A stretch of 64,000 nt of DNA, from the NCBI RefSeq assembly GCF_900186955.1, contig NZ_LT906438.1:124001-188000 (forward strand), in the 5' to 3' direction. The notes beneath the pieces are model-generated. The model searched no databases, was not told the origin of the DNA, and was given only the letters and a program-made list of their open reading frames with translations. The position numbers were made by a program, and so were the translations under genes. Below, one piece after another: positions 1 through 64,000 of the stretch. Source of the DNA: Bacillus pumilus (GTDB lineage: Bacteria; Bacillota; Bacilli; Bacillales; Bacillaceae). Position 1 is the stretch's first letter. The number at the start of each line of letters is the position of its first letter.

Positions 1-1
1 C

Positions 2-127
2 TTGAAAGAAGCTAAAGAACTTGTTGACAACACTCCAAAACCACTTAAAGAAGGTATTGCTAAAGAAGAAGCTGAAGAACTTAAAGCTAAGCTTGAAGAA
101 GTTGGCGCTTCTGTAGAAGTTAAGTAA
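2..127 (+). CDS. rplL: Ribosomal protein L7/L12, C-terminal end (partial)
   Basis: Only the last 41 codons are in the window; the first full codon is at position 2. The segment is the end of the alpha/beta C-terminal domain of L7/L12, with [18 protein letters not shown] followed by a helix and a final strand ending SVEVK. This domain contacts elongation factors at the ribosomal stalk. A terminator-like hairpin follows at once, so it is the last gene of its operon. Identification is by recognised sequence and by its position before ybxB and rpoB. Confidence 0.95.
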
Positions 128-147
128 TCTTCGCCTAATCTTTTGGG

Positions 148-180
148 AAAGCTCGCTTTTACTGGCGGGCTTTTTCTTTT
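148..180 (+). terminator. Intrinsic terminator after rplL
   Basis: The 8-bp arms AAGCTCGC (149-156) and GCGGGCTT (165-172), with one G-U pair, are followed by a T-rich tract (171-180). This is a typical rho-independent terminator closing the upstream L10-L12 operon. Confidence 0.8.
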
Positions 181-223
181 CTATTCTCCTGAAACGATTG
201 AATCCAGAGGAGGTCCATTCACC

Positions 224-829
224 ATGAGTGACCACTATTATACGGAAAAGCCATCAGTGAAAAGCAATAAACAGACATGGGACTTCACCTTGAGAAACCG
301 TACCTTTACTTTTACAAGTGACAGTGGAGTGTTTTCTAAGAAAGAAGTCGACTTTGGTTCAAGGCTTTTAATTGAAGCTTTTGAAGAACCTGATGTGGAT
401 GGCGATATCTTAGATGTCGGTTGCGGTTATGGACCGATTGGCTTATCGTTAGCAAACGAAATGACGAGCCGCACCATTCATATGATTGATGTGAACGAAA
501 GAGCAGTCGAACTTTCAAAGGAAAACGCTAAACATAATCGCGTTGATAATGTCCGCATCTATCAAAGTGATTTGTTCTCGAATGTTCATTCATCAGCTGC
601 TTTTGCCTCTATACTGACCAATCCCCCAATACGGGCAGGGAAGAAAGTTGTACATGCGATCTTTGAAAAAAGTGCTGATCATTTATTGCCGGAAGGTGAG
701 TTGTGGGTGGTTATTCAGAAAAAGCAGGGCGGACCATCTGCGATTGAGAAATTAGAACAGCTCTTTGGAGAAGTCGAAGTTGTATTGAAAAAAAAGGGCT
801 ACTATATTATCAAAGCTAAAAAAGTTTGA
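224..829 (+). CDS. ybxB: YbxB, RsmC-like class I SAM-dependent methyltransferase
   Basis: A 201-residue protein. It has the SAM-binding motif DVGCGYGPIG and the catalytic NPPI tetrad (TNPPIRAGKK) of the RsmC/RlmG N6/N2-purine RNA methyltransferase family. A longer reading exists from 143, but that part overlaps the rplL terminator. The ATG at 224 sits a proper distance from AGAGGAGG (205-212), so I take it as the start. In B. subtilis the orthologue lies in the same place between rplL and rpoB. The exact RNA target is not known from sequence; 16S rRNA is the family expectation. Confidence 0.9.
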   Translation: MSDHYYTEKPSVKSNKQTWDFTLRNRTFTFTSDSGVFSKKEVDFGSRLLIEAFEEPDVDGDILDVGCGYGPIGLSLANEMTSRTIHMIDVNERAVELSKENAKHNRVDNVRIYQSDLFSNVHSSAAFASILTNPPIRAGKKVVHAIFEKSADHLLPEGELWVVIQKKQGGPSAIEKLEQLFGEVEVVLKKKGYYIIKAKKV

Positions 830-1002
830 CGCAGTTTCCTAGCTGTGTTAACATTATAAAATGCCAATGTGTATATTTTGCTTAATAGGCTTAAAAAACA
901 ACTGTTTTGTATAAATTATGCATATTTGGGAAAACTAATAAAATCGGTATTTGTTTTTGGATGTGGTTTTCTTATTTTAGAAACCCTTTTTTCTTTTGTC
1001 TT

Positions 1003-1050
1003 GTAAAAGTATTTCTTTACTGACATTTGAAAGGCTGAAATACTTTTTAC
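1003..1050. other. Long near-perfect inverted repeat upstream of rpoB
   Basis: GTAAAAGTATTTC (1003-1015) is the reverse complement of 1037-1050 except for one extra base, with a 21-base spacer. The right arm ends four bases before TATAAT (1054-1059). The 255-base gap between ybxB and rpoB holds no gene. The dyad could be an RNA hairpin in a longer transcript or an operator; nothing in the sequence decides which. Confidence 0.6.
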
Positions 1051-1084
1051 ACATATAATACGCATGATTTGAGGGGTGAATCAG

Positions 1085-4000
1085 TTGACAGGTCAACTAG
1101 TTCAGTATGGACGACACCGCCAGCGCAGAAGCTACGCACGCATAAGCGAAGTGTTAGAATTACCAAATCTCATTGAAATTCAAACCTCTTCTTATCAGTG
1201 GTTTCTTGATGAGGGTCTTAGAGAGATGTTTCAAGATATATCCCCAATTGAGGATTTTACTGGTAACCTTTCTCTTGAATTCATTGATTACAGCCTAGGG
1301 GATCCTAAGTATCCTGTAGCAGAATCAAAAGAACGTGATGTAACTTACTCTGCTCCACTAAGAGTAAAAGTTCGTTTAATTAACAAAGAAACTGGAGAAG
1401 TAAAAGACCAAGATGTGTTCATGGGTGATTTCCCAATCATGACAGACACAGGTACTTTTATCATTAACGGTGCGGAACGTGTAATCGTTTCTCAGTTAGT
1501 ACGTTCTCCAAGTGTATATTTCAGTGGTAAAGTAGACAAAAACGGTAAAAAAGGTTTTACTGCGACTGTCATTCCAAACCGTGGCGCATGGTTAGAATAC
1601 GAAACTGATGCGAAGGATGTAGTCTATGTACGCATCGATCGCACACGTAAGTTGCCGGTTACGGTTCTTTTGCGTGCTCTCGGCTTCAGCTCTGATCAAG
1701 AGATTCTTGACCTCATTGGCGAGAATGAATACTTACGCAACACGCTGGAAAAAGACAATACAGAGAATGCGGATAAAGCACTTCTCGAAATCTACGAGCG
1801 CCTCCGTCCTGGAGAGCCGCCAACTGTTGAAAATGCGAAAAGCCTGCTAGACTCTCGCTTCTTCGATCCGAAGAGATATGACCTAGCAAATGTTGGACGC
1901 TACAAGATTAATAAAAAGCTTCATATTAAAAATAGACTGTTCAATCAAAAATTGGCTGAAACGTTAGTTGACCCTGAAACAGGTGAAATTCTAGCAGAAA
2001 AAGGTCAAATTTTAGACAGAAGAGTTCTTGATAAAGTTCTTCCATACTTAGAAAACGGCATCGGATTTAGAAAGCTTTATCCAAATGGTGGCGTAGTAGA
2101 AGATGAAGTAGAACTTCAATCTATTAAGATTTATGCACCGTCTGATCAAGAAGGCGAGCAAGTGATCAACGTGATCGGTAATGCATACGTAGAGGAAGCT
2201 GTGAAAAACATCACGCCTTCTGACATCATTGCATCGATCAGTTACTTCTTCAACCTTCTTCATGGTGTAGGTGACACAGATGATATCGATCACCTTGGTA
2301 ACCGTCGCCTGCGTTCTGTAGGTGAGCTTCTGCAAAACCAATTCCGTATTGGTTTAAGCAGAATGGAGCGTGTTGTTCGTGAAAGAATGTCGATTCAAGA
2401 CACAAACACGATCACACCTCAGCAACTGATCAACATCCGTCCTGTGATCGCTTCTATCAAAGAGTTCTTTGGTAGCTCTCAGCTTTCTCAGTTCATGGAT
2501 CAAACAAACCCGCTTGCTGAATTGACGCACAAACGTCGTCTGTCAGCGCTTGGGCCTGGTGGTTTGACACGTGAGCGTGCAGGAATGGAAGTTCGTGACG
2601 TTCACTACTCTCACTATGGTCGTATGTGTCCGATTGAAACACCAGAGGGTCCAAACATTGGTTTGATCAACTCTCTATCTTCATTTGCAAAAGTGAATCG
2701 TTTCGGCTTTATTGAAACACCTTACCGCCGGGTTGATCCTGAAACAGGTAAAGTGACACCAAGAATCGATTACTTAACTGCGGATGAAGAGGATAACTAC
2801 GTAGTAGCACAAGCGAACGCTATATTAGGTGAAGATGGTTCGTTTATCGATGATAATATCATTGCTCGTTTCAGAGGAGAAAACACCGTTGTTCCTCGAA
2901 ACCGCGTTGACTACATGGACGTTTCGCCAAAGCAGGTTGTTTCTGCAGCGACAGCATGTATCCCATTCCTAGAAAACGATGACTCTAACCGTGCTCTAAT
3001 GGGAGCAAACATGCAACGTCAGGCTGTGCCTTTGATGCAGCCGGAATCACCGATTGTTGGTACAGGTATGGAGTATGTATCAGGTAAAGACTCTGGTGCT
3101 GCTGTCATCTGCCGTTACCCAGGTGTTGTAGAACGTGTTGAAGCTAAAAATATTTGGGTTCGCCGCTATGAAGATGTCGACGGACAACAAGTCAAAGGAA
3201 ACCTAGACAAATACAGCTTGCTGAAATTTGTCCGCTCTAACCAAGGGACTTGCTACAACCAGCGTCCAATCGTAAGTGTTGGAGATGAAGTCGTAAAAGG
3301 AGAAATCCTTGCAGACGGTCCTTCAATGGAAAAAGGTGAATTGGCTCTAGGACGTAACGTCATGGTCGGCTTCATGACTTGGGACGGTTATAACTACGAG
3401 GATGCGATCATCATGAGTGAGCGCCTTGTAAAAGATGACGTCTACACGTCTATTCATATTGAAGAATATGAATCAGAAGCTCGTGATACAAAGCTTGGAC
3501 CGGAAGAAATCACTCGTGATATTCCAAACGTTGGGGAAGATGCTTTACGCAACCTTGACGAGCGTGGAATCATCCGTATCGGTGCAGAAGTAAAAGACGG
3601 AGACCTTCTTGTAGGGAAAGTAACGCCTAAAGGTGTAACAGAACTAACAGCTGAAGAACGTCTATTACATGCAATCTTCGGTGAAAAGGCTCGTGAAGTA
3701 CGTGATACATCTCTACGTGTTCCACACGGCGGCGGCGGAATTATCCACGATGTCAAAGTCTTTAACCGTGAAGATGGAGATGAATTACCTCCAGGTGTTA
3801 ACCAATTAGTCCGCGTATACATCGTTCAGAAGCGTAAAATTTCTGAAGGTGACAAAATGGCTGGACGACATGGTAACAAAGGGGTTATCTCTAAAATCCT
3901 TCCAGAAGAAGATATGCCGTATCTTCCAGATGGAACACCGATTGATATCATGTTAAACCCTCTAGGGGTACCATCTCGTATGAACATCGGTCAGGTACTT

Positions 4001-4666
4001 GAGCTTCATATGGGTATGGCTGCACGTTACCTTGGCATCCACATTGCGTCACCAGTATTTGATGGTGCGCGTGAGGAAGATGTTTGGGAAACGCTTGAAG
4101 AAGCAGGTATGTCCCGTGATGCGAAAACAGTCCTTTATGACGGTCGAACTGGTGAACCATTCGATAACCGTGTATCAGTCGGAATCATGTACATGATCAA
4201 ACTGGCTCACATGGTTGACGACAAACTTCACGCTCGTTCAACTGGACCATACTCACTTGTTACGCAGCAGCCACTTGGCGGTAAAGCACAGTTTGGTGGT
4301 CAGCGTTTCGGAGAGATGGAAGTATGGGCACTTGAAGCTTACGGTGCAGCATACACACTTCAAGAGATCTTAACAGTTAAATCGGATGACGTTGTGGGTC
4401 GTGTGAAAACATACGAAGCCATCGTCAAAGGGGATAACGTCCCTGAACCAGGTGTCCCTGAATCATTCAAAGTGTTAATTAAAGAACTTCAAAGTTTAGG
4501 TATGGATGTCAAAATCCTATCTGGCGATGAAGAAGAGATAGAAATGAGAGATTTAGAAGACGATGAGGAAACGAAGAAAGCAGACGGATTAGCGTTATCT
4601 AATGACGAAGATGCTGCAGATCTCGCACCTGTCGATCTTGAACGTGACGCAGTCACAAAAGAATAG
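1085..4666 (+). CDS. rpoB: RNA polymerase beta subunit
   Basis: A 1193-residue beta subunit, the same length as in B. subtilis. The start is TTG at 1085. The in-frame GTG at 1076 overlaps the GAGGGGTG ribosome site and is unlikely to be used. The rifampicin-binding cluster is intact: [20 protein letters not shown] with Q at residue 469, then [10 protein letters not shown]. It has no familiar resistance substitution. The active-site region reads [10 protein letters not shown]. The acidic C-terminal tail is slightly variable, as is usual in bacilli. rpoC follows 61 bases downstream, so the two are co-transcribed. Confidence 0.99.
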
Positions 4667-4727
4667 CAGAAACGATTAGAGCAAGTGACTAGGGTATAAC
4701 CCGAAGATTAAAAGGGAGGTAGGCCCC

Positions 4728-7700
4728 TTGCTAGATGTGAACAATTTTGAGTATATGAACATCGGTCTCGCATCACCTGATAAAATCCGTTCTTGGTCTT
4801 TTGGTGAAGTGAAAAAGCCTGAAACGATTAACTATCGTACACTGAAACCTGAAAAAGATGGTCTCTTTTGTGAACGTATCTTCGGACCACAAAAAGACTG
4901 GGAATGTCATTGTGGAAAGTATAAACGCGTTCGTTATAAGGGTGTTGTATGTGACCGTTGTGGTGTAGAAGTAACACGGGCAAAAGTCCGTCGTGAGAGA
5001 ATGGGGCATATCGAACTGGCTGCCCCAGTTTCCCACATTTGGTATTTCAAAGGTATCCCAAGCCGTATGGGTCTTGTTCTTGATATGTCACCACGTGCGT
5101 TAGAAGAAGTGATTTACTTCGCTTCATACGTCGTGACAGATCCTGGCAACACACCGCTTGAGAAAAAACAACTTCTTTCTGAGAAGGAATTCCGTGCTTA
5201 TTTAGATAAATACGGTAATACATTCCAAGCAGCTATGGGTGCAGAAGCAATCAATAAACTTCTTCAAGATATCGATCTTGTAAAAGAAGTAGATGCACTG
5301 AAAGAAGAGCTGAAAACTGCTCAAGGACAGCGTCGTACTCGTGCGATTAAACGCCTTGAAGTGCTAGAAGCCTTCCGTAACTCAGGAAACAAACCATCAT
5401 GGATGATTCTTGATGTACTTCCGGTTATTCCGCCAGAATTACGTCCAATGGTTCAGCTTGATGGTGGACGTTTTGCTACTTCTGACTTAAACGACCTTTA
5501 TCGTCGTGTCATCAACCGTAACAATCGTCTGAAACGTTTATTAGATCTTGGCGCGCCAAGCATCATCGTTCAGAACGAGAAGCGTATGCTTCAAGAAGCT
5601 GTCGATGCCTTGATTGATAATGGACGTAGAGGCCGACCAGTAACAGGACCAGGAAACAGACCATTGAAATCTCTTTCTCATATGCTGAAAGGGAAACAAG
5701 GACGTTTCCGTCAAAACTTGCTTGGTAAACGTGTTGACTATTCTGGACGTTCCGTTATCGTCGTAGGACCACATTTGAAAATGTATCAGTGTGGACTTCC
5801 GAAAGAAATGGCTCTTGAATTATTCAAACCATTCGTGATGAAGGAGCTTGTTGAAAAAGGTTTAGCTCACAACATCAAGAGTGCGAAGCGTAAAATTGAG
5901 CGCGTGCAGCCGGAAGTATGGGATGTTTTAGAATCAGTGATTCGTGAGCATCCAGTCTTACTAAACCGTGCACCGACTCTTCACAGACTTGGTATTCAAG
6001 CGTTTGAACCTACACTTGTGGAAGGACGCGCAATTCGTCTGCATCCACTTGTATGTACAGCCTACAACGCTGACTTTGACGGTGACCAAATGGCGGTTCA
6101 CGTACCATTATCTGCTGAGGCTCAAGCTGAAGCTCGTATCTTAATGCTTGCTGCTCAAAACATTTTGAACCCGAAAGATGGAAAACCTGTTGTTACGCCA
6201 TCTCAGGATATGGTGCTTGGTAACTACTACCTTACACTTGAGCGTAAAGGTGCTATCGGAGAAGGTATGATCTTCAAAGATACGAACGAAGCCCTTCTAG
6301 CTTATCAAAATGGGTATGTGCATCTTCATACACGTGTAGCTGTTGCAGCTAACTCGTTGAAGAATGTGACATTCACTGATGAACAGCGTTCTAAATTGTT
6401 GATTACAACAGTTGGAAAACTAATCTTTAACGAAATCTTACCGGAATCATTCCCTTACATGAATGAGCCGACAAAGAGCAATATTGAAGAAAAAACGCCT
6501 GACCGCTTCTTCCTTGAAAAAGGTGAAGATGTCAAAGTTGCGATTGAGAAACAAGAAATCAATGCGCCGTTCAAAAAAGGTATTTTAGGTAAAATCATTG
6601 CGGAAATCTTTAAGAGATTCCATATCACTGAGACATCTAAAATGCTTGACCGCATGAAAAATCTTGGTTTCAAATACTCTACTAAAGCGGGTATTACGGT
6701 TGGGGTGTCTGATATCGTCGTATTAGATGATAAACAGAAGATCCTCGAAGAAGCGCAAGCAAAAGTAGATAACGTCATGAAGCAATTCAGACGTGGTTTG
6801 ATTACTGAAGAAGAGCGTTACGAGAGAGTCATTTCGATCTGGAGTTCTTCTAAAGATGTCATCCAAGGTAAACTGATGAAGTCCCTTGATGAAGTCAACC
6901 CAATCTACATGATGAGTGACTCTGGGGCGCGTGGTAACGCATCTAACTTCACTCAGCTGGCTGGTATGCGTGGTCTGATGGCCAACCCGGCTGGACGTAT
7001 CATTGAACTTCCGATCAAATCTAGTTTCCGTGAAGGTTTAACCGTATTGGAATACTTTATTTCCACTCACGGAGCGCGTAAAGGTCTTGCCGATACAGCC
7101 CTTAAAACAGCTGACTCAGGTTACCTCACGCGTCGTCTCGTCGACGTTGCACAGGATGTTATCATCCGTGAAACAGATTGCGGTACAGACCGTGGTATCT
7201 TGGCAAAGTCCATTAGAGAAGGAAATGAAATTATTGAGAAACTTGAAGAACGTCTAATTGGACGTTTTGCAAGAAAACCAATTGTTCATCCTGAAACGGG
7301 CGAAGTCATTGTTGGCGAAAACGAACTAATTGATGAAGATAAAGCACTTGAAGTAGTTGAAGCAGGAATTGAGGAAGTATGGATCCGTTCTGCATTTACA
7401 TGTAACACGCCTCATGGTGTATGTAAACGATGCTACGGCCGTAACCTTGCAACTGGTACTGACGTTGAAGTCGGTGAAGCAGTTGGAATCATCGCTGCTC
7501 AATCAATCGGTGAGCCAGGAACACAGCTTACAATGCGTACGTTCCACACCGGTGGGGTAGCAGGAGACGATATCACACAAGGTTTACCTCGTATCCAAGA
7601 GCTATTTGAAGCGCGTAATCCGAAAGGGCAAGCGACGATTTCTGAAATTGATGGTGTCGTTGCTGAAATTAACGATGTTCGTGACAAGCAGCAGGAAATT

Positions 7701-8327
7701 GTGGTTCAAGGCGACGTTGAAACTCGCTCTTACACAGCTCCTTACAATGCACGTCTGAAAGTTGTTGAAGGTGACAAAGTTACTCGTGGTCAAGTACTGA
7801 CAGAAGGTTCGATCGATCCGAAAGAACTTCTTAAAGTGACTGACATGACAGCTGTTCAAGAATATCTGCTTCATGAAGTACAAAAAGTATACCGTATGCA
7901 AGGGGTAGAAATCGGAGATAAGCACGTTGAGGTAATGGTTCGCCAAATGCTTCGTAAAGTGCGTGTCGCTGATGCAGGGGATACAGATGTATTACCAGGC
8001 ACACTTCTTGATGTACATCAATTCACTGAAGCGAACAAAAAAGTACTATTCGAAGGCAAGCGCCCTGCAACAGGCCGCCCAGTTCTTCTTGGTATTACAA
8101 AAGCATCGCTTGAAACAGACTCATTCTTGTCTGCAGCATCCTTCCAAGAAACGACTCGTGTCCTAACAGATGCGGCGATCAAAGGAAAACGTGATGAACT
8201 GCTTGGCTTGAAAGAGAATGTTATCATCGGTAAACTTGTTCCAGCTGGAACAGGAATGCCAAACTACCGTAAAGTTAAGCCGGTTTCACAAGTGCAACCG
8301 TCTGACGATATGGTGCCTGTAGAGTAA
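4728..8327 (+). CDS. rpoC: RNA polymerase beta' subunit
   Basis: A 1199-residue subunit starting at TTG 4728 behind GGGAGGT (4714-4720). The catalytic Mg-binding motif NADFDGD lies at residues 447-453. The N-terminal zinc-binding cysteines ([13 protein letters not shown] then VVCDRCG) are near residues 60-80, and the second zinc site is in [13 protein letters not shown]. Trigger-loop residues [15 protein letters not shown] are conserved in the form [17 protein letters not shown]. It forms the core enzyme with beta and alpha (rpoA, also in this window). Confidence 0.99.
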
Positions 8328-8367
8328 TCTTTCTCGTGAGATTCCTATAAAATCATCAAAAAATGGT

Positions 8368-8410
8368 GAAGGATGTCAAGATAATCTGTCATATGATATT
8401 GACATCCTTC
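8368..8410. promoter_or_regulatory. 12-bp perfect inverted repeat overlapping the rplGB promoter
   Basis: GAAGGATGTCAA (8368-8379) and TTGACATCCTTC (8399-8410) are perfect reverse complements separated by 19 bases. The right arm contains the -35 hexamer of the promoter below. There is no T-run after the right arm, so it is not a standard terminator of rpoC. It could be an operator or a processing hairpin. Confidence 0.7.
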
Positions 8411-8427
8411 TGCCATGATGATAATAT
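8399..8427 (+). promoter_or_regulatory. Sigma-A promoter for the rplGB-rpsL cluster
   Basis: A perfect -35 TTGACA (8399-8404), a 17-base spacer and -10 TAATAT (8422-8427). It lies 46 bases before the rplGB start and makes the str cluster transcribable independently of rpoBC. Confidence 0.8.
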
Positions 8428-8472
8428 AACCAAGGTGCTCAAAATAAAACCTGTTACTTTGGAGGATATTCG

Positions 8473-8721
8473 ATGTCTTATGATAAAGTATCACAGGCTC
8501 AATCCATTATTATTGGTACGAAGCAAACAGTAAAAGCTCTGAAACGAGATTCAGTAAAGGAAATCGTCGTAGCGAAAGATGCTGATCCTGCTTTAACAGC
8601 TAGTGTAACAAAACTAGCGCAAGAGAAGGGTGTAGACATTTTAGTGGTAGATTCCATGAAAAAGCTCGGCAAAGCCTGCGGAATTGAAGTTGGGGCAGCA
8701 GCTGTTGCCATTATGTTATAG
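8473..8721 (+). CDS. rplGB: L7Ae-family K-turn RNA-binding protein
   Basis: An 82-residue protein of the L7Ae/L30e fold (YbxF in B. subtilis), which binds kink-turn RNA. The segment [20 protein letters not shown] is typical, and [13 protein letters not shown] forms the C-terminal part of the binding face. ATG 8473 follows GGAGGA (8461-8466). The gene sits between rpoC and rpsL as in other bacilli. Its role is ribosome-associated but not essential; its RNA target cannot be read from sequence. Confidence 0.93.
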
Positions 8722-8735
8722 CGTACTTGTTTTGT

Positions 8736-9253
<518 letters not shown>

Positions 9254-9281
9254 TACAAACAAACATAAGGGTTTTTAGAAG

Positions 9282-9325
9282 TTGATATCAGATCAGTGGA
9301 GTCAGGCAACTGACAATGATATTGA
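9282..9325 (+). ncRNA. Structured rpsL-rpsG intercistronic RNA, possible S7 autoregulatory site
   Basis: Two stacked stems. The lower is TTGATATCA (9282-9290) with TGATATTGA (9317-9325), nine pairs including two G-U. The upper is GTCAG (9301-9305) with CTGAC (9310-9314), capped by GCAA, a GNRA tetraloop. An asymmetric internal loop of ten bases against two separates them. In E. coli, S7 represses the str operon through an RNA at this same gene junction. That a similar control works here is inference. Confidence 0.5.
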
Positions 9326-9844
<519 letters not shown>

Positions 9845-9898
9845 GATTTATACCAAACTAAAAAAACTATTCCCTAATAAGGAAGGAGAAATTACCCA

Positions 9899-11977
9899 AT
9901 GGCAAGAGAGTTCTCCTTAGACAAAACTCGTAATATTGGTATCATGGCTCACATCGATGCTGGTAAAACGACAACGACTGAGCGTATCTTATACTACACT
10001 GGTCGTATCCATAAAATTGGTGAAACTCACGAAGGAGCTTCCCAAATGGACTGGATGGAGCAGGAGCAAGAACGTGGTATTACAATCACTTCTGCTGCTA
10101 CTACAGCACAATGGAAAGGTTACCGTGTAAACATCATCGATACACCAGGACACGTAGACTTCACTGTTGAAGTTGAACGTTCTTTACGTGTACTTGATGG
10201 TGCGGTAGCAGTTCTTGATGCACAATCAGGTGTAGAGCCACAAACTGAAACAGTTTGGCGCCAAGCAACAACTTACGGAGTACCTCGTATCGTATTCGTT
10301 AACAAAATGGATAAAACCGGTGCGGACTTCCTTTACTCTGTAGGCACATTAAGAGATCGTCTTCAAGCGAACGCTCATGCAATTCAATTGCCGATCGGCG
10401 CTGAAGATCAATTCGAAGGAATCATCGACCTTGTAGATAACGTAGCATACTTCTACGAAGATGACCTTGGAACTCGCTCTGATGCACAAGAAATCCCTGC
10501 TGAGTATAAAGACAAAGCTGAAGAGCTTCGCAACAGCCTTATTGAAGCTGTCGCTGAGCTTGATGAAGAGCTTATGGAAAAATACCTTGAGGGTGAAGAA
10601 ATTACAATTCCTGAATTGAAAGCTGCAATCCGTAAAGGAACGTTGAATGTTGAATTCTACCCAGTTCTTGTTGGATCTGCTTTCAAAAACAAAGGTGTTC
10701 AGCTTGTACTTGATGCTGTGCTTGATTACCTTCCTGCACCAACTGATGTTGCTGCAATCAAAGGTATCCTGCCAGATTCAAATGAAGAGGTTGTTCGTGA
10801 GTCTACTGATGATGCACCATTCGCAGCTCTTGCATTTAAAGTTATGACTGACCCTTATGTTGGGAAACTAACTTTCTTCCGCGTATACTCTGGAACACTT
10901 GCTTCAGGTTCATACGTGAAGAACTCTTCTAAGAACAAGCGTGAGCGTGTTGGACGTATCCTTCAAATGCACGCAAACAGCCGTGAAGAAATCTCTACTG
11001 TATATGCAGGAGATATCGCAGCAGCTGTTGGTCTTAAAGATACATCTACTGGTGACACTCTTTGTGACGAGAAAGATACTGTTATCCTTGAGTCTATGGA
11101 ATTCCCAGAGCCAGTTATCGATGTAGCAATCGAGCCTAAATCAAAAGCTGATCAAGATAAAATGGGTATCGCTTTAGCTAAACTAGCTGAAGAGGATCCA
11201 ACATTCCGTACACAAACAAACCCTGAAACTGGTCAAACGATCATCTCTGGTATGGGTGAGCTTCACCTTGATATCATTGTTGACCGTATGAAGCGTGAGT
11301 TCAAGGTTGAAGCTAACGTAGGTGCTCCTCAAGTTGCGTACCGTGAAACATTCCGTTCTGGTGCAAAAGTTGAAGGTAAATTCGTACGTCAGTCTGGTGG
11401 ACGTGGTCAGTTCGGACACGTTTGGATCGAATTCGAACCAAACGAAGAAGGCGCAGGCTTCGAATTCCAAAATGCAATCGTCGGTGGGGTTGTTCCTCGT
11501 GAATACATTCCAGCTATTCAAGCAGGTCTTGAAGATTCACTTGAAAATGGTGTATTAGCTGGATTCCCATTAATCGACATCAAAGCTAAATTATTTGATG
11601 GATCATACCACGATGTTGACTCTAACGAAATGGCGTTTAAAATTGCTGCATCTATGGCGTTGAAAAATGCTGTCAGCAAATGTAACCCAGTTCTACTTGA
11701 GCCAATGATGAAAGTAGAAGTCGTTATCCCTGAAGAATACATGGGAGACATCATGGGTGATATCACATCTCGTCGTGGACGTGTAGAAGGTATGGAAGCT
11801 CGCGGTAACGCTCAAGTTGTTCGCGCAATGGTTCCACTTTCTGAAATGTTCGGATATGCAACTTCACTCCGTTCTAACACACAAGGACGCGGTACTTTCA
11901 CTATGCACATGGATCACTACGAAGAAGTGCCTAAGAGCATTAGTGAAGAAATCATCAAAAAAAATAAAGGTGAATAA
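9899..11977 (+). CDS. fusA: Elongation factor G
   Basis: A 692-residue translocase GTPase. G motifs are [10 protein letters not shown] (G1, about residues 17-26), DTPGHVDF (G3) and NKMDKTGAD (G4). The domain IV-V sequence ends with [18 protein letters not shown]. It promotes tRNA/mRNA movement on the ribosome and, with RRF, ribosome recycling. ATG 9899 follows AAGGAGAA. It lies in the str cluster between rpsG and tuf. Confidence 0.99.
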
Positions 11978-12006
11978 TTGATTTTGCCTTTAAACTAAAG
12001 TATAAC
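11978..12006 (+). promoter_or_regulatory. Candidate sigma-A promoter for tuf
   Basis: TTGATT (11978-11983), a 17-base spacer and TATAAC (12001-12006), starting directly after the fusA stop codon. It would give tuf its own promoter, as expected for such a highly expressed gene. The call is from consensus match only. Confidence 0.6.
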
Positions 12007-12020
12007 TACTATTGAAGATC

Positions 12021-12049
12021 AGAAAGTGAGAGGTAACTCTTCACTTTCT
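12021..12049 (+). other. 5' leader hairpin of tuf mRNA with GNRA-type loop
   Basis: AGAAAGTGAGAG (12021-12032) pairs with CTCT and CACTTTCT (12037-12049) through one bulged T, closing a GTAA loop. It begins about 15 bases after the -10 of the tuf promoter, so it would lie near the 5' end of the transcript. No T-run follows, so it is not a terminator. A 5' stabilising element is the simplest reading. Confidence 0.6.
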
Positions 12050-12095
12050 ATCACTCTATACCAAATACAATGAACCTTTAAGGAGGATTTTTAGA

Positions 12096-13286
12096 ATGGC
12101 TAAAGAAAAATTCGACCGTTCCAAATCGCATGCTAACATTGGTACAATTGGACACGTTGACCATGGTAAAACAACTCTAACTGCTGCTATCTCAACAGTT
12201 CTTCATAAGAAGTCTGGTAAAGGATCAGCTATGGGATATGACCAAATCGATGGTGCTCCAGAAGAGCGCGAGCGTGGAATCACAATCTCAACTTCACACG
12301 TCGAGTATGAAACAGACACTCGTCACTATGCACACGTAGACTGCCCAGGACACGCTGACTACGTTAAAAACATGATCACTGGTGCTGCTCAAATGGACGG
12401 CGCGATCTTAGTAGTATCTGCTGCTGATGGTCCAATGCCACAAACACGTGAGCACATCCTACTTTCTCGTAACGTAGGTGTACCATACATCGTAGTATTC
12501 CTTAACAAATGTGACATGGTTGACGATGAAGAGTTACTTGAACTTGTTGAAATGGAAGTTCGTGACCTTCTTTCTGACTATGACTTCCCTGGTGATGATG
12601 TTCCAGTTATCAAAGGTTCTGCTCTTAAAGCTCTTGAAGGAGATGCTGATTACGAAGCAAAAATCTTTGAACTTATGGATGCGGTTGATGAGTACATCCC
12701 AACTCCAGAACGTGACATTGAGAAGCCATTCATGATGCCAGTTGAGGATGTATTCTCAATCACTGGTCGTGGAACTGTTGCTACTGGTCGTGTTGAGCGT
12801 GGACAAGTTAAAGTCGGTGACGAAGTTGAAATCATCGGTCTTCAAGAAGACAATGGTAAAACAACTGTTACAGGTGTTGAAATGTTCCGTAAACTTCTTG
12901 ACTATGCTGAAGCTGGTGACAACATCGGTGCACTACTTCGTGGTGTATCTCGTGAAGATATCCAACGTGGTCAAGTACTTGCTAAACCAGGTACAATCAC
13001 TCCACATAGCCGTTTCAAAGCTGAAGTTTATGTACTTTCTAAAGAAGAGGGTGGACGTCATACTCCATTCTTCGCTAACTACCGTCCGCAGTTCTACTTC
13101 CGTACAACTGACGTAACTGGTATCGTACATCTTCCAGAAGGTACTGAAATGGTTATGCCTGGCGATAACACTGAGATGGAAGTTGAACTTATCTCTACTA
13201 TCGCTATCGAAGAAGGAACTCGTTTCTCTATCCGTGAGGGTGGACGTACTGTAGGTTCTGGCGTCGTTTCAAATATCATTAAGTAA
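12096..13286 (+). CDS. tuf: Elongation factor Tu
   Basis: A 396-residue EF-Tu that delivers aminoacyl-tRNA to the ribosome. GTP-binding motifs are [10 protein letters not shown] (G1), DCPGHADYV (G3) and NKCDMVDD (G4). The switch region contains [14 protein letters not shown] 12096 follows AAGGAGGA (12080-12087). Codon use is strongly biased towards a few codons, as in highly expressed genes. A strong terminator follows, closing the str cluster. Confidence 0.99.
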
Positions 13287-13297
13287 TAAACATATAA

Positions 13298-13329
13298 AAG
13301 AGACTCCTTGCAAAAGGGTCTCTTTTTTT
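13298..13329 (+). terminator. Intrinsic terminator after tuf
   Basis: AAGAGAC (13298-13304) pairs with GTCTCTT (13318-13324), extended by one G-U and one C-G pair, and is followed by a T7 run. It closes the str cluster. Confidence 0.9.
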
Positions 13330-13395
13330 GCTTTTCCAGATCAGAACGGCTACTATAAGCTATAGAATCTAAATGGAACCGAGAGGATCACTGGA

Positions 13396-14355
13396 ATGGC
13401 GAAGACATATTTGAAGAAATGGTTAATCGGCGGGGTTGACCAATGGATTATGATCAAAGAAGATCACGCAAGTGAAGCGAAGCCTGTTCTTTTATTTTTA
13501 CACGGTGGGCCCGGCTCCGCTCAAATCAGTTATATCGATTCGTTTCATGAGGAACTTAATCAAGATTTTACAGTTGTTCATTGGGATCAGCGAGGTGCGG
13601 GACTTTCCTATCAAAAGAACCTCCCCAATACTTCTATGACCATTCAGCAATTTATTGAAGATACGATTGAACTGACAGAGAAAGTCCTTTCATATCTAGG
13701 TCAATCAAAATTGTACATCGCCGGATATTCATGGGGGTCATTAATCGCCATACAAGCAGTACATAAGCGCCCAGATCTATATCACGCTTATTATGGAATT
13801 AGTCAGGTAGTAGATGTAATAAAAGAAGATATTGTGTCATACAAGCTTCTTTTAGAGAAATGCGAACGAAATCGGTTGTTTACTTGTTGCCTGCGATTAC
13901 TGACGCCTCCTCCGTGGAAACGAATATCAGCTCATGCTCTGTTCTCTCTATATAAAGAGCTCGGAAGCGTAGGTCTCACACATAGGTGGAAGCCGCTGAT
14001 TCAAATGCTACGCGGATTTCTTTTTAGTAAGGAATATCAGCTCAAAGATAAGTGGAATTTCCTTAAAGGACAGAAGCTTAGTCAGGACATGCTATGGAAT
14101 GAATTGATGAATGAGAGCATTGAATACCGAGTTTCTACTATATTAATACCTTGTTACTTTATCATTGGTGAATATGACATGATTACACCAGTTGCTGTAT
14201 CAAAACCTTATGTTGAGCAATTAACAGCACCAGTCAAAGAATGGTTCACCTTTAAAGAATCTGCACATTCCCCGCATCTAGAAGAACCAGAAGAATTTAT
14301 TCGTACCATAAAAAAGACGGCTGTACATCATCTTCAGGGAAAGCTTGATTTATAG
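13396..14355 (+). CDS. ybaC: Alpha/beta hydrolase, prolyl aminopeptidase-like (YbaC)
   Basis: A 319-residue alpha/beta hydrolase. The oxyanion motif HGGPGS is at residues 36-41 and the nucleophile elbow GYSWGS has its serine at 112. The acid residue is probably in GEYDMITP and the histidine in SAHSPHLEEPEEF. HGGPGSA is the hallmark of the proline iminopeptidase subgroup, but the true substrate is unknown. ATG 13396 follows GAGAGGA (13381-13387). It lies between tuf and rpsJ, as in B. subtilis. Its 3' end contains the first S10 promoter. Confidence 0.9.
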   Translation: MAKTYLKKWLIGGVDQWIMIKEDHASEAKPVLLFLHGGPGSAQISYIDSFHEELNQDFTVVHWDQRGAGLSYQKNLPNTSMTIQQFIEDTIELTEKVLSYLGQSKLYIAGYSWGSLIAIQAVHKRPDLYHAYYGISQVVDVIKEDIVSYKLLLEKCERNRLFTCCLRLLTPPPWKRISAHALFSLYKELGSVGLTHRWKPLIQMLRGFLFSKEYQLKDKWNFLKGQKLSQDMLWNELMNESIEYRVSTILIPCYFIIGEYDMITPVAVSKPYVEQLTAPVKEWFTFKESAHSPHLEEPEEFIRTIKKTAVHHLQGKLDL

Positions 14356-14373
14356 GCTCAACCCCTGTATAAT
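14345..14373 (+). promoter_or_regulatory. S10 operon promoter P1 (inside end of ybaC)
   Basis: TTGATT (14345-14350), 17 bases, then a perfect TATAAT (14368-14373). The -35 lies inside the last codons of ybaC. Confidence 0.6.
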
Positions 14374-14412
14374 ATGAAAAGTGTGCAAATCATAAATTTA
14401 TCCGATTTATTA

Positions 14413-14441
14413 TTGCAACACGCAGGCCAATTTGGTACAAT
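14413..14441 (+). promoter_or_regulatory. S10 operon promoter P2
   Basis: TTGCAA (14413-14418), 17 bases, then TACAAT (14436-14441). Transcription would start near 14448 and give a leader of about 125 bases before rpsJ. Confidence 0.65.
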
Positions 14442-14449
14442 AGTGCATG

Positions 14450-14882
<433 letters not shown>

Positions 14883-14916
14883 TTCAAATAGAAAACACAT
14901 ATTATAGGAGGTGTGA

Positions 14917-15549
<633 letters not shown>

Positions 15550-15558
15550 CTCTCTTAG

Positions 15559-16487
<929 letters not shown>

Positions 16488-16494
16488 ATCTTAA

Positions 16495-17349
<855 letters not shown>

Positions 17350-17358
17350 CGGGGTTGT

Positions 17359-17685
<327 letters not shown>

Positions 17686-17702
17686 TGAGAGGAGGCTTTT
17701 AA

Positions 17703-19330
<1,628 letters not shown>

Positions 19331-19337
19331 TAATTAG

Positions 19338-19619
<282 letters not shown>

Positions 19620-19622
19620 TAA

Positions 19623-20027
<405 letters not shown>

Positions 20028-20062
20028 TGAATACAATCCGCGACTCAAGGAGGTGCGATTAA

Positions 20063-20374
<312 letters not shown>

Positions 20375-20381
20375 TAAATAA

Positions 20382-20939
<558 letters not shown>

Positions 20940-20946
20940 TCAATGA

Positions 20947-21147
<201 letters not shown>

Positions 21148-21175
21148 TCCCCATAAATGGGAAGGAGGTTATTAA

Positions 21176-21577
<402 letters not shown>

Positions 21578-21608
21578 AAAAAGTTTAAGATGAATGGAGG
21601 TGCTTGGT

Positions 21609-22145
21609 ATGTCTCGTATAGGTAAAAAACTAATCGAGATCCCTTCAGGAGTTACTGTGACAAACAACGATAACACAGTGACAGTAAAGGGACCAAAAGG
21701 TGAACTAACTCGTACATTTCACCCTGATATGGAAATTAAAATTGAGGACAGCGTCTTAACTGTAAGCCGTCCGTCTGATCATAAAGAACACCGTGCATTA
21801 CATGGTACAACACGTAGCTTAATTGCAAACATGGTTGAAGGTGTATCTAAAGGTTTCGAAAGAGGTTTAGAACTTATCGGTGTCGGTTACCGTGCAGCTA
21901 AATCTGGAAACAAACTTGTTCTTAACGTTGGATACTCTCATCCAGTTGAAATCGTTCCTGAGGCTGGAGTTGAAGTCGAAGTTCCATCTCAAACGAAAGT
22001 AGTCATTAAAGGTATCGATAAAGAGCGTGTGGGAGCTCTAGCTTCTAACATCCGCGCTGTCCGTTCTCCAGAGCCTTACAAAGGTAAAGGAATTCGTTAC
22101 GAAGGTGAATTCGTTCGCCGTAAAGAAGGAAAAACTGGTAAGTAA
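21609..22145 (+). CDS. rplF: Ribosomal protein L6
   Basis: A 178-residue L6 near the factor-binding site. The start is ATG 21609 ([17 protein letters not shown]) behind TGGAGGTG (21595-21602); an in-frame codon inside the ribosome site is rejected. The conserved C-terminal [20 protein letters not shown] is present. Confidence 0.98.
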
Positions 22146-22177
22146 GATCGCTTAATGTGAAGAAAGGAGTGACTCGG

Positions 22178-22540
22178 ATGATTACGAAAACTAGCAAAAA
22201 CGCTACTCGTCTTAAAAGACACGCTCGTGTTCGTGCGAAACTTTCAGGTACTGCTGAAAGACCTCGCCTTAACGTTTTCCGTTCTAACAAGAACATCTAC
22301 GCTCAAGTAATTGATGATGTTAACGGTGTAACACTTGTAAGTGCTTCTACTCTTGATAAAGAGTTAAAGATCGAGAATAGTTCTGACGCTGCAGCTGCTA
22401 CTAAAGTTGGCGAACTTGTTGCAAAACGTGCTGTTGAAAAAGGAATCTCTAACGTGGTATTTGACCGCGGAGGATACTTATATCATGGACGTGTAAAAGC
22501 TCTAGCTGAAGCTGCTCGTGAGGCTGGACTTAAATTTTAA
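22178..22540 (+). CDS. rplR: Ribosomal protein L18
   Basis: A 120-residue 5S rRNA-binding protein. The start is ATG 22178 ([20 protein letters not shown]) behind AAAGGAGTGA; the earlier in-frame ATG at 22157 lacks a good site and adds seven unrelated residues. The C-terminus [19 protein letters not shown] is typical. Confidence 0.97.
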
Positions 22541-22543
22541 TAA

Positions 22544-23261
<718 letters not shown>

Positions 23262-23279
23262 AACATTTTTAATCGATAA

Positions 23280-23732
<453 letters not shown>

Positions 23733-23733
23733 C

Positions 23734-25026
23734 TTGTTTAAGACAATCTCCAATTTTATGCGCGTGAAAGATATACGGAATAAGATTATATTCACTCTTT
23801 TAATGTTAATCGTCTTTCGTATAGGTGCTTTCATCCCTGTGCCTAATGTGAACGCCGAAGTTCTCCAGGCACAGGATCAAATGAGTGTTTTCGGGATCCT
23901 CAACACGTTTGGGGGCGGGGCACTTTTCCAATTCTCCATTCTTGCAATGGGGATTATGCCGTATATCACCGCTTCGATCATCATTCAGCTCTTGCAGATG
24001 GATGTTGTTCCGAAGTTCACTGAGTGGTCAAAGCAAGGAGAGGTTGGCCGCCGAAAATTAGCACAATTCACAAGGTATTTTACAATTGTTCTAGGTTTTA
24101 TCCAGGCGTTAGGAATGTCATATGGATTCAACAATATGGCAGGAGGCATGCTGATTGAAAACCCAGGTGTTTCAACGTACCTCTTAATTGCGGTCGTACT
24201 CACTGCGGGAACAGCATTTTTAATGTGGCTGGGAGAGCAGATTACTGCTCACGGTGTTGGTAACGGTATTTCGATTATTATCTTTGCCGGGATCATCGCA
24301 GGTATCCCTCAAACATTAAAACAAGTGTACGCTCAGCAGTTTGTAGGTGGAGATGGACAGTTGTTCATGCAAATCCTGAAAATTGCCCTTATTGTCATTG
24401 CTATTCTTGTCATTGTTATTGGTGTTATTTACATTCAAATGGCAGTGAGAAAGATTGCGATTCAATATTCAAAAGGAACTGGCCGTGCACAAATGTCTGC
24501 TAGTCAAGCAACGCACCTTCCATTGAAAGTGAATCCAGCAGGGGTGATTCCAGTCATCTTTGCCGTTTCTTTCATTATTACTCCGCAGACGGTCGCATCG
24601 TTCTTCGGAACCAATAATGTGACAACTTGGATAACCAACAACTTTGACTATACTAAGCCAATCGGTATGACGATTTATGTAGCACTGATTGTTGCTTTCA
24701 CATATTTTTATGCCTTTGTCCAAGTGAATCCTGAACAAATGGCTGAAAATCTGCAAAAGCAGGGTGGCTATATCCCGGGAGTTCGTCCAGGGAAAATGAC
24801 TCAAGATAGAATTACGAGCATTTTGTACCGACTCACGTTTGTGGGCGCCATTTTCTTAGCCGTGATTTCAATACTTCCTATCTTTTTCATTCAATTCGCT
24901 GGATTACCTTCCGCTGCACAAATTGGCGGCACAAGTCTTCTCATTGTTGTAGGTGTTGCACTTGAAACAATGAAACAGCTTGAAAGCCAATTAGTGAAAC
25001 GAAACTACCGTGGATTTATGAAATAA
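23734..25026 (+). CDS. secY: Protein translocase subunit SecY
   Basis: A 430-residue ten-helix membrane channel for Sec-dependent export and membrane insertion. The start is TTG 23734, with GAGGTGA (23721-23727) inside rplO. It contains PYITASIIIQLLQMDVVPKF, the cytoplasmic loop GRRKLAQFTRYFTIVLG, and VNPEQMAENLQKQGGYIPGV followed by RPG. Export of the lipoproteins and cell-wall enzymes in this window depends on it. Confidence 0.98.
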   Translation: MFKTISNFMRVKDIRNKIIFTLLMLIVFRIGAFIPVPNVNAEVLQAQDQMSVFGILNTFGGGALFQFSILAMGIMPYITASIIIQLLQMDVVPKFTEWSKQGEVGRRKLAQFTRYFTIVLGFIQALGMSYGFNNMAGGMLIENPGVSTYLLIAVVLTAGTAFLMWLGEQITAHGVGNGISIIIFAGIIAGIPQTLKQVYAQQFVGGDGQLFMQILKIALIVIAILVIVIGVIYIQMAVRKIAIQYSKGTGRAQMSASQATHLPLKVNPAGVIPVIFAVSFIITPQTVASFFGTNNVTTWITNNFDYTKPIGMTIYVALIVAFTYFYAFVQVNPEQMAENLQKQGGYIPGVRPGKMTQDRITSILYRLTFVGAIFLAVISILPIFFIQFAGLPSAAQIGGTSLLIVVGVALETMKQLESQLVKRNYRGFMK

Positions 25027-25029
25027 AAC

Positions 25030-25056
25030 AGAGGGCTGGGCTCCTGCCCAACCTCT
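25030..25056 (+). other. Stable intercistronic hairpin between secY and adk
   Basis: AGAGG (25030-25034) pairs with CCTCT (25052-25056) and TGGGC (25037-25041) with GCCCA (25046-25050), around a TCCT loop with a small internal loop. It is GC-rich and lacks a T-run, so it is more likely an RNA processing or stability element than a terminator. Confidence 0.55.
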
Positions 25057-25060
25057 CTAA

Positions 25061-26478
<1,418 letters not shown>

Positions 26479-26772
26479 GTCTTCACTGAAGCCTTTCAGG
26501 CCCAAATCGGGCAGGTTGTCTGTATAGTCCAAAGGAAAGAACAAGATCAGTATACAGGTGTCATCGGCATGTTCGGTGGCTGCCATGTACTAATCGCAGA
26601 CGGAGAAAAGCGTAAATTTCATTCTCCTAAGAAAAAATATCAATCATATAACCTTTTATGGTTGCGTATCTCCGGAAGTTCAGAACAGTATATTCAAAAC
26701 AGGTCGGGTGATAGATGGACAATTGAGATGAACTCATTTGGACATTTGTCAGAGAGCAAGTTACTGATTTGA
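26479..26772 (+). pseudogene. KOW-domain RNA-binding protein lacking a start codon
   Basis: An open frame runs directly on from the map stop codon, in the same frame, to TGA 26770-26772. Translated, it contains GQVVCIVQRKEQDQYTGVI and VLIADGEKRKFHSPKKK, which resemble the KOW-type ribosomal-protein-like factor that bacilli carry between map and infA. There is no ATG, GTG or TTG in frame before ATG 26569, which lies inside the KOW domain and has no ribosome site. The C-terminal half looks poorly conserved. I read it as a decayed gene. A non-standard start, or a sequencing error near 26480, is the alternative. Confidence 0.55.
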
Positions 26773-26790
26773 AGAAGGGAGAACACTTGA

Positions 26791-27154
<364 letters not shown>

Positions 27155-27157
27155 TAA

Positions 27158-27541
<384 letters not shown>

Positions 27542-27558
27542 GTAAAGGAGGTAGTTAA

Positions 27559-27957
<399 letters not shown>

Positions 27958-27973
27958 TTTGTTTGTATAGATT

Positions 27974-28002
27974 TTGTGTCCCTGTCAATAATGGGTTATG
28001 AT
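27974..28002 (+). promoter_or_regulatory. Candidate internal promoter upstream of rpoA
   Basis: TTGTGT (27974-27979), 17 bases, then TATGAT (27997-28002). It would allow rpoA-rplQ to be made apart from the long superoperon. The match is moderate and untested. Confidence 0.45.
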
Positions 28003-28071
28003 ACAGTTATTTATGAGACGAATACACGACTCGTTGCCTGAGCACATACGGGACTAAACAATGAGGAATTT

Positions 28072-28099
28072 CGGATGGAATCTCATATGATTCTATTCG
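28072..28099 (+). other. Leader hairpin before rpoA
   Basis: An 11-bp stem, CGGATGGAATC (28072-28082) with GATTCTATTCG (28089-28099), including two G-U pairs and a six-base loop. It ends 17 bases before the AAGGAGGG ribosome site, so it could influence rpoA translation or mRNA stability. It is not followed by a T-run. Confidence 0.55.
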
Positions 28100-28132
28100 A
28101 GGTTTCGACGTTTTGAAGGAGGGTTTTATTAG

Positions 28133-29077
28133 ATGATCGAAATTGAAAAACCAAAAATCGAAACGGTTGAAATCAGCGACGATGCCAAGTATGGCAAGTT
28201 TGTCGTAGAGCCACTTGAGCGTGGATATGGTACCACTTTAGGGAACTCCCTTCGTCGTATCCTTTTATCCTCACTTCCTGGTGCAGCTGTAACATCGATC
28301 CAGATAGATGGTGTCTTACACGAATTCTCAACGATCGAAGGCGTGGTTGAAGATGTTACAACGATTATCTTAAACATTAAAAAGCTTGCACTCAAAATCT
28401 ACTCTGAAGAAGAGAAGACGCTTGAAATTGATGTACAAGATGAAGGTACTGTAACAGCTGCTGATATTACACACGACAGCGATATTGAAATCTTAAATCC
28501 AGATCTCCACATCGCAACTCTTGGCAAGAATGCGAGCTTCCGTGTTCGCTTAACTGCACAAAGAGGTCGCGGGTATAATCCTGCTGATGCAAACAAAAGA
28601 GACGATCAGCCAATCGGTGTGATTCCGATCGACTCAATCTATACACCTGTCTCTCGTGTGACTTATCAAGTGGAGAACACCCGTGTTGGGCAAATCACAA
28701 ACTATGATAAATTAACACTAGATGTATGGACTGATGGAAGCACAGGACCGAAAGAAGCGATCGCTCTAGGTTCTAAGATTTTAACTGAACACCTGAATAT
28801 TTTCGTTGGGTTAACTGACGAAGCTCAGCATGCTGAGATTATGGTTGAGAAAGAAGAAGACCAAAAAGAAAAAGTGCTTGAAATGACAATTGAAGAGCTT
28901 GATCTTTCTGTTCGTTCTTACAACTGTTTGAAGCGTGCGGGTATTAATACTGTTCAAGAGCTTGCTAACAAGACAGAAGAGGATATGATGAAAGTTCGTA
29001 ACCTTGGACGTAAATCTCTTGAAGAAGTGAAAGCGAAACTAGAAGAACTTGGACTGGGTCTTCGTAAAGACGATTGA
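28133..29077 (+). CDS. rpoA: RNA polymerase alpha subunit
   Basis: A 314-residue alpha subunit. The N-terminal dimerisation and assembly domain contains [21 protein letters not shown] linker follows, then the C-terminal domain that binds UP elements and activators ([39 protein letters not shown]). ATG 28133 follows GAAGGAGGG (28115-28123). It joins beta and beta' encoded earlier in the window. Confidence 0.99.
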
Positions 29078-29135
29078 CTAGTTTCATTGTGAACTAGGAT
29101 TTTCGTGTGTTTTTTATTCATACAGCATTCTCTAA

Positions 29136-29516
<381 letters not shown>

Positions 29517-29527
29517 TCACATAGCGT

Positions 29528-29583
29528 GTATCTAAGAAAGGGCGGGACAGTTCATAACTGGATCTATGCCCTTTTTTAGATAC
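29528..29583 (+). terminator. Long terminator hairpin ending the S10-spc-alpha superoperon
   Basis: The 16-base arms 29528-29543 and 29568-29583 are complementary except for one G-U. The T6 run (29572-29577) lies inside the right arm. The loop holds a second small stem, CAGTT/AACTG (29548-29552, 29556-29560). The termination function is inferred from GGGC/GCCC followed by Ts. Confidence 0.8.
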
Positions 29584-29640
29584 TACGGCTTTTTAGCAAT
29601 AAGCAAAGAAGAGGTTGAGCTGAGAGGAGGTCCGGTAGAC

Positions 29641-30483
29641 ATGGGGAAGACATTAATTGATGTAAAGGACATTGTATTTCGTTATCACAAGGATGCAGAC
29701 AAGCCCGCTTTAGATCAGGTGTCATTGCATGTGAATCAAAATGAATGGCTCGCCATTGTTGGTCATAACGGTTCCGGTAAATCCACACTTGCCCGTGTAC
29801 TGAATGGGCTCATTTTACCGGATGCTGGAACGGTCAAGGTTGGAGAGATTGAGCTGAAAGAAGAGAGTGTCTGGGATATTCGCAAAAAGGTCGGAATGGT
29901 CTTTCAAAACCCAGATAATCAATTCGTTGGCTCAACGGTTCGTGATGATGTGGCTTTTGGTTTAGAAAATAACGGGGTTGAGCGGGAATTGATGATAGAA
30001 CGTGTAGATTGGGCTGTCAAACAGGTCAATATGCAGGAGTTTCTTGATCAAGAGCCGCACCATCTATCAGGCGGGCAAAAGCAGAGAGTCGCCATTGCAG
30101 GTGTACTTGCCGCAAGCCCTGACATCATGATCTTGGATGAAGCAACATCGATGCTTGATCCGGTTGGGCGTGAAGAAGTGTTAGAGACTGTTAGACTACT
30201 GAAGGAACAAGGAACGGTCACAGTCATTTCCATCACACATGATTTAGACGAGGCTGCCAAGGCAGACCGGGTCATTGTCATGAATGGCGGGAAAAAATTT
30301 GCCGAGGGAACACCAGAGGAAGTATTTGAACTAGACGAACAGCTAGTTCAAATTGGACTTGATCTGCCATTCTCCTATCGGCTGAGCAAACAATTGAAGC
30401 AGCAAGGTGTACCGCTTGCAAATGCCCATTTGACACAAGAAGGATTGGTGAAAGAGCTATGGACATTACGATCAAAGAATTAG
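29641..30483 (+). CDS. ecfA1: ECF transporter ATPase A1
   Basis: A 280-residue ABC ATPase of the energy-coupling factor module. Walker A is GHNGSGKST, the signature HLSGGQKQR and Walker B IMILDEATSMLD. It powers uptake by interchangeable membrane S-components for vitamins and metals. The start is ATG 29641 behind GAGAGGAGGT (29621-29630); a longer frame from 29566 runs through the terminator and is rejected. It overlaps ecfA2 by 25 bases. Confidence 0.96.
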   Translation: MGKTLIDVKDIVFRYHKDADKPALDQVSLHVNQNEWLAIVGHNGSGKSTLARVLNGLILPDAGTVKVGEIELKEESVWDIRKKVGMVFQNPDNQFVGSTVRDDVAFGLENNGVERELMIERVDWAVKQVNMQEFLDQEPHHLSGGQKQRVAIAGVLAASPDIMILDEATSMLDPVGREEVLETVRLLKEQGTVTVISITHDLDEAAKADRVIVMNGGKKFAEGTPEEVFELDEQLVQIGLDLPFSYRLSKQLKQQGVPLANAHLTQEGLVKELWTLRSKN

Positions 30484-31328
30484 AGCATCGTTATCAAATG
30501 AAAACGCCGTTTGAGCGTCTCGCTTTGTATGATGTCAATGCTTCCATCCAAGAGGGCAGCTATGTCGCTGTCATTGGTCATACGGGCTCTGGCAAGTCCA
30601 CGTTGCTGCAGCATTTAAATGGCTTGCTCAAACCAACGAAGGGGAGCATTGCGCTTGGGGATACCATCTTACAAGCCAATAAAAAGCAGAAGGATTTAAA
30701 GTCACTTCGGAAAAAAGTAGGCATCGTGTTTCAGTTTCCTGAGCATCAGCTCTTTGAAGAAACGATCCTTAAGGATATCTGCTTTGGTCCGATGAATTTC
30801 GGTGTTCCTCAGGAGAAGGCAGAAGCAAAGGCGAAGGAAATGCTGAAGCTAGTTGGTCTTCCTGAATCCTTATTATCTCGATCTCCCTTTGAACTAAGCG
30901 GCGGTCAAATGAGACGTGTGGCGATTGCAGGTGTTCTAGCGATGGAGCCAGAAGTGCTTGTGCTGGATGAGCCGACTGCAGGATTAGATCCACGCGGACG
31001 TAAGGAAATCATGGACATGTTCTATGAGCTTCATCAAAAGGCAAACCTCACCACGATTCTGGTTACACACAGTATGGAGGATGCAGCTCATTATGCGGAT
31101 CAAATGATTGTGATGCATAAAGGAACGGTGAAGGCGACAGGTACGCCGAGAGAATTGTTTGCCAATCGTACAGACATGTCTTCGTTTGGTCTCGACCTCC
31201 CAGAAACGATTAAATTCCAGCAGACTGTAGAAAAAAAGCTAGGAATTACGTTTCCAAGGCCGCTTCTGACCATGGATGAAATGGCAGAAGCCTTAACAGC
31301 TCTTTATCAGGAGGACACGACATCATGA
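30459..31328 (+). CDS. ecfA2: ECF transporter ATPase A2
   Basis: A 289-residue partner ATPase. Walker A is GHTGSGKST, signature ELSGGQMRRVAIAG, Walker B VLVLDEPTAGLDP. The start ATG 30459 lies inside the end of ecfA1, with GTGAAAGAG upstream. The stop overlaps the ecfT start by four bases. A1 and A2 form a heterodimer under EcfT. Confidence 0.96.
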   Translation: MDITIKELEHRYQMKTPFERLALYDVNASIQEGSYVAVIGHTGSGKSTLLQHLNGLLKPTKGSIALGDTILQANKKQKDLKSLRKKVGIVFQFPEHQLFEETILKDICFGPMNFGVPQEKAEAKAKEMLKLVGLPESLLSRSPFELSGGQMRRVAIAGVLAMEPEVLVLDEPTAGLDPRGRKEIMDMFYELHQKANLTTILVTHSMEDAAHYADQMIVMHKGTVKATGTPRELFANRTDMSSFGLDLPETIKFQQTVEKKLGITFPRPLLTMDEMAEALTALYQEDTTS

Positions 31329-32122
31329 TGGATAGTATGATTATCGGCAAATATGTGCCAGGTTCATCCTTTGTCCATCGTCTTGATCCAAGGACAAAGC
31401 TGTTATCAATTTTCTTTTTTGTCTTTATTGTCTTTTTTGCTAATAATTACATCACTTACGGGCTTTTAGGTGTCTTTACCCTCCTTGTGGTGATGGTTTC
31501 TCAGGTGCCGCTATACTTTATTCTCAAAGGAATGAAGCCGATCCTATGGATTGTCCTGTTTACCTTCATACTGCATATCTTCATGACAAAGGATGGCGCC
31601 TTGCTATTTCACTTTGGTTTTTTAAATATTTATGAAGAAGGTCTAAAGCAGGGGATTTTCATTTCTCTCCGTTTTGTCTATCTCATCATGATGACGACAC
31701 TTCTGACGTTAACCACAACGCCTATAGAAGTGACAGACGGTATGGAAAAGCTGCTTCACCCATTCCGTAAAATCAAACTGCCCGTTCATGAGCTTGCTCT
31801 CATGATGTCCATCTCTCTTCGGTTCATTCCAACTTTACTAGAAGAGACGGACAAAATCATGAAGGCGCAAATGGCAAGAGGTGTTGATTTTACAAGCGGA
31901 CCTCTTAAAGATCGCATGAAAGCCATCGTTCCTTTACTTGTCCCGCTTTTCGTCAGTGCGTTTAAGCGTGCAGAGGAACTGGCGACCGCTATGGAAGCGA
32001 GAGGCTACCGCGGAGGAGAAGGGCGGACGAAATACCGTCAACTTGTCTGGGGCATGAAAGACACGTTCACACTGCTCCTATTCATCCTGTTAACAGCACT
32101 CCTTGTATTTCTGAGAAATTAG
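31325..32122 (+). CDS. ecfT: ECF transporter transmembrane subunit T
   Basis: A 265-residue membrane scaffold with several hydrophobic helices. The family's coupling helix motif is KAQMARGVDF, and a second Ala-Arg-Gly motif occurs in AMEARGYRGG. These touch the two ATPases. It starts at ATG 31325 behind AGGAGGACA (31309-31317) and overlaps ecfA2. No S-component gene is adjacent, as expected for a shared (group II) module. Confidence 0.96.
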   Translation: MMDSMIIGKYVPGSSFVHRLDPRTKLLSIFFFVFIVFFANNYITYGLLGVFTLLVVMVSQVPLYFILKGMKPILWIVLFTFILHIFMTKDGALLFHFGFLNIYEEGLKQGIFISLRFVYLIMMTTLLTLTTTPIEVTDGMEKLLHPFRKIKLPVHELALMMSISLRFIPTLLEETDKIMKAQMARGVDFTSGPLKDRMKAIVPLLVPLFVSAFKRAEELATAMEARGYRGGEGRTKYRQLVWGMKDTFTLLLFILLTALLVFLRN

Positions 32123-32133
32123 GTGATTCCTAG

Positions 32134-32877
32134 ATGAAGGTCAAATGTACCGTATCCTACGATGGGACACATTTTAAAGGCTATCAGGTGCAGCCTGGGC
32201 AGCGGACTGTTCAGACGGAGATCGAGTCTGCTCTTGCAAGAATGCATAAACAGGATGAACTGATTCCGATTGTGGCTTCTGGCCGGACGGACAGTGGCGT
32301 CCATGCGAAGGGGCAGGTCATCCATTTCGACACGCCGCTCTCGATTCCGATGGAAAGATGGCCTTTTGCCCTCAACAGTCTCCTGCCGGATGACATCCGG
32401 GTTCTAAAGGCTGAGGAAGTGGATGAGTCGTTTCATGCACGTTTTAGTGTCGTTTCGAAGGAGTACCGTTATAAGGTCTCAACGGAAACGCACCAAAATG
32501 TGTTCACGAGACAGTATGCCTGCCACTTTCCTTACCGGCTGGATGCAGACAAAATGAGAGAAGCTGCTGGGCACCTCATTGGCACACACGACTTCACAAG
32601 CTTTTGTGCGGCCAATACAGAGGTCCAGGACAAGGTGAGGGAGATTTACACCCTCGAGTGGAAAAACGTCTCAGATGGGCTTGAAATGCGTGTGAGAGGA
32701 AATGGGTTTTTATACAACATGGTGCGAATTATCGCTGGAACGTTACTTGAAATCGGATCTGGTAAATTTCACCCTGAGGAGATAAAAGCCATGCTTGCCG
32801 CCCGAAATCGCGAAGCGGCAGGCAAGACTGCGCCTAGTCACGGACTGTATTTATGGGAAGTTTTCTATGACAACTAA
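32134..32877 (+). CDS. truA: tRNA pseudouridine(38-40) synthase TruA
   Basis: A 247-residue pseudouridine synthase acting on the anticodon stem-loop of tRNAs. The catalytic aspartate is in ASGRTDSGVHAKGQV. Other family signatures are YDGTHFKGYQ near the start and FLYNMVRIIAGTLLEIG. ATG 32134 is 11 bases after ecfT, behind AGGTGATT. It is in the usual bacillus order, ecfT-truA-rplM. Confidence 0.97.
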   Translation: MKVKCTVSYDGTHFKGYQVQPGQRTVQTEIESALARMHKQDELIPIVASGRTDSGVHAKGQVIHFDTPLSIPMERWPFALNSLLPDDIRVLKAEEVDESFHARFSVVSKEYRYKVSTETHQNVFTRQYACHFPYRLDADKMREAAGHLIGTHDFTSFCAANTEVQDKVREIYTLEWKNVSDGLEMRVRGNGFLYNMVRIIAGTLLEIGSGKFHPEEIKAMLAARNREAAGKTAPSHGLYLWEVFYDN

Positions 32878-32895
32878 ACCAGGTGTAACATGTTC

Positions 32896-32924
32896 TTGAC
32901 ACAGGAAGCAGAAAGTTATAAGAT
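32896..32924 (+). promoter_or_regulatory. Sigma-A promoter of rplM-rpsI
   Basis: TTGACA (32896-32901), 17 bases, then TAAGAT (32919-32924). Transcription would start near 32931, directly before the L13 leader. Confidence 0.8.
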
Positions 32925-32930
32925 ATCATA

Positions 32931-33000
32931 TGGTATGTATTTCAACCCCACAAATAAGCCCCGGAAGACTTATCTTGTGTTTTGAAATAGAACGTAGCAT
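32931..33000 (+). ncRNA. L13 leader RNA
   Basis: Nested stems TATTTCAA/TTGAAATA (32938-32945, 32982-32989), CACA/TGTG (32949-32952, 32976-32979) and ATAAG/CTTAT (32954-32958, 32969-32973) fit the ribosomal L13 leader known upstream of rplM in bacilli. It is thought to mediate autoregulation by L13. The call rests on structure and position. Confidence 0.8.
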
Positions 33001-33004
33001 TTGA

Positions 33005-33481
<477 letters not shown>

Positions 33482-33501
33482 TTATAAGGGAGGTTAACAA
33501 T

Positions 33502-33894
33502 TTGGCACAGGTTCAATATTACGGTACAGGTCGTCGTAAAAGTTCTGTAGCGCGCGTTCGCTTAGTTCCAGGTGAAGGCCGTATCGTCGTTAATAATCGT
33601 GAAATTACTGAATACATTCCATTCGCTGCTTTAATCGAAGACGTGAAACAGCCTTTGAACATCACAGAAACAGCTAACAGCTACGATGTTCTTGTAACTG
33701 TTCACGGTGGTGGATTCTCTGGTCAAGCTGGAGCAATTCGTCACGGTATCTCTCGTGCTCTTCTAGAAGTAGATCCTGAGTACCGTACATCACTTAAACG
33801 TGCTGGACTTCTTACTCGTGACCCTCGTATGAAAGAGCGTAAGAAATACGGTCTTAAAGGCGCACGTCGCGCACCTCAGTTCTCAAAACGTTAA
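33502..33894 (+). CDS. rpsI: Ribosomal protein S9
   Basis: A 130-residue S9 whose C-terminal tail, ending RRAPQFSKR, touches P-site tRNA. It starts with TTG 33502 behind AAGGGAGGTT (33486-33495). It begins [20 protein letters not shown] and is cotranscribed with rplM. Confidence 0.98.
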
Positions 33895-33923
33895 TCAATT
33901 TTATATTGTATGGACGTTTTACA

Positions 33924-33984
33924 AAGGTTTGTTACAAACAAACCTTATAAAAAAAGCATCAGCTTCGTGCTGGTGCTTTTTTTT
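33924..33984 (+). terminator. Tandem hairpins and terminator after rpsI
   Basis: Two hairpins in series. First, AAGGTTTGTT/AACAAACCTT (33924-33933, 33937-33946), ten perfect pairs with a three-base loop. Second, GCATCAGC/GCTGGTGC (33956-33963, 33969-33976) followed by T8. The second is a clear intrinsic terminator; the first may help or stabilise the 3' end. Confidence 0.85.
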
Positions 33985-34084
33985 GTGCTTTTTATGTGGA
34001 TAGATCATGACTGGTCTCTTCCTCTTGAATACGTATAAAATATGAGTATAGAAGTTTTCTGTTAAAAAAGATGGAGGTTGTCCT

Positions 34085-34600
34085 ATGAATCTAACGACAG
34101 AAAGATGTCTCATTCGACCATTTGCTGATGATGATTGGCAGGATGTCTATGCATATACATCTGATCCGGTAGTGATGAAGTATATTCCGGAAGATGTATT
34201 TTCTAAAGAAGATGCGAAGGAATTTGTCAAAAATAATCGTCATGAAGATGCTAAGTATGTCGGTGTCCTATTAAAAGAAGATCATACATGCATCGGGCAT
34301 ATCGCATTTCATCCTTACTTTGGTGATCACACGTATGAAATTGGCTGGGTCTTCAATCCTGTATATCAAAACAAAGGCTATGCATCTGAAGCAGCCTATG
34401 CTGTACTACATCTTGGCTTTCACACAATGAATTTACATCGGATTATTGCCACTTGTCAGCCTGAAAATGTGCCATCGTGGAGAGTGATGGAGAAAATGGG
34501 GATGAGAAGAGAGGGATATTTTAAAAAATGTATCCCACAAGGAAAAGAGTGGTGGGATGAGTTTTACTATGCCATCTTACGAGAGGAATGGGAAACTTGA
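34085..34600 (+). CDS. GNAT acetyltransferase, RimJ/RimL type
   Basis: A 171-residue GNAT protein. It begins MNLTTERCLIRPFADDDWQD, the usual start of RimJ/RimL-like N-acetyltransferases. The acetyl-CoA loop region is GWVFNPVYQNKGYASEAAYA. The end, NVPSWRVMEKMGMRREGYFK, is also typical. Substrate unknown; protein N-termini or small amines are possible. ATG 34085 follows GATGGAGGTT (34070-34079). It opens a short accessory stretch not found in this place in B. subtilis as I recall it. Confidence 0.85.
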   Translation: MNLTTERCLIRPFADDDWQDVYAYTSDPVVMKYIPEDVFSKEDAKEFVKNNRHEDAKYVGVLLKEDHTCIGHIAFHPYFGDHTYEIGWVFNPVYQNKGYASEAAYAVLHLGFHTMNLHRIIATCQPENVPSWRVMEKMGMRREGYFKKCIPQGKEWWDEFYYAILREEWET

Positions 34601-34657
34601 TAAGTTTTCATGATATGAAGTAATTCGTCATTCCAAATATCCCTTGGCTTTCGCTAT

Positions 34658-34666
34658 TGATATAAT
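34658..34666 (+). promoter_or_regulatory. Extended -10 promoter before the amidohydrolase gene
   Basis: TG-A-TATAAT (TG at 34658-34659, TATAAT at 34661-34666). No good -35 hexamer is visible, which fits the extended -10 class. Confidence 0.45.
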
Positions 34667-34698
34667 CAGATCAAATAAGCAGAAGAGGGGCGCCAAGC

Positions 34699-35445
34699 AT
34701 GAGGATCTTTGATGCACATTTTCATATCATTGATTTTGATTTTCCCATTCAAGAAAACCAAGGGTATACACCCCCTAGTTATGTGGTGAATGATTATAAG
34801 AGAGAGACGGCTGATCTAGGGATTTTAGGTGGAGCAATCGTCTCAGGGTCATTTCAAGGCTTTGATCAAGGCTATTTGTTGAAAGCGCTAGATGAAATGG
34901 GGCCAGATTTTTGCGGCGTGACTCAATTACCTTTTACGGCAACTGATGATGAGATTGTTCATTTGGATCAACATGGGGTGAAGGCTTTACGTTTTAATGT
35001 GAAGCGGGGCGGTTCGGAGGATATTTCGAAGCTCGATTATTTTGCGAGAAGGGTGTATGAGCTGGCGGGATGGCATAGTGAGCTCTACATAGACGCTAAG
35101 CATCTCCCTGCAATTTCATCTACGCTTGAACAGCTGCCGGCCGTTTCGATTGATCATTTAGGCTTATCGGAAGAAGGTTTGCCGCATTTGCTCAAGCTGG
35201 TTGAAAAAGGAGTTCGGGTAAAAGCAACAGGTTTTGGACGTGTCGATTTAAACGTTGAACATGCGTTGACATCAATTTATCAAACGAATCCTGATGCACT
35301 GATGTTTGGTACAGACCTTCCATCCACAAGAGCAAAGCGTCCATTTGAATACGGTGATGTTGAGTTGATTCAACGGCTCTTTGATGAAAAAGCAGCTGAT
35401 CACATCTTATATAAGAACGCGCATCAATGGTATTTTGGTCAATAA
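34699..35445 (+). CDS. TIM-barrel amidohydrolase family protein
   Basis: A 248-residue protein of the amidohydrolase_2 / COG3618-like superfamily. The metal-binding motif DAHFHIID is at residues 4-11. Later conserved points are SIDHLGL and FGTDLPSTRA, the latter carrying the likely catalytic aspartate. The substrate cannot be named; members act on lactones or decarboxylate aromatic acids. ATG 34699 follows AGAAGAGGGG. A GNAT gene follows after 20 bases, so they may be co-transcribed. Confidence 0.75.
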   Translation: MRIFDAHFHIIDFDFPIQENQGYTPPSYVVNDYKRETADLGILGGAIVSGSFQGFDQGYLLKALDEMGPDFCGVTQLPFTATDDEIVHLDQHGVKALRFNVKRGGSEDISKLDYFARRVYELAGWHSELYIDAKHLPAISSTLEQLPAVSIDHLGLSEEGLPHLLKLVEKGVRVKATGFGRVDLNVEHALTSIYQTNPDALMFGTDLPSTRAKRPFEYGDVELIQRLFDEKAADHILYKNAHQWYFGQ

Positions 35446-35465
35446 TTTCATAGGAGGTGTGTTCA

Positions 35466-35939
35466 ATGGGGTTCAGTCAACTGACGTTCAGAGAAGCCAA
35501 GCTGGATGATCTCGATAAAATCGTCTTTATGCTCGCGGATGATATGTTAGGTCAAAAAAGAGAGCGTTACACGCAACCATTGTTAGAAAGCTATATCGAA
35601 GCCTTTCATTCAATAGATGCTGATCCAAATATTGAACTCATTGTTGCGTGTGATCAGGAAGAAGCTGTAGGTGTTCTCCAATTGACCATGACGCCATTTC
35701 TTACACATCAAGGAGGATGGAGAGCTTCAATAGAAGGAGTTCGTACAGCCTCGTCTCATAGAGGGAAAGGAATTGGCACGCTGCTCATAAAATGGGCGAT
35801 TCAACGCGCCATCGACCGCGGGTGTCATATGGTTCAGCTAACAACAGACAAACAGAGACCAGATGCACGCCGTTTTTACGAAAAGTTGGGCTTTGAAGCT
35901 ACGCATGATGGGATGAAGCTGCAAGTTCATCGTCAATAA
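35466..35939 (+). CDS. GNAT acetyltransferase
   Basis: A 157-residue GNAT protein with FREAKLDDLDKIVFMLADD at the start. The acetyl-CoA motif region is GVRTASSHRGKGIGTLLIKW, with R/Q-x-x-G-x-G/A as HRGKGIG. The end, RPDARRFYEKLGFEATHDGM, is typical. ATG 35466 follows AGGAGGTG (35452-35459); an in-frame GTG overlapping that site is rejected. Substrate unknown. Confidence 0.85.
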   Translation: MGFSQLTFREAKLDDLDKIVFMLADDMLGQKRERYTQPLLESYIEAFHSIDADPNIELIVACDQEEAVGVLQLTMTPFLTHQGGWRASIEGVRTASSHRGKGIGTLLIKWAIQRAIDRGCHMVQLTTDKQRPDARRFYEKLGFEATHDGMKLQVHRQ

Positions 35940-35952
35940 ACACACAAAGAAG

Positions 35953-35980
35953 CAAAGGTATTCACAATCCTTTGTTTTTT
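35953..35980 (+). terminator. Intrinsic terminator after the GNAT gene
   Basis: CAAAGG (35953-35958) and CCTTTG (35969-35974), with ATT/AAT pairing inside, are followed by T6. Confidence 0.85.
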
Positions 35981-36048
35981 GTGCCTTTATTTCAAATATT
36001 TGTTATATTGAAGATGAGAATCTATAGTGGTTGGGAAAGGAGAAACAT

Positions 36049-37047
36049 TTGAATAAAACAAAGGAAGATCTTTTGACATTTGTCACGAAAAACAAAAAGG
36101 ACGTATCAGTGACAATTATTGAAAATGAAGATGTGATATTAGATTGGAATGGTGATCAAAAAACACCACTTGCAAGTACGGTGAAATTAATGGTTTTATT
36201 TCATTTTGTTAAAACCGTCTCTAGCGGTGACATCAAGCTAGGTGAAAAAGTGGCATTGGCGGACATAGAGCGGTTTTATATTGATAGAACAGATGGCGGT
36301 GCTCACACATACTGGCTGGAGGTCAACGATTTTTCTGAGCATGCAACTTTATTAGATGTTGCCAAAGGGATGATGCAAGTCAGTTCGAATGCTTGTACTG
36401 ATTATTTGATTGAACGCCTCGGCTTAGATAAGATCAATGATCGAATGAAACAAGCGGACCTTACAGAACATGGTGAAGTCATGCCACTGACACCCAAGCT
36501 GTTGTGGCCAGCCTATATATCTGATCATGAGCGGGATGCATTCAAGCAAATGAGCGATGTAACTGATGGACAATACAAATTTCTGATGATTGAGATTTTT
36601 AATATCATGAAAAATGACCTAGAGCATAAAAAGGCGTTAGAAGAAAAATTGATGAAAAAAGACTTGTTAAGCTTGCGTATTCAATCATTACTGACGCAAA
36701 AAATGACAAGGTCTACAACTAATCAATATGCACATTTTATGAAACGTCTACAGGATGAGCTGTTAACAACAGAAGAAAAGCGTCTTTTTAGCCAAATTGT
36801 GCTGGGAGAAACATTCAAGGCGGAAACAGATCAATATCTTTGGTATAAAAGCGGAGCAACATTGTTTGTTTTCACAGCTGCTTTATATCGAAGCACAGAT
36901 ACATCCTCTATATCCGTCTCTCTTTTTATCAATGATCCTAAAGCGAACAATTCTCATTGGATTGAGGGAGTATTCAATGAATTTATGCTTACTGCAGCAG
37001 TGGATCAACACTTTCGACAAAGATTGATTCAAGCTTTTACTAAATAA
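36049..37047 (+). CDS. Class A beta-lactamase-like serine hydrolase, cytoplasmic
   Basis: A 332-residue protein starting at TTG 36049 behind GGAAAGGAG (36034-36042). It shows the three motifs of the serine transpeptidase/beta-lactamase superfamily: S-x-x-K as STVK (residues 43-46), S-x-N as SSN (112-114) and KSG (267-269). No signal peptide or membrane helix is visible, so it looks cytoplasmic, unlike true beta-lactamases. An extra charged helical stretch lies around residues 160-240. The function is unknown. It could be a peptidase or esterase with this fold; antibiotic hydrolysis should not be assumed. Confidence 0.7.
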   Translation: MNKTKEDLLTFVTKNKKDVSVTIIENEDVILDWNGDQKTPLASTVKLMVLFHFVKTVSSGDIKLGEKVALADIERFYIDRTDGGAHTYWLEVNDFSEHATLLDVAKGMMQVSSNACTDYLIERLGLDKINDRMKQADLTEHGEVMPLTPKLLWPAYISDHERDAFKQMSDVTDGQYKFLMIEIFNIMKNDLEHKKALEEKLMKKDLLSLRIQSLLTQKMTRSTTNQYAHFMKRLQDELLTTEEKRLFSQIVLGETFKAETDQYLWYKSGATLFVFTAALYRSTDTSSISVSLFINDPKANNSHWIEGVFNEFMLTAAVDQHFRQRLIQAFTK

Positions 37048-37052
37048 TCATC

Positions 37053-37084
37053 AAAAAAACAGAGGGAGATACCCCTCTGTTTTA
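37053..37084. terminator. Bidirectional terminator between convergent genes
   Basis: ACAGAGGG (37059-37066) and CCCTCTGT (37073-37080), flanked by A7 on the left and T4 on the right, serve both the + strand hydrolase gene and the - strand lipoprotein gene. Confidence 0.85.
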
Positions 37085-37654
37085 TTATTTCTTCATGGGA
37101 AACACTTTGTATACATCTTGGCGTTTCTCTTTTGACTTCACAACTCCATCAACCAGTTCCTTTTGCCAAAGCGCTGCATCGTCTTGATACTCTTTAAATG
37201 AGTGAGGCAGCTTTTTTTCTAGCTCTTGTCTTTTAAACGTGACGGATTGTTTGTCGTTAGAGTTCATCTTGAGTGTCACTTGCTCAGCATTATCGATAAG
37301 AATAAAAAGTGCCAATGCGTTATATAAGTAGTTTTTTTCAATGGTATCCTTCTTGTCAAACCAAAATGTATCAAATTGTTCTTCTGTATCATTGGCATTT
37401 TCTTTCACGCCATATGTCACTTTTAGCTCTTTTTCATCTACGATTTCATACTCACGAATCACGTTACCTGGAAGATCTGATAAAATAGCGCCAATTGCTC
37501 CGTTGTCTCCAATATAAGAATTTTTGTGCTTAGAAAGCTGTTTTAATGATATGTCTTCTATTCCTTTTATGTCGCTCTTCTGCTCGGTCGCGTGACTGCT
37601 GCATCCAGATAAGACGACTGTTAGTAGCAGTAGGATATACATCCACTTCTTCAT
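37085..37654 (-). CDS. Putative lipoprotein of unknown function
   Basis: A 189-residue protein with a lipoprotein signal: a charged start (MKKWMYILLLLTVVLSGCSS) with lipobox LSGC, so Cys 18 would be lipidated. The mature part is hydrophilic, lysine-rich and mixed alpha/beta, without a motif I recognise. It resembles the many small extracytoplasmic DUF lipoproteins of bacilli. It is transcribed alone on the minus strand, convergent with the serine hydrolase gene. Confidence 0.75.
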   Translation of the reverse strand: MKKWMYILLLLTVVLSGCSSHATEQKSDIKGIEDISLKQLSKHKNSYIGDNGAIGAILSDLPGNVIREYEIVDEKELKVTYGVKENANDTEEQFDTFWFDKKDTIEKNYLYNALALFILIDNAEQVTLKMNSNDKQSVTFKRQELEKKLPHSFKEYQDDAALWQKELVDGVVKSKEKRQDVYKVFPMKK

Positions 37655-37800
37655 GAATTTTGCCCCTTTTCCATTCTTTCTATATATAAGTGTTCATCTT
37701 ATCACAATTTTCCAATCCATTAGCTCATTGATTTCCATTTACTGAACTGCATGTTTTGTTCAAACCAACGAACAATACAAAGAAAAAAGGAGTTCAGTCC

Positions 37801-38244
37801 ATGGCAGAGGTTCTTTCATTTTATCAATTGAAAACAAAACGAGATGTCACGCTTGAAAAGAAACTGTTGCGTACATTGTCTCTTCAACAGGTGACGGTCG
37901 CTTCCGAGAAATTCACGAAGAAGCTGTTCCCATTTGCAGACGATCCAGCTGGGATTATGAGTGATGGCTGCATCGATTTCGCCATTGAAGCTTTTTTAGC
38001 AGGTGGGAGATACGGTGAGTCGAGCAAGTACGGTGAATCGTTCGATGATATAAAGAAGCGGTCAGTTCATGAAGAAGATGAGCTGGTTGAGGAGCTAGCA
38101 GGGTGTTTGCAATCGTGGGGGAATATGTTCCGAATGGAGCGGAAGATGTCGTGTCTGTATCCATTTGCGAAGGATTTTTTAAGCACGTGGTGGCAGGAAG
38201 GCTTTCGAGAATCAGAAAAAAGGCATAAGCTTCGGCTGCATTAA
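37801..38244 (+). CDS. ybaK: YbaK family protein (DUF2521)
   Basis: A 147-residue protein matching B. subtilis YbaK in length and position just before cwlD. It begins MAEVLSFYQLKTKRDVTLEK. The start is ATG 37801 behind AAAAGGAG (37784-37791); an in-frame ATG 45 bases earlier precedes that site and is rejected. Mostly helical and charged, with no enzyme motif. Function unknown. It is not the unrelated E. coli prolyl-tRNA editing protein of the same name. Confidence 0.85.
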   Translation: MAEVLSFYQLKTKRDVTLEKKLLRTLSLQQVTVASEKFTKKLFPFADDPAGIMSDGCIDFAIEAFLAGGRYGESSKYGESFDDIKKRSVHEEDELVEELAGCLQSWGNMFRMERKMSCLYPFAKDFLSTWWQEGFRESEKRHKLRLH

Positions 38245-38273
38245 GCATATTTCCAGTCCTTGTCCCATATCTA
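38245..38273 (+). promoter_or_regulatory. Possible sporulation (sigma-G/E type) promoter of cwlD
   Basis: GCATA (38245-38249), 16 bases, then CATATCTA (38266-38273). It resembles forespore or mother-cell promoters but is imperfect. CwlD is known to be sporulation-specific in B. subtilis. Confidence 0.35.
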
Positions 38274-38302
38274 TAAAATAATGGTGTATGGGAGGGACAG
38301 GG

Positions 38303-39016
38303 ATGAAAAGAAAGCTGAAATGGACAGGGTTTTTAATCGGGTTTATTGTCCTCTTATTCTTATTCAGGTTTCAATTTCTAAATGATGATTCGTGGAAATC
38401 GTGGAACTTGCCTCTGAGCGGCAAGATCATCTATTTAGATCCGGGTCATGGCGGTCCAGATGGCGGGGCTGTAGGAGGAGAGCTGCTTGAAAAAGAGATT
38501 GCACTGGATGTATCCATGAAGATACGTGACTATTTGCAGGAGCAGGGAGCGCTTGTTCTCATGACCCGCGAGGATGATTCTGATTTATCATCAAAGAATA
38601 CAAGGGGATATGCCCGGAAGAAAGCGGAGGATTTAAGAAACCGCGTAAAAGTCATCAATGAGTCTGAAGCGGATCTCTATTTAAGTATTCATTTAAATGC
38701 GATCCCATCGAACAAATGGAGCGGCGCGCAGACGTTTTTTTACGGAAAGTATGAAGAGAATGAAAAGGCAGCGAAGTTCATACAAGATGAATTACGCAAT
38801 AATCTTGAAAACACAGATCGAAAGGCGAAGCGGATCAATGGCATTTATTTAATGCAAAATGTGACAAAGCCAGGAGCTCTTGTGGAGATTGGGTTTCTCT
38901 CCAATCCGAAAGAGGCCGGTCAGCTGGCAACACCTAAATATCAAGATCAAATAGCCGCCTCCATTTATAAAGGCATTTTAAGATATTTAACAGAGCAAAA
39001 AGAGCCGCCTGAATAA
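38303..39016 (+). CDS. cwlD: CwlD, N-acetylmuramoyl-L-alanine amidase for spore cortex
   Basis: A 237-residue amidase_3 protein that, with PdaA, makes the muramic-delta-lactam of spore cortex. An N-terminal membrane anchor (WTGFLIGFIVLLFLFRF) precedes the zinc amidase domain. Metal ligands are in DPGHGG and in LLEKEIAL, followed by LSIHLNA. The catalytic glutamate is in GALVEIGFLSN. The start is ATG 38303 behind GGGAGGGA; it gives exactly the B. subtilis length. Confidence 0.95.
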   Translation: MKRKLKWTGFLIGFIVLLFLFRFQFLNDDSWKSWNLPLSGKIIYLDPGHGGPDGGAVGGELLEKEIALDVSMKIRDYLQEQGALVLMTREDDSDLSSKNTRGYARKKAEDLRNRVKVINESEADLYLSIHLNAIPSNKWSGAQTFFYGKYEENEKAAKFIQDELRNNLENTDRKAKRINGIYLMQNVTKPGALVEIGFLSNPKEAGQLATPKYQDQIAASIYKGILRYLTEQKEPPE

Positions 39017-39028
39017 GGGGCTTTTTCC
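38997..39028 (+). terminator. Intrinsic terminator after cwlD
   Basis: AAAAGAGCC (within 38998-39006) pairs with GGCTTTTT (39019-39026), with one G-U and the T-run inside the right arm. It overlaps the last cwlD codons. Confidence 0.65.
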
Positions 39029-39071
39029 TTTTGAACGCAGGCAAACAGGACAGACATTGTAAGGATATGTA

Positions 39072-39080
39072 TGATATACT
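39072..39080 (+). promoter_or_regulatory. Extended -10 promoter of salA
   Basis: TG-A-TATACT (39072-39080), 40 bases before the salA start; no strong -35. Confidence 0.45.
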
Positions 39081-39119
39081 TGGATTGTAAACGAATTCAA
39101 TAAAGGGTGAGGTTCTGCT

Positions 39120-40178
39120 ATGATCGGACAAGATGATGTGAGAAAACTAGTTGGGAAGATGGACGAACCTTTCCTTCATATACCGCTTGGTGAGCTGGAT
39201 GCCATCAAGGAAATCAGCCTAAAGCCTGAAAAAGAACATGTGAGCTTAAAGGTGGCCATTGCCAAAACGGGTACTGCTGAGCAGATGAAGCTGCAGCAAG
39301 ACATCGTACAAGCCTTGAAAGCAGAGGGTGCTAACACAGTAGGACTTCGTTTTGAAGAACTGCCTCAGGAAACACTTGAAAGGTTTATGCCTTCACAAGA
39401 TGAGGAAGAAAACCTGCTCAATTCTAAAAATCCGCCTGAGTTCTTAGCGATAGCGAGCGGAAAGGGCGGCGTTGGGAAATCCACCGTGTCTGTTAACCTT
39501 GCTGTAGCGCTGGCTCGTCTAGGGAAAAAAGTCGGACTGATTGATGCAGATATTTATGGCTTTAGTGTACCGGATATGATGGGAATCACCGTCAGACCAA
39601 CGGTTAAAGGGGAAAAAATTATTCCTGTGGAACGCTTTGGTGTCAAAGTGATTTCAATGGGCTTTTTTGTTGAAGAAAATGCACCGGTCATTTGGAGAGG
39701 ACCGATGCTTGGTAAAATGCTAAATAACTTCTTCCACGAAGTCGAGTGGGGAGAATTAGATTACTTACTATTAGACCTTCCGCCTGGAACGGGAGATGTG
39801 GCGCTTGATATTCATACAATGCTTCCAAGCTGTAAAGAAATCATTGTCACAACACCGCACCCTACAGCTGCCTTCGTTGCTGCTAGAGCAGGCGCAATGG
39901 CACTGCAAACAGATCACGAAGTGCTAGGGGTCGTTGAGAATATGAGCTATTATGAAAGCAAAAAAACAGGTGAGAAAGAACATGTCTTTGGAAAAGGGGG
40001 CGGGGACAAGCTGGCAGAAGAACTGCGTGTATCGGTCCTTGGCCAAATTCCTTTAAGACAGCCTGATTGGAATGAAGAGGATTTTGCTCCATCCGTCTAT
40101 GATGCGAGTCATCCGACAGGAGAAGTGTATCAACACATTGCGAATAAAGTCATTGAACAATTAGCAGTAAAAGCATAA
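39120..40178 (+). CDS. salA: SalA, Mrp/NBP35-family ATPase
   Basis: A 352-residue Mrp-type P-loop ATPase. An N-terminal FeS-assembly-like domain (residues 1-90) precedes the deviant Walker A GKGGVGKST at 114-122. LLDLPPGTGD and the C-terminal GVVENMS are family motifs. In B. subtilis SalA represses scoC and so raises exoenzyme production; Mrp relatives carry iron-sulphur clusters. It is followed by a hairpin terminator and convergent gerD. Confidence 0.95.
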   Translation: MIGQDDVRKLVGKMDEPFLHIPLGELDAIKEISLKPEKEHVSLKVAIAKTGTAEQMKLQQDIVQALKAEGANTVGLRFEELPQETLERFMPSQDEEENLLNSKNPPEFLAIASGKGGVGKSTVSVNLAVALARLGKKVGLIDADIYGFSVPDMMGITVRPTVKGEKIIPVERFGVKVISMGFFVEENAPVIWRGPMLGKMLNNFFHEVEWGELDYLLLDLPPGTGDVALDIHTMLPSCKEIIVTTPHPTAAFVAARAGAMALQTDHEVLGVVENMSYYESKKTGEKEHVFGKGGGDKLAEELRVSVLGQIPLRQPDWNEEDFAPSVYDASHPTGEVYQHIANKVIEQLAVKA

Positions 40179-40184
40179 TGAAAG

Positions 40185-40210
40185 CCCGAGTGGATGTATG
40201 TCCACTCGGG
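40185..40210. terminator. Hairpin terminator between salA and gerD
   Basis: A perfect 10-bp stem, CCCGAGTGGA (40185-40194) with TCCACTCGGG (40201-40210), and a six-base loop. There are only short T-rich flanks, but it sits between convergent genes. Confidence 0.75.
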
Positions 40211-40216
40211 TGATGT

Positions 40217-40801
40217 TTAACTGCCGCTTTCTTCGCTGCCTTTTGATCCGGAATCACTGCTTTCAGATGCTGCTTTTTTAAGCTCATCTTCGAATTTCTT
40301 CTTATAAAGAGGACTGCTTAATGTTTCCGTAATAACTTTTTCTAAATGCTTTCTGAACTCTTTGCTTTTCACCAGTTCACCGTATTTCTTTTCCATTTCA
40401 GGATCCTTGAGAATATCCATCATCAATTGCTGATAGTCAGGGTCCTTCATTAACTGTTTTAACATCTTTTCATGCTGTTGCTGCATGGATTTTGCGAAAG
40501 TCTCGGCAAATTTAGAATCCTCAAAGACCTTCTTCCAGAACTCTTTGCCTTTATCAGAAGTCAGTGTTTTCTCTATCGTTTTTTTCACAGTTTGTTCATC
40601 CATTACCAAAGCTTCATTCATTGCCTCGTCATTTAATAACTGTTGAATGGCCTTTTTACCGTCATCTGTCTTCAATATATCGACGACCATTTTCTTTGTT
40701 TCGTCATAGTCCATATTAGATGAGGATTGGGTTTTGGGAGCACAAGCTGTTAGAGATAAAAGGAGAAAACAGCTCATTATACGCAAGATGCCTTTTGACA
40801 T
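40217..40801 (-). CDS. gerD: GerD spore germination lipoprotein
   Basis: A 194-residue protein with lipobox LTAC after MSKGILRIMSCFLLLS. The rest is highly charged and alpha-helical (repeated KEFWKK, MLKQLMKDPDY, MDILKDPEME) with a Ser/Gly/Glu tail. It matches GerD, the inner-membrane lipoprotein that gathers nutrient receptors into the germinosome. A sigma-G-type promoter lies upstream on the minus strand. Confidence 0.95.
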   Translation of the reverse strand: MSKGILRIMSCFLLLSLTACAPKTQSSSNMDYDETKKMVVDILKTDDGKKAIQQLLNDEAMNEALVMDEQTVKKTIEKTLTSDKGKEFWKKVFEDSKFAETFAKSMQQQHEKMLKQLMKDPDYQQLMMDILKDPEMEKKYGELVKSKEFRKHLEKVITETLSSPLYKKKFEDELKKAASESSDSGSKGSEESGS

Positions 40802-40833
40802 ACTGTGGCTCCTTTCGTTACATGTCTTACTTT

Positions 40834-40862
40834 TAATATGAATGTTTCACGTGAATTTATAC
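40834..40862 (-). promoter_or_regulatory. Sigma-G-type promoter of gerD
   Basis: On the minus strand: GTATA (40862-40858), a 17-base spacer, then CATATTA (40840-40834). It fits the known forespore consensus at each informative base and is 33 bases from the gene. Confidence 0.7.
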
Positions 40863-40891
40863 ATAACAAAAATAGGGGTTGGGTCAATTCA

Positions 40892-41494
40892 ATGAAAAGT
40901 CGGGATTTAGTTCGTTTCTTCTTCTCTGTGCTAGCTGTTGGAGCGGTCATTACAAGCGTGGTAGGCTTTGCGCTGGAGTGGGGGAAATATCAGAAGCTTT
41001 TTATATCGTTTGAAATACTAGAAATCGCATCTGTGTTATTTTGGTTCATTGGTGTGGGGATGATTTTTAGTGTCATTAGTCAGATGGGGTTTGTTGTCTT
41101 TTTGACGGTGCACCGGTTTGCGCTAGAGATATTCCGGTCACATTCTTTATGGAATACCATTCAGCTGTTTCTGGTGATCTTTGTGCTGTTTGATTTAGCT
41201 TACTTGCGATTTTTGTTTTTCGGGGAGAATGAATCATTTCTTCCATACCTATGGCTGCCTGTCTTTATCGGTGTGTTCGCATTGATCGTGGCGTACTTTA
41301 AACAGCAGCAGTCCTCTAAGAAAACATTTGTTTCCGCAATGTTTCTCATGGTCGTCATCACGTCGCTAGAATGGTTCCCGGCGCTCAGAGTTAATGAAGA
41401 GGACTGGCTGTATTTAATGCTATTCCCGCTATTAGGCTGTAATGCGTTTCAGTTATTAGCTATGCCGCGGTTTTCAAAGGCAAAAGCTACTTAA
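40892..41494 (+). CDS. kbaA: KbaA, KinB-signalling pathway activation protein
   Basis: A 200-residue polytopic membrane protein, with about six hydrophobic segments. It matches KbaA, needed for KinB-dependent entry into the sporulation phosphorelay. The start is ATG 40892 ([20 protein letters not shown]), near the length I recall for B. subtilis; a longer frame upstream crosses the gerD promoter and is rejected. It overlaps the pdaB end by eight bases on the opposite strand. Confidence 0.9.
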
Positions 41495-42251
41495 CTTCCG
41501 ATGACCTTGTTTTGGTATTGGAGATCAGTTCGCCAACCGTCACATTCTTTAAATTCTTTTCTTTGATTTGTTTCAAAATAGCTGGTAAGGCTTGAGCGGT
41601 TTGGGTTGCTGAATCTGAGGCATGGAGGAGAACAATGTCTCCGCTTTTCATTCGATCATTTACATTCTGCACAATCTGATCGACGCCTGGATTCAGCCAA
41701 TCCTGTGAATTGACGCTGTAATGGACAACGGTATAACCGTACTGTGTGGCAATTTTTAAAGCTTTTTCGTTAAATTGCCCAGTTGGCGGTCTTAATAGTT
41801 GAATGTCATCTAGTCCAAGCTTTTGAAATGAATTTTGTGCCCGGACAAGATCTTGCTTGATTTCACTATCTTCAAGCTGGCTATAATTTTTATAAGCATA
41901 GCCAAGGCTGCCGATTTGGTGACCGTCCTCTCTAATTTGTTTGACGATATCAGGATGACGCTCAGCCCAAGAAGCAGACAGAAAGAAAGTAGCGTTCTTT
42001 ATATCGTACTCTCGAAGGACATTTAAAATAGGAACTGCCTTCTCATCTCCCCAGCCGATATTAAAAGTAAGGGAGACATGTTTTGAGGAAGTCTCGCCTT
42101 TATAAATGGCTCGGGGTCCGTGTTCTGTTTTAAATACCGACAGCGGCGGTGCCTTTTGTACATAAAAAAAGGTTGCAGCTGCAAGGGCTGCTACAAGAAT
42201 AATGACAACTTGCTTCAGCCGTGTAATAGGCAACACATATAATCGACTCAA
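41487..42251 (-). CDS. pdaB: PdaB, polysaccharide deacetylase-family sporulation protein
   Basis: A 254-residue protein, the same length as B. subtilis PdaB, if it starts at TTG 42251 behind AGGAG (42264-42260). An N-terminal membrane segment ([17 protein letters not shown]) is followed by a NodB domain. The usual catalytic TFD reads TFN here (LTFNIGWGD). The second metal motif H-S/T-x-x-H is replaced by [15 protein letters not shown] (motif 3) and LLHA (motif 5) remain. It is required for spore stability in B. subtilis. Catalysis by this copy is doubtful. Confidence 0.92.
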
Positions 42252-42287
42252 TTCAAACACTCCTGCCTTGTCCAAGATTGTTACTTG

Positions 42288-42316
42288 ATTGTATGCAGGA
42301 CAAGGGTTTGAGATGC
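42288..42316 (-). promoter_or_regulatory. Sigma-E-type promoter of pdaB
   Basis: On the minus strand: GCATCTC (42316-42310), 14 bases, then a perfect CATACAAT (42295-42288). It fits mother-cell expression. The -35 is a partial match. Confidence 0.5.
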
Positions 42317-42353
42317 ACAATAAAACTATTTCAAAAAAAGTTTTGAAAAGGCG

Positions 42354-42383
42354 TTGACCAATAGAAAGTTTTCGTGATATATT
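42354..42383 (+). promoter_or_regulatory. rRNA operon promoter P1
   Basis: TTGACC (42354-42359), 18 bases, then TATATT (42378-42383). Confidence 0.7.
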
Positions 42384-42449
42384 ATTAATCGTCGCTGACA
42401 CACAGTGACAAACACAAAACGCTTCGGGAAATAAACTTGAAAAAAGTTA

Positions 42450-42479
42450 TTGACATAAGATGAAGCGAAATGTTATATT
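42450..42479 (+). promoter_or_regulatory. rRNA operon promoter P2
   Basis: TTGACA (42450-42455), 18 bases, then TATATT (42474-42479). P1 and P2 are 96 bases apart, the usual tandem arrangement. Between pdaB and 16S there is no gene; the 377 bases hold these promoters and the leader. Confidence 0.8.
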
Positions 42480-42507
42480 ATTAAAGCCGCTAAGAACGGC
42501 GAAGATG

Positions 42508-42535
42508 ATCTTTGAAAACTAAACAAGACAAAACG
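42508..42535 (+). other. rrn leader: antitermination-like box and 5' arm of the 16S processing stem
   Basis: TCTTTGAAAACTA recurs here and in the 16S-23S spacer, as a boxA-like element. Positions 42515-42535 are complementary to 44202-44223 over 21 pairs with one bulged base, forming the double-stranded stalk around 16S that RNase III cuts. Confidence 0.75.
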
Positions 42536-42628
42536 TACCTGTTAATTCGAGTTTTTATAAAAAAATCCTATGAAGCATCATAGGTAGTCAGTCAAACACT
42601 GACGAAAAACAAAACTTCGGTTTTGTAC

Positions 42629-47290
<4,662 letters not shown>

Positions 47291-47352
47291 ATATTCTAAT
47301 GTGAAGTTTGAACATTGTTATCTAGTTTTGAGAGAACATTCTCTCCATCAGG

Positions 47353-47468
47353 TTTGGTGGCGATAGCGAAGAGGTCACACCCGTTCCCATACCGAACACG
47401 GAAGTTAAGCTCTTCAGCGCCGATGGTAGTTGGGGGTCTCCCCCTGTGAGAGTAGGACGCCGCCAAGC
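47353..47468 (+). rRNA. rrf: 5S ribosomal RNA
   Basis: A 116-base 5S from TTTGGTGGCGATAGCGAAGA to GACGCCGCCAAGC, with complementary ends and the conserved CCGAACACGGAAG loop. It is 62 bases after 23S. Confidence 0.97.
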
Positions 47469-47510
47469 TTTTTGTTTATATCCTTCCAATGGAAGAAGTT
47501 ACTTTATCAT

Positions 47511-47585
47511 TCCGCAGTAGCTCAGTGGTAGAGCTATCGGCTGTTAACCGATCGGTCGTAGGTTCGAGTCCTACCTGCGGAGCCA
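47511..47585 (+). tRNA. tRNA-Asn (GTT)
   Basis: 75 bases with encoded CCA. The acceptor is TCCGCAG/CTGCGGA, the anticodon GTT at 47543-47545, and the T-loop GGTTCGAGTCC. Confidence 0.97.
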
Positions 47586-47586
47586 T

Positions 47587-47659
47587 GCTTCCATAGCTCA
47601 GTAGGTAGAGCACTTCCATGGTAAGGAAGAGGTCAGCGGTTCGAGCCCGCTTGGAAGCT
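47587..47659 (+). tRNA. tRNA-Thr (GGT), CCA not encoded
   Basis: 73 bases. The acceptor is GCTTCCA/TGGAAGC, and the anticodon loop ATGGTAA contains GGT. The 3' CCA is absent (the sequence continues TTTCC), so it must be added by the CCA enzyme. A phage-type integrase remnant lies just downstream. Confidence 0.95.
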
Positions 47660-47681
47660 TTCCTCTAAATGTTAATCTGAC

Positions 47682-47713
47682 AAGGTTTCTCGATGATGAG
47701 AAGGCTTTTTTTT
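47682..47713 (+). terminator. Terminator after the rrn-tRNA operon
   Basis: TTTCTC (47686-47691) and GAGAA (47698-47702), extended imperfectly by AAG/CTT, are followed by T8. It ends the rRNA transcript. Confidence 0.7.
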
Positions 47714-47753
47714 ATGTCCTTTTTTAATTGCTTGAGGACAAATTAGGGGCCAA

Positions 47754-47960
47754 TTATCGAATTTGCAATAAGTTTGTTATAGCTTCCGCATGACCTAAAC
47801 GCTGAGAGACAGATTTGATATTAAACCCAGGTATTTTGCCGATTTGATTTATTAGCATAGCAGCATGAGTATGATGCATATCATGCAAATGAATTTTCTT
47901 ATATCGTGCCTTTTTGCGAATCGCTCCCACCATGTATTTAAATTTGAAAAGGTAGTTGAG
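47754..47960 (-). pseudogene. Tyrosine recombinase (integrase) C-terminal remnant
   Basis: On the minus strand the frame reads KIHLHDMHHTHAAMLIN followed by NIKSVSQRLGHAEAIT, the box II region of phage/ICE integrases. The normal catalytic HxxR is HDMH here, so the second arginine is lost. The tyrosine nucleophile and the whole N-terminal part are absent. It lies about 95 bases downstream of tRNA-Thr, a usual attachment site for such elements. It is a dead relic of an integrated element. Confidence 0.75.
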
Positions 47961-47987
47961 AACGCATAATGCTAATTCGTTCAGCTG

Positions 47988-48086
47988 ATGACAGAGCAAG
48001 GCATTCCATTGGCCAAGGTTGTGCCACATAAGAGATGGAACGGATCGAAGACAAAAGCAGCTCTTCAAAAAGCATTGAAAAAATGA
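47988..48086 (+). pseudogene. Short fragment, possibly a phage N-acetylmuramoyl-L-alanine amidase
   Basis: A 32-codon frame reading QGIPLAKVVPHKRWNGS and then a lysine-rich end. The I-P-L-x-x-V-x-x-H-x-x-W-x-G pattern resembles the zinc-site part of amidase_2 phage lysins. A strong terminator follows. The identification is weak; only position next to an integrase relic supports phage origin. Confidence 0.3.
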
Positions 48087-48093
48087 AAAAAGT

Positions 48094-48126
48094 AAAGCCC
48101 CTGACCATAGAGAACAGGGGCTTTTT
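48094..48126 (+). terminator. Intrinsic terminator in the remnant region
   Basis: AAAGCCCCTG (48094-48103) and CAGGGGCTTT (48115-48124) pair perfectly over ten bases, with an 11-base loop and T5. Confidence 0.85.
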
Positions 48127-48208
48127 GATGTTTATTTTTCATCGTTTGAAAATGCGTGAAGCTGCAATTCTTTTGCATTTGCAACTTTCATTGTTCTTCT
48201 TTTGAAGT

Positions 48209-48379
48209 GCAGTCCCAGCAAGTGGTAATGCTTTAGTGTTCCAAATCGGTGCTAACGCAACTCAACAAATTTCAGTTCATATTGATAAAATGAGTACAGA
48301 TGCATTGGGAGTTAAAGATGCTAATGGGATTGTAGCGAATCAAGCTATTAAAGACATCGATGTAAGAAGAGAAACATGA
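48209..48379 (+). pseudogene. Flagellin (hag) internal fragment, plus strand
   Basis: The frame reads LVFQIGANATQQISVHIDKM and continues TDALGVKDANGI, closely matching the middle of Bacillus flagellin (the segment after the N-terminal D1 helix). It stops at TGA 48377-48379. No start, no N- or C-terminal flagellin domain. A second flagellin piece lies 100 bases away on the other strand. Confidence 0.75.
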
Positions 48380-48479
48380 TTAGTGTAAAACCGTGTGGAA
48401 ACAACACTTTTTCACATGCCCTAAAAACACTCGATAAAGTAACAGAGAAAAGAAAAAGGATTTTGAGAGAAGGATTCAG

Positions 48480-48592
48480 GATAGATTGAAGGTCAGACTC
48501 TTTATCCTGCGTACCAGTGTTTCCAGCTTGAACCACTAGTTCACGTACACGTTGAAGGATTGAGTGAGTTTCAGTCAATGCACCTTCCGCCC
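48480..48592 (-). pseudogene. Flagellin (hag) N-terminal-domain fragment, minus strand
   Basis: On the minus strand the frame reads GAEGALTETHSILQRVRELV then VQAGNTGTQDKESDLQSI, the conserved D1 helix of flagellin (about residues 92-128 in B. subtilis Hag). It then turns into unrelated sequence. In an intact gene this segment lies upstream of the other fragment on the same strand, so one piece has been inverted. Confidence 0.8.
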
Positions 48593-48612
48593 CTTTATAT
48601 AGGGGTTTTTTT
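48590..48612 (+). terminator. Terminator-like hairpin
   Basis: CCCCT (48590-48594) and AGGGG (48601-48605), followed by T7. It overlaps the edge of the flagellin fragment. Confidence 0.55.
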
Positions 48613-48632
48613 GTTTGTCTTTATTCAGTTCG

Positions 48633-48809
48633 ATGTTTCATTTTATTGATCGTTCTAAAAGACGCTTCATCCAAGTGTTCATCAGGGAAAGATCTCCAGC
48701 GATAGAACGTGTAAAGGGAAAGTTTCAAGCAGCTGGCGTACAAGTAGACGTAGTTGGAATGGATATACAAAGTCGAAATCTTGTGAAACAGGTGAATGGT
48801 TCTTCATAA
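48633..48809 (+). pseudogene. C-terminal STAS-like tail, probable remnant of a SulP permease (ybaR)
   Basis: About 58 codons reading IERVKGKFQAAGVQVDVVGM then IQSRNLVKQV. This fits the end of a STAS domain as found at the C-terminus of SulP anion permeases. In B. subtilis ybaR (SulP) lies directly before ybaS, and here the fragment directly precedes a ybaS-like gene. All membrane helices are missing, so it is a remnant. The family call is moderately secure and the synteny is from memory. Confidence 0.5.
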
Positions 48810-48821
48810 GTTTTTTCTGTT

Positions 48822-48830
48822 TGTTACAAT
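48822..48830 (+). promoter_or_regulatory. Extended -10 promoter of the symporter gene
   Basis: TG-T-TACAAT (48822-48830), 36 bases before the start; weak -35. Confidence 0.45.
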
Positions 48831-48866
48831 AGAAAGGGTAGAAAGTGAAGGATGGAGGTGGCCGGC

Positions 48867-49832
48867 ATGCTTGTGCGTTTGAACCAAGTGCTCGGCCGGA
48901 TGATGCCGCTTATTACGCCTATTAGTGTGCTACTTGGTGTTTTATTGGCAGCCTATTTAAAAGATTTTACGTTTATAGTGCCTTGGGTATTTGCCATTAT
49001 GACATTTTCAGGGAGCTTGTCATCTACTTTTTCAGCTTTAAAGCATACGGTGATGCATCCATTGCCTTTAATTTTATCGTTTATGATTTTGCATGTGCTG
49101 ATGCCTCTTTATGCTTGGTCAGCGGGGCATTTGATATTTGCGGGCGATTCTATGACGATCACCGGTTTGACTCTTGCGATGGTGATTCCAACAGGTGTGT
49201 CTAGTTTAATATGGGCGGCGATGTATAAAGGGAATGTCGGTTTAACGTTATCTATCATTTTAATTGATACATTGCTTTCGCCATTGATTGTGCCAGTAAG
49301 CTTGTCACTCTTCGTCGGTACACAGGTCCATATGGACATGGTTGCGATCATGAAAGGGCTGTTTGGTATGGTGGTGCTGCCCTCTATTTTAGGGATGCTC
49401 GTTCGTCAGTATGCAAAGCCATCGGTGACGAAAACAATGAGTCAGACCCTGGCTCCTTTTTCAAAATTAGGCTTGTTTGTTGTCGTATCGATTAACAGTT
49501 CTGTTGTCGCCCCATATTTGCGTGAACTGGATGCTGCATTTTTTAGCAAAGCAGCGACTGTCTTTTTCATTGCGATGAGTGGGTATGCTTTTGCGTGGTT
49601 GATTGGAAAGGTGATGAAATGTACTCAAGGGGAAATTGTGGCCATTGTGTATACGGGCGGCATGAGAAATATTAGTGCTGGGGCTGTGCTTGCTATTAGC
49701 TTTTTCCCGCCTGCTGTTGCTGTCCCTGTTGTGATTGGCATGCTGTTTCAGCAAGTACTTGCTGCCTTGTTTGGTTTTTTACTCAATCGATTTGAGCTGA
49801 AGGCACCTGCTGTGACTAAATCTTTATCATGA
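48867..49832 (+). CDS. ybaS: Bile acid:sodium symporter (BASS) family transporter
   Basis: A 321-residue membrane protein with about nine or ten hydrophobic helices. Family points are MTFSGSLSSTFSALKH, the unwound-helix motif AMVIPTGVSSLIW, and YTGGMRNISAGAVLAI. BASS proteins move organic anions with Na+; the true substrate in bacilli is unknown. ATG 48867 follows GGAGGTG (48855-48861); an in-frame ATG at 48852 precedes that site and is rejected. The symbol follows synteny with B. subtilis; the paralogue yocS is the alternative. Confidence 0.8.
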   Translation: MLVRLNQVLGRMMPLITPISVLLGVLLAAYLKDFTFIVPWVFAIMTFSGSLSSTFSALKHTVMHPLPLILSFMILHVLMPLYAWSAGHLIFAGDSMTITGLTLAMVIPTGVSSLIWAAMYKGNVGLTLSIILIDTLLSPLIVPVSLSLFVGTQVHMDMVAIMKGLFGMVVLPSILGMLVRQYAKPSVTKTMSQTLAPFSKLGLFVVVSINSSVVAPYLRELDAAFFSKAATVFFIAMSGYAFAWLIGKVMKCTQGEIVAIVYTGGMRNISAGAVLAISFFPPAVAVPVVIGMLFQQVLAALFGFLLNRFELKAPAVTKSLS

Positions 49833-49866
49833 AAAGACCTCCATCTCATAGGATGGAGGTCTTTTT
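49832..49866. terminator. Bidirectional terminator between ybaS and namZ
   Basis: Perfect 13-bp arms 49833-49845 and 49852-49864 with a six-base loop, T5 on the right and A4 on the left. It serves both converging genes. Confidence 0.9.
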
Positions 49867-49871
49867 GCGAA

Positions 49872-51119
49872 TTAATAGATGAGATATTTCTTCCGTTTCT
49901 TTTCGAACGATTTGAGGTCGTGATGATAGCGTTTCATGATGTGTTTGACAGAAGTACCTTGATTGATTTCTTCTTTGATCCAACCATTCCCGATGAGTTT
50001 ATCAAAGCTGCCTGTTTGAAGGAACTCAAAGTCTTTTGGATATAAATCATGTATGGCTTTGATGATGGATAACCCTGTTTTTACCGCTTCGAATGAAGAG
50101 CGGTCTGTGACGTATAGCTGCACACCGTGTGATAGCTTCCCTGCATGTTTAGAAAAAGTGGGGGTGAATGATACGGGTCTAAATTTCACACCCTTTAGTT
50201 TTAATTGATTTAGATGATCTGCTAGCTCATTGCTATTGATATACGGAGCGCCAATGAGCTCGAACGGTTTTGTTGTTCCTCTGCCTTCAGAGACATTTGT
50301 GCCTTCAATTAATCCTGTGGCGGGATATACAAAGGTACTATCCACTGTTGGCATGTTAGGTGAAGGAAGGACGAACGGCAGCTTCGTGTCATCAAACGTC
50401 ATGGAACGCTTCCAATTTTTCATTTTGATGACTGTGACATCAGCATTGATATGAAACTCTTTGTTAAAAAATGTTGCTAGTTCACCAGTGGTCATCCCAT
50501 GTCTTAATGGTATTGGATAGAGCCCTACAAATGAAGCGTGCTCAGGTTCTAGGACAGGGCCTTCTACTTTTAGTCCGCCAATAGGGTTTGGACGGTCTAG
50601 GACAACAAAGGGAATGTTGTTTTCTTTAGCGGCCTCCATCGCATAGGCCATCGTGTAAATATAGGTGTAATAACGAGTGCCAACATCTTGGATATCAAAC
50701 AGCAAGACATCTACATTTTTGAGCATGTCAGGCGTTGGTTTTCTTGTTTTTCCATAGAGGGAGTAAACAGGAAGACCTGTTTTTTCATCGGTATAGGATT
50801 CGACGCCTTCTCCTGCTTGTGCATCGCCGCGCACACCATGTTCAGGTCCATATAGAGCAGTAAGCTTAATATTTGGATGCTCAAATAGGAGATCGACACT
50901 GCTTTTCATATTTGCATCAATACCAGTTGGGTTCGTAATGAGGCCGACCCTTTTCCCTTTTAACCATGAAAGGTTGCCTGAGAGTAGTGTTTCAATCCCT
51001 GTTTTGACTGCTGCTTTTTTCCCTTTTGTATCTGTTCGTTCTTGGTTTGCGGGGGAGGCGGCGGTCAATGTGCTCATAATGAAAATGCTTGCGAGTATGA
51101 AGCTTGCTGTTTTTTTCAA
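49872..51119 (-). CDS. namZ: NamZ, exo-beta-N-acetylmuramidase (DUF1343, YbbC)
   Basis: A 415-residue secreted protein with a signal peptide (MKKTASFILASIFIMSTLTA). The domain contains GLITNPTGID, LYGPEHGVRGDAQAGEGVES and LLFDIQDVGTRYYTYIYTM, the hallmarks of the YbbC/DUF1343 family. The B. subtilis member was shown to release terminal MurNAc from wall fragments. It is the last gene of the muropeptide operon, 11 bases after nagZ, and acts after NagZ and AmiE outside the cell. Confidence 0.93.
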   Translation of the reverse strand: MKKTASFILASIFIMSTLTAASPANQERTDTKGKKAAVKTGIETLLSGNLSWLKGKRVGLITNPTGIDANMKSSVDLLFEHPNIKLTALYGPEHGVRGDAQAGEGVESYTDEKTGLPVYSLYGKTRKPTPDMLKNVDVLLFDIQDVGTRYYTYIYTMAYAMEAAKENNIPFVVLDRPNPIGGLKVEGPVLEPEHASFVGLYPIPLRHGMTTGELATFFNKEFHINADVTVIKMKNWKRSMTFDDTKLPFVLPSPNMPTVDSTFVYPATGLIEGTNVSEGRGTTKPFELIGAPYINSNELADHLNQLKLKGVKFRPVSFTPTFSKHAGKLSHGVQLYVTDRSSFEAVKTGLSIIKAIHDLYPKDFEFLQTGSFDKLIGNGWIKEEINQGTSVKHIMKRYHHDLKSFEKKRKKYLIY

Positions 51120-51130
51120 GAGAATCCCTC

Positions 51131-53050
51131 CTATTTGATCTGTTTCCCTTTCAAGTTGAGTCCATAGCCGAATGGATACAGGGTTTGATTTGGATGAGTG
51201 ACAGATGGGATATCTACAGGCAGTTTGCCTTTAGGTGATGCAGTGCCAAATATGACTTCTAACCCAGCAGGAATATTTGGCTGGTTGAATTGTCCGTTTG
51301 AGTAGCCCTTAAAACCGTAAACAGCTAGTAAGGCATCCGCCTCCTCAAAATTTGCAGCATCGTAAGGGTTTCTTAGGCTCATGATGACCATTTTTTTCTT
51401 TTGTGCTGCAGCTTCTTTCATGACAGCACGCGGGAAAGCAGTAGCCCATTTTTTCGGGTCCTGTACATTGTCATCAATCACACCATCATTCACAGCTGGG
51501 TCATTTTGGACAACGTATGAGCCGGTAATCACATAGTCAGCATCTTGTATGAGTCTGGCTGTTTCTTTGTTGAAAGTCTTATCTGCAAAAGCAAATGATT
51601 GGATACGTACAGGTTTGATCTTTTTTTGTTTGATCAGAGAATCAATTGTGACAGACATGGCTTTTGTTTGATCTTCGTAAGGTGCCATGACCAAGATTTT
51701 ATCATTCTTTTTAGGCTTGAAGGGTAGGGTCTTATCGTTGTTTTTAAGCAGGGTGATCCCTTCACGCGCCATTTTTTGTTCTGCTTTCCGGTGCGATTTT
51801 TTCCCAACGACTTGAGTGGCTTTTTTGATTTTTTTCTCAAGGGTGATAGGTTTTTTGGAAGAAATGATGCCTCGTTTGATCTTCAATTCAAGAATTTTTT
51901 CAACAGATTCGTTGATTTGAGACATCGGAATTTCTTTCTTTACAATTGCCTGTTTTACAGCATTGAACACATTCTCAAGGTTTTTCTCAGTTTTAAGAGA
52001 GGTGACTGGTGCTGGCATGAGGGCGATGTCGACGCCAGCCTTAATGGCCATCACTACGGCTTCTTCCTGTCCGAAGTTATCTGCAATCGCTTTCATATTT
52101 AGGGCGTCTGTTACGACAACTCCTTGAAAGCCCATCTCTTCTTTTAATAAGTGTGTGATGACTTTTTTCGATAAGGTAGCTGGAACCATGATGTCCTCGC
52201 CATCTTTTTTGCTTTTATATGTTGTATCATCAATGGCAGGAAATTGAACATGAGCGGTCATGACCATATCCGCACCAGCGTTGATCGCTTGTTGAAACGG
52301 ATACAGCTCCACCTTTTTAAGACGATCTAGGTCATGTTCTACGAGCGGCAAGCCGTAGTGACTATCGACAGCTGTATCACCATGTCCTGGGAAATGCTTG
52401 AGTGTCGAAATAGTCTTCTCCTTTTGAAGTCCCTTCATGGTTTGAAGGCCAAGCCTAGTGACAAGAGCAGGATCAGAGCTAAAGGAACGGACACCAATGA
52501 CGGGGTTGTTTGGGTTATTATTCACATCTAGCACAGGAGAGAAGTTTGTATTGATCCCTAGTACGTTTAATTCTTTGCCGATGATTTTACCTGTGTCGTA
52601 TGCATTTTTCTTGCTTCTAGAGGCACCAATCGACATATTTCCTGGGAAATGTGTTCCCTTTTGTAATCTTGTGACGATTCCACCTTCTTGATCAATTGAA
52701 ATGAGTAATGGAATCTTTGGTGATGCTTTTTGAAATTCATGGGTGAGTTTGACGGTTTGTTTCGTATCAACGACATTCTCCGCAAATAAGATGACACCGC
52801 CTAGATGATATTTTTCTACAAGATGGGATACTTCTTTATTCATCTTTGTTAAGCCTGTAGGTGCGGATTCATCTTTTGTTTGCCAATTACGAAAGTCTGG
52901 CATAAGCATTTGACCTATCTTTTCATCCAAAGACATGTTTTGTACCATTTGTTTGGCGGTTGAAAGAGGGGCAGAGCTAACCTTTTCCGTTGGAATGGAA
53001 GAGGTTAGCAGAGCTAAAACCAAAGCAGCGGGGAAAAGTGCTTTTAACAT
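51131..53050 (-). CDS. nagZ: NagZ, secreted beta-N-acetylglucosaminidase
   Basis: A 639-residue glycoside hydrolase family 3 enzyme with an N-terminal signal peptide. The catalytic domain carries [15 protein letters not shown] (about 217-231), with the Asp-His dyad at 229 and 231, and [11 protein letters not shown] with the nucleophile Asp. A C-terminal alpha/beta/alpha domain follows (from about 420). It removes GlcNAc from muropeptides trimmed by AmiE. It is 13 bases after amiE. Confidence 0.95.
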
Positions 53051-53063
53051 CGAATTCCTCCTT

Positions 53064-54419
53064 TTACTTAAAAGATTCGTAGATTGCGGTCATGATGCTT
53101 CCATAAGTGCCAGTTGGGAAAAGGTCACCTTCAAATTGATTTGGGTTGGTTTCAGGTGAAACGACAGGCGAATGTTTCTTATTTGTCAGCAAGACGATAC
53201 CTAAATTATGTTTTGGATCAATCAATGTCATCGTTCCGGTCCAGCCAGTATGTCCATAGGCTTCGTTACTTGCATATTTTCCAAACATCCATTCCATGTC
53301 AGTATGACCGTTTTTTCGCCAGCCTAGCCCGTATGTTGGGTTTGTATCAGAAGAGGCTGTAAAGAGATCGATAGAAGCTTGATCAAAGATGGTTGTTTTT
53401 CCATAGCCTCCTTTGTTCAGCATGAGCTGGAGCAGCACGGCCATGTCTGATATGTTAGAGAAAAGTCCAGCATGACCAGAGATACCTGCCATTGAGTAAT
53501 ATGCTTTTTCATCGTGGACTTCGCCTAGCAGGGTGTATCTGCGAATGTTTTCAAAATCAATGACACCATCTCGCGAATTACCTAAACGTTCGGTTGCTGC
53601 AAAATGCTTCGGTTTAAATCCTTTTTGCAGTGGATTGAACATTGTGTGTTTGAGACCTAGCGGCCGATAGATTGTCGACTCTACATATTGATCAAGAGGC
53701 ATACCTGTTTTTTTCTCAATGATCATGCCTAACAGCATGTAATCAATGTCACTATAAATGTGCTGGGTGCCTGGTTTGTATTGCAGAGGCACCTTCGGCA
53801 GCCATTTCATCGTTGTCTTTCTATCTTGAGAATAAAAGGTGCCGGCTGCTTCTTTGCTATAAAATAAGACACTGGAAGGGAGTCCGGCAGAATGGGTCAG
53901 AAGATCTTTTACATGGAGCTGGTCTTTGCCGGTTACCTTTGCATTTGGTTCATCTTTAAAATCTGGCAGGATGGCTTGTATTTTTTCGTTCACATCCAGT
54001 TTTTTCTCGTAGACAAGCTTTTGCAGGGCATAGTTCGTCGCATACATTTTGGTGTTGGATGCTAAGTCGAACAGTGTATTCTTTTTCATTTTCTTATAGG
54101 ATTTGAGTTCGGTTGTGCCTTCGTATTTTTGCCTGTAGCCATAGGCTTTTTGATGGACGATTTTTCCGTCTTTGATAATGATGAGTGCGGCTCCTGGAAA
54201 TCCTGCTTTGATATCGTTTTGAATCATGTGATCAACCTTCCTAAGCTGCCTAGAAGAAAAACTAACTTGTTCCGGTCGTTTTGCCTTTTTTAAGACGGGA
54301 TATTCTTCAGGTGCTGTTTTAGACAAAGACGATACAGGATGGGAGCTAGTTGCAAATGTTTGTGCTGGTAATCCAAGGAGCATGAGCAGACTTGTTATTA
54401 AGAGAAAGTATTTCTTCAA
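53064..54419 (-). CDS. amiE: AmiE, secreted N-acetylmuramoyl-L-alanine amidase of the serine beta-lactamase fold
   Basis: A 451-residue protein with a signal peptide ([20 protein letters not shown]). Superfamily motifs are S-x-x-K as SNTK at 121-124, Y-S-D in [12 protein letters not shown], and HTG in [14 protein letters not shown]. It cleaves stem peptides from MurNAc ahead of NagZ. The gene lies 12 bases after murP and is followed by nagZ. Confidence 0.93.
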
Positions 54420-54431
54420 GAGTTAGACCTC

Positions 54432-55810
54432 CTATTGCTTATTTTCCTCAAATTCAACAGCCATATCATCATGAAAACCAAATAAGTATGTGAAAATAAA
54501 TCCAGCGACATAAGCAATAAAGAGTCCGATTAAGTAAAGAAGCATTTGATGTGTGTGAACAATAAAGGTTAATGGGAGACCTGATACACCAATCGCCTTC
54601 GTTGCAATTTGGAAGTAGGCTTGAAATGCACCGCCGATTCCAGCGCCAAGACAAGCGGTGAGAAATGGTCGTCCCAGCGGGAGTGTCACACCAAAAATGA
54701 GTGGTTCACCAATGCCAAGCATCCCTGAAGGAAGTCCACCCGCGATGGCTCTTTTGAGTTTTTTCTTTTTTGTCTTCATATAAATGGCGAATGCCGCACC
54801 TACCTGTCCTGCACCGCCCATAGCGAGAATCGGCAAAAGCGGGTCATCTCCTATGGAATTGATGAGTTCCATATGAATCGGTGTCAGTCCTTGGTGAAGT
54901 CCTGTTACAACAAGTGGAAGGAAGGTTGCACCAAGAATAAATCCAGCGAAGATTCCGCCCATATTTAATAGATAAGTTAATCCTGAGGTAATGGCATCCG
55001 ATATAAATCCGCCGACTGGCATGAAGACAACGTACGTAAAAATGCCTGTAATGAGTAGTGTGATGGTTGGTGTGACGATGATATCAAGTGATTGCGGGAC
55101 GAATCGTCTGATTCTTGTTTCCACAAGCGCCATAAAGATGGCAGCTAGAAGAACACCAATAAGCCCGCCTCTGCCTGGTAGAATATTTGTGCCAAATAAC
55201 ATAATATCTGCGGAGGCTGGATTAATAATGAGGATACCAGCTAATGCGCCTAATGCAGGAGAGCCTCCGAACTCCTTTGCGGCATTTGTTCCAACTAATA
55301 TACCGAGATAAGCGAACAAGCCTGAACCAATAACGGTTAAAATGATCGCTGCTTGAGACTTTCCATCAAGCCAGCCCGCTTGCACGATTGCTTTTGTAAT
55401 CCCTGTAATAAGACCTGATGCAACGAGTGCTGGAATGATAGGTATAAAAATGCTGGCAATTCGTCGCAAGAACAGCTTGAACGGTGTGCGGTTTTTTGTG
55501 AAATGGCTTGCTTGTTTTTCTGTGCTTCGTTGTTTAAATCATACGAGCCAGAGGCATTTAGCAGTTGTTCAAATGCACTTGATACTTGGTTGACAACACC
55601 AGTACCTAAGATAATTTGTAGCGTTTCTGCCTCAACGACTCCAATGACGCCATCGAGTTCTTTGATTTCATTGATCTGAACTTGTTCATTGTCAATCGGT
55701 GTAATTCGGAGACGCGTCATACAATGTGTATGGGAAGAGATGTTTTCAGAACCACCACAGAGAGAAAGAATGTCTTTCGCCAACTGCTGATATTTCGTTT
55801 GATGACTCAT
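54432..55810 (-). pseudogene. murP: MurP, PTS EIIBC for N-acetylmuramic acid, frameshifted
   Basis: Two frames make up one PTS permease. The EIIB domain starts at ATG 55810; its phosphorylation motif HCMTRLR has the cysteine at residue 30. The EIIC domain (RRIASIFIPIIPALVASGLI onward, with GIGEPLIFGVTLP) continues in another frame to 54432. The switch falls at an A5 run (coding strand, 55519-55515). One extra A there would restore a protein of 459 residues, the normal size. As read, the EIIB frame runs into about 50 wrong residues and stops at 55337. It could be a true mutation, a slippage-prone tract or a sequencing error. Confidence 0.85.
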
Positions 55811-57222
55811 GTTGAATCCCCCTTTGATTTTCGTTTCATGGAGCGGATGGCATGTCTTGTTTTGTCAATATATTGCGCTGTCTCTTCATATTGATGGGAA
55901 GCTAAGCTGAGGAACAAGACATCAATTAAGTAGAGCTGTGCCATTCTAGAGGAAGTGGCTGCACTGCGAAAAGGTGCTTCATTGGAACCGGACGTCGATA
56001 GGTGAACGTCACATAAGGCAGAAACGCTTGTTTGACCTGGATGTGTCAATGCAATGGTTTTCACTCCATTGTCTTTTGCGAGCTGAAGGGCTTGAATGAT
56101 GTCTAACGTTTCTCCTGAAAAGGATATACCGAACACGATGTCATTCTTTCCTGCATTTGCGATGACCGTTGATGCGATGTGCATGTCAGTGAAGGCAGTC
56201 GCTGCATAATTGATTCTGAGAAATTTCTGCTGGGCATCCGCTGCGACGATGCCAGATGCACCGACGCCGATAAAATGGATTTGGTTTGCATGCAGCAGTA
56301 ATTGAACAGCCTCTTCTAATGCCTCTGCATTTAAAATAGAAGCGGTGTCCTTAATCGATTGAATCGAGTTTCCTGCTGTTTTTTTGTCTGTGTTTGTTTG
56401 GAGCATGACGATGGCAGTTTTGACTTCTAAGTCTGCCGCTTCAAGCGTTTTCACGGCTTGTTCGTAGGGAGCGTTTGTCACATGTTGAATGATGGTGATG
56501 GCGCGTTCTTTTAATTTATGATTGCTGACTTTTACATCAACCATCAGGTTTTCATATACTTTTCCTTGTCTGATCATGACAGAGGTGGAAAGCATATTTA
56601 AAATCATTTTATGAGCGGATGCGGCTTTCATTCGTGTTGACCCGGTGATGGCTTCAGGTCCTACAATGACTTCAATGGCGCAGTCTGCCAGTTCGCTAAT
56701 TTTTGCTTGTTCATTACAGCTGAGGGCTACTGTTTTTGCGCCGATGGATTTAGCGTAGTTTAAAGCGCCGATGATGTAGGGTGTCCTACCGCTGGCGGCG
56801 ATACCGACGACTGTATCTTTTGATGTCAGGTGAATGTGTACTAAATCCTGTTTGCCCGCTTCTTCACTGTCTTCCACATCTTCGGCAGCATGTGAAAAAG
56901 CAGCGTCTCCGCCTGCCATGATGCCGACAATCACATCAGGTGAGACGCTATAGGTAGGGGGACATTCGACAGCATCCATCACGCCAAGTCTGCCGCTTGT
57001 CCCGGCTCCTAAATAAACGAGTCTGCCCCCATTTGAGATGGATTCATAGGCGAAGTCACTTGCTGTTTTGACATGTGGTAGGACACGGTTGACTGCTTGA
57101 GCGACCTTCATATCTTCTTCATTAATCATTTGGAGCATTTCGAGTGGATCTGCTTGTGATATTCCCATTGTGTTAGGATTTCTTGATTCTGTTGTCAAAG
57201 AACGCAATTGAGATGGCTGCAT
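55807..57222 (-). CDS. murQ: MurQ etherase fused to the SIS domain of repressor MurR
   Basis: A 471-residue protein where MurQ alone is about 304. Residues 1-280 are MurNAc-6-phosphate etherase: [20 protein letters not shown] with the catalytic-region Glu 86, and [15 protein letters not shown]. Residues 285-471 match the sugar-isomerase (SIS) domain of the RpiR-type regulator Mur[35 protein letters not shown] and [14 protein letters not shown]. The MurR helix-turn-helix and the last 25 or so residues of MurQ are missing. The join is near 56368-56385 and in frame. ATG 57222 follows AAGGAGGA. The stop overlaps the murP start by four bases. Confidence 0.9.
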
Positions 57223-57251
57223 GCGACATTCCTCCTTATTTCTTCATTTTC

Positions 57252-57280
57252 AGTATATTCAGTATGATATGAAATTTCAA
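57252..57280 (-). promoter_or_regulatory. Sigma-A promoter of the murQ operon
   Basis: On the minus strand: TTGAAA (57280-57275), 17 bases, then TATACT (57257-57252). The -35 lies inside an operator-like palindrome. Confidence 0.75.
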
Positions 57281-57312
57281 CATTATATTTAAATATTGAA
57301 ATTATATTTCAA
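57270..57312. promoter_or_regulatory. Operator-like palindromes at the murQ promoter
   Basis: TGAAATTTCA (57270-57279) is a perfect 10-bp palindrome on the -35. TTGAAAT-TAT-ATTTCAA (57296-57312) is a second dyad 16 bases upstream. Both share the half-site TTGAAAT/ATTTCAA. They fit an RpiR-type operator such as MurR would use. Confidence 0.6.
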
Positions 57313-57371
57313 TTAAAAAGTAGTGCTATTTGAAGGTAAATAGTTAGAAAATAAAAAAAATAAAAATCCCC

Positions 57372-57401
57372 TTTACAAAAGGGGGACAACCTGTATATAA
57401 T
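57372..57401 (+). promoter_or_regulatory. Promoter of the tRNA cluster
   Basis: TTTACA (57372-57377), 18 bases, then TATAAT (57396-57401), 42 bases before the first tRNA. Confidence 0.65.
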
Positions 57402-57443
57402 AACTTTTGTCAGCTTCAAGGAAACAGTCAAACTTGACAAATT

Positions 57444-57518
57444 GGCCCGTTGGTCAAGCGGTTAAGACACCGCCCTTTCACGGCGGTAACACGGGTTCGA
57501 ATCCCGTACGGGTCACCA
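57444..57518 (+). tRNA. tRNA-Glu (TTC)
   Basis: 75 bases with encoded CCA. The acceptor is GGCCCGT/ACGGGTC, and the anticodon loop CTTTCAC gives TTC. Confidence 0.96.
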
Positions 57519-57524
57519 TAATGT

Positions 57525-57600
57525 GGAGGATTAGCTCAGCTGGGAGAGCATCTGCCTTACAAGCAGAGGGTCGGCGGTTCGAGCCCGTCATCCTCCACCA
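57525..57600 (+). tRNA. tRNA-Val (TAC)
   Basis: 76 bases with encoded CCA. The acceptor is GGAGGAT/ATCCTCC, and the anticodon loop CTTACAA gives TAC. Confidence 0.96.
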
Positions 57601-57603
57601 TAT

Positions 57604-57676
<73 letters not shown>

Positions 57677-57704
57677 CTGTTTTTACTTTATCAATTCCAT
57701 ATGT

Positions 57705-57789
57705 GGAGGGGTAGCGAAGTGGCTAAACGCGGCGGACTGTAAATCCGCTCCCTCCGGGTTCGGCGGTTCGAATCCGCCCCCCTCCACCA
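57705..57789 (+). tRNA. tRNA-Tyr (GTA)
   Basis: 85 bases, class II with a long variable arm and encoded CCA. The anticodon loop CTGTAAA gives GTA. Confidence 0.96.
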
Positions 57790-57793
57790 TTTT

Positions 57794-57865
57794 TGGGCTA
57801 TAGCCAAGCGGTAAGGCAACGGACTTTGACTCCGTCATGCGTTGGTTCGAATCCAGCTAGCCCAG
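57794..57865 (+). tRNA. tRNA-Gln (TTG), CCA not encoded
   Basis: 72 bases. The acceptor is TGGGCTA/TAGCCCA, and the anticodon loop CTTTGAC gives TTG. No CCA follows the discriminator G. Confidence 0.95.
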
Positions 57866-57867
57866 TT

Positions 57868-57900
57868 AAGACACCTTTTTCAAAAAGGTGTCTTTTTTTT
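57868..57900 (+). terminator. Terminator of the tRNA cluster
   Basis: AAGACACCTTTT (57868-57879) and AAAAGGTGTCTT (57883-57894) pair perfectly over 12 bases with a TCA loop, followed by more Ts. Confidence 0.9.
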
Positions 57901-58002
57901 ATGTGAGTAGGCAGAATGTATAACTATTCAAAATATTGTTGAGTTGAGTCAGGAGGCATCAAGAAAGTAAAATATAAGCATGAACAGAAAGGGGATGTAC
58001 AT

Positions 58003-58914
58003 ATGGGAGATCAAAAGAAAGTCACGCTTGTCGGCGTTCCAATGGATTTGGGTCAAATGAGAAGGGGCGTCGACATGGGACCGAGTGCGATTCGGTGTGC
58101 AGGCGTAAAAGAAAAATTGGAATCGCTTTCATTTGATGTGGAGGATCTCGGAGATATTCCGGTTGAACAAAGAGATGATGAAAAAGGTTTATATACAAGT
58201 GAAAAGCTAAAAAATTTAACGGAGAATGCTGGTGCGAATCAGCTGCTGGCTGAGAAGGTTGACAGTATTGTGCAATCAGGTTCATTCCCGCTCATTTTAG
58301 GCGGTGATCACAGCATTGCCATTGGCACACTTGCTGGTGTATCCAAGCATTATGAAAACTTAGGTGTCATTTGGTATGATGCTCACGGTGATTTAAATAC
58401 AGAGGAAACCTCTCCTTCTGGAAATATACATGGTATGCCGCTTGCAGTCAGTCTTGGCCTTGGGCATGCTGATTTGACGAACATTGGTGGTTATTCTCCA
58501 AAATTGAAGCCTGAGAATGTTGTTTTAATTGGTGCTCGATCCTTAGATGAAGGAGAGCGGGCATTAATTAGAGAGAAAGGCGTTAAAGTGTATACGATGC
58601 ATGAAATAGATCGTTTAGGGATGACAAGGGTGATGGAGGAAGCCATTTCTTATTTAAAGGAAAGAACGGATGGTGTCCACCTGTCGCTTGATTTAGATGG
58701 ATTAGATCCAGCTGAGTGTCCAGGTGTAGGAACTCCTGTGGCAGGCGGCATCAGTTACCGTGAGAGTCATCTAGCCATGGAGCTTTTAGAGGAAGCGGGT
58801 ATTTTGACTTCAGCTGAATTTGTTGAGGTGAATCCGGTTTTGGATGAAAAAAATAAAACAGCCGAGGCAGCTGTTGCGTTGATTGGATCATTAATGGGCG
58901 AAAAGCTATTGTAG
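58003..58914 (+). CDS. rocF: Arginase
   Basis: A 303-residue binuclear-manganese arginase converting arginine to ornithine and urea. Metal ligands: His 103 in GGDHS (100-104), Asp 126, His 128 and Asp 130 in YDAHGDLN, and Asp 230 and Asp 232 in LSLDLDGLD. ATG 58003 follows AAAGGGGATG. It stands alone here, between the tRNA cluster and sigW, without the usual rocDE partners. The symbol follows function; agmatinase is less likely given the close arginase spacing. Confidence 0.9.
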   Translation: MGDQKKVTLVGVPMDLGQMRRGVDMGPSAIRCAGVKEKLESLSFDVEDLGDIPVEQRDDEKGLYTSEKLKNLTENAGANQLLAEKVDSIVQSGSFPLILGGDHSIAIGTLAGVSKHYENLGVIWYDAHGDLNTEETSPSGNIHGMPLAVSLGLGHADLTNIGGYSPKLKPENVVLIGARSLDEGERALIREKGVKVYTMHEIDRLGMTRVMEEAISYLKERTDGVHLSLDLDGLDPAECPGVGTPVAGGISYRESHLAMELLEEAGILTSAEFVEVNPVLDEKNKTAEAAVALIGSLMGEKLL

Positions 58915-58940
58915 AGCGGGACTTGTTCCCGTTCTTTTTT
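58914..58940 (+). terminator. Intrinsic terminator after arginase
   Basis: GAGCGGGA (58914-58921) and TCCCGTTC (58927-58934), with one G-U, followed by T6. Confidence 0.9.
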
Positions 58941-59034
58941 GTTTTGGATAAATTTAAGGATATATTAAGGTTTTTACTGGTGGATATACGTAACACGCTG
59001 TCAAAAATTTGTTACACTATTTTTTAGAGGAGAA

Positions 59035-59062
59035 TGAAACCTTTTGGAAAGAGGTTCGTATA
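59035..59062 (+). promoter_or_regulatory. Sigma-W autoregulatory promoter of sigW
   Basis: TGAAAC (59035-59040), 16 bases, then CGTATA (59057-59062). This is the exact sigma-W consensus, so sigW-rsiW is autoregulated. Confidence 0.9.
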
Positions 59063-59097
59063 CATAAAGACCGGTGAAGGCAGAGGTTGAATATACT

Positions 59098-59661
59098 ATG
59101 GACACAATGATTAAAAAGAGAATTAAGCAATTGAAAAAAGGCGACCAGAACGCATTTGCAGACATCGTAGACCTGTATAAAGACAAAATTTATCAGCTGT
59201 GCTACCGTATGCTTGGGAATGCACACGAAGCAGAGGATATTGCACAGGAGGCGTTTATTCGTGCCTATGTGAATATTGAAAGCTTTGATGTGAATCGTAA
59301 GTTTTCTACGTGGCTGTACCGCATTGCAACCAACCTGACCATCGATCGTATTCGCAAAAAAAAGCCGGATTATTATTTAGATGCAGAGGTGGCAGGAACA
59401 GAAGGATTGAATATGTATTCTCAAATTGCTGCTGATGGCATTTTGCCAGAGGAAGAGGTGGTGTCTCTTGAATTATCGAGTACCATTCAGCAAAAAATTC
59501 TAAGATTACCCGATAAATATCGTTCGGTCATCGTATTAAAGTATATTGATGAACTCTCGTTAAAAGAAATTAGTGAGATTTTAAATATACCTGTTGGTAC
59601 GGTGAAAACGAGAATACACAGGGGTAGAGAGGCTCTCCGGAAACAGTTGAGAGACCTTTGA
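59098..59661 (+). CDS. sigW: ECF sigma factor SigW
   Basis: A 187-residue ECF sigma factor directing the envelope-stress and antimicrobial-peptide resistance regulon. Region 2 contains CYRMLGNAHEAEDIAQEAFI and KFSTWLYRIATNLTIDRIRK. Region 4 contains LPDKYRSVIVLKYIDELSLK and GTVKTRIHRGREALRKQL. ATG 59098 follows GAGGTTG and matches the B. subtilis length. rsiW follows after 14 bases. Confidence 0.96.
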   Translation: MDTMIKKRIKQLKKGDQNAFADIVDLYKDKIYQLCYRMLGNAHEAEDIAQEAFIRAYVNIESFDVNRKFSTWLYRIATNLTIDRIRKKKPDYYLDAEVAGTEGLNMYSQIAADGILPEEEVVSLELSSTIQQKILRLPDKYRSVIVLKYIDELSLKEISEILNIPVGTVKTRIHRGREALRKQLRDL

Positions 59662-59675
59662 GTGAGGTGATTTTG

Positions 59676-60302
59676 ATGAGCTGTCAGGAAAAAATCGTCC
59701 TGCTTATGCATCAGTATTTAGACGGGGACATTGAGCCCCAAGACGAAAAAGAATTAAAAAGCCATCTGCAATCGTGTGAGGAGTGCCGTACTCATTTTCA
59801 ACAAATTGAGAAATCCATCGCGCTTGTGCAGAGTACATCTCATATAGAAGCACCGACTGATTTCACTGCAAAGGTGATGGCAGGTCTTCCAAAGGAAAAA
59901 AAGCGTGTGTCGGTTCAAAGATGGATCAAAGCTCATCCGCTGATGGTGGCCGCTGCCCTCTTTCTCATTTTGATGGGAGGCAGTCTGTTTACAAGCTGGA
60001 ATACGGATCATAATTTCAGTGTGTCGAAGCAGCCGAATCTCGTCGTTGTAAATGATACAGTGACCGTACCTAAAGGGGAAACCGTAAAAGGTGATGTCAC
60101 TGTCAAAAATGGCAAGCTGATTGTAGAAGGCAAGGTTGATGGAAATGTCACCGTCGTCAATGGGGAACAGCTGACTGCTTCTGCCGGACAAGTCACTGGT
60201 CAAATTAATGAAATTAATGAAGTGTTTGATTGGATTTGGTACAAAATGAAATCTACAGTACAAAATGTGATGCGGGTCATTGGACCAGAGGAGCAAAAGT
60301 AA
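59676..60302 (+). CDS. rsiW: Anti-sigma-W factor RsiW
   Basis: A 208-residue membrane anti-sigma factor. The zinc-associated domain has H-x3-C-x2-C at His 30, Cys 34 and Cys 37. One membrane helix spans about residues 88-105. The extracytoplasmic part keeps SKQPNLVVVNDTVTVPKGET and the TASAGQ segment near the known PrsW cutting region. ATG 59676 follows GTGAGGTGA; an in-frame codon at 59658 overlapping the sigW end is rejected. Confidence 0.95.
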   Translation: MSCQEKIVLLMHQYLDGDIEPQDEKELKSHLQSCEECRTHFQQIEKSIALVQSTSHIEAPTDFTAKVMAGLPKEKKRVSVQRWIKAHPLMVAAALFLILMGGSLFTSWNTDHNFSVSKQPNLVVVNDTVTVPKGETVKGDVTVKNGKLIVEGKVDGNVTVVNGEQLTASAGQVTGQINEINEVFDWIWYKMKSTVQNVMRVIGPEEQK

Positions 60303-60314
60303 TTATACGGGTCG

Positions 60315-60346
60315 AGAGCAGTCTCTTTAGGGACTGCTCTTTTTCT
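60315..60346 (+). terminator. Intrinsic terminator after rsiW
   Basis: AGAGCAGTC (60315-60323) and GACTGCTCT (60332-60340) form a perfect stem followed by T4-5. Confidence 0.9.
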
Positions 60347-60383
60347 ATATTATAGGTCAGAATGTATGCGAGCTAGCAGGCCA

Positions 60384-60395
60384 GCCATATATGGC
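60384..60395. promoter_or_regulatory. 12-bp perfect palindrome upstream of the cdaA promoter
   Basis: GCCATATATGGC lies about 30 bases before the -10. It may be a protein-binding site; no known operator is recognised. Confidence 0.35.
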
Positions 60396-60422
60396 AACTG
60401 TTTTCCTTGCTGAAACAAAATG

Positions 60423-60431
60423 TGATATAAT
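60423..60431 (+). promoter_or_regulatory. Extended -10 promoter of cdaA-cdaR-glmM
   Basis: TG-A-TATAAT (60423-60431), with perfect -10 and weak -35. Confidence 0.6.
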
Positions 60432-60438
60432 AGCCACG

Positions 60439-60467
60439 CTATGTATTTACACATAGGCTCTTTTTTT
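60439..60467 (+). terminator. Terminator-like hairpin in the cdaA leader
   Basis: CTATGT (60439-60444) and ACATAG (60451-60456), then four bases and T7 (60461-60467). It begins about eight bases after the -10, within the predicted 5' leader. The stem is short, so termination may be partial (an attenuator) or nil. Confidence 0.4.
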
Positions 60468-60518
60468 ATCAAAAATGCATCAAACGAAGAATAACTGAAA
60501 ATTCTGGAGGACGAGGAA

Positions 60519-61340
60519 ATGGCTTTAGGGGATATTCCTATTTTGCAGTACCTCGGTAATGCTGTTGATATTCTCGTTGTTTGGTATGTGATATATAAAT
60601 TAATGATGGTCATCCGCGGAACAAAAGCGGTTCAGCTTTTAAAGGGAATTGTGGTCATTGTTCTCGTCAGGATGGGAAGTGCGTATCTCGGTCTTAACAC
60701 ACTTCAATGGCTGATGGATCAAGCGATTACGTGGGGATTCCTTGCGATCATTATTATTTTTCAGCCAGAGCTAAGGAGAGCGCTTGAGCAGCTTGGGCGC
60801 GGCCGTTTCTTCTCAAGAAGCGGGACACCTGTAGAGGAACAGCAGCAGAAAACGATCGAGGCAATTACAAAAGCAATTAACTATATGGCAAAACGCAGAA
60901 TCGGCGCGCTGCTGACAATTGAGCGTGATACTGGGATGAATGATTACATAGAGACTGGAATTCCTTTGAATGCAAAGGTGAGTTCAGAGCTGCTCATTAA
61001 TATTTTCATTCCAAATACACCACTTCATGACGGTGCTGTCATTATGAAGCGTGATGAGATTGCAGCTGCCGCTTGTTATTTACCGCTGTCAGAAAGTCCT
61101 TTTATCTCTAAGGAACTAGGGACGCGTCACCGGGCGGCAGTCGGAATTAGCGAAGTGACAGACAGCTTGACCGTCATCGTTTCTGAGGAGACAGGCGGCA
61201 TTTCTGTCGCGAGAAATGGTGATCTCCACCGAGAATTGACAGAAGAAGCGCTTGAAGAAATGCTGATTGCTGAATTTAGTAAGAACAGCAAAGATGCTTC
61301 CTCGACCAAATGGTATTGGAGGGGCAAGAAAAATGGATAA
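60519..61340 (+). CDS. cdaA: CdaA, diadenylate cyclase (c-di-AMP synthase)
   Basis: A 273-residue membrane enzyme with three N-terminal helices (about 14-90) and a DAC domain. The catalytic DGA is at 171-173 (LHDGAVI) and RHR at 203-205 (GTRHRAAVG). It makes c-di-AMP for potassium and osmotic control and for wall homeostasis. ATG 60519 follows GGAGGACGAGG. It overlaps cdaR by eight bases; the cdaA-cdaR-glmM order is conserved in Firmicutes, and CdaR and GlmM bind and modulate CdaA. Confidence 0.97.
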   Translation: MALGDIPILQYLGNAVDILVVWYVIYKLMMVIRGTKAVQLLKGIVVIVLVRMGSAYLGLNTLQWLMDQAITWGFLAIIIIFQPELRRALEQLGRGRFFSRSGTPVEEQQQKTIEAITKAINYMAKRRIGALLTIERDTGMNDYIETGIPLNAKVSSELLINIFIPNTPLHDGAVIMKRDEIAAAACYLPLSESPFISKELGTRHRAAVGISEVTDSLTVIVSEETGGISVARNGDLHRELTEEALEEMLIAEFSKNSKDASSTKWYWRGKKNG

Positions 61341-62742
61341 GATTTTGAATAATCGCTGGGCCGTAAAGCTTTTTGCATTGGTCTTCGCTTTATTGCTGTA
61401 TGGTGCAGTCAATTCAGCGCAAGCGCCCACGCCGAAAAAAATCGGTGAATCCTTTTTCCCAACATCGACGACAGATGAAGCGACCTTAACCGATATTCCT
61501 GTTAAAGCGTATTATGATGACGAGAAGTATGTCGTCACTGGTGTGCCGCAAACAGTCAATGTGACGATTAAAGGGTCAACGAGTGCTGTGAAAACAGCAA
61601 GACAAACAAAGAACTTCGAAATATATGCAGATATGCAGAATTTATCCACAGGTACTCATAAAGTGGAGCTGAAGGCAAGAGATGTATCAAAAGGACTCAC
61701 GCTATCGATCAATCCATCTGTGACGACGGTGACGATACAAGAAAAAACAACAGCAGAATTTCCTGTTGAAACCGAATTTTATAATCAAAATAAAATCAAA
61801 GACGGCTATTCACCTGAACAGCCTATTGTGAATCCGAAAAAAGTCACAGTCACAGGTTCAAAAGACGTGATCGACAAAATTTCTGTCATTAAAGCATTTG
61901 TGAACCTAGAGGATGTCGATCAGCAAATTGAAAAGGAAGCGAAGCTCACTGTGTATGATAGCAGCGGGAATGAGCTGCCAGTCGAATTGAGTCCGTCTGT
62001 TGTGAATATTACAGTTCCCATCTCAAGTCCAAGCAAAAAGGTTCCGTTTAAAATAGAGCGGACTGGCAGTTTGCCGGATGGGATCAGTATCTCAAGTATT
62101 GAGACAAGCCCGAGTGAGGTCACAGTGTACGGCTCTCAAAAAGTGCTGGATTCGCTTGATTTTATTGATGGCGTCAAGCTGGACCTAAGCAAAATCAAAG
62201 ATGATACGGAGATTGATGCCGACATTCCCCTGCCAGATGGTGTGAAAAAGGTATCGCCCGAAACGGTGAAGATCAAAGTGAAGGTTGCTACAGCTCAAGA
62301 AAAAAAGATCGATAATGTACCAATCTCTGTCGTAGGTCTAAGCAAAGATCTCACCTCTGATTTTGTGAGCCCATCTTCTGGACGGCTTACGTTAACAGCA
62401 AAGGGATCAAAGAGTGCGATTGATAAACTAAAGGCTTCAGATGTTGAAGCCTATATCAATGTCGGGGACTTGAACGAAGGAACACATGAGGTCACAATTC
62501 AAGTGAACGGTCCTCAAAATGTGACGTGGACATTATCGAGATCAAAGGTCAAAGTGAAATTGACTTCTACTGAAACAGAAGATCAGCCAGCGTCTACAAA
62601 TGATCAGAAGAAGCCATCTTCTGATGACGATGATCAGGAAGAGAAGAGCAAAGAAGAATCCACGCAAGATAAAGCGAAGAAAGAATCAAGTCAAAGACAG
62701 CGGATCAAAGAAGATAAAAAAGAGGACGAAGCGGCCTCTTGA
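61333..62742 (+). CDS. cdaR: CdaR, YbbR-domain regulator of CdaA
   Basis: A 469-residue protein with one N-terminal membrane anchor (AVKLFALVFALLLYGAV) and four extracytoplasmic YbbR repeats, each ending in a V-x-V-x-G/E pattern (about residues 40-420). A charged Glu/Lys/Ser tail of about 60 residues closes it. It modulates CdaA. The start is ATG 61333 inside the end of cdaA; a longer frame from 61267 is rejected. Confidence 0.94.
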   Translation: MDKILNNRWAVKLFALVFALLLYGAVNSAQAPTPKKIGESFFPTSTTDEATLTDIPVKAYYDDEKYVVTGVPQTVNVTIKGSTSAVKTARQTKNFEIYADMQNLSTGTHKVELKARDVSKGLTLSINPSVTTVTIQEKTTAEFPVETEFYNQNKIKDGYSPEQPIVNPKKVTVTGSKDVIDKISVIKAFVNLEDVDQQIEKEAKLTVYDSSGNELPVELSPSVVNITVPISSPSKKVPFKIERTGSLPDGISISSIETSPSEVTVYGSQKVLDSLDFIDGVKLDLSKIKDDTEIDADIPLPDGVKKVSPETVKIKVKVATAQEKKIDNVPISVVGLSKDLTSDFVSPSSGRLTLTAKGSKSAIDKLKASDVEAYINVGDLNEGTHEVTIQVNGPQNVTWTLSRSKVKVKLTSTETEDQPASTNDQKKPSSDDDDQEEKSKEESTQDKAKKESSQRQRIKEDKKEDEAAS

Positions 62743-62767
62743 ATGGTAAAAAAGGAGCGATTGAAAC

Positions 62768-64000
62768 ATGGGCAAGTACTTTGGAACTGATGGTGTAAGG
62801 GGTGTGGCGAATAGCGAATTAACGCCAGAGCTCGCATTTAAAATTGGGAGATTTGGCGGCTATGTGCTCACGAAGGATAAAGAACGTCCAAAGGTACTCG
62901 TTGGGCGAGACACACGTGTATCCGGTCATATGTTAGAAGGAGCGCTCGTTGCAGGCTTACTTTCAATTGGGGCTGAAGTAATGCGTCTGGGTGTGATCTC
63001 AACACCTGGAGTGTCTTATTTAACGAAAGCAATGGACGCAGAAGCGGGTGTCATGATCTCTGCTTCTCACAATCCAGTTCAAGATAACGGAATTAAATTC
63101 TTCGGCGGTGACGGCTTTAAGCTGTCTGATGAACAGGAGAATGAAATTGAGCAGCTGATGGATCAGCCGGTCGATCAATTGCCACGCCCAGTTGGAGCGG
63201 ATCTTGGAACAGTAAATGACTACTTTGAAGGCGGTCAGAAATACTTGCAATTCTTGAAGCAGACAGCAGACGAGGATTTCACAGGTATTCACGTGGCGCT
63301 TGACTGTGCACACGGTGCAACCTCTTCTCTAGCGACACATTTATTTGCGGATTTAGATGCGGATGTGTCCACAATGGGAACATCACCAAACGGATTGAAT
63401 ATCAATGATGGTGTAGGCTCAACTCATCCAGAGGCGCTTTCTGCTTTTATGAAGGAGAAGGGTGCAGATATTGGTCTTGCGTTTGATGGTGACGGTGACC
63501 GTCTGATTGCTGTCGATGAAAAAGGTGATATTGTAGACGGCGATCAAATTATGTACATATGTGCACGTTATTTGAAGGGCGAAGGTCGATTAAAGGATGA
63601 CACGGTCGTCTCTACGGTCATGAGTAACCTAGGTTTCTATAAAGCGCTCGAGAAACAAGGCATTAAGAGCATCCAAACCGCTGTTGGTGACCGCTATGTG
63701 GTTGAAGCGATGAAAAAGGATGGGTATAATGTCGGCGGTGAGCAATCAGGCCACTTGATTTTCCTTGATTACAATACGACAGGTGATGGCATGCTTTCTG
63801 CAATCATGCTTGTCAACACACTCAAAGCTACAGGAAAAACATTGTCAGAGCTTGCGGCTGAAATGGAGAAATTCCCGCAGCTTCTAGTGAATGTGAAAGT
63901 GTCTGATAAATATAAAGTAGAAGAAAATGAAAAGGTAAAAGCAGTGATTCAAGAGGTTGAAAAAGAGATGAACGGTGACGGCCGTATTCTTGTTCGTCCA
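62768..64000 (+). CDS. glmM: Phosphoglucosamine mutase GlmM (partial, runs off the end)
   Basis: The first 411 codons; no stop is reached. It begins [20 protein letters not shown]. The phosphoserine loop is MISASHNP, the metal loop [12 protein letters not shown] and the sugar loop [10 protein letters not shown]. It interconverts glucosamine-6- and -1-phosphate for UDP-GlcNAc and thus wall synthesis, and it restrains CdaA when bound to it. ATG 62768 follows AAAAAGGAGCG; it lies 25 bases after cdaR. Confidence 0.97.

Follow-up and report, generated by a model that had tools for sequence, protein, structure and literature searches.

The locus described here raises the question of why an enzyme of cell wall sugar recycling should be joined in one chain to half of the repressor of its own operon, and whether such a protein was left behind by a young deletion or is retained for a purpose. 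The DNA that was analyzed, hereafter the window, is a stretch of 64,000 nucleotides of Bacillus pumilus (contig NZ_LT906438.1, positions 124,001 to 188,000), and all coordinates below are those of the window. The genome to which it belongs is assembled as one contig of 3.86 Mb with a completeness of 100%.

A chimera of MurQ and the SIS domain of MurR

The fusion gene (55807..57222, minus strand), recognized from the list of open reading frames and from Pfam and family-profile matches, consists of one open frame that starts with ATG and runs over 471 codons. It heads a cluster that follows the B. subtilis gene order murQ-murR-murP-amiE-nagZ-ybbC, as given in an excerpt of PMC5061867. Residues 1-283 (56374..57222, minus strand; profile match and alignment with relatives) correspond to MurQ, the product of B. 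subtilis murQ (formerly ybbI), and residues 9-287 match TIGR00274, the model for N-acetylmuramic acid 6-phosphate (MurNAc-6P) etherase, with 444.4 bits, which lies above the curated cut-off of 302. The stretches ECPPT (from residue 86) and GRTPY (from residue 145), which we take to belong to the MurQ active site, are both found in this half. The remainder of the chain, residues 284-471 (55810..56373, minus strand; assigned by profiles), is the SIS (phosphosugar-binding) part of MurR, the RpiR-family repressor of the MurNAc operon (B. subtilis murR, formerly ybbH). This SIS domain is complete and corresponds to MurR residues 102-289 in the numbering of G028, the nearest relative compared. The best stretch for Pfam SIS (PF01380) covers residues 309-438, and the first SIS domain of the chain is GKRP_SIS_N-like. 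Residues 281-464 match the MurR/RpiR model NF008458 at model positions 110-292 only, and the fusion falls short of the equivalog cut-offs of both RpiR/MurR models (NF008458, 153.4 versus 378 bits; NF012026, 73.4 versus 408 bits). No HTH_6 domain was found by Pfam in the fusion (P0001) or in a second fusion protein (P0002, see below); an intact MurR protein (P0093) has it at residues 4-76. The preliminary description of this DNA, which had proposed an in-frame fusion of MurQ and the MurR SIS domain with loss of the DNA-binding domain, thus holds.

The fusion differs from MurQ in that the last 20 residues are exchanged for MurR sequence. Intact MurQ of G028 has 303 residues, and MurQ ends at 300-308 residues in 109 of 109 loci of other genomes (some genomes contributing two loci), so that a complete MurQ C-terminus is a feature which the fusion lacks. 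The lost segment belongs to a helical terminus that weakly resembles UBA domains (UBA_4, 27.3 bits in the main MurQ cluster representative P0003 versus 11.5 in the fusion), and MurR sequence stands in its place. The chimera would be expected to keep at best residual etherase activity. Both halves share more than 97% identity over their full length with the corresponding halves in relatives (98% between the window and G028 for MurQ residues 1-279). Because it is an in-frame chimera of two neighboring genes with this degree of identity, the 471-codon frame is no chance open reading frame.

One deletion between the copies of a 10-bp repeat

Alignment of 16 relatives from the pumilus group with the window leaves one long internal gap at the junction, i.e. 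one deletion. Its size is 380 bp against 11 of the 16 relatives, including G028 (97.5% identity over the 63 kb that align with the window, and 95% and 98% for two samples of 6 kb from elsewhere in the genome), and 377, 378, 379, 379 and 381 bp against the other five. The last 20 residues of MurQ, the murQ stop, the murR start and the HTH part were removed, which bears out the earlier view that a single deletion took the end of murQ, its stop codon and the murR helix-turn-helix. In G028, both edges of the deletion lie inside an identical 10-bp word, present once in murQ and once in murR at a distance of 380 bp. One copy is left in the window (56375..56384, minus strand), where the murQ-side and murR-side DNA matches to G028 overlap by these 10 bp, and the residues common to both genes at the junction are 280-283. 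The word encodes K-T-A and has the same codon phase in murQ and murR. A deletion through the repeat is therefore automatically in frame, and the open frame of the fusion needs no selection to explain it.

These features point to a short-repeat deletion, probably of the slippage type, from the repeat in 3' murQ to the copy that separates the HTH part of murR from its SIS part. Six of the 16 relatives, B. altitudinis 41KF2b (L019) being one, have the repeat without mismatch over 10-11 bp; in the remaining ten, G021 and G022 included, it is shorter or carries mismatches. Further direct repeats of 10-11 exact bases occur within the same 2.2 kb, and the junction repeat is not uniquely strong. Since equal or longer repeats lie nearby and the copies are imperfect in most relatives, the repeat alone cannot account for the recurrence of the deletion that is described next.

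A second fusion with the same junction

Only the window genome, out of 44 genomes from the genus, matched residues 1-471 in one piece. In all 16 pumilus-group relatives murQ and murR are separate genes, matching as pieces 1-286/288 and 280-471. No further genome with both halves in one piece was found in a search of 80 genomes of the family (61 with a match), and a search at the class level (398 genomes sampled from a larger group; 203 gave a match at 1e-75, with few candidates scored per genome) gave no one-piece fusion among the matches listed. Likewise, we found no published account of a MurQ-MurR fusion in a literature search that took in a minority of the subscription journals.

Open frames of about 600 residues are reported in many genomes and were considered as natural full-length MurQ-MurR fusions. 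They were rejected as such, a stop ending murQ in all 12 cases in which the DNA was read (L016, L019, L023, L025, L027, L032 and L142-L147). It should be noted here that these reported frames, in which murQ and murR are adjacent and in frame, span a stop and would mimic fusions if taken literally.

A search of 5.8 billion proteins returned a second fusion, P0002, as the sole full-length match among the best 120 of 7998 candidates. P0002 also has 471 residues, is 93% identical to the window fusion, and has the same junction; it represents a cluster of 4 member sequences, of which the window's own protein may be one. In a separate search with residues 255-325, which returned five proteins, the junction was spanned by P0002 alone. 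The cluster is small compared with the main MurQ cluster (P0003, 408) and the main MurR cluster (245), all of these sizes being counts of member sequences and not of strains.

By similarity, P0002 appears to be of the B. altitudinis type in both halves. Its identity to B. altitudinis 41KF2b is 98.9% over residues 1-279 and 100% over residues 285-471, as compared to 92.5% and 94.7% to the window protein. It differs from 41KF2b at 3 MurQ positions and at 0 SIS positions, with no decay seen, and 41KF2b itself carries murQ and murR as separate genes. P0002 has K277 and T286, each three residues off the repeat, which are the 41KF2b states; N277 and S286 are found in the window and in 13 of the 16 relatives, G013 having K and S and G018 having K and T. 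Because both halves and the residues flanking the junction are altitudinis-type, P0002 would have an origin of its own, and the fusion most likely arose at least twice, independently and at the same junction. On the same grounds, the idea of a shared, old and selected fusion gene was set aside.

Damage to murP and state of the cluster

The gene after the fusion, murP, is interrupted in the window. Profiles and alignment with relatives place its EIIB part at 55337..55810 (minus strand), which ends early after a 1-bp deletion near 55494, and its EIIC part, in a shifted frame, at 54432..55469 (minus strand). All 15 relatives in which the gene is fully covered have 463-468 stop-free codons there, versus 368 in the window; L020, which covers only part of the gene, was left out of this comparison. 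The frameshift is private to the window genome, and the single-base deletion leaves a homopolymer. The lesion lies between the EIIB and EIIC domains, and as each of these is still in an open frame, transport may not be lost. Right at the end of murP (54442) there is another change in length, which only shifts the stop. Beyond murP follow an amiE/PBP4B-like gene (53064..54419, minus strand; profile NF002968) and a nagZ-like glycoside hydrolase family 3 gene (51131..53050, minus strand; Pfam), both open and not among the shortened frames. The next open frame (49872..51119, minus strand) is at the position of B. subtilis ybbC, and we presume it to be ybbC from this position rather than from a profile.

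Of the conserved open reading frames in the span, 62 of 66 are full length in the window genome, which indicates that the assembly is not generally frameshifted. Of the four that are not, two are murR and murP; the third is a permease gene next to the cluster, which has been lost, and the fourth a small open reading frame whose match begins at residue 23. Lesions therefore cluster at this locus.

As to the permease gene, G028 has a gene for 479 residues, presumably a SulP-type permease by its general resemblance rather than by profile, at the place of window positions 47713-48810. The window retains a remnant of 64 residues from the end of this gene (48615-48809) and otherwise carries other DNA than G028, including an open reading frame at 47754-48068 (minus strand) that, again by general resemblance, looks like the end of a tyrosine recombinase.

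Substitutions and predicted structure of the two halves

Private substitutions of the window in the MurQ part number 2 synonymous and 1 nonsynonymous, as compared to 109 and 86 in the 16 relatives (p 1.0); this half shows no decay and no excess of private amino acid changes. The SIS half has 1 synonymous and 3 nonsynonymous private changes versus 85 and 27 in the 16 relatives (p 0.053 on four changes), and versus 46 and 10 when the two most distant relatives are omitted, leaving 14 (p 0.029). Pairwise dN/dS of the SIS half is 0.22 between the window and G028, 0.08 with G021 and 0.03 with G020, and the lower values with the latter two imply that part of the excess is G028's own. The four changes lean toward relaxed constraint on the SIS half. 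The SIS half, for which the preliminary description had suggested computing dN/dS, shows no sign of stronger constraint.

An AlphaFold2 model contains both SIS domains and one helix (residues 280-294) across the junction, with a pTM of 0.51 and low confidence in the linker (mean pLDDT 61 for residues 281-290 and 50 for residues 291-300). The input alignment held close SIS rows only, and the model supports the domains, not their arrangement. An earlier alignment that included distant MurR SIS pieces had misaligned these onto the MurQ half and was not used. Foldseek retrieved MurQ structures first and then GKRP and GlmS at an rmsd of about 20 Å, which confirms the parts only. The best solved relatives of the MurQ half, by sequence and by fold alike, are 4s12 and 4lzj.

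A putative operator and the probable loss of repression

Upstream of murQ, the window carries an intact palindrome TGAAAT-N3-ATTTCA (57297..57311, minus strand), found by pattern and conservation, and the murQ start region is likewise intact. The palindrome is present in 16 of 17 pumilus-group rows, the window included (L044 differs), and in 37 of 68 other murQ upstream loci from many Bacillaceae, counted with the strict pattern, with some genomes entering twice and with no shuffle control. It is missing from four genomes that have no MurR SIS match near murQ (L053, L056, L057 and L074), and also from many loci with MurR nearby. The exact 15-mer occurs once in the window genome. At up to two mismatches, the pattern is barely commoner than its reversed control (14 and 8 versus 12 and 5 occurrences). 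The exact site and its conservation make it plausible that the palindrome is the MurR operator.

With the HTH_6 domain and the murR start deleted, the fusion is unable to repress by binding DNA. The SIS protein that ranks next in the window genome is only 36% identical, and the earlier statement that this copy cannot repress the operon stands. In B. subtilis, deletion of murR raises the activity of PmurQ, which MurR represses (excerpt of PMC6148471). Elsewhere, silencing of murR raised enzyme yield, yet operon transcription dropped too (excerpt of PMC11434012); because transcription fell along with murR silencing, that excerpt says little on the loss of MurR alone. Loss of the MurR HTH would be expected to derepress the cluster from murQ to ybbC.

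B. velezensis G040 (L149, 2623-5048) resembles the window in that murQ, a murP-like gene and an amiE-like gene, the latter two named by resemblance and not by profile, stand in a row without murR. Unlike in the window, murQ keeps its end there (308 residues), no fused SIS remnant is present, and the operator pattern is absent (L031 and L053, two loci of this same genome). With its murP-like gene directly after murQ, G040 represents a separate and clean absence of murR, and it shows that murQ, murP and amiE can be retained by a lineage that has no murR there.

Origin and fate of the fusion

We consider it probable that the fusion reflects a recurrent, repeat-mediated loss of MurR, in which the in-frame chimera is a by-product. 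The deletion of 380 bp destroyed the repressor, with an equal deletion most likely occurring independently in a B. altitudinis-type lineage, and its main consequence would be that MurR no longer represses the murQ-murP-amiE-nagZ-ybbC cluster. The murP frameshift would probably impair MurNAc uptake and phosphorylation, so that this route may supply little MurNAc-6P. Given this damage, we regard the fusion as a probable stage in the decay of the MurNAc-6P branch, with the SIS half as a passenger. Against decay stand the MurQ half, which has no excess of private amino acid changes, P0002, in which no decay is seen, and the frame, which is open over 471 codons in both sequences. Of the two options left by the preliminary description, the young deletion is favored. 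A sensor retained for a purpose finds no support, as the frame follows from the phase of the repeat, murP has a private frameshift, and the SIS half shows no sign of stronger constraint; a purposeful sensor-enzyme fusion is unlikely.

The most serious alternative, to which we give roughly a third of the weight of repeat-mediated loss and decay, is that loss of the MurR HTH was itself selected, constitutive recycling of cell wall sugars being useful, for instance in stationary phase. The repeat would then merely set the site of the deletion, and the fused enzyme would work well enough. Two apparent origins with equal outcome, the intact putative operator and murQ start region, the lack of excess changes in the MurQ half, and B. 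velezensis G040 with its murQ, murP-like and amiE-like genes without murR are what one would expect in that case. MurR being a repressor in B. subtilis (excerpt of PMC6148471) and deletion of murQ lowering survival in late stationary phase in the same species (excerpt of PMC5061867) also agree with it. However, the murP frameshift takes away much of the benefit in the window genome, and the fusion is rare, as the cluster sizes of 4 and 408 (P0003) illustrate.

Considerably less likely is a functional tandem-SIS etherase, in which the MurR sensor binds MurNAc-6P and controls or stabilizes the MurQ dimer within one chain. The domains of both halves are preserved in an open frame, the chimera has been seen twice, and tandem SIS chains are known in GKRP and GlmS. 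Nevertheless, the fusion lacks the MurQ end, which all 109 of the other loci possess, the private SIS changes lean nonsynonymous, murP is broken, and the linker is modeled with the low confidence given above. Moreover, besides the window and P0002, no such fusion was found among the matches listed in the genome and protein searches. GKRP, a relative of MurQ, likewise has two SIS domains per chain, and its domain order is SIS-SIS-lid. The fusion departs from this order: its lid-like GKRP-like_C match (residues 224-261) lies between the SIS domains and not at the C-terminus. In addition, its second SIS domain derives from MurR, and the whole chains superpose poorly (rmsd about 21 Å). About equally improbable is a bolder version, in which the murQ-murR pair of the pumilus group has an inherent weak point in the 10-bp repeat. 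Recurrent deletion there, in frame each time, would turn a repressed pair of genes into one constitutive etherase with a wired MurR sensor and would replay a possible beginning of tandem-SIS regulators like GKRP.

An assembly or sequencing artifact, which the preliminary description had coupled to intact genes in close relatives, is very improbable. The relatives are indeed intact (16 of 16), and in murP one single base is missing with a homopolymer left behind, but a separate sequence from another lineage has the identical junction, 62 of the 66 conserved frames are full length, and the genome is one contig of 100% completeness. Just as improbable is one origin followed by transfer of the junction between species by recombination, as the protein junctions of the window fusion and P0002 are identical but the altitudinis-type K277 and T286 would confine the transferred tract to less than about 10 codons.

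The locus offers a clean, young gene fusion made by deletion at a micro-repeat, apparently at least twice at the same bases, whose fate can be traced within a species. Here a repressor has disappeared and its sensor domain has remained on the enzyme that the repressor formerly controlled, and the locus is a candidate for a natural case of derepressed cell wall sugar recycling in Bacillus. Were derepression the advantage, one would expect other bacteria with the fusion to have an intact murP. If the fused protein is active and controlled by a ligand, it would provide a rare view of the birth of an allosteric enzyme.
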